Positions 1-64,000 of a DNA stretch of 64,000 bases are shown here, one piece after another (the first letter of the stretch is position 1; every line of letters starts with the position of its first letter). The position numbers and the translations under genes are program-made. The stretch spans positions 62,001 to 126,000 of the forward strand of contig FMBT01000393.1 of NCBI GenBank assembly GCA_900095095.1. Direction: 5' to 3'. The DNA comes from Fragilariopsis cylindrus CCMP1102. Lineage: Eukaryota; Bacillariophyta; Bacillariophyceae; Bacillariales; Bacillariaceae. The notes under the pieces were generated by a model that worked only from the letters and a program-made list of their open reading frames with translations, was not told the DNA's origin and ran no database searches.

Positions 1-66
1 AAGCGTCCTGTTGACGTTCCCAATGACCACTTCGGGCTTCGGACGGTGGAAAACACAATTGAATCC

Positions 67-92
67 TTATTGTATCGTTGTTGCGGCGCTTT

Positions 93-146
<54 letters not shown>

Positions 147-1584
147 GAGCATGACGAGCAGCCTCTTTCAAGGCGGTCGCGGCAGACGAATGATCAAGAT
201 TATATATAGTATTTTTGTTATTGTAGTAGTGGTCATCCTCTACATTATTACCGGTATAAATCCCAGCAACGATGGACGACGGTCTCACTCCAGCACGATC
301 TGCAATCCCACCAGGACGGACTCGTTGTATCAAACAAAATTTCCCACAGGGTCCCCAGTCAATCCCGTATGGCGGGTCACTCAAAAACAACACCTTATGC
401 AATTTCCCATTCCGAATGAATGTCATCGAAATAGGATCACGGATTTTCATTTTCGTGGTAGTTGTTGCGTGGCCATCATTGTTGTTTATCGTCATGTCCG
501 TTTTTTGGGCGCTCGTGCTGACATTTGTAGTACTGCTATTGCTATTGACATTTCTATTACTAATGCTGTTACTACAACAATAACCTTCATATTGCCATAT
601 CCTTTCAAGTGCCGATTTCGATGGTTCTGCCAATAAATTCAATTCACCGTCATTGATTCCCACCAATACAGAATTTTCTTCGAGGCCAGCACACCATGCT
701 TCTGATCCTGGACGAACATTTCGAACGTACAAACCGAGAGACAATCGAGATAGTGTCATCCCAAGTGATGGCTGTAACTGTTGTTGTTGTTGTTGTTGTT
801 GAGACGAAATTGGTGATATTAGCGGAGAAGGAATTTCGGACTTCTTTTCATCGTGTTCTACATTATTCCGGATGTTGTCTTCATCATTCGTCGTTGGAAT
901 AGCTGTCGATTGATTAACATTGTTATTATCTTTGTTTGACGGAGATTTCTGAGGCAATTCAAGATGGGCAGTATAACTGACATAAGATGAAATTCCTGCC
1001 AAACCAACACCTTTCCAACTATTGGTATGATTTGTTTTACTTTTAGTTGTTGTTGTTGTTTGTTGCCGCTTTGGAAAATCATTTCCGAATACCGCCCGGA
1101 TCCATTCGGTACGAACCTCGTCCCGAAAAGCATCTTGTCCGAGTGCTATAATTCTGTTATCTTTCCTTGTCGATGGGGTGTTGCTGTTGCTGTTGTGTTG
1201 GTGAATATCGCCATTACTATTACCATTACCATTATCATTCAGTTGCTCCATCGTATTTGTCGTATTCAGACAATTCAGGCTCGATACCACGTTGCGCAAT
1301 GATGTATTATTTGACAAGTCGTCTAACAATGGCCACGACTGTGCTCGTGGCTCTTGTTGTAATGTTGACTGTGTGTGTGTTTGTCGTCGATGTCGTTGTC
1401 GATAACTATATCGACGTAGTCGATGACGTAGACGTTGCTTTATCGGCCGATATTGATCGTTAGTGCGACCACTTATCTCTTCTTCTTCTTCTTCTTCTTC
1501 TTCTCTATCTCCTTGATGCTTCTCTCCTTCTTGATTATTCCGATCGTATGTCCGATACGCAAAGTAAGCGAGAGCCGGGATCAT
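67..1584 (-). CDS. PDZ-domain-like protein with low-complexity linkers
   Basis: A 505-aa ORF from an ATG at 1584. Two PDZ-like segments are visible. The first, near residues 278-310, contains GLYVRNVRPGSEAWCAGLEE and a following LVGIN. The second, near 416-442, contains CLIQRVRPGGIADRAGV and SIVAGI. Both follow the usual PDZ pattern (hydrophobic strand, xPGSPAxxAGL, then GD/VxxIN-like strand), which binds C-terminal peptides. The N-terminus (MIPALAYFAYRTY) is mildly hydrophobic and is followed by a run of nine Glu. The linkers hold polyQ (about residue 265-275), Asn/Thr-rich stretches and an (Asn-Ser)n tract near the C-terminus encoded by a TTGCTG microsatellite at about 92-146. No catalytic domain is visible, so a scaffold role is inference. 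No intron is needed. The gene stands alone, with about 4 kb of noncoding DNA upstream. Confidence 0.6.
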
Positions 1585-3011
1585 GAAGAGGAACGACTCG
1601 ACTCACTCACTCACTCACTCACAAAAACAAACAAACAAACAAATTCTAACTCTATTGAAGCAGGGAGAATAGAATGGGCTCGTCCATCTGCTGCAATGGG
1701 GAGAGTGACGCTTGAAATGGTGGGTTTTTTTTACTTGGTGTATAATAATACAATGTATAGATAATATATGATGTCCGTTGCGATCGGATGAATAGAGATT
1801 ACAATGTTGTTGTGGTGAATTGAGTTTCATGTAATCGTGGTGGTAAAATTTAAAATTAATTATTTGTAACTAACCGTGAGCTAAAAACATACATTTACTA
1901 GTACCTTAAATAAATAATAGGGATATAATAGCATCAACAATGATGCATGGACATGGTGTTATGTATAATCATAGTCATATCCTTACTAACAGATCATAAT
2001 TTCAATACCAACTTGTTAACCGTTTATTCTTAATGTGATGATAAGAGGTATAGGTACCTGCGTGTGCAGTACGTGCAGTCTATTGTAATTTCCACTGAAA
2101 GAAATTATTGTGAGTAGCTTTTGAAGCTTTGTGCCACAAAACACAGTTTCTTGTGTAACTATTACGGGGTAGTCGATTGGTGTGCTTCATCATATGGAAG
2201 GAAAGACTAACAATCACAAATCGATACATTGTAGATCTCACATTAAGTAATGTGCATATCTACTTGCTAGTTAGTTCTTTACTGAGAGGTAGTTATTTTC
2301 TTCTTCCTTATTTTATTTATAATTACATAGTCTCTGCCTGTGATGTGTGTTGAAATTCAACTATGTATTCATCTTCACATTATCAGAAGCTTTCCCAACG
2401 AAAGACAGGTGTAGATGTTGCTAAATCATACAACTTTCCTCCTTCCTCTTGTCCCCTACGATATTTAATTTAGTAGTGCAGTGCTACATGCCATTGCATT
2501 ACTCTTAGTTGTTTTGATCATCAGATTATAGGTAAAAGAACTGATAATTTGGTCTATTATTATTCTTTCCATCATGATAATGTTGTAGAAATATCTTGTT
2601 GCCAGATGTACAAGCACAAATAGGTAGGACTAGTTTTACTGTGTGTGATTGAAAATAGTAGGATCCTGCAGTGCCACAGTTCATTCAATCAACTTGCCAA
2701 CCTCATTGTAAGAACATGATGGTCTGTGGACTTAATTCTTCTTGTAAATTAGACACATCTTTCTTGGCAGCTTGTTCTATAGGGTCAGGACAATCGTAGC
2801 TACTGTGGACAACATGCTTGATCCATCCATTTAAGGCTGGCAATGTGATAATTATAGAACACAAGGACTTCTTTGACTTGACCGAGTCCCACAAAGATAA
2901 GTCTGCACAGGGTGAGTTTCCAAACGCTCATTTATTCGTGTTAATTGCGCACACCTCAATTTGTGGCCGTAAGACTCAACAAAGATGCCATACTGTAGTT
3001 AATAGCTAACA

Positions 3012-3095
3012 AAAAGCATGCAAACCGGGATTGAACCCGTTGAGGTGATATCAACAAAAATTCTGGAGACCGTTGTTTAATAAGGAATCTTTCAG
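3012..3095 (-). other. tRNA-like relic with B-box
   Basis: Read on the minus strand, GGGTTCAATCCCGG fits a pol III B-box/T-arm. It is immediately preceded by a 5-bp hairpin with a 7-nt loop (GTTGA/TCAAC) where the long variable arm of a Leu/Ser-type tRNA would lie. The T-stem has one mismatch, and I cannot find a matching acceptor stem, a clear anticodon stem or an A-box. A decayed tRNA gene or the head of an old SINE is more likely than a working tRNA. Confidence 0.25.
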
Positions 3096-4098
3096 TTCAA
3101 AACAACACATACACCAAAAGCTGTCATTTCCTTTAAGTATTCGACTCGTTGTGCTCATAGAAAAAGGGCTCATTTAATTGAAATGCCTTGTTCTAAAATT
3201 ATCGCATACCCTGTCTTATTTGTTTAGGATCTCTATCAATTGATATTCTATTGGTGTGGCATTCAGAAATATGAACTATAAGCAAAAAATGCAAATAAAG
3301 TGCTACACGCACCATCCAATACTGTGCATTTTGTCCTAGTAGTGAGGTAGTAATTGTGCTAGTAGCCACTGATGCAGCAGTTTTCTCTTCTTCCTTACCT
3401 TTACCTCTATCCTGTTGTTGGTAATAATGACTAGGTAATGAATAATTTGTGTGACTAAAAAACTGGACAACATTTTCTATGGTTGCTGACTTTTTTTTAG
3501 ACAGCACACAAAATTGTGTGTATTCTGCTCTAGCCAACTATTTTTTGAAGAAGAAGAAAGAATAAGGTGGGAGTCCTTTGTTTCCCCCAGTGTTCCAGTG
3601 CAAGGAGGTAATATATTAGATATATATATTAGATACAGTATATATGATGGCCTAACATCAGCTGCTGCTGCTGCTGCTGCTGGAGACTTCAATAGTTGGC
3701 TGGCATAAATATTCCAATAGTCATATCATATCAGAAAAAGTACGATGAGAGGCAAGGGATTCTAAAGACAAGTAGAATAATAACGACCAATGATTCATAT
3801 TTCATTACTATACATAGGGAGACTTGTTCACATACCCATGGCATATTTTTATTACCACTAGTTAAATGAATACAACAGAGACAGATGTCATCAACAATAT
3901 CCCTCATTTTGAATCTTTCCGTGTTGTAGTGCAAATGCTCTTAAAATATACAGCCAGTTGCAATTTTTCATGATAGGTGTGGAAGAGAGTAGAATTAATG
4001 ATACTTAAACAATTTTCCAGAATAAAAGCTAAGAAAGAATATTGTAATTGATTCATTTAGTTTGTCCAAATACTGTAGCAATAGTAGCAGGAACAAAT

Positions 4099-4563
4099 CT
4101 AGTTCAGGGTGGGGATCCTTGATTTCTTTCTTTGAGAATACATGGTAGAAGATAGCACAAGCTGATGAGTGGTGTCCACCATAAAAGTCTGATTATCTAT
4201 CAATCTCATTTTTGCTAAAAAGTCTCGAGTTAAAAAACCTCTAGTTTTATAACAAAGGAATTCTGGCAAAGGTATCATCAATTGCTCACAACAAAGATAT
4301 AAAGGTTCTGTCAAAGGAGGTTTGTCACCTGCAGAAATGGAGTGTTGAATGGTATGCTGTCTAATAGTGCCTCTCAGAGGTAAGTTTTAGATGATCAACA
4401 ATATTCTTTCTGCAACAGCAACGGGAACAAACACATGCGCCGCCACCTAAAGGAATGTGTGGTGTCCAAGCAGGTTCAATAGTACAACTTGTACCAGTTA
4501 GTATAGCTTCTACAGCTGGTCTAAATGCATACAATATATATGTACTGGTAGGTACATAATTAC
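4099..4563 (-). other. Coding-like fragment of unknown identity
   Basis: On the minus strand two open stretches have protein-like composition. One, about 4366-4560, contains AVEAILTGTSCTIEPAW, a triple Gly and a Cys-rich CVCSRCCCRK motif. The other, 4099-4314, is a 71-aa ORF beginning MTEPLYLCCEQLMIPLPEF. They are in different frames and could be joined by an intron ending near 4318 or represent a decayed gene or transposable element. I do not recognise a family. Confidence is low. Confidence 0.2.
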
Positions 4564-5158
4564 AATAACAGTTTAAAAGATATCAACAACTTGCCCAATG
4601 ATAGGTTTCAACCCCCAAAAGACCATCAAACATACCCACTCAAGAGAACTATGGCACCTTATTTTCATTTTGAGAATGTAAACATCTTGTGGGTACAGTA
4701 TGTCTGGAAACCAGTTCACGAGTGTGCCCAGGAAGAAAATGCAATGACAGGCTAAACATATTTATTATACTACAGTAATATGGTATAGAACTTTAGTAAA
4801 GTATTATTCTTGAATCTTGTTGTAACAGTGTAGAAGTTCCTCAAACCAGACTATACTGCAAGAGAGAGACAATTCTTAAGCATCAGTAAGACACATACTT
4901 ATCATAAAATGCCAATAGGTGCTGGGACATGTCTAGTCTTGTGCAGACACCAAAGAGAGTAATAAGAATATACATTTATTTATTTTTCTTCTAGAATACT
5001 ATATTTTTTATATTATTATTTTATTTAAGCATTAGTTCGCCTCATAAAAATTAAAGAACCATCGCGTTGATAGTCATTTCGTCAAGATTGGGCACATTAA
5101 TGTTGATCGTGGTGTAATACTAGTAAAAAAGCACCAAGAAAATTGAGCTCGTACTTCA

Positions 5159-5298
5159 CCGGAACACACGCACGACTAATGAGTTCGTAAAAACGTGTGA
5201 GTTCACTTTCTCAGATAATCGTGAAATTTTAACCGGAACACGACTAATGAGTTAGTGAAAAACGTCCGAGTCACTTTAGTGATAATCGTGAAATTTTA
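5159..5298. repeat. Two-copy tandem repeat, about 70 bp
   Basis: Units at 5159-5231 and 5233-5298 share the start CCGGAACAC, a middle CGACTAATGAGTT and the end GATAATCGTGAAATTTTA, with small indels and substitutions between them. The pair lies 400 bp upstream of the helicase-associated-domain gene. It might be a duplicated regulatory block or simply a local duplication. Confidence 0.7.
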
Positions 5299-5306
5299 AA
5301 TTTCAC
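5288..5306. repeat. 19-nt perfect inverted repeat
   Basis: GTGAAATTT / AAATTTCAC with a single central T. It overlaps the end of the second tandem-repeat unit. It could be a dimeric protein-binding site; there is no direct evidence of function. Confidence 0.5.
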
Positions 5307-5348
5307 AACCACAGTGATGGTCATACTCGGAAAGAAAGCTCTGTACAG

Positions 5349-5375
5349 TAATCCTCGCATAAAATGCGAGGATTA
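5349..5375. repeat. 12-bp perfect hairpin
   Basis: TAATCCTCGCAT pairs perfectly with ATGCGAGGATTA across a 3-nt AAA loop. The arms are GC-rich relative to the surroundings. It sits about 320 bp upstream of the ATG at 5698. A regulatory or cruciform-forming site is possible, as is the relic of a small inverted-repeat element. Confidence 0.5.
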
Positions 5376-5697
5376 TTTATCGGTTTAACTAATACATAGG
5401 CCTATAAAATGGAGGAATTTATGAAATGACTGTATGAGAATATTATATATGTCGAGGAGAATTTCAGAACTTTTATGTGTAATTAAGTGACTACGATCAC
5501 ACAATTTCTCATTCCCCTGAAGCACATTAAAATTCGCTTTCTCTTCACTAAATCGTTTCACAACTTTCCTGTATCACACGTACTCGAACCGCTATTACAA
5601 AACCACGACCACAATCAACCAACCCAACAATCCATTCGTTACTCATCATCTTTCGCCTTTGCAACATCCTAGCACATCACCGAAACAACACACAACA

Positions 5698-7631
5698 ATG
5701 GAACTCAAAAGATATACCGAATTCAAAAGAAAAATTGCCGTACTGACGACAGCGTCAGTGGCAGGGTCAACCGACACCGACATCAGCACTCACACAGCCA
5801 CATCGACGGCAACCGACAGGAACTGTAATAAGGAAGGAAGGCGAAACGGAAACATAATGAACGACCCAAACAACAACGATAATACTAAAACAATAGTCAC
5901 ACTAGTAATAGCTTTCCCAGCGTCGATCATAAGCATAAGCGAACGAAATTAGAATCGTCACGAACACTATCACCATCATCGAACAACAGCAACAGCAACA
6001 GCAACAACAGTAGTATCCCTTTCGCTACCAGCAACTGGTGGAAGAACGGAAATGGTCCAGCTCGTGTCACTACTCCAACTCTAGCTCCAGAAAATGCAAC
6101 AACAGCCCCTCCATCATCATGGTTACAACTTTTGGGAGAAGTTGCAGCGTTGGGAGAGAATAAGCAAAATAGTACACTTCAACAACAACAACAACAACAT
6201 AATCAAGCAGTAGATGATCCATTACTTTCTGCTCTCGTGTTTCCTACTAATAGTACCGGCGGCATTGGCATCAACAACAATGAATATCATCAGCAACAAC
6301 AACAGATGTCAAGTGCACCATCGGCTATCGGACCGTCTACCTTTTCTTCAGCGTCATCGCAGCAGCAGCAGCAGGAACCGAACTATCCATTTTCATTTCC
6401 ACCTATAGCTAATATGCGACCATTATCATACAACTACAATACGAATGCGCAACATCATTCTTATTTACAGCAACAACAACAACAACAACGTCATCAACAG
6501 CAGCAGCAACAGCAACAGCAACATTATCATCAGCTACAGCAGCAGCAGCAGCAGCAACGTCATGCTGCTACCGCCTTTCAATCATTTCCGGGTTTTGCCG
6601 CTGCGGGTGGTGGTAGTGATCAGCAAAGACAAAGACAACAGATACAGCAACCATTACCAGTCCGTGTTGAAACTAATATCATTGACACATTACGAGCTGA
6701 AGGAGGAGGAGGAGGAGATATTAATCTTAATATTGCTGATATGACTGATGTAGGAGGGCCAGCTTCACTTGATGTTGAACGTGAATTGGAAGAATCGTAT
6801 CAACAAGATGCATCTTTCGCAGATGATTTGAAACAAAACGCACAACAACAACCAAATGATACGATTATTGATGTTGATGATGTTGATCTTGATTTTTCTG
6901 ATATCGAACCGGTCCCTGCTATGGCTACTAGTGGTAGCATTACTCTTATGACTCCAAGGAGTGATTCACCAAAGGAAGCAGGAGAAGGCTTTGATATTAA
7001 TGATGATGATACTGGCAACGATGGGATTAACACGATCCGTCTTCCTAACACTCCTATTACACCCAATTCCAACAACAACAATACATTATCGTCAACAGAA
7101 ATTGATTATTTAAAGGAGGTGAAGTTTCGTGCATATCAAGCAGAAAATTGGACAGAAAAATTTGAAGAATTGTTACAATTCCGTGATGATAATGGACATT
7201 GTTTAGTACCGAATTGTCATCCAGAAAATCCTGCATTAGCACAATGGACTAAACGACAACGGTATCAGTATAAATTAAAAATAGATGGTAAACGATCTAC
7301 TATAACTGATGAACGTGTACGCGCATTGGATGAGGTTGGATTTGTTTGGGATTCACATAAAGCTGTTTGGTCTGAACGACTTGAGGAATTAAAATGTTTT
7401 CAAAAAGAATTTGGTCATTGTAACGTACCCAGTCGGTATCAAACGAATCACCAATTAGCAATTTGGGTGAAACGACAACGTCGACAATGGAAGAATAGAA
7501 TAGATTTACAACCAAATTGTATGACAGATGAAAGACAGGATGCTTTAGAGGAGCTTGGATTTCTTTGGGACATGAAAAGGAAGAAGATGAAAAAGACAAC
7601 TAGTAAGAAGAGGAAGATGATAGTAGTATAG
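5698..7631 (+). CDS. PolyQ nuclear protein with two helicase-associated (HA) domains
   Basis: The ATG at 5698 (MELKRYTEF) opens the frame. A one-base deficit in the A-run at 5887-5890 moves the rest into the next frame; adding one A gives one product of about 644 residues. After the break come a basic NLS-like KHKRTK, then Gln-rich tracts at about 6180-6570 encoded by CAA/CAG repeats, then an acidic region. The C-terminus has two tandem HA repeats, about 7160-7350 and 7365-7580, each with the pattern W...F.EL..F....GHC.VP....N..LA.W.KRQR. They end GFVWD and GFLWD. The tail is Lys-rich. HA-domain proteins of this layout are abundant in diatoms and are thought to bind nucleic acid; no helicase motor is present. 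The role in transcription is inference. Confidence 0.75.
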
Positions 7632-9397
7632 ATCGATAGAACACATTATCTGAAAAGTCAAAATTCATAATATCGACTTATAAAATAAACATATATATTA
7701 TATACATTTTATGTACATTTTTCAGCTCGCAACTATGCAGATGAACTACTACAAAGGAAATTAGAAGTCTACCAACTAACACTTTCAAGGAGGATGGCAG
7801 AAGTCACAATCTATGCCATGTAAGACCATCACATACTAAACAAATAAGCAAGAGAGATGAACTTGGAAACTGTTATACATTTCATCAATTGTTGGAACTT
7901 AGTAGTACAAGTTGACCAGAAAAAGCTGTTGTTGAAGAATTGCAATAGAGAAGGCCTGTATATTGTCGCTCAAATGAAATTGCACGAGCACGTATATAAT
8001 TAGGCAATACAACAGTACTAGTAAGATAATGTTATTTAATTCCATCTCCACCTCTTAGCAGAATATGTATATATATATACATAAAATATACGTATAAGAC
8101 TGGATAAACCATCTGGGCGATAAGTCTTTGGCTGAAACTCTACATCTTACTATGTGGTGAGAATTTTGGTAATACCTTGGTCTTCTAGCTAGTTTTTCGT
8201 CACTGGTTTAATATAATATCACTACTACTATAATATCAAACTAGAGCTGCATTTCTTTTATGACCCGAACCAAGACCATTGTACCGGTAATTATTACAAT
8301 CTTTTAGTACCTGTACAAACGATTAAAATAAACGTAAAATAGCGCGAGCGTACAATTAAGCGTGTCGACAAACGAAATAAAAAAAACTGTTAAACAAGTA
8401 ATAAAAAACTGAGAACAAGTTAATTATTAAACTTTTTTCAACGTTAATTTTTTATCTAATTTCAGTCGTAATTTTTTACGAAATAGATTTAGTCGTTTAT
8501 GCACGGCTACAAAGCTAACGCATAACAAACGTGTGGTCGCGAAAACTTTTGTCGGCGGTATTTTATAAAGCTAAGCGTTCTGTGCGACCATAAAAGAGCC
8601 GAAAAAGTAATCTATTGAAAGCGCAACGCGCGAGATCCGGCGGCAGGATCCGTGGCCCAAATAGTAAAACTCGCACATCTGGAAATTTGAATACTTCATT
8701 TTCCTAGTAATTACTAGTAAATCTATGGAAGTTCTAAACAATAATAAATCCATCAAAATTCAATATCAGCAATAAGTACATAACAAGACCTACTGAGCCT
8801 ATTTTGGTACAAGGAATCTGAATAAGGCCCCTTTCAGGAGTTGGAAGTCTTTGGCGTCGCGTGTCTCCGGAACGATTTCGAAAAACGACTCGTTGCTTTG
8901 GAGGCCATCTTAGCTCCTATAAATTAAAGTACTCCCCAGTTGGTGACTGCTTCGGGAAAGTGGTCACTGCCAACGAAATCCACAATTTTCGATGGTATTT
9001 AAATCAAAAACAGCATCAGCTCCACTCATTTGGAGTCGCGGATCTCCGGAACATACTTTCTGCGAATGTAGTTTATGATTACCATTCAACAAAATTGACT
9101 TCCTAGAGTATAAGAAAATTATACTATAGTATATTTTTCATAAGTGCTGTGATATATGAAATGAAAAGTATGAGACTATTTATTTTGTACCCTTCTACGT
9201 ATGTTTTTATTCCTACACATCCTATCCATGGTTTTTCAGGAAAAGGATAATAGCTTGGAATATTCGAACTCGAAATTAATGGGTTACTTCGTTCTTGTCA
9301 AGAATCGCCTTGAACCCCCCAAATTTTTCCTCGCCATCGTCGCCCAACAATGGTTTGTCCCATGCTTGATCGACGATCCAACTTCCGAGGTAGGCCA
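7632..9397. other. Intergenic region without recognised gene
   Basis: AT-rich, with many short ORFs but no domain. At about 8838-8875 and 9020-9053 two copies of an imperfect sequence share GTCGCG...TCTCCGGAAC, suggesting a small degenerate direct repeat. An 81-aa ORF at 8861-9106 spans the copies and has no recognisable family; I do not call it a gene. Confidence 0.5.
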
Positions 9398-11295
9398 TCA
9401 TATTTGCTTGTCGAACCGTAACCCCACCAACACGGAATCCTCTGGCAATAATCCCCTTTCTTCAGATTCGAGATAAGGTATATTTGGTAGAGTACTCAGC
9501 TCCTTGTTTGTGAAGTGTCCGTTTAGAACATTCTCTTCGACGATGTTTTCAATGCCCTTTGGGGGAGGGACCGCATCTCGTTGGATTTTACTTGAGAACT
9601 TACCAGGAAGATTCATAAGGATGAATGTCAAATCTACTTTGTCTCCTGCAGTTGTACCCCAAAATGGGTTATCCAAAACTGTTATGTTCTCAATTGTAGT
9701 GACGAGAGGATTTTCTGCAAGGAAGAGAGAATCAAGATTGCTTCGAAGCTTTTCCATATGTGACACACCATCATCGAATATTTTATTCATGAGATTTGAA
9801 TTTATACCAGCATCTCCCGGTGAGATTCCAAAATAAGTAGAAAAGCACATATAAAACATCCCCATGTGACCCATCCACGTATAAACATCTAGATTTTCAC
9901 TTTCCTTGTAAACCTCAGCATACGTATTACCCTGGCCTGTAAGTTGAAATTAATATGCACGATCTTACGAACTCTTTTCTGAACAAGAGTTGGGATTCCA
10001 TCAGGCACATTTATTCCGCCATCTGCAAGCATTAATTGTCTCATATCTCCTTTACCGGTCACATCAACCTCACGAAATTGCCATAATTCAGTCATATCCC
10101 GGAAAACGGAGAACATATTCGTTGAGACACCCAGGAGCATCTCTAAACTGAAACGTTTTTTCTTCGATCCCCATTCCGATGGCTTGGTCGGATGGACGGG
10201 AAAATCCAAAGGCTCGGCGGCCATCTTTGTGTTTGGAGGTGCAATCGTATCAAAACTCATGCTTCTATCATAATGCGAAACAATTTCATATGGAGTAGCA
10301 CTAAATAGTACGGAAGTAAGATTGTCATTCTTGGATAGCGACGCTTCAACATCCTCGATAGAAAAGGGAAGCCGGCTTCAAGTCCGAGAGGACTCTAGGA
10401 TCTTTCCCACTATCGATTTTAAAAAGATTCAGTGGGAATATCTCCTTTGGTCCTACATAACTGAACGTAATAATAGGTGTTGCTTTCACATCTTCCCTAA
10501 CGCCAACAAAGTCCTTGTTTTCGCTGAGCTCGGTAGGTCCGAAGAATTGATTCCTTTTGATACCAATAGGTCTGATAAATGTGTAATACACGCGATATTA
10601 TAGATTGACTTTGGTTTTGTTTTCAAGATTTTCATGGCAAGAACCACCGGAATGACTCGTAACGCAAGCCTTCTTGACATCAAATCAAACAATGAACCTT
10701 TTTTGGTGTGGCGTAATTTCTTAGCGGTGATGTCTTGAGGTGCAGTTACTTCTCCTTCGGCGTCTAAGATTTCTGTGCCGTCCATTGTTTGGGCAAACGC
10801 ATATAGAACGATGGGTATATTCCCTCTATAAAATGTATTCGATTCGATGCGAGTATTGAAGTTTATGTCAGGGACAAAATTGTGAATTCGAATTCAAATA
10901 CAATACAATACAATACAATACAATACCAATTTGATCGCTGTCCTATATACTAGTATGACTTACCCGCTAAGACCTGCCAGGTAATCAAATGCTTCCATTG
11001 CTGGTCGCATCTTACCATCGATCTCGACCTTCTGCTGTTGGATTCCGCGCATTATTGCTGCTCCGTGAAGACCTGCAACTACACCACCACCAGAGATTGA
11101 CATTCCGACGGAATTTTGAATCTGATCTTCTTTTTCAGCTGACGTTGGAGTAGAGGCAAGAAGCACCAGGCCAACGACCGCATAGCAGCAGTGAACTAAA
11201 CATCGTTGAATCTTCATTTTTGAAAGTATAGAAAGAGCAGCAATGAGTGGTTGTGCCTGTAACTTGTTTGTTGGTTTTGTGCCGTAAGATCGCAT
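9398..11295 (-). CDS. Secreted patatin/cPLA2-like lipase, with frame breaks
   Basis: Exon 1 (10964-11295) offers ATGs at 11295 and 11217. The second gives a clean signal peptide, MKIQRCLVHCCYAVVGLVLL... ending STPTSA. Next comes SISGGGVVAGLHGAA (oxyanion-hole glycines) and GLSGG, the nucleophile-elbow Ser, whose last Gly codon is split by a 138-bp intron (10826-10963, GTAAGT...TATAG). Downstream are a TPYEI motif and LADGGINVPDGIP, which fits the catalytic Asp of the patatin/cytosolic PLA2 fold. The frame changes three times: at TT 10598-10599, the A-run 10362-10365 and CCC 9928-9930. One extra base in each run restores it. Expected activity is phospholipid or lysophospholipid hydrolysis in the secretory pathway. 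The C-terminal 170 residues are unassigned. It is either a working gene with assembly indels or a decaying one; I favour the first. Confidence 0.6.
10899..10926 (-). repeat. (TATTG)n pentanucleotide repeat in lipase intron
   Basis: Five to six CAATA units on the + strand lie inside the intron of the lipase gene, reading TATTG in the sense of transcription. The same pentanucleotide in the same sense orientation occurs in the SGNH esterase intron at about 30126-30157. Confidence 0.8.
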
Positions 11296-12096
11296 TTGTG
11301 TCTATCTTCCTTCCTTCGTTGTTTTTGAATACGACATGTTGATATAGGAGGCAGGGAGCGAAAGCTACAAATTGGAAATCAACGTGTGTCATTTTTCACA
11401 TCTTCTTTTTCAAATTTTTCAAAGCTTCTCTTTAGATCTGAATTTTCAAATCTTCTCTTTCAGATCTTCTTCTCTTTCAGATCACTGTATCATCATTTTT
11501 CGACGACACACCAACGTTGGCGTCAAAGAAAATTCCTTAACGCCAACGGTGGATTCATTGAAAAAAATTATATGCATTTTTCGACGACACACCACCGTTG
11601 GCTTCAAAGAAAATTCTTTGACGCCACTACTTTTACGTCGCCTAAAACCACTAAGAACAAAATTCACAATCGACGCGCTTACCGTAAGACAAGCTTAGTT
11701 ATAACTCCGAAATCTTTTTTATGTTTCTGATTGGCTCAAGAGCTCCGATTTTGACAACAGCTTATTACCATATTTTAGGATCACTTCAAAATGTAATCAA
11801 CTTTGTTAGCATCAACAATTCATTGGTGTATATAATATCAATCAGTGTGTTTATAACAATTGAAATAGGAACAGCACACTACAAAATAAGCAGAAACACA
11901 GAATAAATGTCATCAAGAATGATAAGAAATAATGTCAAGAATGAAATTCAAATTGTAACAAAGAACAAAGCTTCTTCTTTCTACTTATTGCACCAAAACC
12001 AAGATTGAATGCAATTTCATCCAAAGACAAACTTCCAACACCTTCGCTGCCGTATTGCTAACAACAATAACAGCAACACTGTTGGTTGAAACGAAA
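11296..12096. other. Intergenic region with direct repeats
   Basis: Between the divergent lipase and PhnD-like genes. It starts with a TCTTCTTTCAGATC-rich stretch at about 11400-11490, contains the 53-bp repeat pair at 11494-11627, and otherwise shows nothing recognisable. It presumably holds the two promoters. Confidence 0.5.
11494..11627. repeat. 53-bp direct repeat pair
   Basis: Copies at 11494-11546 and 11575-11627, separated by 28 bp, both begin CATTTTTCGACGACACACCA and end in AACGCCA/GACGCCA. They differ at only a few positions. Within each copy, GTTGGCGTCAA and TTAACGCCAAC form an imperfect inverted repeat. They may be remnants of a small element or duplicated regulatory sites. Confidence 0.75.
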
Positions 12097-12648
12097 ATGC
12101 TACGTATTCTGTGTTTCTGAAGGAAACAATAGTATCGGTATGTCTCTTCTTTGTTGCCGGAAACTCTTTTTGTGTCAATGGTCACCAACTCATTTTCACT
12201 GCCATTCCAGAACAATCATACGAAGTACTCAAAGCAAGAAGTTATGCTGTAATGGCATACCTTGAGGATTACATTCAGACCGCATGTGATTCTGATGTTA
12301 CTGTTACGTATAGTCCGGTTTCTAATTATCAAGATGCGGTAGATGCCCTTCTAACAGGGAATACAAATTTTGTGGGGTATGGAGGATTGACAGGAGTGGA
12401 GGCGGGGCTAAAATTGCCTCCATCCATATACCTTGCTCAGCGATTGGAGGACACCAGATTCACTAGCGTTTTTATTCATGAACCTGATCTTGACGTACCG
12501 GTGGGAATTGAAAGTGCAAACAATCATAGATCATTAGCGTTTGGGTCTAATTTGTCCACCAACGGCCATTTGATGCCTACATACTATGAACAGGGTAGAT
12601 CCAAAATGCAAAATGTACAAAAAAAAGCGAAAAGAAGGGAAGATTTAA
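12097..12648 (+). pseudogene. PhnD-like substrate-binding protein gene, 5' part, split by transposon
   Basis: Opening from an ATG at 12097 with a one-base deficit in the T-run 12113-12115, the frame encodes a signal peptide-like start followed by HQLIFTAIPEQSYEVLKAR, DAVDALLTGNTNFVGYGGL and LAFGSNLSTNGHLMPTYY. This matches the phosphate/phosphonate ABC-type periplasmic binding protein family (PhnD/PtxB type), in which the FGSPxSTSGHLMP segment contacts ligand. The homology stops about 60 bp before the TTAA at 12645-12648, where a piggyBac element begins. Further PhnD-like sequence resumes beyond the element at 16176. The gene is therefore interrupted and presumably inactive at this allele. 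Presence of the family in a diatom suggests phosphonate or phosphate uptake, but this is inference. Confidence 0.65.
12645..12648. repeat. TTAA target-site duplication, left
   Basis: TTAA directly abuts the left inverted repeat. The matching copy is at 16176-16179. TTAA is the specific piggyBac target. Confidence 0.9.
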
Positions 12649-12663
12649 CAGGATTCAGGTTAT
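12649..12663 (+). repeat. piggyBac left terminal inverted repeat
   Basis: CAGGATTCAGGTTAT, the exact reverse complement of 16161-16175. Unlike the classic insect piggyBac ends, it starts CAGG rather than CCC. Confidence 0.93.
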
Positions 12664-12681
12664 GGCTCTCAGCTGAGAGCC
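12664..12681. repeat. Subterminal 18-bp perfect palindrome
   Basis: GGCTCTCAG/CTGAGAGCC directly follows the left TIR. There is no equivalent next to the right TIR, so the ends are asymmetric. A dimeric transposase- or host-factor-binding site is a reasonable inference. The following 60 bp (about 12685-12745) also form an imperfect GGGGT.../...ACCCC inverted repeat. Confidence 0.8.
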
Positions 12682-13244
12682 ACTTTTTGGGGTCTATTTT
12701 TTGTAGGGGCATATTTCCCTCAAAAAATGGACTTATACCCCCCTATTGAGACACAGTACATCTCCGTTCAAAGGCACGTGCTTTCTTATTAAGTTGAAAT
12801 AACTCCCGGTCACTATGTATGGGAGGTTACTACTCCGGCAGCTGCAGTCCTAAATAAAATTCGGAAGAGCATGTGTTCAAATATAGAGAGTCGAAAAACG
12901 TGCCGCGCAAACCTCTTTTTGGTTCAATATTATTATGTGACTCACACCCAAGATTCAAAATTTGAAAAATGAACCAAGTTTTAAACAAAAGAAGGAGTCA
13001 ACGCATCAAAAATATGAGTCAAATGGTCAGTCTTGTAAACTTTTGGGAAAATAACTAGTAAAATTTACTAACAAATCCTCTTTTTCAACTAAATATTTCA
13101 AATTTTCATACTAACTAACTACTAGTAAAAATATTTTAGTCACTAGCTGTTTTCGTAACTTTACCACGCATTTTCCATGGAATCAAAATATTACAAATCC
13201 ACACCCAAAACAACCAACGTTTTTAACACTACAATGGCAATAAA

Positions 13245-15704
13245 ATGCCTCCTAAAAGACGCCCAATCAGTGTCGAATGGGCCAAATCATTAGTAGGACT
13301 GTCTATGAAGGTCCCTGATTACTGGTGGGATGGTTGCAAAGGCTATAGGCTACATGATGGTGTTATTGATTCGTATTGTGAAATCAGTCAACGCTGGAAT
13401 TTATTATTAGATACTAAAGAAGATGATGCTCTCTACCTCATGGCTTATGATGCTATCTATAAGTATGCAGACTTCAATTCCTCCACCTACAATGAATTCC
13501 AACTAACCCAACACCCTATTCGAGATGGTGATGATGAAATACAAACAGAAACAAAAAAATATTTTAGAACAGAAGCTGATGAATGGGATGAGGTTGTTAT
13601 TGAAGATGGTGGTACTGATACTGGTGGTCGTCCGATTGAACCACTTGCATGGGAAGGAGGTGAAGAGTTCACTGTTAAGATAACTGATGAAGAGGTGGAG
13701 ATGTTAAGGGACATTGATGGAGAGATCAGGTTTGAGAAGGTCTTCCAATGGTGCCTTCCCAGATTTGGAGATGACGATGATCAAACTCTATTTGAATTTC
13801 AAGCTGCTAGGATGAGAAATTATATGAGGAAGCGAGTTCTTGAAAGTGGCTTCAAGCCAAGGTATTACAAAGGCGACAAAGTGATAACTGGAGACCATGT
13901 GGCTCGTTTCTATGGTGCTTGTCTATGCAGAATGATCCATGGAGGAAGATCCATTGAACAAATATTTTCAACAAGAGAAATAATGGACGCAGTTCCATCG
14001 ATTAGAGAATCAATGACCAAAGCTTGTCTAGAGGATCTTACTACATGCTTGCACTACAGTGACGATTGGGATCCAGAGTGTGGTAGCGATTGGGACGATA
14101 TATATGATGATCCAAAAGTACATGCATCACCAGGCACTGCAAAGCATCGATTGAAACATGGTCTATTGGAAGATGGATATAATAAGGTATGTACTGTATA
14201 TGTTGTTGTTGTTGTTGTTTCGAATCGATTACTAACCTACCTTCCTTCTTCTTCTTCTTCTTCTTTCAAGAGGTGGCAAGCTATTGTCAACTTTGGCAAG
14301 TGGATCACCACTGATGAGAGTCGAGTTGGGGGCTGGTATCATAGTTGCATGACAATTGGACCTGAACCAAAACCAATTCGAACTGGAGCTACTATTCATA
14401 CTGTCTGTATCACTACAGGTCCTCTCAGTACATTCAAGTTGTTTGCTAGAGTCTATGGTGGTCAATTCGATGAAGATATTCCAGAGATCAATGATTATGG
14501 AAAATACAAGATGATCTCTCTCTACGACGTTATGCTATCTCCATTCAAGCATAAGGGTCATTGTGTTGTCATGGATTCTGCTTACATGAGTGATGCCATG
14601 TGTCAAGTTGGAAGAGAAGAATGGAAAATCAACATGGTTGGTACTTGTCAAACCAATCGAACTGGTGCTGGTAGTCTTGGTAAGGCAACTGTGGCTGCAA
14701 GAGGGATCAAGGTTGGTACACATCAATCAGTTATGTATCAACACAAGGACAAGCCCATTACCTATGCTATTTGGGCTGATAACAACTATGTCAAGACGCT
14801 TTCTAACTTTCATGGTCCTAATCTTCTAAGAGGAGGAATTCAGAGAAAGCTGAGGGATCCAGTAACATTCAGAAGGAACAAGGACTTCACTGATGTCGAT
14901 TGCCCTGAGCAACAGTGGGTGTACTGTCAAACGTATCATTTGATTGATAAAGGGAATGGTGCTGAAGCCAAGTATGATCTCTCTACTGAATCGCATCTGC
15001 ATGGATGGTCCCCCAAGTTAGCAGCTAGATTTTTCAATATGAATCTTAACAATGCCTACAACATCTACAAGTCCCTCTACAACAAGTATCATCCTGACAG
15101 GACCCCAATGCTAATGAGATCATGTATCAACGATTTGACTCATTCACTACTGCAGCAAGGATCCGAAATTCGAACAAGAGGCTTTGGAGATGCACCAAGT
15201 GCTACAAAGGATATTACTACTACCTCATCTTCTTTGGATGGACGAAAACTTCGATCTGATGCAGTTAGACAACGTTTTACCTCCCCTACAGTACACACTG
15301 GAACTCCTCAAACACCAGTGTCTGTTCTTGGTGCTAGAGCTCTTCGGTATCGTAAAGCTGCTTCTAAACTACAAAAGGAACGCCAGCCTGGAAGGAATCA
15401 TATATCGGTTCCAGTGGTGGTAAAGGGAAATAATGCTTCATCTTATTGCAAGTACCACAAGTGTCCTGGTAAGAATACTGGAGCAAAGAGAAAACGAGCC
15501 TACAAGTCAAAGTATGCATGTGAAGAGTGTGGTTTGGAGAAGGGAATCGATTTTTTCCTTTGTAATTCAACCAAGGATGTGGATGGAAAGTTGGTAGTAG
15601 TTGATTGTCACACAGCATATCATGTGGAAAAGAAATTATATGAGACAACAGCAACAGGTAGTGTTAGTGTTAGTACTGTTGCTTCTGAGCTAACAATTGA
15701 ATAG
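13245..15704 (+). CDS. piggyBac transposase (DDE_Tnp_1_7)
   Basis: The ATG at 13245 (MPPKRRPISVEW) opens an 819-aa frame that includes an apparent 84-bp in-frame intron, 14187-14270; spliced length is 791 aa. The DDE core shows the three piggyBac acidic motifs (unspliced numbering): TTDES at D357, VVMDSAYMSD at D444, and AIWADNNYVKTLSNFH at D512. The C-terminal Cys/His-rich domain, about residues 735-800, reads CKYHKCPG, then CEECGLEKG, FLCN and DCHTAYH, the zinc-binding end-recognition domain of the family. The N-terminal 200 residues are acidic and less conserved. The enzyme would excise and insert the element at TTAA by hairpin intermediates. No frame breaks are present, in contrast to many host genes in the window. 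Confidence 0.92.
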   Translation: MPPKRRPISVEWAKSLVGLSMKVPDYWWDGCKGYRLHDGVIDSYCEISQRWNLLLDTKEDDALYLMAYDAIYKYADFNSSTYNEFQLTQHPIRDGDDEIQTETKKYFRTEADEWDEVVIEDGGTDTGGRPIEPLAWEGGEEFTVKITDEEVEMLRDIDGEIRFEKVFQWCLPRFGDDDDQTLFEFQAARMRNYMRKRVLESGFKPRYYKGDKVITGDHVARFYGACLCRMIHGGRSIEQIFSTREIMDAVPSIRESMTKACLEDLTTCLHYSDDWDPECGSDWDDIYDDPKVHASPGTAKHRLKHGLLEDGYNKVCTVYVVVVVVSNRLLTYLPSSSSSSFKRWQAIVNFGKWITTDESRVGGWYHSCMTIGPEPKPIRTGATIHTVCITTGPLSTFKLFARVYGGQFDEDIPEINDYGKYKMISLYDVMLSPFKHKGHCVVMDSAYMSDAMCQVGREEWKINMVGTCQTNRTGAGSLGKATVAARGIKVGTHQSVMYQHKDKPITYAIWADNNYVKTLSNFHGPNLLRGGIQRKLRDPVTFRRNKDFTDVDCPEQQWVYCQTYHLIDKGNGAEAKYDLSTESHLHGWSPKLAARFFNMNLNNAYNIYKSLYNKYHPDRTPMLMRSCINDLTHSLLQQGSEIRTRGFGDAPSATKDITTTSSSLDGRKLRSDAVRQRFTSPTVHTGTPQTPVSVLGARALRYRKAASKLQKERQPGRNHISVPVVVKGNNASSYCKYHKCPGKNTGAKRKRAYKSKYACEECGLEKGIDFFLCNSTKDVDGKLVVVDCHTAYHVEKKLYETTATGSVSVSTVASELTIE
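14187..14270 (+). other. Probable in-frame intron in transposase
   Basis: GTATGT donor, TACTAAC branch-point consensus at 14230-14236, pyrimidine tract and TTTCAAG acceptor. The length is 84 bp, divisible by three with no stop, so retention would insert 28 residues (polyVal and polySer) into the catalytic domain just before the first Asp motif. Confidence 0.85.
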
Positions 15705-16160
15705 ATACTTAACCCGGTAATATATCACCTCTGTTTAATGGAGATCATGTACGTTATCTTCTTTTCTACTGTAGTTGAGTGAAAGACCACATACTATTAG
15801 CATGTGTGTTGATACTCGTATATTTCCCATTATCAATCTTGATTCGAACGAAAATCACTGCTATTTAGCGCGTGTTAATTTAGCGCGCTTTATGGTTTAT
15901 GTACTCAAATCTGTTGTCTAACTTCAGCGTAATAAAATCTTCCACAAAATCCATTGGATTTGGCTAGAATGATATTATTAATAACTGAGGTGTCTAGTTC
16001 AAGTCCATCTAGCGCCATCTAACAGGCTGAATAATTTTGTATTTATCTAGCAATCAACCAGTGAAAATTGGCTATATTTTCTAAGTTAAATTATTTTTTT
16101 TGGAAAAATAACACGTGAATTAACTAGTAAAAAAAATTAGAAATCGGCAAAAAAATCCTT

Positions 16161-16175
16161 ATAACCTGAATCCTG
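16161..16175 (-). repeat. piggyBac right terminal inverted repeat
   Basis: ATAACCTGAATCCTG, the exact complement of the left end, followed by TTAA at 16176-16179. Confidence 0.93.
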
Positions 16176-16330
16176 TTAACTAGATTTTAAGGGTTTGATG
16201 CGCTTTTGTGGTGTAATAATTCCAAGCAATAGCCCCATGCGCAGTTTGCGTTTACTGGTGCTTGATGACAAAAGGCTATTTTGCCATCAGGATCTTAGAT
16301 GTCATAATGATTGGAGCTATTTCGTAGCCG
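16176..16330 (+). pseudogene. PhnD-like gene, 3' remnant beyond transposon
   Basis: About 75 bp past the right TTAA the frame reads QFAFTGA, followed by Asp-rich and SGS.LDV...GAIS fragments in shifting frames. This corresponds to the FTGSHD...V..G..DVGA region of PhnD-like proteins, the part missing from the 12097-12648 fragment. Several frame changes and stops (TGATGA at about 16264) are present, more than one simple homopolymer error explains. The 3' part thus appears decayed or rearranged. The exact end is not visible. Confidence 0.45.
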
Positions 16331-17086
16331 GGAGGGAAAAAAAGGAACAATCAAAGAGTAATCACACGTACTGTAGTATACTTAATTATAGAACACAAAG
16401 GATTATCTTATTGTTGCTTTCCAAGGAATATCAAATGACTGGAAACGCTGGCAAAAATATTGTCATGATCATCCAAGCAAGCTACTATATATATATATAT
16501 ATCTATCAAATACTGCTCATTTGCTCTAGTTACTTTCTAGTAATAGGAACAAAATGTCAGTCATCTCAAGACCTAACGAAAGCAGTAAAGTGTAACTGGT
16601 ACTTTTTGACCTTTTGATTTCTTGACTTGTGTGATTTGCTGATGTTTGTGATTAATACTTACATGGATACAGCAAGTTGAAAGTGTATTACAAGGTATAC
16701 AAAAAATGTGCTGGTCATGATATTTGTCCTAGTCCGTACTATTGGTACGTATGTTCAATATGAACACGCAAGGAAACGATGTATTTTATTCGTGCTTGCC
16801 CTTGCAGTTGCCCCTGTGCATACTTCCATCGCGTTTCCATCGTGTCTCGATACTGTGTATGTTATTTTCATTCTACAGTAGTAAAATCCTACGCCACGAC
16901 TAAAAATCCAGAACAATTCTTCTTTTATCTATTTTTTGTTATGATTTTATGTAACTTACAGCAGGGGTTCTGTCAGCTTTGTGATTTGATCGTGGTTCTC
17001 ATACTTTTCTAAAACAGTAACTTGAAGTTTCTAAACAACCGGGAAAGGAATATAATAGTATAATCATCAACCATATCTATATCAAC
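16331..17086. other. Intergenic region
   Basis: AT-rich with a short (TA)n at about 16484-16503. No recognisable coding sequence. The last 100 bp probably contain the promoter of the 17087 gene. Confidence 0.5.
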
Positions 17087-18093
17087 ATGAGTATCAACGA
17101 TAATCAAGAATTGTTCGAAAAGTTAATCGATGACGACGATGTCCTCGAGGATATCGAATTACAGAAGAAAAATCACAACAAGAAATCTCCTGTGTTAATC
17201 GCAACGGCGATTGTAGTCTCAGATCCAAAAAAGGGACTAACATCTCGCCGTAAAGCTGGCCGTAAAGGTGGTAGTAGTAGTAGTTGTCCTTGTTGGTGTA
17301 AGTGTATTGGATGGACTATGCTAGTATTCACATTACTTTCTTTCCTCATTATTGGATGTACTTTCGTCTGGTTGAATGGAATTTTAAAGGAGGCTGTTGA
17401 ACAATTTACAATTGAAACACCACTCCCAAAATTCGATATCATTGAAATGTCAGACTTGGAACAAAACATTGTCAAGGATCGTGTTATGTTGTTCGTTGAT
17501 CAATTGGCAGCACCGAAGACGACTACTAACGGTGAACCACGTGCACTCATCAATGATTTGGTTTTAACTCAAGACGAAATCAATGGATTTATTGGTCATT
17601 CTGATTACTTACGTGGTAATATGATGGTATCATTTCATAAGAATCTTATTGAGGAAGAATACAGCCTACCGATGGATGTGTTGGGATATGATGGTCGTTA
17701 CTTGGTAGGAAACGACTACTTGAAACTAGGAACAGAAGAATTGAACAACAAGAATACGATCGAAATGGAAATGACAACAGCTGCAACACATGAAGATTGG
17801 TTTGATGGTCCACTATTCTTTGCAAAGATTCAATACTTGATTACAAATAGTATGACCGAAGAATTTGAAGGAATTATGTTAAAGTTATTTTTAGAAAAGG
17901 GAAGTATTTTTGGACAGGATGCTCCACAAGATTTTATTGATGAACATCAGAACTTGTTAGATTGTTTATATATCCTACTGATGACTATGATGACGATGAT
18001 ATCGATGTGGAAGCCATCCGGAACGTTATTGCGAATATTGAAAGTGTTTCAATCGAAGAGGGAAGGTTTGTAGTTAAAGCACGAAGTGATTAA
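17087..18093 (+). CDS. Single-pass membrane protein, unknown family
   Basis: From ATG 17087 the protein has an acidic N-terminus, a Lys/Arg/Ser-rich juxtamembrane stretch, a Cys cluster (CPCWCKC) and one membrane segment at about residues 77-96 (MLVFTLLSFLIIGCTFVWLN). A 200-residue region of mixed alpha/beta composition follows. The arrangement suggests a type II membrane protein with a short cytosolic tail. Near 17965 the frame leaves the conserved-looking path; adding one T to the TTT at 17965-17967 continues into YPTDDYDDDDIDVEAIRNV and ends at a stop at 18091-18093, about 335 aa. I recognise no domain. Downstream is a (TAAC)n repeat and the convergent ALMT-like gene. Confidence 0.6.
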
Positions 18094-18122
18094 TAGTAAT
18101 ATTAACGAACGAATGTCATCTT

Positions 18123-18150
18123 ACTAACTAACTAACTAACTAACTAACTC
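18123..18150. repeat. (TAAC)n microsatellite
   Basis: Seven CTAA units between the converging genes ending at 18093 and 18336, followed by two copies of a CTAACTACTTGAAGTAA motif at about 18164-18202. Confidence 0.75.
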
Positions 18151-18335
18151 ATAAACAAACAACCTAACTACTTGAAGTAATTAACTAACTACTTGAAGTA
18201 AGTAACTAATTATACAGTCATAACATTAAATGAATCCTATCTTGGAACGCATTATAAAGCATATTAAAAATTTGTCTATATTAATTATTACTTTCTGACT
18301 TAACTTAATGCATTTGATGATCTGATCTCATCTAA

Positions 18336-19892
18336 TTAATTCAGATGGTGTTGTCGTATACAACGAAGGATAAGAATTTCTACCATCCGATAGAACGTAT
18401 CTGTTTGATTTTCAATGAACTTTTGAACGTAATTTGCTTGTCCTACATCATCAAATCGTCCAATATCTTTTATCTTTGCATCTGTTGACACTGCAGGATC
18501 GTCAAGAATTGTTAATGACGGTCGACTACGTCGTTGTTCATCGGTACGTAAAATTTCTCTTCGGATTGATGGTAGATCATTGTTTAACATATCAATTGCG
18601 GTCGTATTTCTTTCCTTTTCTGATTGGGACGATAGATCAAATAATTTTTCAATGTTTTGTCCAACACGACGTAGTAGATTGACTCGAAGTACATCATCCC
18701 CAACGAGTTTCGATCGGATGATATTATCAAGCCATACTACACTCATTTGGATATGTGATATCCGATCGAGTTTCAAATTCCACGATTCTACATATTTTCG
18801 TTTCTCATCTTGTGTCTTCCTCTTAAATGTTGGATCGTAATCAAGTAACGGGAATAATTCCTTCACTTTGTGTAAACTATCTATACATTTGATATACGCG
18901 TCGTGTGCAGAATCTGGTGTGTCTGGTTTAAGAACAAGAGTTTTATACGACGGCTCATCATCCTTCCCAGCCGTTTCCAAAACTTCCCTTACAGCTGATC
19001 CCGTCATTTGGGTTAGATTTTTTACCTTAGTTTCAATAAGATGATTCGTAGAAACTGGAAAGACGATAAGAGACGTCAACGATCCTATAATACCACCCAC
19101 AATGATGTTTATTACACGGAATACACCTGTCTTCCATGCATTATCGTTATCGGAACTGTGAAAGGCAACTAGGGCCATACCACATGTTATGGTTCCCAGC
19201 ATTGCAGAATAATGACTCCGAAAACCAAAATAACAGCTGACATATACGATTGTGAATGATAATATTACTTGACTCACTCCGAGGTATATTGCATGCCACA
19301 TGAAAGATAATGATCCATCGTCATCATTGTAATTTGTTGTTGGGATAAGTAAGGATATGGCCCCAATTCCTAATCCTAACATACCTCCAAATATGGTGCC
19401 AACAAATCTTTGCCACGTTTTCTTATACACAGACCCTAGATCAGGTGAAGCTTGAAATGATGTTATTCCTGCTGTGAAATATACCCAGAATGGATCAGGA
19501 AGTCCTGCCTCGTTTGGATTTGGACTTTGACATAGTACAAAAAGAGAACCTAAGGTTAGAGCTAGAGTTACTCTTAAAGTAAATCTTAAGTTCTCACTGA
19601 TATTTTTATCGGTCCATTCCTGCATCCTCGTTCCCTTCCACGAACACGATGGCGTAAGTTTGGATGCGGTCGTGATATCGTTATCACTGTCGCCAACGCC
19701 AACGCTAACACTATCGTCGTCGTCATCGAAGGTCGTATGCGTGTTTGCTTTTTGTGTCTCCTGTGGTTTATCATCAGTGGCTATACTGGTATCCCCATAA
19801 GGTATGCTTATGTTCAAACTATTGGGACAGGAATTGGAAGAATAAGCATTTTCGTCTTTATTGGATGAAATCATTGTCGTTGATGATGCCAT
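18336..19892 (-). CDS. ALMT/FUSC-type membrane transport protein
   Basis: A 518-aa ORF from ATG 19892. A 100-residue Ser/Thr/Asp-rich N-terminus precedes about six hydrophobic segments between residues 105 and 285, including FTLRVTLALTLGSLFVLC, the FWVYFTAGITSF re-entrant-like segment, a Gly-rich GTIFGGMLGLGIGAI helix and a final VGGIIGSLTSLIVFPV. The order and the FP/WP...T motifs fit the aluminium-activated malate transporter / fusaric acid resistance (FUSC) superfamily, which forms anion channels or exporters. A 230-residue, mostly helical cytosolic C-terminal domain follows, also typical of ALMT. The membrane (plasma, vacuolar or other) cannot be told. It shares a 376-bp divergent upstream region with the FAM151 gene. 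Confidence 0.75.
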   Translation of the reverse strand: MASSTTMISSNKDENAYSSNSCPNSLNISIPYGDTSIATDDKPQETQKANTHTTFDDDDDSVSVGVGDSDNDITTASKLTPSCSWKGTRMQEWTDKNISENLRFTLRVTLALTLGSLFVLCQSPNPNEAGLPDPFWVYFTAGITSFQASPDLGSVYKKTWQRFVGTIFGGMLGLGIGAISLLIPTTNYNDDDGSLSFMWHAIYLGVSQVILSFTIVYVSCYFGFRSHYSAMLGTITCGMALVAFHSSDNDNAWKTGVFRVINIIVGGIIGSLTSLIVFPVSTNHLIETKVKNLTQMTGSAVREVLETAGKDDEPSYKTLVLKPDTPDSAHDAYIKCIDSLHKVKELFPLLDYDPTFKRKTQDEKRKYVESWNLKLDRISHIQMSVVWLDNIIRSKLVGDDVLRVNLLRRVGQNIEKLFDLSSQSEKERNTTAIDMLNNDLPSIRREILRTDEQRRSRPSLTILDDPAVSTDAKIKDIGRFDDVGQANYVQKFIENQTDTFYRMVEILILRCIRQHHLN

Positions 19893-20268
19893 TGTTGTGT
19901 CGAATACTAAGCGGAGTTTTTGTTTTATGAGCGAACAATGAAATAAAATGTGAGTGATACTGTAAAAATGAGACGACTTGTACTACGACTGACTGATACA
20001 CTGACTCGATCTCGGCGAGTAAGATTTTTTTGTGAGTTTTTCTAGTGAGTTGGCATAAAAGAAAGTCGCACGTGACAACCACACGGGTTATTTTCACCAA
20101 AGTTTTGGGGAGTGCAGAATTCACGCGCACTCCTTATTTTTCTTCAAGAATATTTAATAAAAAAACAGAATTAGCAATGATGCCTTTATTGTATCAAACG
20201 ATAAGCATACCGATATGTTGTAGTACCGCCATTGCAACTCATACATTAGAGCAATTCAAGTAATAAAC
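19893..20268. promoter_or_regulatory. Divergent intergenic region, ALMT-like / FAM151
   Basis: 376 bp between two start codons on opposite strands, so it should contain both promoters. A GTGAG-rich stretch lies at about 19990-20050. I see no canonical TATA box at a convincing distance. Confidence 0.35.
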
Positions 20269-21656
20269 ATGAAGAATGATGGCGATGTAGCAGATAATCT
20301 CGCCTTACCGGCACAAGGATTGCCGAACCCAAAAACATTGAGATGGGCTCATTCAACGTGTTCAAAAGATGATCTTGAAAAAGCTTTATTCGATGAAGAT
20401 ATAAACGCTATTGAAGCTGATATTGTAATGGGTCATCATCATAAAGTGGAGGAGAAATATAACGAGAAGACCGCGAAGGAGGACGAGGCGTCATCGTCTA
20501 CTATAACAAATAGTATCAGTACCACTACTGAACCTATTATGGCTCATCCTCCCAACTCAATTTCGGATTTATCTTTTGAAGCATTCATTCATAGATGTAT
20601 GACGAAAGAAGAACATTCCACTACAAAGGATTGTCCTCGACAACCTCGACAGCATCATTATAAGCATCTCAAATTAGATTTAAAGATGTCGAAACAATTG
20701 AACCAGCATTAAATACATTGAAAAAATCTATGATCATAGACAACGACGAAAATAATTCGAATTCGAATTCGAATTCGACGAGCACCACTACTTCTTTTGA
20801 CAAATCAATATTTCTTAATGCAGATATAATAAAAGGTCCAGGATGCAATACGAGAAATCAACAACTTGCAATTGTTGATGCCGATATTTTTATGGAAAAA
20901 TGTTTAGCATTCATAGATAGTTTGACTAATCAAGAGGAAGATCGTAAACGAATCATTATGTCATTGGGATGGAAAGTTGACTGTAGATCTTTCATGGATA
21001 TACGATCTACAGGTGAAAGAAATGAAAGATATAATTGAAAAACATGATACTATGAACCGAACTGGTGGTAAGTATACTAGTGCGCTATGCACGTGTAGTA
21101 GTAGTCTAGTACGGAATATGTACTACTTCTATATTGATTATTGGCTTGAATTCTCAAAATCAAAGATTCGTTTCTATACACTCTATGATTTACAAAACAA
21201 ATAATTATCTAAGGTGTTGTTTTAGCGGTAAATGCTCGCGTTTTAGCAAAAGATCCAAAACCATTTGACTCTATACTGAAAGAATATCCAGAAATGCAAT
21301 TATTGATTTGGACTGGTACTGGCGAGCCTCATATTTCACGCTCACAAATATCAATAATCAATAATCATTATCAATCTATCGGATGTGAAGATCAGATTGG
21401 ATTTGATTGTCAGGTGAGCTTGAGTCATTATAATATTATATTACTATATTGTGAGCAACGTGTTACTACCCCCCCCCCCTTCCCCCTATCATCTACTTAT
21501 ATTCCTCCTCCCACATACTCACGTCGTTTATCGTTGTACGAACGAAATGCCGATATTCAGGTTGCTTCGACGGAATTCTCTGGAATGTTTTACGATAGTA
21601 CAGTACGGCTCATTGGTCTATTTTGGAATGCAAAGAACTATATATTGGATGAATAA
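20269..21656 (+). CDS. FAM151/menorin family protein (PF10223-like)
   Basis: Three exons: 20269-21067, 21214-21413 and 21561-21656. Introns are 146 bp (GTAAGT...CTAAG) and 147 bp (GTGAGC...TTCAG, containing a C10 run). Family landmarks appear in order: LRWAHSTCSKDDLEKAL, INAIEADIVMGHH, EPIMAHPP.SISDLSFEAFI, LKLDLK, SIFLNADIIKGPG, IIMSLGWK, YDLQVKEMKDII, AVNARVLAKD and LLIWTGTGEP. These are the menorin/FAM151 hallmarks (W.HAVNS, IEADV..G, KLDFK, NADI..GP, SLGW), a fold related to glycerophosphodiester phosphodiesterases. Two one-base breaks interrupt it, one base short at AAA 20682-20684 and one base long at AAA 20973-20975. An (AATTCG)n tract at about 20754-20778 encodes (Asn-Ser)n. No signal peptide is evident. 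Its biochemical activity is not established. Confidence 0.75.
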
Positions 21657-22112
21657 AAATACGTCACCGGACGAAGACGTAGGTGCCACGACCATGAGTT
21701 AATAAGAAGCTAGATCTAGACTGAATATGTGCCGAATCGCATCATCTCAAAGAAAAAACATACATATTTGTTCTATGTACAAGTTGTAGTGATAAAATTA
21801 CTATTTCTACCATTGTAAGCCTGAAGATATTGAGATAAAATAAATAGTGCTACTAATAATATATATGTATGTTGTTGTTGTGCTCTTTTTATGGCCAATT
21901 TCTTCCAAAATAATGCGATTCGGTTTATCTTAAAATACTATACAAGCATACACGTTTCCCTTTTACTTTAAATTCGTAAGCGTCTTCTTCGATTATTTAT
22001 GTACTTAATCATCTGTTATTGTTATAGTTATTGTCATTGTTTCGAAGTTGTCACTATCATACCATCACCGTAGTTTGAAGTTGTTACCGTATTCAGTAGT
22101 AGTAAAGTGTTT
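21657..22112. other. Convergent intergenic region
   Basis: 456 bp between the 3' ends of the FAM151 and F-box-like genes. AT-rich, with AATAAA-like sequence at about 21838-21844. Nothing else recognised. Confidence 0.5.
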
Positions 22113-23270
22113 TCAGTTCAGTAATTCGATTTCTGGTCGTTCCAATCGCAACATATCCATATTTTCTGGGGTTAAATCACTCCGGAACCAACGTAAAGAT
22201 GGAACGCTGCGGACGAATTTAATTAGAGCACTTTGTGGAAGCATAAATAGATAAGAATTCCTATAGTTGAACTTAGTACTGAAACATTTCGCATTCCGAA
22301 TCGAAACACTTTCGAGAGCATTGCTGCAACGATGAAAGAGAAACGTATCTCTGTGATTTCCCAAAGCCAACATCTTATCTATGCCTCGGTCAGCAGATGA
22401 GCAACATAAATTTGAATTGTCCATGGTAATTTCTTTTAGATTACCGATATTAGAAAATCTCATGTCGTCCCCATTCAATTTAATAAACACATACATATCA
22501 ATATTATTCCACGTTACTTTTTCCAAATGTGGACATCGTCTTGAAAAATTACGGAGGGCCACCAACATAATAGGACCACATGTGTTGGTAAGATCAATCT
22601 CGCGTAACTTTGGAAGAATAAGCGACAAGTATTCTGCAAGGTTACATAAAAATCTTTTTTCAGTGTCGACACGGACATGTCCAACGACAAAATCCAATCC
22701 ATTTCAACATATTTTGGGGTCCCCTTATGAGTATAATATGATATCATCTTGTCTATTTCGATGGAAGGATCAAATTAAATTCGTGTCCATCAGTCACTTT
22801 CATGTGAGGATAAGTCGTAACTTCTTGTTTGTATTGTTGTCCAATAAATGGTGACACAATTGCTGCAATGATGCGAGTACCGATCCACCACCCTTTGTTG
22901 GTCTAATTTCAATAGTACGAATAATGTTCCATTCAATACCTGGTCTTTTACAGTCTTCATTTACCACTTTTGAAACAAATGTCAAATTCAAAAGTTCGTC
23001 CTGTGTTTGTCCTAAATAATCCAAAATGGAAACACGGATAGGGAATGGTAAACCCAAAAGTGTTAATGCTGATAGCCCCTCGTTGTTGATTTTTCTACCA
23101 CCATCATCGTTCACGACGTTTTTCACTGACGATGTTGACATCGCCTTTAGTTTCTTAGTGTTGTCAGTAACTGTCGAACGACAAGATGGAAAGGAGGAAC
23201 GTTGTTGCATTTTGTTGTTCTTCTTCGGCTGAAACAACAACGACGACGGCGACGGTGGCGGCGGCGACAT
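22113..23270 (-). CDS. F-box-like protein with LRR-like C-terminus
   Basis: From ATG 23270 a Pro/Ser-rich N-terminus leads to TLLGLPFPIRVSILDYLGQT...LTFVSKVVNED, an F-box-like motif (LP.....I..YL....L..L..VSK). The C-terminal half contains repeated LREIDLTNTC, LEKVTWNNIDM, LKEITMDNSN, LESVSIRNAK and LRWFRSDLTP segments, spaced like irregular leucine-rich repeats. The reading frame is carried through three breaks, each one base short: near 22812, at AAA 22772-22774 and at AAAA 22689-22692. The rejoined product is about 386 residues. Role as a substrate adaptor of an SCF ubiquitin ligase is inferred from this arrangement. F-box proteins of this kind are hard to assign further. Confidence 0.55.
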
Positions 23271-23680
23271 TATATCTAAGATGAGTAAAGTATAGTAATT
23301 TGCTAAAGCGAGGATACTGACGTTAAAAGAAGTCTATCCTATGGTATTAGTATGTATGTGAAGTATACAAGTAGAATTCATCCAGGACCAATACTTTGTG
23401 TCAAGCAAGAGGTGAAGCTAATTATTTTGATACAGCAGCTACGACTATTTTGAGTGAGAAACAAGTTTGTTTGTGTAACATGATTTAGCTGAGAATCTAG
23501 TCGAGTGAGTCAAAACACATAAAAACGAACCACGATGGGCACGACAGACCACTTTCGACAAATATGTGATTTTCAGAATTTAAATTTAACAGATTGAAAG
23601 ATGACAATCCTCTGCTTCTTGTTCATTGTGTCTACTCGTGTACGATAATAGGTTTGCTGATCTCAGAGGAAATAATAATT
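23271..23680. promoter_or_regulatory. Divergent intergenic region, F-box / RGG-like genes
   Basis: 410 bp between opposing starts. It must hold both promoters if the gene models are right. No motif I can name. Confidence 0.3.
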
Positions 23681-25181
23681 ATGATGGCTGCTAAGAAACG
23701 ACGCGTGATAAAAGACGACGACGATGAAGGCACGATGAGAGCGAATTCGATGCTGACGGCGGCGACGACGCCCAGCAGCAGGCTCAGGCTGAGAATGACA
23801 AACGTAATTTTGCAACAAGTATGGTAGATCGGTTGAAACGACGAGCGGCAAAAACTAAGGTAGTTGCGCAGAAAAATCTTCTGTCAAACGGATGAAGGTG
23901 GAGACCACTACGGCGGAAGCCACTCAGACAAGTGCAGCTACAGTCAAAAAGGAACAATCGATACCTAAGAAACCAAAAAGAATACCACAAACTCAAACGT
24001 TAACAATACCAAAAAAGTCTAACGATGATGCCAAAATTAAGAGCAACAATACGCCGAATGACAAAATAGAAAAGGAAGCAACAACAACACCTTCCCTCCT
24101 ATCGACAATGAAAAAACCTCCGACGAGTAGTAACAAAAGTAAGAATAATAAATCCTTCCCACCACCTACTTCTCGAGGACACTCCACGAGTCCTCCTCGT
24201 TCTAATGTCGTCAACTTAACACGATCACCAGGTCCACCATCTTTTGATGATGATAAGAATGGCGTCGATGTTGTAAGAAAAGAGGTGGTGGAAGAAAAGG
24301 ATAAGTTAGGTTCGGGATTGCGACAAATGGTTTGGGATGGTCTTCGTGATACATGTAAGACTATCTTTCCAATTCCACCCATTCGTGATGGTATCGATTT
24401 GCAAGCGAGTTTCTTACGGCATAAAGATTTGAATATTAGCACCAATATAGACACCATCAGTAGCAGTAATAGTAACAACCAACAGTACGACTTTTTCGAT
24501 ATCGACGAGACAAACGGAAACATCGTAATGCAAACCAAGATACCTATCTTTCCTGAAGAGTTTCCACCGGGGGTTAAAGAATGGCCATTGTCGTGGTGGG
24601 GAATCGTCGATCCGTCCAAAGGGGAGCGAAGGATTGAAGTGAAATCAGAACAAAATAATAAAATTGACAGTAAGAAAGAACAACATCCCAAGCCAAAGCG
24701 AGAGATTACCCCTGTTGCTAAAAAATCGGCGGATCAGCCCAAAGGGGATCGAAACAGACGTGATAATACTAACACTAATACTAAGACTAACGATAACAAA
24801 AGTGACAGTAGTGGGCGCAAACGATCGTCAAGGGATCGCCACGAAGATGAACCTTTTTACTACGACAACTACCATCATCGGGGAAATGGTGGTGGTGGTG
24901 GTGGTGGTGGCAGCGGCGGGAATCCTCCTCCCTTTCACGGAAATAACTTTCGCAACCATCCTCATGATCGTGGTGGCGGCGGTGGTGGTCCTCCTTTTCC
25001 TAATCGAATGGTAGATGGACCTCATAATAATAATAATCATCCTCGTTACGGACCACCAACGGGAGACTTTCGAGGAGGAGGTGGAGGTAGAGCGCATCCT
25101 ACACACGGTGGCGGCGGTCCTCCTCGGAATTACCCTCCACAGGGAGGACGAAGACCCGATGAACGACGAGGACGTCGATAG
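23681..25181 (+). CDS. Basic, glycine-rich (RGG-like) probable nuclear protein
   Basis: ATG 23681 gives MMAAKKRRVIKDDDDEG, with an NLS-like KKRR at the start. Two one-base breaks (around 23741-23743 and at the A-run 23872-23876) separate this from the main 429-aa frame starting at 23892; repairing both gives about 500 residues. Residues roughly 210-310 hold the only ordered-looking block: LRQMVWDGLRDTCKTIFPIPP through EEFPPGVKEWPLSWWGI. The rest is Lys/Pro/Ser-rich or Gly-rich. The C-terminus has polyGly runs and RGG/RR-type patches (GGRRPDERRGRR), as in RNA-binding proteins. No RRM is visible. RNA association is inferred from composition only. Confidence 0.6.
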
Positions 25182-25391
25182 GAACGAGGTGCAAGAGAGT
25201 AAATCGGCTTGTACGTGTAGTTTAGGACTTGAGAAGAACTACCTAGGATTCACTCATAAAACGAGAGTTAAAAGGAATAGGTGACAAATAATATATAGTA
25301 ATATGTTTTATATTATGTTTTACTTTTTAGGTAACTAACTAAATCAAGAACTTATGTCCTGATGGCAACTACCAAATGGCCATTCCACCAC

Positions 25392-26195
25392 CTATTCATC
25401 GTCTTTCTTCGGAAAGTACTTTTGATAAATCGTGAACAGTGTCGGTGGTGAATCCTCCTCCTTTTGTGGATTATTGATACCCGCACCGTTTTTATCATCT
25501 TCTTCTACTTCCTTTTTTAGGTACTTGTCGTAGATGTATTGTAGTTCTTCATCATCGTCCATGTGTTTCGTAGCCTGAACTTCTGGATGAGTTTTACTAT
25601 CACGTGTATCCCCTCCGAAAAAACTTTCGACTGATGTACTGAATGATGTTGTCCATCTCTTTGTTGCCATTATGGCACCCTCGATTGTATCATACCCACT
25701 CGCATAAAATCCTAATGCACCTATAAATCCAAATGTACCGACCGTACCTAATGTTGCAATTCGTAGTGCTCTAGACGCTGTCTGAGCAGCAACAGCTTTG
25801 ATTGCTTCCTTATCAGCAGCGGTTTTTATTCTAGCGGCTTTTCTGCTCATAGTGTCCTTAGTATTATTGTTATCGACACCACCATCACCTAGACCGCCCC
25901 CAACAAAATCTTCCAAACGATCCGCAGGCATGCGCAGACCAAAATACGTTCCCGCAATTAATGGCACCGATGTTAGAAACAGTATATTTCCAGGGTTCTG
26001 TAACCAACCCGACGTATTATTATTTTCATCGGTACTCCAACAATAACTCAACCACCAAAGTGAACTTTCTTCAAGTTTCCATGCTTTCTTGTTACTACTA
26101 CTACTACTACTACTACTACTACCACTGAGGCTATCGATTCCGGCATTGTTGGTGGCATTGTCTTCGTTCTTCGATGGATTGGTGGAAGACGACAT
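25392..26195 (-). CDS. Small two-TM protein, possibly TMEM242-like
   Basis: A 267-aa ORF from ATG 26195. The N-terminus has a polySer run. Two hydrophobic segments follow, about 73-93 (ILFLTSVPLIAGTYFGL) and 150-172 (TLGTVGTFGFIGALGFYA). They are joined by a basic/helical linker with AAQTASRALRIATLGT. The spacing and the (L)ASRALxxxTxGTxxxxG pattern resemble TMEM242 (DUF1358), a mitochondrial inner-membrane protein linked to complex I and ATP synthase assembly. The similarity is short and I hold it loosely. The C-terminus is acidic and disordered. It converges on the RGG-like gene 210 bp away. Confidence 0.55.
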   Translation of the reverse strand: MSSSTNPSKNEDNATNNAGIDSLSGSSSSSSSSSNKKAWKLEESSLWWLSYCWSTDENNNTSGWLQNPGNILFLTSVPLIAGTYFGLRMPADRLEDFVGGGLGDGGVDNNNTKDTMSRKAARIKTAADKEAIKAVAAQTASRALRIATLGTVGTFGFIGALGFYASGYDTIEGAIMATKRWTTSFSTSVESFFGGDTRDSKTHPEVQATKHMDDDEELQYIYDKYLKKEVEEDDKNGAGINNPQKEEDSPPTLFTIYQKYFPKKDDE

Positions 26196-27051
26196 GGAAT
26201 AAGAATTGATCTTTCTTTGTTTTGTGATATTTCAATATTGCACCGTGTTATAGATACAATATCATTATTACGACTTGTATACAGCAATTGATTTGTATCG
26301 GACTGGATCGAATCGAGAAATGGTAGTGATACAAGCACCGCACCTTTGGACTATAAGTCTCTGATTCTCTACGATCTATGAGAGCCCCGACGTCGACTAT
26401 CTAACTAGCTAAAGACAATATCGGCTGTCAATCACTTGTCTCGTAAAATACAGTTCTTGATGCGTTATTTTGAAATTTGTCAATTTGTTGTACAATTTTA
26501 AAATTGTAGCAGATTACTTCGCAACTCGATTTCTTCTTTTTGTTTTTTGTTGCCCTTCTAGAATTTAGTAGCTAGCTAGACTCATAACCTATTATTTTCC
26601 TAGTACATATTCACGATTGCACATGTCAACTTGTAATTGCGTTGCCTCTGCCTAGTTGCTTGCTGGTGGTTTTGAAGGATGAGACTGACAATCAAATCAG
26701 TCCCTATTAAAAAATGGGAAGTTAGGGTTGCAACCAATTGTGTTCAACATGTACAAGTAATCATACATTGTATGTGTACTAGCAGGGATTGGATTGGGTC
26801 AATATGAGTCTATCTGGTATGACTCTGGTGTGCATGATCCCCACCTAACACAAACAACATACACAGATATATTACTAAAAACTAATTAACTATTCGATTA
26901 TTTTGTTTTAGAGATAATCTGTTATTATATTGTGTTAAAGTGCTGTAGTACTATTAATTTCCCAAATTGAGGACTCCTTTTTCTTGTCATTAAAACGTCA
27001 TTTACCTGCCTACTCTACCCTACCCTACCGAGGAGAAGTAATATAGTATTC
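26196..27051. other. Intergenic region
   Basis: 856 bp of AT-rich sequence. A short CTACCCTACCCTACC run at about 27008-27028 and no recognisable gene. Confidence 0.5.
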
Positions 27052-28860
27052 TTAATTCACCGCGCCGTCTTCCAGTAGTCGCGACTTGAAACGCTTCAGC
27101 CGTGATCCTCCAGTACGTCCACCATTAACAACTGCGTTGTCCTCGTTATTCTTAATGACATTGTTATTGCTGGTATTGATCAACGAGTTGGATGAGGAAG
27201 ACGACAATGATGATGCCTCACTGTCGGATACAACCGGTCGCTTTTTAGAGTTAGAAGTAGTGCCCGAAGAATCCATGGCCGCAGCCGCCGCTTTGGCGAC
27301 CAATACCTCACGATACATGCTTTGTATATCAACCTTCTTGCCATTTACGGGAGGAATAATTGAGGTGGTATTGGTATTGGCATTAGCATCAGTAACTGGT
27401 CCAATATCTTTGCTGTTGGACCTGTTCCTGTTGACATCATGAGGATAAGGACCATACTGGGTCTGGTAAGGATGACCATATTGATCCCGTTGATAGTACG
27501 GGTGTTGCTCATGGGTATATGGTGGATACCTGTGTTGTTGTGAATGTTGTGGATGATGTGCATGTGGATGATGTGACTGTACCATCGGTCCGATCATCGG
27601 TGAGGTTGCAGAAGACGGTGTCGTCGTCGAAGTTCTTGTTGTTGCTGCCACTGATGTCGATGCGAGCGCAGAAGCTCTAGCAGCTTTCAATTCATGAAGT
27701 ATAGCTTCTTGCTGTTGCGATGGAGTGAGCTGATGAAAGATCGGATGTTGCATCAACTTAGTAGCTGCCGCAGTGAAAGCCTTGGCCGTCAACGCATCAT
27801 TATCGATATTATTCGATGATGAAGAAGTGGATGATCCGTTCGCAGCAGGCATCCTACTCAATTCCATCATTGCCTCAAACGCGGTTGGCGTTGAAGCAGG
27901 GATGATAGTATGTTCTTGTCGATGAGGTGTTTCAACTAAACCGCTTGTGTGGATGTTTTTGACGGTACTATTTCCGGTGGTAGTAGTGACGTTCTCTCGC
28001 AAATCAGGTGCACCTTCTCGTAGGGCTTGAGATGTTTTCTCTCTTGCCTTTGTGTTCCCGACATCGACCCAAGCAGGACCCTCCTCTGTTGCTGGGATAA
28101 GAGCAGACTTCTTAATTCGTCTAAGGAATCGTCCACCGGCTCCCCGGACACTCACTACGATACATTGAGCGATTTTAGGTTTATCGCGACGCTTTGCCAG
28201 TAGATATAGTTTTTGATATGCCTTGACGAGTGATCGGTATTGAACATTCCCAGGATGGTGGTTTGTTTCTCCCCCTCTCCCACATAACACATCATTCGGT
28301 TGGACAACGATTTTGTTGTTGTTGTCTCCACCACAGATGGGCTTTGTATCAATCGGAGCTAACTTCACAAGCTTTGTATCAATCGGATCTAACTTCCCAA
28401 ACATATTTTCACGTTCGGTTTCTCTCAACCATGCTTCGGGATCGGATAGGATCCAGGAAAAATTAGCCAGATCCATCGCAAATGCCGCTGCTACTGCTGA
28501 TTCAGAGTCAACAGAAGTGTTAGGCGAAGGAAGAGGATCGGTAGATGTTTTCTTCTCTTGTTGTGTTGGTATACTAGTCGTAGGTGGTGAAGGACGACTA
28601 TTTTTGGATGTATGAGAAGAAGTAGATGATGCATCGTCTTCTTCAATCGTGTTGTTGTCCATCGTTACTTCGCGTGCCGTCGCTTTCAAAGTAGGAAGAG
28701 GTGGAGGTACTGCTGTTGCTGTGGTGTTGATGGAGGAAGTGCCAGTATTGTTGATCGTTCTTTTATCGACGTCTTTCTTCTTCGTTCCACCTAGCGCTTG
28801 AAGAGCTACTAAAGCAATGCTTTCCAGACTAGCTGTTGTGCTGTCGTTAGTGTTTTCCAT
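27052..28860 (-). CDS. DUF6824-domain protein (diatom NDVL-CGRGG family)
   Basis: A 602-aa ORF from ATG 28860. The single recognisable domain, about residues 187-292, reads QPNDVLCGRGGETNHHPGN, then RSLVKAYQKLYLLAKRRDKP, a RFL motif and WVDVGNTKAREKTSQALREG. This is the DUF6824 signature, found in expanded families in diatoms. Its function is unknown, though the basic helical pattern and nuclear-type composition suggest DNA or chromatin binding. The flanks are Ser/Thr/Asn-rich with His/Tyr/Pro-rich repeats at 400-480. The C-terminus is basic. A short internal tandem duplication at about 28337-28398 duplicates the sequence (L)DPIDTK/(L)APIDTK. No frame breaks. Confidence 0.8.
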   Translation of the reverse strand: MENTNDSTTASLESIALVALQALGGTKKKDVDKRTINNTGTSSINTTATAVPPPLPTLKATAREVTMDNNTIEEDDASSTSSHTSKNSRPSPPTTSIPTQQEKKTSTDPLPSPNTSVDSESAVAAAFAMDLANFSWILSDPEAWLRETERENMFGKLDPIDTKLVKLAPIDTKPICGGDNNNKIVVQPNDVLCGRGGETNHHPGNVQYRSLVKAYQKLYLLAKRRDKPKIAQCIVVSVRGAGGRFLRRIKKSALIPATEEGPAWVDVGNTKAREKTSQALREGAPDLRENVTTTTGNSTVKNIHTSGLVETPHRQEHTIIPASTPTAFEAMMELSRMPAANGSSTSSSSNNIDNDALTAKAFTAAATKLMQHPIFHQLTPSQQQEAILHELKAARASALASTSVAATTRTSTTTPSSATSPMIGPMVQSHHPHAHHPQHSQQHRYPPYTHEQHPYYQRDQYGHPYQTQYGPYPHDVNRNRSNSKDIGPVTDANANTNTTSIIPPVNGKKVDIQSMYREVLVAKAAAAAMDSSGTTSNSKKRPVVSDSEASSLSSSSSNSLINTSNNNVIKNNEDNAVVNGGRTGGSRLKRFKSRLLEDGAVN

Positions 28861-29606
28861 GGCTATCGTATTAATACAGTAGAGTTGCTTGGATAGAATG
28901 GATTAGGTAATGTAAAGTAATGATAAAATTTATTTTTGTAATCTACGACGATGTGTAATCTGATAATCTTCGCACTGAAAATGAGTTGAAAGTGCCTGCT
29001 TCAATCGTGTTGTTGTCCAACACGAATCGAATCGAAATTTACTTGGCGATGCACGGTGGTAACCCGTTGCTAATTATACACCTGGTCAATTCCTGACTTG
29101 ATTTTTCTAATCGTGCAGATCTTGAAGAGAAAAAATCTCATTTATTGGCAGAGAATACACGTAAGAACGCAGTAAGAACGTAGGACCTACGACGAATGAT
29201 TACCTGCCTTTTTAATTTTCATTCATGGCAGAGAATACGTCCGATCAGAAATTTACTTAAGAACTCTTGCTTCCGTAAAAAACAAAGTGTGTGGTTGTCT
29301 CGGTGATAGCCAATAAACCATATTTAGTCATACTAGTACTTATCGTACCTTTGTTTGTACCGCCTGTGTACGTACTACAGTAGGACTGATATATTATTTA
29401 GACGTGACTCGAAAAGCTCTGATGATCCTCGGAGGATTTTGATTGCGTAGATTTTTTATTCAAACAAATAAGTACAGTAGAAGCAAAGTCGTCACAACAA
29501 AGTTGCAAGCTGAAAATACTAACAAGTAATTAAGTTAAGCAAGGAGATCAATCATAATATCATCATATAGCAAAGCAGTTAATACTGAATATAATTGTAC
29601 ATCATC
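28861..29606. promoter_or_regulatory. Divergent intergenic region, DUF6824 / SGNH esterase
   Basis: 746 bp between opposing starts. AGAGAATACA/AGAGAATACG is repeated at about 29151 and 29230. No other features recognised. Confidence 0.3.
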
Positions 29607-30566
29607 ATGCCTCAATTAGCCGCTTCCGGTCGTCCCAAGCTTCTATTGTTGGGAGATTCTCTAACACAAATCGCCTTCGAAGGGGGAGGTTGGGCGAGTA
29701 GTTTAGCGAATCGATATCAAAGACGTGCCGATGTTCTAAATAGAGGAATGTCTGGGTATAACAGTCGTTGGTACATTCGATACGCTGAAGATAATGATGT
29801 TTGGAATGAACCAGGAAACATTGTCTTGATAACAATATTTTTTGGTGCAAACGACGCAGCGTTACCAGATCGAGATCCAGCAAAGCATGTACCGATTCCT
29901 GAATATCAAGAAAATTTAGAAATGTTAATTGACAACGCAACCAAATCATACCCAAACGCAAAGATATTGCTTATCTCACCCCCACCCGTTCATCGAGAAC
30001 AACGCTTAGCTTTCCAAAAAGTAAGTAGACGGTTTTAAAATTACACGCAATATTAGGCATGAAACAAAAAACGAGCTTCACAATCTAATACTTTTATTTC
30101 TTCCTTCTTCTCATTTGGTCTCCATTGTATTGTATTGTATTGTATTGTATTGTATTGCACATAGGAACGATACGGTAATAAAGCAACGGGGATTGCCGAA
30201 CGAACCTCCGAACACGCATCACTATACGCTGCGGTTTGTCGGGAGGTTGCTAAAAAGAAAAATGTACCCTGCTTGGATGTGTTTACCGCAATGCTGAATG
30301 ATGTGGATGAGGGAAAACACACTGATGCTGACGATTTCGGTCGTTATTTTCATGATGGATTACATTTCTCAGAAATTGGACATACATTTGTTTATGATGA
30401 AATAACGAAAGCTATTCAAACAAATTTTCCTAATTTGGAGGTACGTCCCTGTCCAATTACTGGACAATGTAACAATAGCTCATCGGAGTGTGATGGTATC
30501 AAGAATAGTGGACCATATCATGACGAAATCAACTTGAATGATTGGAAGAAGGCCTTCGAATCATAA
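29607..30566 (+). CDS. SGNH/GDSL hydrolase, isoamyl-acetate esterase (IAH1) type
   Basis: Start at ATG 29607 (MPQLAASGRPKLLLLGD). Two exons, 29607-30020 and 30165-30566, with a 144-bp intron (GTAAGT...CACATAG). Splicing joins LAFQK to ERYGNKATG in frame. SGNH blocks are clear: LLLGDSLTQ (block I, catalytic Ser), GMSGYNSRW (block II Gly), FFGANDA (block III Asn) and DGLHFSEIG (block V, catalytic Asp/His). Order and length (271 aa) match the IAH1/CPRD49 group of cytosolic esterases that hydrolyse acetate and other short acyl esters. The last 30 residues form a charged tail. The natural substrate is not deducible. Downstream gene converges from 31081. Confidence 0.85.
30126..30157 (+). repeat. 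(TATTG)n repeat next to 3' splice site
   Basis: About six TGTAT units end 7 bp before the CACATAG acceptor of the SGNH esterase intron, taking the place normally held by a pyrimidine tract. The lipase intron at 10826-10963 holds the same repeat in the same sense. Confidence 0.85.
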
Positions 30567-31080
30567 GAGATAGAACACAATTCAAGTGTATCATAATATC
30601 GTGTACAATCGACGATTGTATGGATTGAATCGAATCGAACTGTTTCAACAATGGTATCGACACAAACGAAAATGTGCATTATTAGAATACTGTATAGTTA
30701 TACTTTGTAGGTTATTATTTTGGAGAAGATAGAGTAGCTTATTTATTTTATTCGTGATTCATATGGAAAACGATTCTTGTTGTTGTGTGTGCCATAAACG
30801 CAGCAATGTTAGGTCCTATCAGAAAATTCGGTTATCAAAATTTAATTGGTTCTCAGTCGACTTGGTGTGTAGTTCACTGAGAGAGAGAGAGAGAGGGAAA
30901 GATTTCGTCCCAACAATTTCTGACAACGCCGCTTTTAAGCTAGTTCATTTTGTTGCTGTTGTTGACCAATATTGTGACTGATTCTTTTCGCTTTTGACCT
31001 GGAATTGTGTACCATTAACGCTTGTAAAGGAGCTTACTACTACCTTCCAGCGCAAGATCTGCCAGTCGAGTAGTCTTTGT
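30567..31080. other. Convergent intergenic region
   Basis: 514 bp with a (GA)n run at about 30879-30898. No gene recognised. Confidence 0.5.
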
Positions 31081-32134
31081 CTAGTCTAGTACTCGAGCGA
31101 GGTATATCTTTTGAATCGGTTTTTTAACATTCAATTCTTCAAATTCCAGTCGTTCATAAAACATTAATGCGTCATGATTATCACGTTCAACAGACAAAAA
31201 TAAAAATGGAGGAAATGATGATGTGTCTGTACCACTAACAACCCATTTTGCGGCGATCTTTGTGGCAAGTCGGACCAATGTGGATCCTATCTTACGACGT
31301 CGTGCCGTAGGATTCACCGCAACATTCGCAATGTATCTGCATAGATAGATAATAAGAGACTGGTTATTGTTAGTTGTGAAAATTATAAATGTCAAGGAGT
31401 AATACGAAGACGAGAAAATCTCAGATGATGGGTACGTACGGGAGCTCTGGTCGTGCATTTTTATTGCCACCTATTGAAATTGGAATCGGAGAAGGTAAGC
31501 ATCCCATTTCTAGAAATCCAACAACGCTGGTACTTGTATCATTATCATCGACAATAATGGATAATGATGGAATCGTCGCAACTAAAAAAGAATGTGGGAG
31601 TGAATCCTCTTTTTTTACCTCTATCATTCGTTGTCTGAGCTGCGTTTCGATAAATTGACGTTGTTGTTCTGGTGGCAATGATTCCTGGTTATTGTCCTCG
31701 CCTATACTATCCCACATAAATGCTTTGTTGTTACTATCATCGCTGTCGCTGTCGTTGCTGCTTTCACTTTCGCTGTTGTTGCTTCTACTGCTGTCCCCCT
31801 CTTCATTTTCGTCGTCAAACGAAGACATCAAAAGTCCGACAATATCAGGTATATCTGCAGCATTAGCGCTTCTGTAGGTGATTTTTGGTGTTAAAATCCT
31901 GGCTTCATTCTTGTCAGAAGGAGAATCTGATGCTATAGAATCACTATTGTCAATTGGTAACGCCGACGAATACAATGACGTTATTCTCGTTGTCGTTATC
32001 TTCGGTATTTCCAAGGAGAATCCTTCACAACACGAAAGAATTACGACGAAGAAGATCAGATGTAGCATCGAGGAATATAGTATGATACGCATTGTAGTTC
32101 CCGACTCTTCAATTCCAATTCGCGATATGAACAT
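31081..32134 (-). CDS. GNAT-family N-acetyltransferase, probably plastid-targeted
   Basis: Two exons, 31440-32134 and 31081-31336; the 103-bp intron starts GTACGT and ends ATGCAG. Splicing yields LP-YIANVAVNPTARRRKIG, the GNAT motif A with the R-x-x-G-x-G/S acetyl-CoA loop. Later, FLSVERDNHDALMFYERLEF is the family motif B. The N-terminus, from MRIILYSSMLHLIFFVVILSC, is a signal peptide ending just before Phe (CCEG-FSLEIPK), which resembles the diatom bipartite plastid signal (cleavage before F). Asp/Ser/Asn-rich insertions lie between beta strands at about residues 115-150. In plants, plastid GNATs acetylate protein lysines and N-termini; the substrate here is unknown. It diverges from the cupin-DUF952 gene. 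Confidence 0.8.
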
Positions 32135-32507
32135 TAGGTAAAACAGTTCAATATTCCACTCTTCATTTCATATTCAATATTGCAGATAGACTTGTGTTGT
32201 TTTGTTGTTGTCGAAGTTTTGAACTATGAAAGAGAAAAGGGAAAGGAAGGGAGCGATGAGTTGTTTCTATTGGCACGATCTTTTGATTCCGGGGAATGAG
32301 AATTTAGTGTTATCAAGGGCTGTAAATCGGGGGATATTGAATATCAGAATAACCCCCTTTTAATGATGTGTCATCAGCTCGAGACTGACCTTAAGATCAC
32401 TTTTTTACGAGCCGTATCTTCACAATGACACAAACAACAAACGCATGCATGATTGTCAATAGCCACACTATTGAGTGAGTCATTTATTGAATACGGTATT
32501 GTATCTC
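32135..32507. promoter_or_regulatory. Divergent intergenic region, GNAT / cupin-DUF952
   Basis: 373 bp between opposing start codons. No named motif. Confidence 0.3.
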
Positions 32508-33567
32508 ATGAAAAAATCAAATCATCTACTACTAAATCTAGCAACGAAGGCTTACAACGGAATCAATAGAAGATCTCATAGAAATATTACTGTTCTTGCT
32601 CAAACATACGACAACGACGTTTTCAGAATAAAATCATATCGGAAAGAATACAGCACGAACACTATGATTCCTAAGATTGTTGGAAAGTCGACACGAGTCG
32701 TTGAAACGGAAGGTTTTAGTATTGATGAATTTGCTGGTAATGTTGGTTCCAATGACGATACCATGAGTCTAGCGGTTGTTAAGGTGTCGAAGCCATACAG
32801 CGAACCTTGGTTGACTTTACATTACGACGAGTGGATCGCTGTTATTCGTGGTCAGATGGACTGTATGGTTTCGACGAAAAGACACAGAAAGAAGTCAAAG
32901 CTTTGTCTGCTGTTGCTGGTGATACAATTTATATTGAAAGAGGACAACGATTTAAACCGGTTTTCCCCGTTGCCGATACGGAGTACATTCCCGTTTGTAT
33001 TCCAGCTTTTAAACCCGAAAGATGTATAAGAGAAGATGAAGGTCTCGATGATAAAGAGGAAGAGGAAAGAGTAAAGAACCAACTACAGGAATTACACGAG
33101 AAGACTGACAATACTGCTGCTGAAACTACTACTACTACTGCCAACACCACAGTGACGATTGTTTTTTGTATCACATCTGTGAAAAATCATTATGGGAAGC
33201 TGCAATCGATTCCGATGTTGCGTACTTTCCTCCAACGTTTACGGAAGACGGATTTGTCCACGCATGTAGCGTTCCGAACCAATTAATTAAAATCGCTAAT
33301 CATTATTACACATCGTCCAAAGGTGATTGGGTCTGTCTGAAACTACCGACCGCGGAAACTTTGAAAAATAAATGTGGAATTGTAACAATATTCGAAGAAC
33401 CAAAATCCGTTGGATCAACTGATCCTGTCAAAGCAACAGAAGGAGAAACAGCTCTCTTTCCTCATATACATGGTGGTATCGTTCCTGGAATTGTTATTGG
33501 AACGTATCCAATTGAACGGGATTCTACGAAGGGAACATTTTTAGGCATTACTGGAATGGCAAAATAA
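32508..33567 (+). CDS. Cupin + DUF952 fusion protein
   Basis: ATG 32508 (MKKSNHLLLNLATKAYNGINRR) begins with a basic, amphipathic presequence-like stretch. A single cupin fold follows: LTLHYDEWIAVIRGQM, then VKALSAVAGDTIYIERGQRF and YIPVCIPAF, ordered like the beta-barrel of EutQ-type or ureidoglycolate-type cupins. The frame is one base short at GG 32867-32868. A charged linker of about 55 residues with polyThr leads to a DUF952 domain after a second break at the T-run 33162-33167. It contains YHICEKSLWEAA, FTEDGFVHACSVPNQL, FPHIHGGI and so on. DUF952 proteins are small proteins of unknown function with conserved GFIH.S...Q and FPHIYG. The fusion suggests a shared small-molecule substrate. 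Joined length about 353 aa. Confidence 0.7.
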
Positions 33568-35946
33568 TAAATAAATAATATAAAATGACAATAAATAACT
33601 ATAAAAATTGATCACACCGTGATCCCCCATTTCTTGCTTACTTACATCAATTTTACCGACGAACAATCCACTCAAATTTCGTTTATTGAGTCAGAGACTA
33701 TTAGCTAGATAAGAAGCAATACCGGTAGAGACGGATTAGTTGATTTTCACTTCTCTTCTCAAAGGTTAAGAATAAAGTGAATGATTAGTTCGAGGTCTTG
33801 ATTCGCGTATCTTATTTCCTTTAATTCAAATTCTCTTATTTCTCTGTTCAAAACCCTGTCGTATATTATTTTATCAGACTGTATGCATGGTTGTCCTTTG
33901 AGCCACTGTTGTCGTCGTCGTTTTGTTGTTGTGGTTACCATTTTAGTTAACAAGAGAAGAATGAGCACATTGTAGTAAAAAGTAGAAGCCAATTTAGCAT
34001 TCAACAAGAACAAGGATGAGAAACATTAAAAGATATTAAATAGCTTCTATCAACAACGCATTTCCATTTTCTGCAGAAAATATGATCTGTATGATGATGG
34101 TTATAATAATGGTACAGTAATATCAATAACTATGATGATATGATTGAAAGACGTTTGTGTAATAAGTGTAATGATAGTAGGAATTTTTATAACAATACTT
34201 TGATTTTTAACCATCAAAATGAAGCAATTAACTTGTTTGTTATATGATCATCATTGCTGCAAAATCCAAGATATGGGACCTAATTCGATTTCTACTCGTT
34301 TTCTTTACTTTCCTTTCCTTTTCTTTTCCTTTCTTTCCTTTCCTTTCCTTTCCTTTCTTTTCTTTTCTTTTTTTTTCTTTTCTTTTCTTTTCTTTCATCT
34401 AATTTCAGTTATTTATTCTCTCATACGATGTAAATACCCTTTTTATTTTTTGGTATCCACTGGTAATAGAGGTGGCAACTTTGATCTAGAATCCACCATT
34501 TCCTTTTTTTAAATGGATACAGTAGTAGGCGTGTGGATCAGATCATATACCATAAACAGTCGACGTGTAGAAAAAGGGGAACATAGGAGAGGATAAAATG
34601 TAATACATTATTTATAAGTCAGCGGACCATACAACAACGTTATGTTTAAGATTTAAAATATTACTGCATACTCTTGTAAATTTTGAATCAATCTTACCTG
34701 TGGCGTCTTTTCTCGTGATTTGCAATAAGTCTGTGAAACACACACACAAAAAATACACAAACAAACAAACAGACAAACAAAGGGGTTAGAACGTAAGAAC
34801 CGTGCTATTTTGTTATTTCAGTTTTCAGTACATCGAAAATAATGTCATATCAAAGATAAGTGTAAGAGCCGACAAATGACTGGAGTGTGCAACGATATAC
34901 ACGGCGGATCCAACTCGATCAAAATCACGAACAAAACCCATGGGGGGATAGGATGGAAAGCAAATTATCTCGTCTCGATCCTCTCTCTCTCTCTCCCGGT
35001 CGTTTTTTTTGTTCTTGACTGGTTTGTCATCCAAAATTTAGATATGCAATAATATTCGCGACTTCGTGAATTATTTGTTCAACGTGAATTGTTTAAGGAA
35101 AGAATTAACAAATCGACCCCCATCTTTTGTTCGATTCATTTTTTTCTTTTTTTTTTCGCCATCGTTGTTGTCGTTGATATTTATTTTCTCCGTCACCAAC
35201 CAACGTTTACAATTTAATTATTCGTTGTGTTGTGTTCACAGTGTGTATACGTACATCTGCCGATCGAACGGTCTTGCATTTTTGAAGCTGAGCCTTCAAT
35301 TGATTGGGTACCGGTAATAAAGTAGTGTCTGCCATGATCTAATATATAATCTGATATAATCTATTCTAATGCTCTTGAGCTTGGCAATGGTTGCAATAAT
35401 GATATTATTATTACGGTGACTTTGTTTGTGTAGGTAGCTACTGCAGTAGTGAATGTGAGTTAGCTGTTAACAAAATTGAATTTTTAATTTGCGGTCGTAC
35501 TTTTTCTTCTTCATGGTCTAGTATAATAGCATACTAAGCATATGATTCATATATACAGTATAAGCTTCCCCTACTCTAAGTACCGTACTCGATATCTTCA
35601 CTTAAAATATAGAGGCATTCCTTATCGTGAAAACGAGGATTAGATCAACATTTATTCGCAAAAGTACTTATTGATTATGTCTGCGTAGTCCTACATGATT
35701 GTACGAGGTAAAATAATCGTGAAATTGAAAATCAATAGTTCCATACCCTTTTTGATCCCTTGAAGAGCTGAGAAAATCCAGTCTTCTTTGAAAGAAAAGA
35801 CACCGTCGTCTACTTTTCATAATTAAACAGTCAACATACCGGTACACGAACTAACACTAAACGAGCTCTACTGTACTTACGTAGCATTCAAGATCCAAGT
35901 ATTCGAAACTAATATCTTATTATTATAAAACTATTACTATCGTACC
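33568..35946. other. Long intergenic region with microsatellites
   Basis: 2.4 kb without a convincing gene. Contains a TTTCC/TTTTC repeat (34307-34398), a CA-rich stretch (34740-34750), a (CT)n run (34980-34995) and a T-rich block (35140-35157). ORFs here are low-complexity translations of the repeats. Confidence 0.6.
34307..34398. repeat. Pyrimidine microsatellite (TTTCC)n/(TTTTC)n
   Basis: About 90 bp of uninterrupted pyrimidine with five-base periodicity: first CTTTC/TTCCT units, then TTTTC units, with a T9 run inside. Confidence 0.9.
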
Positions 35947-36513
35947 ATGGCCGATTCAACAAACGACGAAGTTGTCATTGACAAACATTCTGGTTATGAA
36001 GCAACGTTAATAGGAGTAGCGATTACTGCTATAATTCTGGGTGTACTAGGATTATTCATTGTATACTATATACGAACATTCCAATCTAAAAAAGAAGAAG
36101 CAATCAACAAGAAATGTATTTATCCCTATTTACAAAATTTTGAAGTTGATGATATTGATATAAGAAGAGCACCGACAGGTGGTTGGCATGGAACATATAT
36201 GAATAAATTAGCATACGGTATTAATGAATTCGAAGCAAGAAGTGAAACTAGCGATGGTCGTGATAGTAATTCATCATCAAAAGATACACTCCTATCTACG
36301 ACATACGACGATAATAATGAAGTAAAAGAAGATGCTGTTGATATAGAAATTGGTAGACAAGATTTCGAAAAGGCGAGAAAGGATTCACGTTTCATGGGTG
36401 GTGTAGCAACAAAGGCTGCACCATATTATGGTCTATCAGTAGTAGATGATTCCAATGATGAAACGGTGTATGATGATGTACGTCCATGGCAGAAGACAGA
36501 AGATACTATTTAA
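35947..36513 (+). CDS. Small single-pass membrane protein
   Basis: 188 aa from ATG 35947. A 20-residue acidic N-terminus precedes one membrane span at about 21-43 (TLIGVAITAIILGVLGLFIVYYI), then a basic segment. The block YLQNFEVDDIDIRRAPTGGW, continuing HGTYMNKLAYG, looks conserved. It is followed by an acidic Ser-rich tail ending in DDVRPWQK. The topology is probably N-out/C-in. I do not recognise a characterised family; the composition and the D.DIRR.PTGGWHGTY motif suggest a conserved stramenopile protein. No introns or frame breaks. Confidence 0.65.
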   Translation: MADSTNDEVVIDKHSGYEATLIGVAITAIILGVLGLFIVYYIRTFQSKKEEAINKKCIYPYLQNFEVDDIDIRRAPTGGWHGTYMNKLAYGINEFEARSETSDGRDSNSSSKDTLLSTTYDDNNEVKEDAVDIEIGRQDFEKARKDSRFMGGVATKAAPYYGLSVVDDSNDETVYDDVRPWQKTEDTI

Positions 36514-37591
36514 ATTATTTACTCTAATTTTTGAAGTTTTACAGTTACTAATAGAATAGAAACAGTACAGAAAAGAACAAAAATTGTTAAAAATTAGTGT
36601 GAACATTATATATAATTTCATAAACTTTCATGATATTTATGTGAAAAATGATCTGCATGTGTGCAAAAGCCTCACCTTTTTATTTACAACATATTCTATT
36701 CGTAAGTAATTGCTATTCGGAAGACTCAAACTAGAAAAATACTACAATTGTATAACGACGATACCAATCAAAGACAACAACTACTACACCAAAATTAAAC
36801 CAGCACATGAACGTAGCAATTATCCACAATATATATATATATACTAAAACCATATCGCTTGCCTTTGAAGAAAATGAATGACGTGCATGGCAACATGAAT
36901 GAACAATTAATTATAATCTTGCAGTTATAGAAAAATAGTATATATGTATAGTTAAATTTACGTCTACGGTAGTAGCAAGTGTCCGGGTCGTTCGTTCCCC
37001 GTCATGGAATTCTTTCGTTTTATATATTGACATACCAATTGCATTATGTGATAGTATGGACTCATCGGGAAGCATGCCATATCAGCGGGTCTACTGAATC
37101 CCTTCTATTTTATACACCTATACAGAATCACATGGATTAGTTACCAAACCGACTTTTGGCGTACATACCGCAGTTAATGCTAATACGCCCTTGCTTATTA
37201 TAGCGTGATAATAACGAGGAGAACTGACGTTTTTTACTACTCTGCTACTTTTTAGTTTTTACCCCATCATCAACATTAAGCTGATTTTGAAGAGATTGTC
37301 TGGAATCAAATGATCCCTAGTAATGAAAGAAATGAGCCTATTCGGAGATCTTTTTTTTTCAATCCAAAGAAAATGCAACCATTTTCCATTGTCTTTGTGG
37401 CGGTAAGCATGGTGAATTAAGTGATACGAAGCTTTCGGATAACAGCTGGGATTAATATTTGGTGGCGATGAAAATTGTTACTACAAGATGCAAAAATATG
37501 TATATGTTATCCTAAAACCTCCATAGTGTTTTGTTGTTAATTAATGTTGAATGGGTACAGTAAGAATGATCTGTTGCAACACCTTTTCATT
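36514..37591. other. Convergent intergenic region
   Basis: About 1.1 kb; a (TA)n at about 36831-36842. No gene recognised. Confidence 0.5.
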
Positions 37592-38889
37592 TTAATTCGA
37601 ATAAGAACGTCCAAGGGAACGACAAAAGTCCAGAAGGATCTTTAGATTTGCCGGCTTGGTAATATCCTCTCCATCCCCAAGTGCACCACAAACTTCATAA
37701 CCATCAATATTTAACTTTCGATCGTTGACATGACTCACGAATACGTTCATTTCGATGCATTTAAAAGATCCGGTATATTTGGTTTGGGTTTTTACTCGAA
37801 CTGAATTCAACGAGAAATTGTAAAACATCGTTGGTTCAATTGTATTTTTGTTTTCGGACCATTTGACAGCCTTCGCTCGATGTATGATGCTTTACGTTCT
37901 CGATCGGACAACTTATAATCTCCATAAACGGCCCAGCGGGATGATAGTTCTTGATTTGACCATGGTGAAATGAAGGCATGTTTTGCTAAACAAACACCCA
38001 TTCCGGTGACTTTTTCAATGGCTACTTGCTTATCCGAATCAACATGGTAATGCGCCTTGTAACCTGCATTCAAATCAGCGTCCGTCATGTGGCACACCAC
38101 TCCCGTTTTTTCCAAAGTGGACTCAAAGCCTAATCTTGATAGCACGTCCAGTACCTTGCCATGGGCTTCTCCATTGAGATAATTAGAAAAGCCGGCTTTG
38201 AGATCCTTTCTAACATCAAGCAAATTAAGGTTCTCGACCGAAAGTGGACCAGAGGAAAATGGAAAATGAGAAGGCATAAACAATTGATTTCCGATATGGA
38301 AAGACATTTCGACTGCTTCAAATGTTCCCGTATCGAGATTTCCTAAGATTATACCAGCAAATTTTTCCAGGAACGCATCTTCTTCACTCCAAACTGCAAA
38401 ATTATTTCCCTCACTTTCAGTCGTCGGATCCACAATGCAAGCAGCAGCATCACCTCCAATTGTCTTAACCAAGGCATATACCTGGTTGCTGTCTCGTAAA
38501 ATCGGACCTAAAGGATGCTGATAAGCATTCTTCATCTCGATAAATTCGGCGGCATCATCTTTTGTTTGAAAGAATTGTTCATCCAGTAAATTTAATGTAG
38601 ATTCCGGGTGTGGATAAGCACCTCCATTGTTTTCACACTTTTGAATTTGTTTCATAATCATTTCTTTGACGTCACGTTTTTGTTTTACATTCCCGTTAAC
38701 CCGAAGACATGAGCTCTGACGACCATTGTCTTCCGTAGACCAAGTACTATTTTTGTTTTCAATAAGCTTCACCGTTGCTCCAGTACAGTTCTTCAAATGT
38801 TTCAAATTACGGCCTTTCGCACCAATAAAATGACGAGGAGGTAATCCATCCGGAATTGGAATATCCTCTGGATAAAATGAATTCGACAT
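37592..38889 (-). CDS. KH-domain RNA-binding protein
   Basis: ATG 38889 opens the frame. Residues about 10-80 form a type I KH domain: LPPRHFIGAKGRNLKHLKNCTGA contains the GxxG loop (GAKG), followed by a variable loop and CLRVNGN...RDVKEMIMKQI. A 250-residue region with no family I can name follows, starting NLLDEQFFQTKDDAAEFIEM and including LDTGTFEAVEMSFHIGNQLF and HYHVDSDKQVAIEKVTGMG. Near 37845-37849 the T-run (A-run in sense) is one base short. The repaired frame continues NTIEPTMFYNFSLNSVRVKT, ending at 37592, for about 432 aa. It should bind single-stranded RNA. The GxxG loop is intact. The C-terminal domain's role is unknown. Confidence 0.75.
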
Positions 38890-39979
38890 TAAACTAGCTA
38901 ACTTTTAAATCTATTCAATTTTTATTTGAGAATTGGTTCGTTTTTTGTCGGTCCTGTTTAGCCGATTCGATTTGTCCGTACGTTTCCTTTTTAATTATAT
39001 TATGGTTGGCCTATTGATATCGATCTTTTGGCAAGTGAACTGATGTTGTTGCCGATGATGTTTCTGTTGTTTATCCACAGGAAAATTGTCCTACAGAGAT
39101 CTTTGTTTAGTCTAATAAGTTTGTACTAAACAGATCGATATCAATGGAGGTTAGATTAGTTACATTCCCATTGTATACAAGTGAAAACCTGTCTCCATGA
39201 CCAGGAATTAAAAAAATCTAACAGTCCGACTTGTTAGACTAAAAGTGTAAAATTCACGCAAACAATTCGCGCGATGATAGGACTGACTGACTCACTGACA
39301 ACCAACGTTTTTACAGCACCATTAGCATTTATTGGCCTCATCTTTTCCCCAAGAAAACGTAACACAGCCAACGTAACACAACGGTATCGAATCAGCAATT
39401 CAAGGTATGTTGCATGCACATGCACGAACACACACAAATCTATCGTTGGCAACACATCATGTCAACACAGGTCCAATGGGTTAGCATTATGGACACATTT
39501 AGTTCCAGCTCATGCAACTGCTCGGCATACAATTAAGATATTGAGAGAGAGTGATCGATAGTTGAATAGTACAATTTGAATCATACTTAAAAGATACGCA
39601 CACAATACAATGATGTCGAATAAGAAAAGTAAGTTCCTCGGTAGTTGCTGTTCTATTTCATGTGTTTAGCAATATTATATAGAACGTTTGTTTGTGGACC
39701 GATGAAGATTAAAAATGCTCTAGAATTACTCCGCGACAATGCAGGATAAATCATACCAAAAACGAGGCCATTATCATGTGAACATTATTATTATTACCTA
39801 TATTGTATATTGTAGTAAAGGAGAGAAACCTGGCTGTGAAGAATTACTGCACTGGGCACAGATCCTTCGGGAAATGCTGCACAACGCATAGCGGCCTAGA
39901 AACCCGCGTATTCTGAGCCTTATTATATCTCAATTGTAACAGCGACGAAGACGATAACGTCGATCCCCTTTCAAGCTGC
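38890..39979. other. Divergent intergenic region, KH / nitroreductase genes
   Basis: 1.1 kb. A 95-aa ORF at 39274-39561 has no recognisable features. The missing start of the EF-hand-nitroreductase gene may lie in the last 100 bp or on an upstream exon. Confidence 0.4.
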
Positions 39980-41089
39980 GTGATCCAAGTATCAGACCGA
40001 CTTGATTCGTACTTCCTTTTCTTCACTGCATGTCCTGCTCTTGCTCACTCACTCATTCACCTCGCTCTTCTATTTCTTGCCCTGACTTTTTCCTATACTC
40101 TTATAGTGAACTTATTGTTACTGCCTTTGATTGTATTGCTTGCATCTAAAGCACCGGCTGTGTCCGGCTTTATTGTTCGCACGCCACAGCAAACTTCAGT
40201 CATAAATCATCACAAGCGCGAATATCGACATCGAACAAGGACCAACGTCAGTCAAAACAAGAACCATGCAAAACGCAAGCACTTCTTAGAAAGCACACCA
40301 AACAGTAGCATGGAAGTAGAAGAACGGGCGACGGAAATTTTTAATAAATTTGATGTCGATAAGTCGGGTGGGATCTGTGTTGATGAATTGGTTGAGGTAT
40401 TAAACAGCTTAGAGGTAGAAGCCACAACAGAAGAAACAAATGCTTTGTTTTCATATTTGGATGTAAACGGTGATGGATCTATTTCATTAGAAGAATTTTT
40501 ACCCTGGTACAGTGGTAGTCTTACAGATGTTGTCACTGAAAGAGACGATTTTCAAAATATGTTAATGTCTCGAAGGACCGTTAATAAGTTTGATTCATCA
40601 TCACCTGTTTCCGATGATGTTTTACGAAGGGCGATCAAGTGTGCAATTGAAGCACCGAACCGTAGTCGATCTGAACCATGGGGGTTCATCAAGGTCGGTC
40701 CTGCAACGGTTGAAAAATTACAAGAATTGAATGCACAAGGTACCATGGGCGGAGGGAAAACATGGAACGAAATTCCAGGTTGGTGTGTCGTTACAACCAA
40801 AGTAACACCAACTGATGAAGTTGTTGAAGCACGAGACCTTCGTTCGACATTTTGTGCCATGCAAAATTTCATGTTGAGTATGTGGAGTGAGGGTGTTGGA
40901 TCCAAATGGACAGAGGGACCAACACAAAAAACACAACAGTTTGCCGATATTTGTGGAATCGACACATCTACGGATAAAGTTGCTGGTGTCATTTGGTATG
41001 GATTCCCCGCTATTGATGGTGGATTGAATAATGAAATCAAAACACAACGAAAGAAGGATGTTGATGATGTGTTAACAGATTTGCCATGA
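39980..41089 (+). CDS. EF-hand + nitroreductase-like flavoprotein
   Basis: The open frame runs from about 39917 to 41089 but has no ATG before 40310 (MEVEERATEIFNKF); numbering here is from 39980. Residues 25-65 are strongly hydrophobic and end in SKAPAVSGF, a typical diatom signal-peptide/plastid junction, so the true Met is probably on an upstream exon or lost to an indel. Two canonical EF-hands follow: DVDKSGGICVDE (125-136) and DVNGDGSISLEE (161-172), with all Ca ligand positions except an unusual Gly at one. A nitroreductase-type domain begins at about 190: MLMSRRTVNKFDSSSPVSDD, APNRSRSEPWGFIKVG, and so on to PAIDGG. Nitroreductases are FMN enzymes reducing quinones or nitro-compounds with NAD(P)H. 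The fusion implies Ca-controlled redox activity. Confidence 0.75.
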   Translation: MIQVSDRLDSYFLFFTACPALAHSLIHLALLFLALTFSYTLIVNLLLLPLIVLLASKAPAVSGFIVRTPQQTSVINHHKREYRHRTRTNVSQNKNHAKRKHFLESTPNSSMEVEERATEIFNKFDVDKSGGICVDELVEVLNSLEVEATTEETNALFSYLDVNGDGSISLEEFLPWYSGSLTDVVTERDDFQNMLMSRRTVNKFDSSSPVSDDVLRRAIKCAIEAPNRSRSEPWGFIKVGPATVEKLQELNAQGTMGGGKTWNEIPGWCVVTTKVTPTDEVVEARDLRSTFCAMQNFMLSMWSEGVGSKWTEGPTQKTQQFADICGIDTSTDKVAGVIWYGFPAIDGGLNNEIKTQRKKDVDDVLTDLP

Positions 41090-41760
41090 GAAAAATTACA
41101 GTATTTGAATCTTAATAAAAGTAAAATGTATGTGAATATAAAATGAAAATAAAGCGAAGCACAGTTTTTCAAAAACGAAGGTTTTTTCTCTCCACTGTTC
41201 GTCTATCTATATCTTAGTCGTTTGCGTGTTTGCTAACCATAATATTGCCATTACGAAGGTACTATACGAGATTTTGTCATTAATCGGTATTAAATGATAG
41301 CGAGGATCTATCTATACAGTGAAATAGCGTAAATAGCATAACATACAATCATTGATCTTGAAAAAAAATTATTGCTGGACTTCTACAAAGCTACTGTAGA
41401 CAATTGTGATAACAGTAGTAATCATGATGAACTCTACTACCGTAATCGGTCAAAATTAAAGAATAGTACAGTTTGTTTAATGTCGTCATTTACTTTTCTC
41501 ATTTAAAACTTAAATATGATTTCCCTCACTTTCTACCCCCAAATTCTTTTTCACTCGCTTTTTCCACGATTGGATTTATCAAAATCCAAGAAGATGTTAT
41601 TTTTTTCCTCTTGTAATTTTGTACGGTCATCATTGAATGCACGAGAACCCCGACAACGACAATGAAAACATCAATAAAGCCACTACAATAAAGCCATTAC
41701 AGAGAAAGTAGTTCAAGTAGAATAATCAATTGAATATATCAGGAACTAAGAACCGAAACC
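41090..41760. other. Intergenic region
   Basis: 671 bp, AT-rich, including the promoter side of the Hip gene. Nothing else recognised. Confidence 0.5.
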
Positions 41761-42507
41761 ATGCCGATTCCAACCGACATTGAAGAGATATTAGCCTCTC
41801 AAGGATCTGAAGGCCGTAAGTGATAATTGGTCATCTTAAAGTAGGCGATAGATATCTTCGATTTCATTCATAATTTGCGTATTATTGAAAAACTTTATTT
41901 TAATATCGTACACGTGTTGCTTATTTTATTTTATCTTATTTTATTCTACTTTTACTTTACTTAACTTGTCACCGTGGTTCTATACAAAAATATATATATA
42001 AATAAATAAATATAAATAGAACGAGTCAAGGAATACATTGCGTCCTTGCATGCCGAGATTGAAAAACTCGGTGGTGGCGGTGGTGGCGACGACGACGAAA
42101 AGACGGACGTCGACGAACCAGCAGAGGATGTCGTAGAAGCTGATGATGGATTTACTGTACCACAATATGAATCTGGTGAAGATTATGAACACCAATCAGA
42201 ATTAAAAATGACAGCAGCGGATTCCAAAAATGCTGGTAATCTCGAGGAGGCATTAGAATCGTACAACGGTGCGGTACAAGCCGCACCACCATCCGCATTA
42301 TTATTATCCAATCGTGCCATCGTATTAGAAAAACTTGGTCATTACCAGGCAGCCGAACTGGATTGTAAACTTGCCCTGGAACAGAATCCAGATTCTGCAA
42401 AAGCATTAAAGACACGAGGAAAACTTCGATTCGAACACCTTAATGATTGGGAAGGTGCTCTTGGGTAAGAAATATATAATATATTATGTATATAAACTTA
42501 GGTCCTT

Positions 42508-42544
<37 letters not shown>

Positions 42545-43249
42545 TATGTTTTTCATTGTTTTTGTTTTATGCATCATACTAACTATATTTTTTTAATTGG
42601 AACAAAACCATAAAACTAACACTACTTCAGGGATTTGGGTAGTGCACAATCCATAGATTTTGATCCAGAAATTGCTGACATTTTGAAAGAATTGACAAAG
42701 AAACGAATTGAAAAGGAAAAGGAGGAAGCACAAGAACGTATCGAAAAGGAAAGTAAACTACGAAAGAAGGCGGAAGATATCAAAAAAGCGCGAGAAGAGG
42801 CTAGACTGGAAGCAGAAGAAGAGGCTAGAGCAAGTATGAGTGGAGGTGGTATGCCAGGTGGTATGGGAGGTGGTATGGGAGGTATGGGAGGAATGCCAGG
42901 TGGCATGGGTGGTGGTATGCCAGGTGGTATGGGAGGAATGCCTGGTATGGCAGAAGCTATGAAAGATCCAGAAATCCTGGAAGCTATGAAAAATCCAAAG
43001 GTGATGGCAGCATTCCAAGAACTCAGTTCAGGTCCTGGTGGTCCTATGGGTCTAATGAGCAATCCTGGAAAGCTTCAAGAGATGATGGGTGATCCAGATG
43101 TTGGACCGTTCATGAATCTTCTTATGAAGAAAATGATGGGTGGAGGTGGTATGGGAGGTATGGGAGGTGGAGGCGGTATGCCTGGTGGCGTCACCGACGA
43201 CGATGGTGATGACATGCCTGATTTAGATGATATGCCGGACCTAGAATAG
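41761..43249 (+). CDS. Hsp70-interacting protein Hip (ST13-like)
   Basis: Three exons: 41761-41815, 42020-42464 and 42631-43249. Introns are 204 bp (GTAAGT...AATAG) and 166 bp (GTAAGA...TTCAG, with an (AT)n run). After an acidic N-terminus come TPR motifs (ELKMTAADSKNAGNLEEALE, ALLLSNRAIVLEKLGHYQAA, KALKTRGKLRFEHLNDWEGA). A highly charged helix (KKRIEKEKEEAQERIEKE) and GGMPGGMGG-type repeats follow. The C-terminal STI1/DP domain contains MKDPEILEAMKNPKVMAAF and NPGKLQEMMGDPDVGPFMN. This is the exact architecture of Hip, which binds the Hsp70 ATPase domain via TPRs and stabilises the ADP state. It should act in the cytosol. The short first exon encodes only MPIPTDIEEILASQGSEG. Confidence 0.9.
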
Positions 43250-44221
43250 AACTTCATGATTGAGATTTTTCTATTTATCCAGAGATTTGTATTGTTTAAG
43301 TTATTCATCCGGAAAAATAATATCAAAATGTACCTAGATGATTGCTACGAGAAGAACACAGACATGAATGCATGTCGAAATAAGAGTCAGAGAAATATTA
43401 GTTCCGTTTTTCTTTTAATTCGTAGTCTTATTTGTTGTACAATGCAAATTATGTTACGTAACACACTATATTTCTGTGATGTGTTGCTACTTTATAGTAC
43501 AATCACCTCCTCCGTGGATTTTAAGGAAACATAATAATATGTTTTAGAATACCCAACAATGTATTGATCATAAATTAAATACCTTAGTCTTGGTACTTTG
43601 GGAAATAATTTCAAGTTACGAAACTTTCTTAGCCAGCATATCTAAAATGCACTAGTATGCATATATTGTACTCCTAGGCAGCTCTAAAACATCATCATCA
43701 AATGGAAAACCAAATCTTCAATCCCAAACAATCCTGGAACGACTGAGATTGCTTCAATACTATTCAGTTGAAAACCTAGCTACCTATCAGCAGTATCTAA
43801 TCAAAGTAACTCTTGTATCTTACTTTGATACTGTCTTATATTATTATGTGACATATTGATTCGATTCGCGGCTGCCTTCCTCAAATTTTTGCGACTTACT
43901 GAATCTTCTAATCGTGGATGATCGTTTTCGTTTTAGCGCGCACAACGGAAAAAATGAAAAATCGCGCGTTTACTGTCACCTCAATCGAACACAAGCCGCA
44001 AATTTAATGAAAGCGCTATGTAAGCGTGCAACTAAAAGGGCTTTAATGAGGAACTCTGAAGACCACGTGCTTGATAAGTAGATTCCTATAAGTAATCACA
44101 CTTCGCATGCTGCTTTTCTATCACAACGACAAAAAAATACACAAAACTTACTGGCTATCGGGTATTAGCCGAATTTTAATACTTCAACATATTATTATTA
44201 TGATCATTCTTCAAGTTTTAG

Positions 44222-44406
44222 GTACGACCGATCAATACTTACTACAGTTCACGTTCTTTAACTTTTAACATTAATCGAAGTCACGTTAAGATTCATATAA
44301 TATCTAAGAATATCTACTGTATATGTACGACCGACATCAATACTCACACTTATTACAGTTCACGTTCTTTAACTCTTAACATTAATCGAAGTCTTAAGAT
44401 ATCTAA
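44222..44406. repeat. Imperfect two-copy tandem repeat
   Basis: Copies at 44222-44307 and 44326-44406 share TACGACCGA, ACAGTTCACGTTCTTTAAC, TTAACATTAATCGAAGTC and ATATCTAA in order. They lie about 225-400 bp upstream of the MFSD5-like ATG, so could be a duplicated control region. Confidence 0.75.
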
Positions 44407-44562
44407 AATAATTCGTCTCATTGACACGATAAAGAGAGCATATTACATCACGTTTACTATTTGCAGTGTAACAGTGCAAAGGAAAGGAAAAAGAGAAGAG
44501 AAGATATCCATGCGAGAAAATACTTCAGGACACACACAGTGGTATGCATACCATACATCTCG

Positions 44563-44619
44563 CAATCGCAATCACAATCACAATCACAATCACAATCACA
44601 ATCACAATCACAATCACAT
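44563..44619. repeat. (CAATCA)n microsatellite
   Basis: About nine hexamers just upstream of the MFSD5-like gene start, probably in its 5' leader. In one frame it would encode (His-Asn)n. Confidence 0.9.
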
Positions 44620-44630
44620 AGTTTTGGAAG

Positions 44631-47037
44631 ATGAAGGTGCCGTATGCTGTCGCAACGAACACGAGGGTCCTTGTCAACGACGATGACGACAACAACAAGA
44701 GCAAAATGATGGTAAAGAACCATCATCATCCTTCCTCTTCATCTGTTGCTTCTTCGTTAGCAGAAGATGAAGAGGTGACAGATACACCCCACTGTTGCGA
44801 TGACTTATGCGTATCATCGGCTTCCATTTCACAGCAATCGTCATCATGCTCGTTACTAAATACGGAATGTCCTGAATCTATATCGTCAGTATCTACGTCT
44901 ACATCCGAATTTGGATTTGGAAAATCACCATCGTCACTTCTAATAAAGGATACAGATGAAATTATTTCATCGTCGTCATCGTCTCTGAAAACAGCAAAGA
45001 TACCATCATCGTTTACGATTCTTCGTTTAAAATACCTCCTCGTAGTCTTGGTTATCATGCTAGCTGATGGATTGCAAGGTACGTACTAGTATACAGTTAT
45101 AACGATCATTTTTCCAATTTTACATCAAAATCGTCTCACCGATTATTACTCACCAAAATACGTTCCTCTTTGTTTTGTTCCCTCCTTTTCTTATGCTATG
45201 ATACATACAGGAACACACTTGTACGTCTTGTACGAATCATATGGATTCAATGTAGCAAGTTTGTATGCCTTGGGATTTGTCACGGGAGCCGTAACGACAC
45301 CTATTACTGGTCCACTTATTGATAAATTCGGAAGGAAGCGTTCCGCTATGCTGTATTGTATCCTTGAAATGGGAATTAATTTACTCGAACAGTATCCGTT
45401 ATTATCTGGACTTTTGGTTAGTCGTATGGTTGGAGGAATTACTACCAATCTATTATCATCAGTATTTGAAACATGGCTCGATACTGAATTTCGAAATCGG
45501 CGTATAAGTAGTAATAGTGCTGCTGCTGCAAGCGCTACCACGAACACTACTACTTGTACTACTACTACCACCACTATTGATGATGATGATACTACTACTA
45601 CTACTACTGCGTCTGGATCAGTCACAAGCGAATGGAGCAAAGGCACTATTTATACCGATGGTAATGATGATGATGCAGAAGAACAAGAACAGGAAGATGA
45701 TGATGAAGATACCATCGCTAAAGACGAATATGAGCTGATCATGAGAGATTCTGTCATCGTTAGTAACCTAGCATCTATCGCATCAGGATATCTTGCTCAC
45801 TTATTGGCTGAAAAATACGGTCCGGTCGGTCCATTCCAGGGAGCTGTTACTTGTACGGGAGTTGCATTGGTTGCTGTTTGTTTGTTGTGGACAGAAAATT
45901 ACGGAGTATCATCAGTATCGTCGGCGTCATCATATTATGAAAAGAATGAGGAGGCAGAAGAAGAAGAAGACGACAATGTCAATCGTGAAAACGGCTCCTA
46001 CGAGCAAAAGGAACCTCTTCCGTCGTCGAAGAGCATAAGGGAATACATTGTGGATGCCATGGCAACTTTCCGGTCCGATTCGAAAATTCTAACCATAGGG
46101 ATCATTCAAGGACTTAGCGCGGGTTCGCTTCAAATCTTTATCTTCCTATGGTCTCCTACGCTTCAAAAGTTTGCGTCGTCTGGTGTTGATGGTAAGCAGA
46201 TCGCACCTTTCCCAATATTTAGTTGGGCGATGGATGGATCGGGAGAACCTGCATATGGATTGATATTTGGTGCTTTCATGGCTGCTGGTGTCACTGGAGG
46301 TCTATGTGCGCCTTATTTCCGCCAAGCGGTGTCCCTCCTCTTTTCATCACCAAAAAATAAGAACAGACCATCTACATTGCAAACGATCCACGTCGAAGCA
46401 GAAGGCATTACCGTTAGGCCAATGATATTGGAGTTCTTGGTGGGTATAAATTATATTATTGCCGCTATCCTTCTACTTATTCCTTGCATACTCCCAGCGA
46501 CATCCCCCGAATCCTTTTCGATCGCTCTGGCCTCATTCTTAACATACGAATTCCTTGTAGGCGTTACGATGCCAAATGAAGGTGTGATCCGATCAATCTA
46601 TCTGCCCTCGGATGGCAGAGCTACCATGATGATGGTACCTCGAATGGTAGTAAATTTGGCAGTATCACTGGGGGTTCTGTTGACAAAATGCATGGCGTAA
46701 GTGTCTTACCCTAGTGAAATATTTTGTTTTAGAAGATGATTGTGTTCGAAATGTCGTAGTAGACTATACTGTAATGTCGTCATGATCAACATGCTCACCA
46801 CCATCATCATCAATTTACTTCTCCCTCTCCTCTTTTTTCTATCTCAGAACGCAATCAGTGTTTGTAGCAATTGCTCTTCTCATGGGTTGTGCGGGTTGTC
46901 TCCAACTATCTTTCATGTCTCGTCGGGAATGGGCAATGATCCATCAACATTCAATTCACCATGCTCGCTCACTCTCGATTACAGCATCCAAGCTGGTTTG
47001 GCCACTCGAGGAATCTAACAAACTCAAGGACGAATAA
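44631..47037 (+). CDS. MFSD5/MOT2-like major facilitator transporter
   Basis: Three exons: 44631-45077, 45211-46696 and 46848-47037. Introns are 133 bp (GTACGT...ATACAG) and 151 bp (GTAAGT...CTCAG). The first junction gives MLADGLQG-THLYVLYESYG, the MFS_5 (PF05631) signature corresponding to aDWLQGPY.Y.LY..YG. Then come TGAVTTPITGPLIDKFGRKR (the MFS loop 2-3 motif), SRMVGGITTNLLSSVFETWL, and further helices. Spliced length is about 707 aa. Long low-complexity acidic and Thr-rich inserts occur between helices, and a 130-residue Ser-rich N-terminus precedes the first helix. MFSD5/MOT2 proteins of green algae and animals carry molybdate; substrate assignment here is inference. Location is probably the plasma membrane. 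Confidence 0.8.
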
Positions 47038-47664
47038 CTTGAGGAAGAGAGTAAATCAAGGGGAGAGATGAGTATAGTATATACATGCATCTACAATTTT
47101 GCTCACTATCTATGGTTTGATATCCAGTATTCTTTATCTACGTTTCATGACATGGGGATAGTTATGTATCCGAGGACGCAATGATATACTCTACATTCTG
47201 GCTGATTATATCAAGTTAGTTCAAGAAATAATTTAATATACAGAATATACAATTTTCAGTCAAATACATTGTTAAAAAAAGAAACCGATTCCTTGCATTA
47301 TTTATCGATTAGAGCAAACTCAGTATTTTATTTTAGTAGGTGGTCTTAGAAATCCGGCAGCTTTAACCTGTCTGGTTAGAGAATATCATTTTATCTCCTT
47401 ATTGCGAGTACATATATTGTTGCTTGAGTGATACTAGTTATGCAGAGAGGCCGTACACTTATTACCCCCAAAACTTCTTCTTAAGCAGATCATGAAACTT
47501 TCTTTTATGTGTAACATAATGTGCGGAATGTCTCTACAATGCACTGCTAGGACTAGAACAAAAAAATGACCACAGTACATTTCTAAATGTAGTATTCTAC
47601 AAGAAGTCGCACTAGATTACGAGTAGGTAGTATAGATCACAACCATACTATAGTTTAACGAACT
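47038..47664. other. Convergent intergenic region
   Basis: 627 bp, AT-rich; nothing recognised. Confidence 0.5.
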
Positions 47665-49923
47665 TTATATCATCTCATCTGGCATACGCATATCGTCATG
47701 AAAGACGTACGTATAATTATAGTTTCCGGTTCCATCTTTGCAGTGTTGATCTTTGTAAAACTTTGAAGCGGCATTGAGGGCATCAATCATACTACAAACC
47801 ATAAAGGCATACTCCTTGGCTTGTTTAGGTTTCCACTCTTTGATTTCGCCGGTGTCAGGTTTAATTGCTGATGTAAATTTCACTGCAGCATCATCCGGTG
47901 GAGGCATAAGTAGTGGTGCTTTACAAGAAATGAAATCTTTTCGCAGTCTGTACTTACCAATGAACCATTTTCCAATATAGTACCTTTGACAATAATGTAT
48001 CACATGGGGATACTCACTTTTTGGGAAATTTTTGCAAATATTCTCTTTGGGGACCTTGTCTATCAATGGCCATCCTGTAGAATTGGTCAAAAGAAGGGAC
48101 AAACAAAGTCAAGCAACGGTGAGAAGATTTATTTATAGAAATAGGTTCTTGCAGGAGCTCGCAATACATAACGTAGATCAATAAAAATAAAAATAATAAC
48201 GTCAACGGTGAACGGGTAATAGTCGCGACGTACCTTCCCCACCAGCCCAAGGATCAGACACTGCAAAAGAATGGGCTACAGTATGCCGTAAGCCTAAATG
48301 TGCTGCTGCAAGGTTGTAACCAAACATCCTATCGTTTGCAAAAATAATATGCAAAGAAGGTGGTGAGAATCGAACTTTATTTTTAAAATAGAAACATCAC
48401 CCTCTAATAACACCCTCAAGTAAAGGTCTAAAGAGATACTTACTCTGCTAGTAGATGTGGATATTCATCATGAACTCTCGGTACGATATCTGACCAGGTC
48501 GTAACAAGCGACCACATGTTCTTTGCTGTAGCTGCATACGCACATAGTGTATATACAAGATCATTTAAAAATTAGAAATATGTTCAGTAAATAGTGAACG
48601 AGAATTCAAAAATCGAATTTGCGCCAAAGGCAGGACGAAGTATAATTCTTACCGACATATGGCTAGCAATAAGTTCCATCGTTTGCAGTAATAAGTTCGA
48701 TCGTTTGAAAAATAGAAAAAATACGACATTAAATTGAGAAACAACGTCCTTTCGATAAAGGTAGGTATGGATACGCAAGTAATCCATCCTCCTACAATAT
48801 ATATTCCACACGTTTCAACCTGCTATTGTCCCTTTTCTGCTCACGTTACATGTTATATGTTACTTACAGGACCCATAGCCATATAATAGTCATACGCTTC
48901 CGAACGAGACATATTCGAAACTGGAGTGGGAAGTCCAACCTTTTTAAACACATATTCAGGATCTACCTTAGTCAACCATTGCAATCCGTATCCGAATTGT
49001 TGTGAAAAAGGAGAACCATGTTCAACTTTTAGTTTGAATTTTGGTTCCTTTACTTTCCAATGTTCAGAAGAATTTGTAAAGTCATTCGTAAAGGGTCGTA
49101 ACATGATTTGATCTGGATCCATTAAAATAATAATTGAATCGTCATGAAGTTTATGATTGTCTGGATATCCTAATACATTTTCCATCCAATGTCGTGTGCC
49201 GAATGGTTTATTGAAATATTTAAATGGCGTTTTGTCCTTTTTTGGTACTCTTGAAAAGTCAGGTGTCAAATGTAGATGATTTTTTCTATCGGGTCTCATA
49301 GATTCGATTTCATCCGAGAAAACCGCTTTTAGTTTCTTTTCATCATCAGCACTACAACCTGAAGATATTCTTGTCACATGTCCCTCCTGACCTGACTGAA
49401 AGACATGATAAAAAAATACATAGGATTGCCAATCTTGAAAAATGGAACATCCTGTAGAAAATACTGTGTGGTAGGGACTAGAATGGGTCCGAAAAAAATT
49501 ATCATCGCTGTCGCTGTTAATATTCCGATCCATTAAGTTGATAGTAGTATCACCTGTTTTTGTAGAAGATAATTTCTCCACCACCAAAGCCGACGAAGAT
49601 TTTTTTTCTAGCTGAGCTGCAATACTATGGCTTTTTCTTTGTCGTTCGGGAGACATGTGATGTTCTGTCGTCGTCGTCGTCGTAGTCGTCGTAGTCATCG
49701 TCGTCGCATCGTCCAATGATATTAATGGCACGACGACGAATAACGATATCGAAACGAATATCACAGCCGCAAGAAAAATAAGGGATAGAGCTTTGTCTGT
49801 TTTCAGCAAAGAAATCACTGCAGAAGATGACGTCCTTTTTCGTTGTTTCTTTTGACCACTACCACCACCACCACTACTGGTGACGACACTACCGTTAGCA
49901 GTCGCAACAAGGTTGAGAGCCAT
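47665..49923 (-). CDS. Peptidyl-serine/Hyp-type glycosyltransferase (SERGT/HPAT-like), six exons
   Basis: Start at ATG 49923 (MALNLVATANG). Exons: 48868-49923, 48653-48662 (10-nt microexon), 48444-48531, 48234-48328, 47665-48074; total 1,659 nt, 552 aa. A type II signal anchor sits at about residues 44-69. The luminal domain starts HTVFSTGCSIFQDWQSYVFF, with SGQEGHVTRISSGC, YFNKPFGTRHWMEN, LMDPDQIMLRPF (DxD-like metal/nucleotide-sugar site), GPPYVATAKNMW across the microexon, YPHLLAEMFGYNLAAAHLGL, and PHVIHYCQRYYIGKWFIGKY. These are the hallmarks of plant/algal peptidyl-serine alpha-galactosyltransferase and hydroxyproline O-arabinosyltransferase. It would act in the Golgi on cell-wall-type glycoproteins. 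Donor sugar cannot be fixed from sequence. Introns all start GT and end AG. Confidence 0.85.
48653..48662 (-). other. 10-nt microexon of the glycosyltransferase
   Basis: CCATATGTCG, flanked by TTGCTAG on the acceptor side and GTAAGAAT on the donor side. With it the protein reads AMGP-PYVA-TAKNMW in frame, the family's conserved PPY(I/V)AT segment. Without it the frame is broken. Confidence 0.85.
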
Positions 49924-50285
49924 GACAACAAATAATGTACACAAATAATTATTCAGATGACGAAAGATATGGATGAAAATGAAACCGCGGCGTATAATCT
50001 CTTTCTTTCTCTATCTCAACTGACTCCAAGACTTCTCAATTTAAGTCGGGTGATGAGATAATACACTGTGCGTGAGACGACGATTTATATTACTAGATAG
50101 TACTGTACTTCATTAGAAATGTTTTTGTATGATACTGGTAGGCAGTCAAAAGTCACAATTCGCTCACTTCGCGTTTCACAACAAATTTATAAATTCGACT
50201 CACTCGATCAATTCAGAACATTTAAAAAAATGCATTCGAAATCCAACGACCATGACATAAATCATAAATTATATCTTTCTTGACC
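49924..50285. promoter_or_regulatory. Divergent intergenic region, glycosyltransferase / NAT
   Basis: 362 bp between opposing ATGs. CACTCGATCAATTC-like and CTCACTTCGCG stretches at about 50163-50215. No assignable motif. Confidence 0.3.
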
Positions 50286-50566
50286 ATGGCGAAAGCAAGC
50301 TGCACAATGGAAAAGCCTCTTTTGGCGAGCACATTTCTGCTGCTAATAATAGCTATAATTGATACATTCTATTCCAACTTTGTTACTATCACTAGCGCAT
50401 GGATCATATCGCGGAACAAACCACCGCAAACGATATTAAGGAGGCAAAGATGCCAACGTCAACGTCGACGTCAATGCCAACACCGTTGTGTGCTGAATAC
50501 GCATCTTCTACCAAACATCTCTGTTGATACGATTGATGGTGAGGATACACGGGAGAACAAAGTACT

Positions 50567-50597
<31 letters not shown>

Positions 50598-51605
50598 CAG
50601 ACACAAAAACAATATCTGGAAAGGATAGGTTTTTCTCAAAAAGAGATAGCCGCATTATTGGACGACGATCATTTCTCTCCCAATTTCCAAACGTTACAAC
50701 GTCTCCTATCGGCACATTTGAATACTGTTCCATTTGAAAATCTGGACCAGCATTATCATCCCGCTCATGGCGTCAATACACCTGAAATTCTTCGTAAAAC
50801 TGAGGACAACGGTCTTCCTACCCTACATGTAATGCAATCAGTGGAAAAGATTGCATACCAACATCGAGGTGGGTTTTGTTTCGAATTGAACTTTTCCTTT
50901 TGTTGGTTACTACGAAGTTTAGGATACGAAGCACGCTTAGCATTGGCAGATGTTGGATGCAAGCAGGAAACACCGGCTCATGTGGTCATCTTAGTTGATG
51001 AAATATCCTTACCATCGTCATCTACTACTACTTCTTCCAGTAATGATGACGATGAGGATGGTGATAATAGTGACGACGATTGTACTACGGCTATCTTGGT
51101 AGACGTTGGCTTTGGTTGTCCGGGTGTGTGCGACGTTTTGCTTCCTTTACAATACAAACACGTAATTACGGATCCGCACGGAGATATCTTTAGATTTGAC
51201 GTCGATAATATAGGTAGTATCAATCAAGAGAAGAACAGCAAAACAATAATAGGTAATGATGCTATTGCTACTGACATTGCTAATCCTTTTTCCCGGTATA
51301 ACACTATACTTTATCGTACACGCATCGATACGGGTAAGGAAGAACCTATGTACAGATTTCATTCCGATGACAAATTGGATTATGACAATGAAGAATTTGC
51401 CGCGGGTCTACACAGAGTTCTTAATATTAGTCAAACATTTTCAGGGAAAAGATTATGTGTTGTCAGTACCGACAAGGGACATATTACACTTGGTAGGGAT
51501 TATATTAAATGGGTCGAGCAATGGAAAACGGTGAAACAAATCGATCTACCAACCGAGACGGATTGGCGAACCGCACTTCAAAATTACTTTAAAATAGAGT
51601 TATAA
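50286..51605 (+). CDS. Arylamine N-acetyltransferase, with signal peptide
   Basis: Start at ATG 50286; 439 aa, single exon. The N-terminus has a hydrophobic stretch (LLASTFLLLIIAIIDTFY) ending ITSAWIIS, so it enters the secretory or plastid route. The NAT domain begins at about residue 115 (YLERIGFSQKEIAALLDD). The catalytic triad is visible: Cys198 in RGGFCFELN, His232 in TPAHVVILV and Asp273 in LVDVGFGCPG. PFENLDQHY is the family's N-terminal motif. Acidic low-complexity insertions (polyAsp/Ser, polySer) separate strands. NATs transfer acetyl from acetyl-CoA to arylamines and hydrazines. Typical bacterial/animal members are about 280-290 aa, so this one has a 110-residue N-terminal extension. 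Confidence 0.9.
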
Positions 51606-52106
51606 TAATTCGAAGAAGAATGTTAGAAGAAATGATAACATTTATCTTTCTTTCGTCTCATTTGTGTGATTCTTCTAATAAAACTCGAAAATATACAGGC
51701 TCGGGAGCCTACACTAGTCTAAATACTGAGTAGATATAGACGATGAAATTGATTCTTGAGCTGGTTTTTTAAATCGTAAATTAAAAGAGAGCTTTCTGTC
51801 CGTGACTGGGGATATCCAGTCCCGCGGTATACGCTGCACCTTCATTCACTCGTCGATGCATGATGTGAGTTATCCTCATTCATCGATCATTGTCAACTTT
51901 TGCTACAACACATGCAACGATTCACAATCTTGTTAAGCAACATACTTTCTACTTTCGTATCCATATATATATTGTGTATTGTTGTATTTATCTCACGGTG
52001 GAAGAGATCATCAGTGAAGATCAATAGAGCGGTTTCATTTTTGTCGAAGCAACACACTTCCTACTGTCAATAACGCTCATCGCATCAACCTGACAGTCCA
52101 GAAATC
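51606..52106. other. Intergenic region
   Basis: 501 bp, containing the 5' side of the coiled-coil gene. AATAAAA at about 51678 could be the NAT polyadenylation signal. Confidence 0.5.
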
Positions 52107-55100
52107 ATGAGCGACGAAAACGCAAAGGCGAAGGCAAACGTCGACGATGATAATGGTATTTTCGAATCGATAGCTGCAGTTCGATCCTTCTTGATGTTGG
52201 ATACTCCTACTCGCTCCCTATTTGCTGGCGGCGAAAAACTACAACGACATCCGTTCTTTTCTCCTCCGCACTCGACAACACCAACATCAGCATTAAAACC
52301 AGCCGCCGCGAAAATAGACGACATCGTCGGTGGACGATCTCCTGTTGGTCTACCGCCATCATCACGGAATTCTTCTCCGTCTGCGTTGTTGTTGAGGACT
52401 CCACGAACAGCTCAAAGACTACCGCCGACACCAGAAGTGACGACAGCATTGCGGAAGACTGTCCGTACGTTAGAAACATCTCATGTCGATCTGAAAAATC
52501 AGTTGGAAGAAGAGATCCAAAGACGAAAGACTTTAGAAGTGACGTACAAACAATTGAACGAATTCCGAACAAAGCAAACATGCCAACTCGAGGTAATAAC
52601 ATCGTCACGAGATAACTATCGTAATGAGACAATCAGATTAAAAAAGATGCTTGAAAAGGAACGAAAACAAAATTTGGAAACAGTATCCGCGTTAAGATCA
52701 GCCGCAGAGGCGATTGTTCCAGTAGTCGAGTCACAACGATCAAAGGAGAATGACAAATTGAAACATGAAATCGAAACACTCCAAATAAAAATTCGTAAAA
52801 AAGACGAAAGATACGCATCATCAGAATCTCTTGTTAAGTCCCTAACGAAAGAAGTTGAAACACTCAACGCTGACCTTAAAAGTTGTCAACAAAATTACGA
52901 ATCGACGCTCCAAACAACTATCGAAAATCATTCGAAAGAAATGGAATCCCTACAGGTGCGAATCGTATCTGAATGGACAGAAAAAACAAACATAATAAAA
53001 GAAAAAGAACAAATGGTTCTTGAACAGGTACGAAAGAACGAACTTTAATTAATTATCAATAATAGCAAAACCACGAAACACGTTCGCTCATGACTAACAC
53101 CTGTTTTCATTTTTCTTTCGTGATCCACTCTATTTTATCTACTTCTGCTTGGTTTACGGTATGTCGCTACTGTCATCGTTATTGTTGCTATCGATAATTG
53201 ACGTACAACGACCTAAAAATGCATACACCTCGTGCAGCTGAAAGAGGCCAACAATGATATAAGCAAGCTAAATGTACAACATTCGACCGAGAAAGAACAG
53301 ATGGAATCCGAAAAGGCCGAATTAGAGGATTCCTTGAAGGAAGCAACAGATGCGCAAGGGGAATTGGAACAAGAGGTAAGGATTCAAAATTGGAATCAAA
53401 CTGAAAACCTGCTGTCGTCGGATTTGTTGTTGTTGTGCGCTATTGTTGCAAAGAGAACGGTTTTGTCTTGTCCTATTTTGTCGCGCCGAATAAAGTGGCA
53501 TACGGAGATAATTCCATTGTTTGTCTACTCGCTTCTTTGCTCCTCTCAAACCTCCTTTTAATCCTCACAATCTTTATTTCGTTCCATTCGATTTCCGAAA
53601 TACAATTTCTCATTTGTGTATAGCTCGAGGATATTACCGGCCAGCTAACTCAATTGCACGAACGGGTCAAGGAGGCTCACGTGGCTCGTACAGAATCCGA
53701 AGAAGAGGTACGTACCAATAAGCTGATAGCAGATATGCAATAGTAGATATATTTACGAGTAGCAATGTAATCTAATGAAGTCTTCGTCCGGATAATGTTG
53801 TGGGCCATTACGTACTATGTTTTTTGCATTGTTGTGTGCTGATCTGGTCTGTGATCATTATTGCTATCTTTGTTGAATGCATCCGTATATAGTTACAAGT
53901 GCTGATCACTGAGTTGGGTTCTGTCAAGGAACAGCTCGCTGTCAATCGAGAATTGCAATCGGAAAAGGACGAGCTAGAACGACGATTGCGTGATGCCCAG
54001 AACCACGCCAAGCAATCTGATGCTTCCGAGACTCAGCTCGATGTTCATAAGGAAGAACTAGAACAACGATTGCGTGTCGCAGAGGACAATTGTGCGACCT
54101 TCGAAAAGGAACTTCAAGAAACTAATATGGAATTAGGGGGGTTAAAACAAAACCTCGATGAAGCGGAGCAGATTGAACTGCAAAATGAAGAGTTAGTAAG
54201 CCGTTTGCGCGATATGTCAGAGGAGATGGCAGATACCGCAAGGTTACAGGAAAATTTGAAGGCAATTCAATCCGCCATGATACAAAAAGATGAAATGGTA
54301 AGATTTAATACTAAATTTTGATCGTGAATCCGCCTTTCATTCGCTTTATATTCTGTTCTAGTACACGCATGTCGTATGAATATGGCTCTCATTTACTTGT
54401 TATGTTCGTACACAATTAATGTCCAGTTACACAACGTTCAGTTGGAACTTAAAGAGGCTAATTCACAGCTTTCTAAGCCAAAAGAAAATGTTCCTTCAGC
54501 CACGGTAGTTAATATGTCGACAGAGTTACAAGCGAAGAAACGCATCGTCATCAATCTTCGTTCTGAGCTAGACTTGGTTCGCAAGTATTTATCGAAAGCA
54601 GAAGAAATGCTGAAGAGGAAGAATACAGAATTGTCAAACAACAAAACTGGTGGTATCGTAGAAAATCTTCGAAAGGAACTTAAGGTGGCTAAAGCACAAA
54701 GTGCACTTCTAGAGGAACGACTCGATAGTTCTAAATTGTCCAACGAGAATAGTTTGGTAGAAGTCGCCACTAATCGTGAACAAGTGCGGAATTTGAAAGA
54801 GGACCTGGAGGAGGTTATGGAAGAGAAGATTAACAGTGATCACCAAGAAATAATCGATGTGGATGACGGAAAGCGTGACATGGATGATGAAGACAAGGAT
54901 AGTCCAAGAAAGCGTCAAAAAATAAAAACAGACGATTATGACGAGGATAGTGATGTAGTAGTAGACGATGGCGATGACGATGGCGATGACGACGATGGCG
55001 ATGACGACGATGATGATGATGATGATGAAGCTGAAGCTGATAATGATAATGATAATGATAATGATAATGATAATGATGATGATGATGATGATGACGAAAG

Positions 55101-55149
55101 TGACGACGACGATAATTCGGATGATGACGATGATGATATCATATTGTAA
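52107..55149 (+). CDS. Five-exon long coiled-coil protein with acidic tail
   Basis: Exons 52107-53027, 53238-53375, 53624-53707, 53893-54297, 54427-55149; all introns GT-AG and all in phase 0; 756 aa. The N-terminal 115 residues are Ser/Thr-Pro-rich (TPTRS, SPPHSTTP, RTPRTAQRLPPTPE), with several possible Cdk-type sites. Residues about 115-650 are continuous heptad coiled coil. Each of exons 2-5 begins with a Leu codon (LKEANND, LEDITGQ, LQVLITE, LHNVQLE), preserving heptad phase. The C-terminus after a basic KRDMDDEDKDSPRKRQKIK is an Asp-rich tail with an (Asn-Asp)n tract from GATAAT repeats at about 55029-55080. A cytoskeletal, kinetochore or chromatin-associated role is plausible, but the family is not recognised. 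Confidence 0.75.
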
Positions 55150-55352
55150 CTACGAAAGATGAATGGGGAAAGTAAAAAAATGAATGACTTCAAGACTAGC
55201 TACTAAGCATCAGAAGTAATATAAGGTTACACTTTAAAACTTTTGACGTATTAAAAGAACGTATTGATGTGTTACAACAAGGACAAAAGAAGGATGAAGA
55301 TCTACTATTACACGATTGAAATAATTCAATACTACTGTATTAAATCTATTTA

Positions 55353-57016
55353 TTATTGAAAACTAACGTCTCCCAATTCTAACACTGTTGGCAATATCTG
55401 TAATTTTCCGATTGTTCTTTCGCCTTGTACATCATCATCATCATCATCATTTTTACTAATACTAACGACTTCAAAGAGTGCGGATGATGCTTTCTTAAAT
55501 TGTGCCATGGCCTTTACCAACGGCTTTCGTTGTTGATTAAGGTCATCATCATTGTTACCGTTATTTTTGTTCCCATTCTTTGGTTGGAGGAACAACTTCC
55601 CCCATCCGTCATTATTGTTGTTATTACCGTCACGTAAATTTCTATACCACAAACTTTCTAGGACCTGTTCTTGTGCATCTTCCCAAACAGGACTTCTACA
55701 TATATCCCACATGGGATCAAATGATTCTTCATCTGGTAAAATAAATCGTATCCAATTACGTCGTCGAGAACGACGTGGACGACGATTCCCTCTTCCACTA
55801 CCACCAACGTCATCTAAGGCACGTGGCAGTTGCTGATACAACGCTTGTTCAATTTCCTTACATGTTACAAATTGAGTGGACGGATTCTTCCAACAACAGC
55901 AAGAAGACGACGATGATGATGGTGACGCATTACTTGTATCGACACCGTCATTGTCATCGTCATTATCATCGTTGAAAAATACTTCCTCCACAGACCGTCG
56001 AACGGTCGATACCAGTAGAGGAATTCCTTTATTTAATAGGTATTGATGACTTTGCATTAGTATAGATTCTGCTTCTGCTTCTCCTTGCTGCTGTGATGTC
56101 AACCAATGAAATTGTACTGTCAAACTCATTAATAGTAATGCATACGCGTATGATGATACCATCATCCTCGTTGTTGTTTCTACTAAAATTTCACACCATA
56201 ATTCTTCTTCCTGTTGTTGTAATTGTTTTATTTCACGTTCATATTTACTGGTATCGTTATCGTTATCGTTATCGTTATCGTTATCGTTATCGTTATTACC
56301 ATTACCATTATCATTATCATTGCCATCCTTCTTCTCTTCTTCTTCTTCTTTGTGTTCTTTTTGTTGTTGTGCTTTTAGTTTTAGTTTTTGTTGTATTTGA
56401 CAACGACATAAACGTAATGATTTAAGTTCCTTAGTTTGGATTGATGAATCAGTTAATTTTTCAATTATAGGTTTCAATGTTGGAAAACATTTACGAAATG
56501 CAATTTTGTTTGATATTGACATCGAACCAATTGTTGTCGACGTGTAAGTCTTACTTGGTTTTTGTTTTTGCTACTAGTACCTGATCTTGTACTACGTTGT
56601 TCAGGATTATTATTACTACCAGCCAATAACCAATCAGCGGCACCGATCGCGGCAGTCGACAACCATGAATAGTTTTTCTTATTATTATTATTGTCAGTGC
56701 TGTTATTCCTATTGCTATTCTTGTGAGAAGAATATTGTTGTTGCTGATTTTGTGGTCGTTGTTCCGTGCTAAAAAATGAAGGAAGGTCTTCTTCTAATGG
56801 ACGTTGCATTCCTTCTTCTTCTTCTCCTTCTTCTTCATGATCACTTCTATTATTATTATTACCATTATCGTCCTTCAAATACCATTGTGCTAAACGATAT
56901 GTACCATAAGCAACGGCTGCAGTAGTCGCTGTTGTAGTGATGATGGAAGTTTTACTAAGTGATGGAGGATGAGTTGTTCGTCTTCTTCTTCTTTCTTGTT
57001 GAGGAGGAGACGACAT
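55353..57016 (-). CDS. PEX3: Peroxin-3 (PEX3)
   Basis: ATG 57016 begins a basic N-terminus followed by one hydrophobic stretch (IITTTATTAAVAYGTYRLAQWY) that would anchor it in the peroxisomal membrane. A long Asn/Gln-rich insert leads to TRRQQLVRCQYQTKLHF. There the frame is one base short at AAA 56496-56498 (T-run in sense). It continues RKCFPTLKPIIEKLTDSS, LKSLRLCRCQ, ELWCEILVETTTRMMVSSY and AYALLLMSLTVQFHWLTSQQ, the conserved PEX3 core (R.R...Q......LPTL...I.....E...L; LW.ELK...F.R...S.YA..LL...LRVQL). PEX3 docks PEX19 and is needed to insert peroxisomal membrane proteins. (Asn-Asp)n and other low-complexity inserts enlarge it to about 555 aa, against about 370-450 usually. Confidence 0.78.
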
Positions 57017-57607
57017 AATCTATAATTCGTTATACAGTATTGAATACTACAATCGTTATACTATCGTTTTGTCGTCTTTGTGTTTGTCCCGCGTATGGAT
57101 ATTTAATTAGGTCAGAGTAAGAAATATGAGGAACAAGTTACGATTTGACCAGGTTGTGTTGTCTGTGATGTTGTGATGTTGTTGATGGCGGTGTTGATGT
57201 GTTTTGTGATACTAAGCGTTTCATCCTCCTATTCTTTTTCCGCGAAGCTCGCTAACTACGCTTCTGAGCAATACACTTATTTTAGAGCTAAGGTAGTACT
57301 TAGTCAAGCGGGAGTGGAACGACTGTTGTACAGGGCTTCAAGGCTGTTGAACTTTCAAAAAAAACCCATCATAAATTTTTAAATAAAGAATTGAAATTGA
57401 CTCGTTCGTACTTTCGTCAACGAATCGCACTCACGACACATCTTGATACCATAAGATATTGAATATACTAGTCGGTCGTATCAACAACACCAATACTAAC
57501 AGTCAGTCATTGCAATTGCAGTCGAGGTATTATACATTAACAACGAGAGACACAGGACAAAGGAAGAGAGAAAACCGATTCGAAGAATCAATTATCAATC
57601 AATCACG
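57017..57607. promoter_or_regulatory. Divergent intergenic region, PEX3 / EGY1-like
   Basis: 591 bp between opposing ATGs. A 68-aa ORF (ATG 57176) has a signal-peptide-like start (LMAVLMCFVILSVSSSYSFS) and a basic tail. It has no family and I leave it uncalled. The region must include both promoters. Confidence 0.35.
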
Positions 57608-60600
57608 ATGACAAAAACAACGCCTTCGACGCGTATGAGAATGAATAATAATAATTCGATTCTCTTATTTGCTTTGCTACTGCTGGTGTCGTCGACGAAG
57701 AAAGTAGTGGTGGATGCATTTGTTATGCCCGGAGGAACAAAAATAATACAGCATGGAATATCGGATATCATCATAGGTGGTATTGATTTGAGACGAACAA
57801 CAACAGCAACAACAACAACAACAACAACAAAAATACCGAACGCTGCTTTCTCATCATCATCTTATTCGTTTCAATTACGTTCGTTGCAACAAAAACAAGA
57901 GCAAGAGCAAGAGCAGGAGCAAGAACAAGAACAAGAACAAGAAACGCCATCTAAGAAGAATAATACTGTTCCTGATAATGAATATGAACGATTACTATTA
58001 GAAGCAACAAAAATGAGATTAGAGGCAGAAAAGATGGACATTGATTTGACATTAAAAAAGATAACAATATTGGAAGATAAATTATCAGATGATATATGGT
58101 TAAAAAAACAAAATGGTCAAACCGTGAAAGATTTGTATGAACAATTACGTCGATTACAAATGAAAATTGATGGAGACGATACTGATAATAATGGTAGCAG
58201 CAGTCCATCGACAACAAGTATCAATGATGACAAAAATAAGGAAAAGAAATATTCTAGCAGCAGCAGCAGTGGCAGTAGCAAGAAAAACAGTAGTAAGAAT
58301 ATACCACCAATTGCTGGTTTTGATAAGGATGATTTAGAATTATATGTACCCATTGCGGAAGATATATATAGGATGGCACCAGATTCGTCATTAGAAGAGC
58401 GGATGATATTATTTCGTGACGCGCCTGAATTACAAGCACATTTTAAAGAAAAGATACAAAAATTATTATTAGGACCATTGGAGGAGATGCAAGAATTAGA
58501 AACATTAAAACAAAATTATTTTGATTCATCATCCTCGAGAGAACGTGAATTATTATTAAAACAAATTAAACGACTAGAAAAGAAACAGGAGGACAATAAT
58601 ATTTCAATCGGTAGTGGTGATGATGCAGCATCAATAGCAGCTAATAATGATAACAATTTAGGATTTGGATTCAGTGATAATATATATATACCTCCTGAAG
58701 ATTTGCCAGTACTAGCAAAAGATGAATTAGAAGAACGGTACGAAACAATTAAAGCACTTCCTGACATCCTTGTTGCGGTTTACCTTCAACGGAATGGACT
58801 GTATAATTTACCAGTTGCACTTAACACAATCAATGTCGATATTGGTCGTGATGGTATCGGGTTTAATATGAGTATAGCTAATAATAATTCATCTAAAACT
58901 ACAGGTCCAACTACAAGTGAGAATGACGACGACAAGGACGAAGATGAAGTCAGTAAAAGATTGAATGAAGTCGTCGCAGTCGAAAAAGACCAATCTGCCA
59001 CGACCACCACTGTTGTGTCCCAGACCGATACCTCGTCGTCCGATTTAACGACTGCTGCTACTGCTGCTACTGCTGTGTCCGATATCGGCACCGACGTCTC
59101 GTCTTCGTTCGATTTATTTGAAAATCTGAAACTAGCGATTCAATTGGACTATTACGACTTACAAATTCAGCTCCTCGATCAAGCACGGGATATCCAACCG
59201 ATGACCGATGAGTTACGTAAGGAATTTTCTTTAGCATTCCGATCATTACCGGTAGATGCACGAAAACGATTCGTTGTTAACAATCTAAGGATTGATAAAT
59301 TCACGGATTCCATTCTAACTTCGAATGAAGATAACGACATAGAAGAGGTCCTAGATGAAATTTTAAAACCACCAGATGATCTGATTTCACCCTTCATGCA
59401 AATCGGTTCACTTTTTGATCAGAAGGGTAAAAAAAATACCTTGGTTGTCGGCAACGGAGATGAAGGCGTGAGTCAAATCCAACCGGAACGACCGGAATAC
59501 AATGATGTTGAATTTGTTGACCGATCTAGATATTTAGAAGAATTCTTTCCATCGGTTGCGTTATTGGAGGACCAACGTCCGACCCAAGAGGATGTGGATC
59601 TATTCGTAAGAGAATGTCTGAGTGGTCCTAACAAGCCATTCATGGTTACGAGTAAACCAGAACGAGTGATTGGAGGATATTACGTTTGGGGGACAAACGT
59701 TTTGAACAACAACAGCAATAATAAGGACACGACGACCTCCGCGACTGACATGCTTGTACAAGAGGTATACAAGCGATTACAGAACCAACCTTCTATAAAA
59801 GATAAGATCGAATTTTACTACATATTGGATCCATCACCACCCACTGACGAAGAAATGGAATTAGAAGTTGGATCAAAGCCTGTTTTTCTGATAACAGCTA
59901 AGGATCCAGATACTATGTACAATCTATCGTTGCCATGGACAAAGTCAATTGTAACTATATCCGGATTAGTTTCTACTTTTCTATTTTCGGTCGGGGCTTG
60001 TGTTTTAAATCCAAAAATTAACGATGGCATTGAGAAGGCATTAGATAACGCCGCCTCATTGGGATTTATCGATATTCAATGGTTTTACGACTTGTGTTTG
60101 CCTCTATACTTCTCTCTGCTGAGTATACTATTCGCTCACGAGCTAGGGCATCGGATAGCAGCATCTATTCATAAGGTAAAACTACTCTCGTTATGCGCTG
60201 GATCAGAAAAAATGAGAGAAAATCATACTTTGAAATTTGAGCAAAAAACTCACCTATAACTATATATTTGTTTTTTTTCTTCTAATGTACACATAGTTCG
60301 AGATAGGACTACCAAACGTAGTCCCATCTCTCACTACAGGTATCGGAGGTGTCATCACACCGATCAAATCCCCACCCCCTAACAATAAAGCATTATTTGA
60401 CTTCGCGATCGCCGGACCACTTTCGGGTCTGACCGTTTCGCTGGGTTTACTTTTTGTCGGTTTGCAGCTGACCCAACAAATGAGTTTAGATTCGAACCTA
60501 CCAGTACTGCCCGTTGATTTAGCTCGAGCGAGCAGCCTCGGTGGTGGGACGATTCAATACTTTCTGGGCAAGTATGCACTAATGCCTGATCAAGTTCCGG

Positions 60601-61105
60601 GCGCATTTGTTGAGTTACACCCATTTGCGATTAGTGGTTTGATTGGTTGTATAATCAATGCCCTCGCCATGCTTCCTCTTGGTCGTAAGTAAAGTCAGAA
60701 TCTCACTACTAGCTTATGATGTCTCGTGTTGTTACTGCTGCTATCTGAAATATTCCGTTTCTATTTGTTGGCTAACATGCTTATCTCTCATCCTAAAATT
60801 TGCTTTGTCGTTATTTCTTCATGCATTAAGATACGGATGGCGGTCGAATTGCTTTGGCTATGTTTGGTAGACGTGGTGCTTTTGTTGCCAAATTATTTAC
60901 AACTTTGATTTTGGCCGGGTCCGGTTTGTTTGGCTTGGATTCTGTGAACATTTTGATACTATATCTTGTCTTCACTTTGGTATGGCAACGTGAGCTCGAT
61001 TCTCCAGTACGAAACGAAGTAGACGAGTTAGACGTTTCTCGGGGACTATTGGGAATTGCTAGCACTATCTTGGTAGGGCTAATATTGATTCCCATAACGT
61101 CATAA
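57608..61105 (+). CDS. Plastid site-2-type metalloprotease, EGY1-like (peptidase M50)
   Basis: Three exons: 57608-60175, 60297-60684, 60831-61105; introns 121 bp (GTAAAA...CATAG) and 146 bp (GTAAGT...TTAAG); 1,076 aa. Near the start a signal peptide (ILLFALLLLVSSTKKVVVDA) ends before FVMPGG, the A-F plastid motif. A 600-residue low-complexity and coiled region with Gln-Glu repeats follows. The M50 domain starts at about 790: FAHELGHR has the HExxH zinc site (844-848), followed by the PNVVPSLTTGIGGVI membrane segment, NALAMLPLGHTDGGR with the third zinc ligand Asp, and four to five more helices. EGY1 in plants is a thylakoid metalloprotease needed for chloroplast development. The N-terminal extension is unusually long. 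Upstream divergent PEX3. Confidence 0.85.
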
Positions 61106-61916
61106 AATTCCAGAAAAGTAAAAAAAATCTAGCTAGGCGAACGAATGGGAAATCTGCTTTTAATATACCACAAAAGATAGAACAAAACTGGCACGCTATA
61201 ATACAGTAGTTAGGACAAATCCATCAAACATAGCTCTTCTATTTTTTTTTGTTTTTGTCTATATACTAGATGTGGTTTTTACTACTTTTTCAATTTGTGT
61301 ACAATGTTTGGAAATATCAATTGGTTGCAGGATGCATTCTAAGCAGAGCTTAATTTCATTGTTGGTGACATTGGTTGCAGGATGCATTCCAAGCAGAGCT
61401 AAATAATAGCATTGTTGGCAACATTCCATTCACCACAACAATTCCAATATTTCCCTTGAGTTTAAGTTGTGACATAAGCAAGTATGTTTTGCATCGTGCG
61501 CTTTCCGAGTTGGTGAGTAAGTGGTCACGAATGATGAAGGATCGATCCAAACGTGCACCAATATTGAGTCGAATCAGTCGAGTGAGTCAGTTGATTCGTT
61601 TTGTTTCGATTCGAGTCGTGGTGATTGATTCCCGTCGTCATTCATTCCCATCTGTGATTAATATTCACTGAATGAAAACAGTCATAGCATCACTATGCAA
61701 TACGGTAATAACACACAGCATGCTGGCAATTTTAAATCGTGCTTTGAATTGTTCGTTTTAGATTTTCGATTGTATCGTTTGCTTTTACAACTACTGTTAC
61801 CATGAATACACAAACTCTCTGTACAAACTTCAAACCTTGTCTGGGCAAGGCAAATCACACCTAAAAGAGAGCAGAGAGTAAAACAGGATTAAGAGATTAA
61901 GCACCGGGAGAATCAG
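61106..61916. other. Intergenic region
   Basis: 811 bp with a 50-bp tandem duplication (61320-61419, listed separately) and GATTCG/GAGTC-rich sequence at about 61560-61640 before the FAD-oxidase gene. No gene recognised. Confidence 0.5.
61320..61419. repeat. 50-bp tandem duplication
   Basis: Two adjoining copies, 61320-61369 and 61370-61419, starting ATTGGTTGCAGGATGCATTC and ending in ATTGTTGGTGAC/ATTGTTGGCAAC, with a few differences. Confidence 0.85.
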
Positions 61917-64000
61917 ATGAATCCGCCGCCAGAAAATTCATCACATAATGCTACTAGCGATGCTGCATTCACCTATCTCAACGATGTGTCTAGAATGTCA
62001 TGCTTTCCCGATGGAACTCCAGTATCACGTATTTTTCATCCGAGATGCGAAGCAGACGTCGTTAACATTTTACAGTCTGCACATCATGCGCGAAAGCAAG
62101 TGGGCATCCGCGGTACTAAACATAGTATGGGGGGGCATTCCATTTGTCATCTTGGATGGGAAATTGATACCAAATATCTTAGACATATAAAATACGATAA
62201 ATATGATAGTCTTTACAACAGGTGTGTGGTCAGATGTGGTCCAGGATGCCAATGGGCTGACCTAATAAAATCACTGAATTATTTTGGAAAATCGCCTCGA
62301 ACAATGCAAAGCTATTGTACGTTCAGTGTTGGGGGGACATTGGCAGTAAATGCTCATGGAATAACTACAGATTACTGCTTTGCCGAGAGTGTATTGGAAT
62401 TCCGTTTGGTGAGGGTTAATTCTAATGGTAAAGCGGAGGTAGTGACTTGCTGTCGTCCTGAACCCGGTGAAACAACACGAAATGATGAATTTTCTCTTGG
62501 AAACGAGTTGTTTGGTTTGGTGCTGGGTGGCTACGGTATGTTCGGTGTCATTACGGAAGTTGTTCTTAAGGTAGAAGATAATGTACACTTGGAATTGGAT
62601 AGTATGCAACTTAATATTCATTCAATGGATAGTGGTAACGATGATGAAAATGGTAATCGATGTGATTTTGTTCGAATATATGATAACTGTCGACAAAGTG
62701 CGCACAATGGCAAAAGCAACCTAGAAAATTCAAATACATCTCTAGGAACAGTGGAAATCAAAATGGCTCGACTCAATACCATTGACCTAAGCAAAGTTTC
62801 CCTTTACGTCCTTAGGCGCAGCAGTCATACAGCAGCAATGTCAGACCTACCAGCTGCTCCTAAAGAAATGTCACCGACCTCACAACTATTGTACAAGTGG
62901 ATCTTGCCCCTTTATAAGAAACAGAGATACGAAATCGAGGAGAAAAGAGGGGAAGCGTTAGATTGGAATCAAGATGATTCCTTGACACGGAACCAACTTT
63001 TGTTTGAAAGTGCAGTTCCTTTGACAAAATTGTACGAGCCGCTTGTTAAAAAAGATGATACATTTGTGTTACAAGAGTTCTTTTGTCCTCATGATAAGTT
63101 CTCTCAATGGATAAAAAAAGCGCAGCCCATTTATAACGATATTGAGAGCCAGCAAACAGATCAGTGTCAAAACATTATATTATTGAACACAACAATTCGA
63201 TACGTGGAAGAGGATACACTAACGTTTCTTAGATACAGTCGATCATCCGGAGGTGTATATGCATTTGTGCTCTACTACCGCATTAAAAGAGAAGATTCTG
63301 TTGAGAGACAACTAGGGGAGTTTCATAACCGCTTTGCTGAAGTGACTCTAGATTTGGGTGGCACGTTTTATTTGCCGTATCGAAAGTGTTATAGTCAAGA
63401 AATGCTGAAGACTGCTTATCCTATGATAGAAGATTTTGCAAAAAAGAAGGAAGTGTTGGATCCAAATTGTATGTTTTCTAATTTATGGTTTGATCATTAC
63501 ATCCTGCCGTTGTGTTCTATGGATTACCAAAGAACTAATGCAAGATATAATGATCTCAGTATTGGTTCTTGCCCACAGCATACTATTAATATTACCATTG
63601 ATAATGAAAGCCAGTCTCTACTTCTCCCGAAGGAAGAGTTTTGGAAATGGTTACCCCGAAACAATAGCAGCAGTATACTGAGGAGAAATAACAGCTATCG
63701 AAGCCTACTCCGTTCAAAGAAGTTACGTGATGAATTTCGCGATCAGTTTCTAGTCAACATCTTTAATATTGCCGATGCCAATGATGTGATGCGTGTCACG
63801 ACTATGGCAGCATGGGATCCAGCCAACTCTCGTGATATACACATATATCAGCAGATCTTTGATCACTTTCACGGTAAATGTGGCATTGCGGCATCGAATA
63901 AAATAATGCTAATGCAATATTGGCGTGGAATACAACAGATTCGGCGTCAAAAGGACGAACTGACAAGACAAACAGTGAATGTTCTGAGTAATCTTGGCAT
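61917..64000 (+). CDS. FAD-linked oxidase (FAD_binding_4), partial, C-terminus beyond window
   Basis: The frame is open from ATG 61917 (MNPPPENSSHN) to the window edge, at least 694 aa. The FAD-binding (PCMH) domain is clear: SRIFHPRCEADVVNILQSA, VGIRGTKHSMGGHS (flavin-contact loop), SVGGTLAVNAHG and LVLGGYGMFGVITEVVL. The cap/substrate domain continues with DTFVLQEFFCPHDKFSQWI and LGGTFYLPY, ending near DPNCMFSNLWF at about residue 520, as in sugar-lactone or DprE1-type oxidases. About 170 residues further, a helical stretch with WRGIQQIRRQKDELTRQT suggests a fused second domain. No FAD-linking His was identified. Substrate unknown. The gene may have upstream exons. Confidence 0.8.
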   Translation, partial: MNPPPENSSHNATSDAAFTYLNDVSRMSCFPDGTPVSRIFHPRCEADVVNILQSAHHARKQVGIRGTKHSMGGHSICHLGWEIDTKYLRHIKYDKYDSLYNRCVVRCGPGCQWADLIKSLNYFGKSPRTMQSYCTFSVGGTLAVNAHGITTDYCFAESVLEFRLVRVNSNGKAEVVTCCRPEPGETTRNDEFSLGNELFGLVLGGYGMFGVITEVVLKVEDNVHLELDSMQLNIHSMDSGNDDENGNRCDFVRIYDNCRQSAHNGKSNLENSNTSLGTVEIKMARLNTIDLSKVSLYVLRRSSHTAAMSDLPAAPKEMSPTSQLLYKWILPLYKKQRYEIEEKRGEALDWNQDDSLTRNQLLFESAVPLTKLYEPLVKKDDTFVLQEFFCPHDKFSQWIKKAQPIYNDIESQQTDQCQNIILLNTTIRYVEEDTLTFLRYSRSSGGVYAFVLYYRIKREDSVERQLGEFHNRFAEVTLDLGGTFYLPYRKCYSQEMLKTAYPMIEDFAKKKEVLDPNCMFSNLWFDHYILPLCSMDYQRTNARYNDLSIGSCPQHTINITIDNESQSLLLPKEEFWKWLPRNNSSSILRRNNSYRSLLRSKKLRDEFRDQFLVNIFNIADANDVMRVTTMAAWDPANSRDIHIYQQIFDHFHGKCGIAASNKIMLMQYWRGIQQIRRQKDELTRQTVNVLSNLG

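Follow-up and report, generated by a model that had tools for sequence, protein, structure and literature searches.

The stretch of DNA analysed here, which we call the window, is 64,000 nucleotides long and contains a complete piggyBac-type element at 12645..16179, including the TTAA at each edge (coordinates are on the forward strand unless stated otherwise). The limits of the element were set from its TTAA edges, its terminal inverted repeats (TIRs), its matches to other members of the family and an empty site elsewhere in the genome. The left TIR, CAGGATTCAGGTTAT (12649..12663), forms bp 1-15 of the tip and matches exactly the right TIR, ATAACCTGAATCCTG (16161..16175, reverse strand), which has no palindrome on its inner side. 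Together with the TTAA, 12645-12663 and 16161-16179 are 100% complementary over 19 bp. The TIRs are 15 bp long and perfect, in keeping with the short perfect TIRs of the piggyBac superfamily, and the TTAA target of that superfamily is present at both edges and lies unoccupied at the empty site. TTAA also precedes the left tip at all 28 left ends that we read, in a search that itself required a TTAA.

The transposase and its C-terminal domain

The transposase frame (13227..15704; open reading frame and Pfam) extends for 825 codons from stop to stop, with its first ATG at 13245, and matches the Pfam domain DDE_Tnp_1_7 (E 5.8e-12, 46 bits, cut-off 22.4), as does the protein of a sister copy on contig C420 (62.7 bits). 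When the window protein was compared with solved structures by phmmer, no piggyBac structure was matched; its sole match, Ran-binding protein 9 (E 0.32), was taken as chance. Asp 363, 450 and 574 (frame numbering) likely form the catalytic DDD triad. D450 (14574..14576) and D574 (14946..14948) align with a second piggyBac protein, encoded on contig C63, in a weak four-sequence alignment, in which D363 (14313..14315) was not aligned to a C63 Asp and was placed by its motif, TTDESR. The C63 protein itself matches the structures of piggyBat (E 8.8e-5) and Trichoplusia ni piggyBac (E 0.0067; 9c0f, 6x67). Its gene (C63:46658-49198, minus strand), with an open frame of 938 codons, 847 of which were read, specifies a more typical piggyBac-type transposase from outside the family of the window element.

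The frame ends in a Cys/His-rich tail, the presumed CRD (about 15447..15623, placed by its Cys/His positions and by alignment), and eight Cys/His positions are conserved in the CRDs that could be read without a frameshift. Searched by itself against Pfam, the CRD matched no domain and, because neither Pfam nor phmmer against the piggyBac structures offered a match, its fold was judged from the Cys/His spacing. The frame probably also contains an 84-nt GT...AG intron (GTATGT...CAAG, 14187..14270), to judge from length variation among copies: in the 21 copies, of 23, that allowed a measurement, the intron is 80-105 nt long, and in 10 of these 21 the length is not divisible by 3. Four copies with such a length (C599a, C91, C52 and C689) have a frame that breaks into overlapping open stretches around the intron, and in a fifth, C54, the second open stretch only was found. 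Comparison of the window frame, intron stretch included, with four open copies gave dN/dS values of 0.22-0.33.

An earlier note on this DNA had described an intact piggyBac element with exact ends, and the TTAA, the perfect TIRs and the transposase frame that it implied are all in place. Its further details held in part. The claim of all three Asp motifs is supported by alignment for the second and third Asp, but by motif only for the first; a Cys/His-rich end domain is indeed present, with its identity as a zinc-binding CRD read from the spacing; and the "uninterrupted" frame, although open for all its codons, appears to cross an intron that by chance is 84 nt long here.

The insertion site and the PhnD-like flank

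To the left of the element, the host flank carries a frame (12090..12648; open reading frame and Pfam) with the N-terminal half of a PhnD-like domain (PF12974). The match covers positions 1-125 of 242 and stops about 58 bases before the insertion, and the frame remains open as far as the TTAA. To the right, none of nine open reading frames matched PF12974 at a limit of E 10. Over roughly 4,000 to 20,400 of the window, contig C470 is collinear with it but lacks the element, crossing an unoccupied TTAA instead. At this empty site PF12974 was matched over 2-130, with a TAA inside, and the PhnD-like stretch differs from that of the window by indels of 1-2 bases. Even without the insertion, then, the PhnD-like frame is incomplete, so the earlier claim of PhnD-like sequence on both flanks fails and only the left flank carries it. 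Insertion into an intact PhnD gene was rejected on the half domain and TAA at the empty site and the PhnD-less right flank. The fuller view of the earlier note, that the element broke a working PhnD-like transport gene, would fit a match that ends so close to the insertion in a frame still open to the TTAA, but it is very doubtful given the same half domain, with its stop and indels, at the empty site and the lack of a PhnD match on the right.

Two groups of repeats lie nearby. Window 16181-16258, directly to the right of the insertion, is a short (~40-80 bp) dispersed repeat, on which 22 of the 26 matches in one search fall, in contigs other than C356 and C470; window 11389-11626 holds short repeats, some copies inverted and others direct, which are met again at many sites across the genome.

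Identity between C470 and the window is 90-99% in pieces to the left of the site, 97% from 16,780 on and 87-90% close to the site. C470 is presumably the other haplotype, in which case the insertion is present on one haplotype and absent from the other; the alternative is that C470 is a segmental duplicate. Two insertions near the site in C470, at C470:10633-17295 (about 6.7 kb) and C470:17588-23523 (about 5.9 kb), are missing from the window, and the first has about 5 overlapping bases that resemble a target duplication.

Copies of the element in the genome

Searched at E <= 0.001, the genome yielded 49 matching pieces, a count that takes in the window itself, and a left-tip pattern allowing up to 2 mismatches found 134 sites, compared with 0 for the reversed control pattern, which takes the element far beyond chance. 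Contig C788 carries a twin copy whose 3535 bases show 4 substitutions, three of which fall close together in 18 bp; the flanks of the twin match nothing around the window copy and so mark an unrelated locus. By these comparisons the window element is young, and we infer that it may be active at present. The earlier note had proposed a recent insertion and had suggested searching for other copies and for an empty TTAA site; the near-identical twin and the rest of the matching pieces, together with the unoccupied TTAA in C470, bear it out. Viral contigs yielded no relatives of the element, either by the tip pattern or by protein. The host genome gave 104 light-harvesting matches, which mark it as that of an alga; in the one such protein set against solved structures, LHCI chains of entry 9vfj were the best match, with several fucoxanthin-chlorophyll proteins lower down.

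The family also has short elements that lack the transposase. One sequence, C297:14841-15990, consists of two short elements tail to tail with a common TTAA and different palindromes; another, C343:103023-103615, has one palindromic and one plain end; and a third, C189:3316-4909, has inverted ends.

A palindrome of variable sequence follows the left TIR

Directly after the left TIR is an 18-bp palindrome, GGCTCTCAGCTGAGAGCC (12664..12681, bp 16-33), which we assigned to class "K" and propose as the site of a CRD dimer. Among copies its sequence varies while its symmetry is largely kept. We surveyed the genome with a pattern made up of the TIR and a downstream anchor that includes CTTTTTGGGG, leaving 6-34 bases free and naming no palindrome base, and found 59 sites, compared with 0 for the reversed control. 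All 59 have GGC and GCC separated by 11 or 12 bases, and 51 of the 56 palindromes that are 18 nt long pair at no fewer than seven contiguous outer positions. Nineteen of the 18-nt sequences are distinct, and in these Watson-Crick pairs account for 86 of 114 variable cells, compared with a mean of 60 after shuffling (0 of 100,000 shuffles reached the observed value). In a list of 60 left ends drawn up from the left-tip pattern, which includes GGC and shares many ends with the 59 sites, 41 have at least seven pairs; among the remaining 19 are decayed ends. The same palindrome classes, plus a few others, recur at ends that lie outside the full-length copies. No palindrome was found at the right end in eight aligned copies.

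Two palindrome classes with asymmetric centres (C44/C420 and C52/C343) occur in both orientations, flip and flop. The pairs, TCGGGGTGCCGA/TCGGCACCCCGA and TCGCGGTGGCGA/TCGCCACCGCGA, lie between the same anchors.

The palindrome class is associated with codon 760

In 25 copies the palindrome was readable together with the CRD; these copies are all from one genome and not independent of each other. Two of them (C504 and C205) were each pieced together from two fragments, on the assumption that an insert had split a single element, and C354 was left out, its palindrome being destroyed or unreadable. Of a set of 17 CRD stretches, 5 came from copies without a left end and were unusable. The position best associated with palindrome class in a column scan was codon 760 (AAG, Lys; 15504..15506), which lies ~2.8 kb from the palindrome in the motif Y-X-SKY of the CRD. 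In 23 of the 25 copies, Lys at 760 goes with the half-site TCTC, Arg with GCCC, Met with TCGG or TCGC and Pro with GCCA. The window copy belongs to the Lys class, C91 to the Arg, C52 to the Met and C278 to the Pro class. The rule is broken by C266 and C303, both of which have damaged palindromes, the CRD of C266 being frameshifted as well. After 13 copies had been seen, we wrote down 12 predictions before reading further copies, and 10 of these held, the same two copies accounting for the failures.

The scan, in which C788 was omitted as a twin, covered 1529 variable columns in 22 copies, and the best was window 15505, the middle position of codon 760. The top 40 columns all fell within element bp 2640-3010, a stretch that holds 146 of the 1529. 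When classes were permuted within core subfamilies, 0 of 2000 permutations reached the observed maximum over the columns of bp 2640-3010. Without the Pro class (15 copies), window 15505 was still the best of 1447 columns; without the Pro class, C266 and C303 (13 copies), it was perfect, at 1.42 of 1.42 bits, with the next column at 0.89.

Distances were compared across 23 aligned copies, C504 and C205 being left out. Palindrome distance showed a modest correlation with CRD distance (r 0.38, reached in 35 of 20,000 permutations) and none with core distance (r -0.02). For the TIR tip, by comparison, distance correlated strongly with the core (r 0.84, a value that 0 of 20,000 permutations reached) and little with the CRD (r 0.13; 901 of 20,000). 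On these figures, the sequence of the TIR tip goes with the core subfamily of the transposase, not with the CRD. The correlation with the palindrome was r 0.1 or less at bp 50-300 and bp 450-2600, bp 250-500 excepted. Within bp 250-500 (window about 12894-13144), divergence tracked the palindrome weakly (r 0.27 and 0.19). The start of this stretch also holds three of the four differences from the C788 twin.

On a tree of the core, palindrome class requires 9 changes, and residue 760 likewise 9. We simulated class on this tree, keeping runs with a label entropy of at least 1.5, and took the maximum over all columns: 0 of 2000 runs matched the observed value at rates 60, 100 and 200, and 5 of 2000 at rate 30, with mean numbers of changes of 9.5, 10.4 and 10.9, and of 7.7 at rate 30, set against the 9 observed. 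Independent-pair tests for each class on the same tree found 2-4 pairs on the starred branches, too few for significance (median p 0.125-0.5); in these pairs the residue never goes the opposite way and sometimes does not differ. The core tree may be blurred by recombination. One copy, C648, is a mosaic, with a core 95.7% like that of C420, a CRD 98.4% like that of C278 and the palindrome of C278. Residue 760 and the left-end palindrome thus covary as though a lock had been exchanged along with its key from one copy to another.

Two proposed recognition modules at the left end

We put at roughly 0.78 the probability of a joint explanation in which the window element is a young, autonomous cut-and-paste transposon of the piggyBac type, inserted on one haplotype and belonging to a recombining family in this algal genome, whose left end is recognised by two modules and whose copies stay mobile through matching of CRD and palindrome. 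The catalytic core of the transposase would read the TIR tip, bp 1-15, and a symmetric dimer, made of two copies of the C-terminal CRD, would bind the palindrome at bp 16-33. Each CRD class would then read its own half-site twice, so the palindrome would have to match the CRD and also be symmetric. Recombinant copies would remain mobile only when CRD and palindrome match, and the palindrome would therefore change symmetrically and in step with the CRD, tracking above all the residue at codon 760 (Lys, Arg, Met or Pro). Selection for mobility would hold the CRD-palindrome pair together while the core recombines. CRD binding, dimer symmetry and selection for matching are what we infer from the sequences of the copies, as is the co-adaptation of the two DNA-binding modules with their respective sites.

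We considered whether the palindromes could instead owe their symmetry to a mutational process (template switching, quasi-palindrome correction or cruciform flipping), with shared ancestry or chance behind the link to the CRD. Compensatory changes made by template switching are described in the part of PMC8794818 available to us, and the two palindromes that occur in both orientations are what such a process might leave. However, it does not predict a link to a codon so distant, nor do the low correlations over most of the intervening sequence (up to 0.27 in bp 250-500) favour it, and the link to codon 760 survived both the tree-based simulation and 10 of 12 advance predictions; we regard this account as unlikely. 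A mutational process may still be the route by which new palindromes arise, and template switching may supply the two-module system with new symmetric palindromes and inverted forms. Less probable still is that the palindrome and the CACTTTTT after it act as an RNA or transcription signal, a hairpin terminator or an insulator against read-through: a GC-rich stem followed by a T run is present at the 59 sites, where CTTTTTGGGG was part of the search pattern, and the stem is kept while its sequence varies, but neither the covariation with a CRD codon nor the positional match to the T. ni CRD site is explained. Our own first reading of the palindrome as a hairpin structure was abandoned once the association with the CRD emerged.

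Beyond the joint explanation, we lean, by a narrow margin over even odds, towards a natural recognition code in which at least four interchangeable CRD-palindrome pairs coexist in one genome, with specificity set largely by residue 760. Recombination would move the CRD without regard to the core, and the copies, autonomous and non-autonomous alike, would fall into mobility groups with no cross-mobilisation between them. In the literature searched, as far as its text was available, the choice of palindrome by a CRD is known from structures with one site each. The window family offers about two dozen natural copies, mosaics included, in four lock-and-key classes that point to one residue, which makes the recognition code of the CRD directly testable. 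Natural CRD classes could help in choosing orthogonal piggyBac tools, and the pattern suggests that the exchange of matched protein and DNA modules is a way in which transposon families diversify. The literature searched, with most subscription papers outside its reach, gave no description of a link between palindrome and CRD.

Comparison with known systems

K569 of T. ni piggyBac presumably has the same place relative to the second cysteine pair, five residues ahead of it, as codon 760 has in the window element. According to the available part of PMC7351741, K569 is named, with Y558 and R567, as crucial for recognition by the T. ni CRD; the first 16 bp there are contacted by the core domains, and a palindrome at bp 17-33, centred near bp 25, is the site of a CRD dimer. 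The TTAA target and a left-end palindrome near bp 25 are common to the two elements, as are, probably, the DDE/D core and the C-terminal CRD, and the position of the palindrome (bp 16-33 here, bp 17-33 in T. ni) agrees within a base (PMC7351741). Unlike T. ni piggyBac, which in the part of that source seen has a palindrome at both ends, the family described here has one at the left end only (in eight copies), directly after a 15-bp TIR and in several classes that go with the CRD; its tip is CAGG, a start that in the view of the earlier note may define a stramenopile subgroup, and its protein sequence is too remote for phmmer.

Among diatoms, Phaeodactylum tricornutum has an element with a transposase that the portion of PMC2806351 at hand calls "weakly related to piggyBac", and Thalassiosira pseudonana has a homologue of it; the likeness to the present element is one of description, that portion describing no ends or palindromes. 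PMC8086355, to the extent accessible, makes no mention of palindromes, co-evolution or swapping. Template-switch hairpins resemble the palindromes in having compensatory changes on both arms, but the mechanism set out in the pages seen of PMC8794818 is mutational and predicts no link with a distant codon. A further parallel is piggyBat of Myotis lucifugus, where an imperfect left palindrome at bp 19-30 is bound by a pair of CRDs (PMC11707139, in part). The piggyBat left end has three palindromes, compared with one here, and the sections available mention no variation of classes; in both systems the right end is without such a palindrome (PMC11707139).
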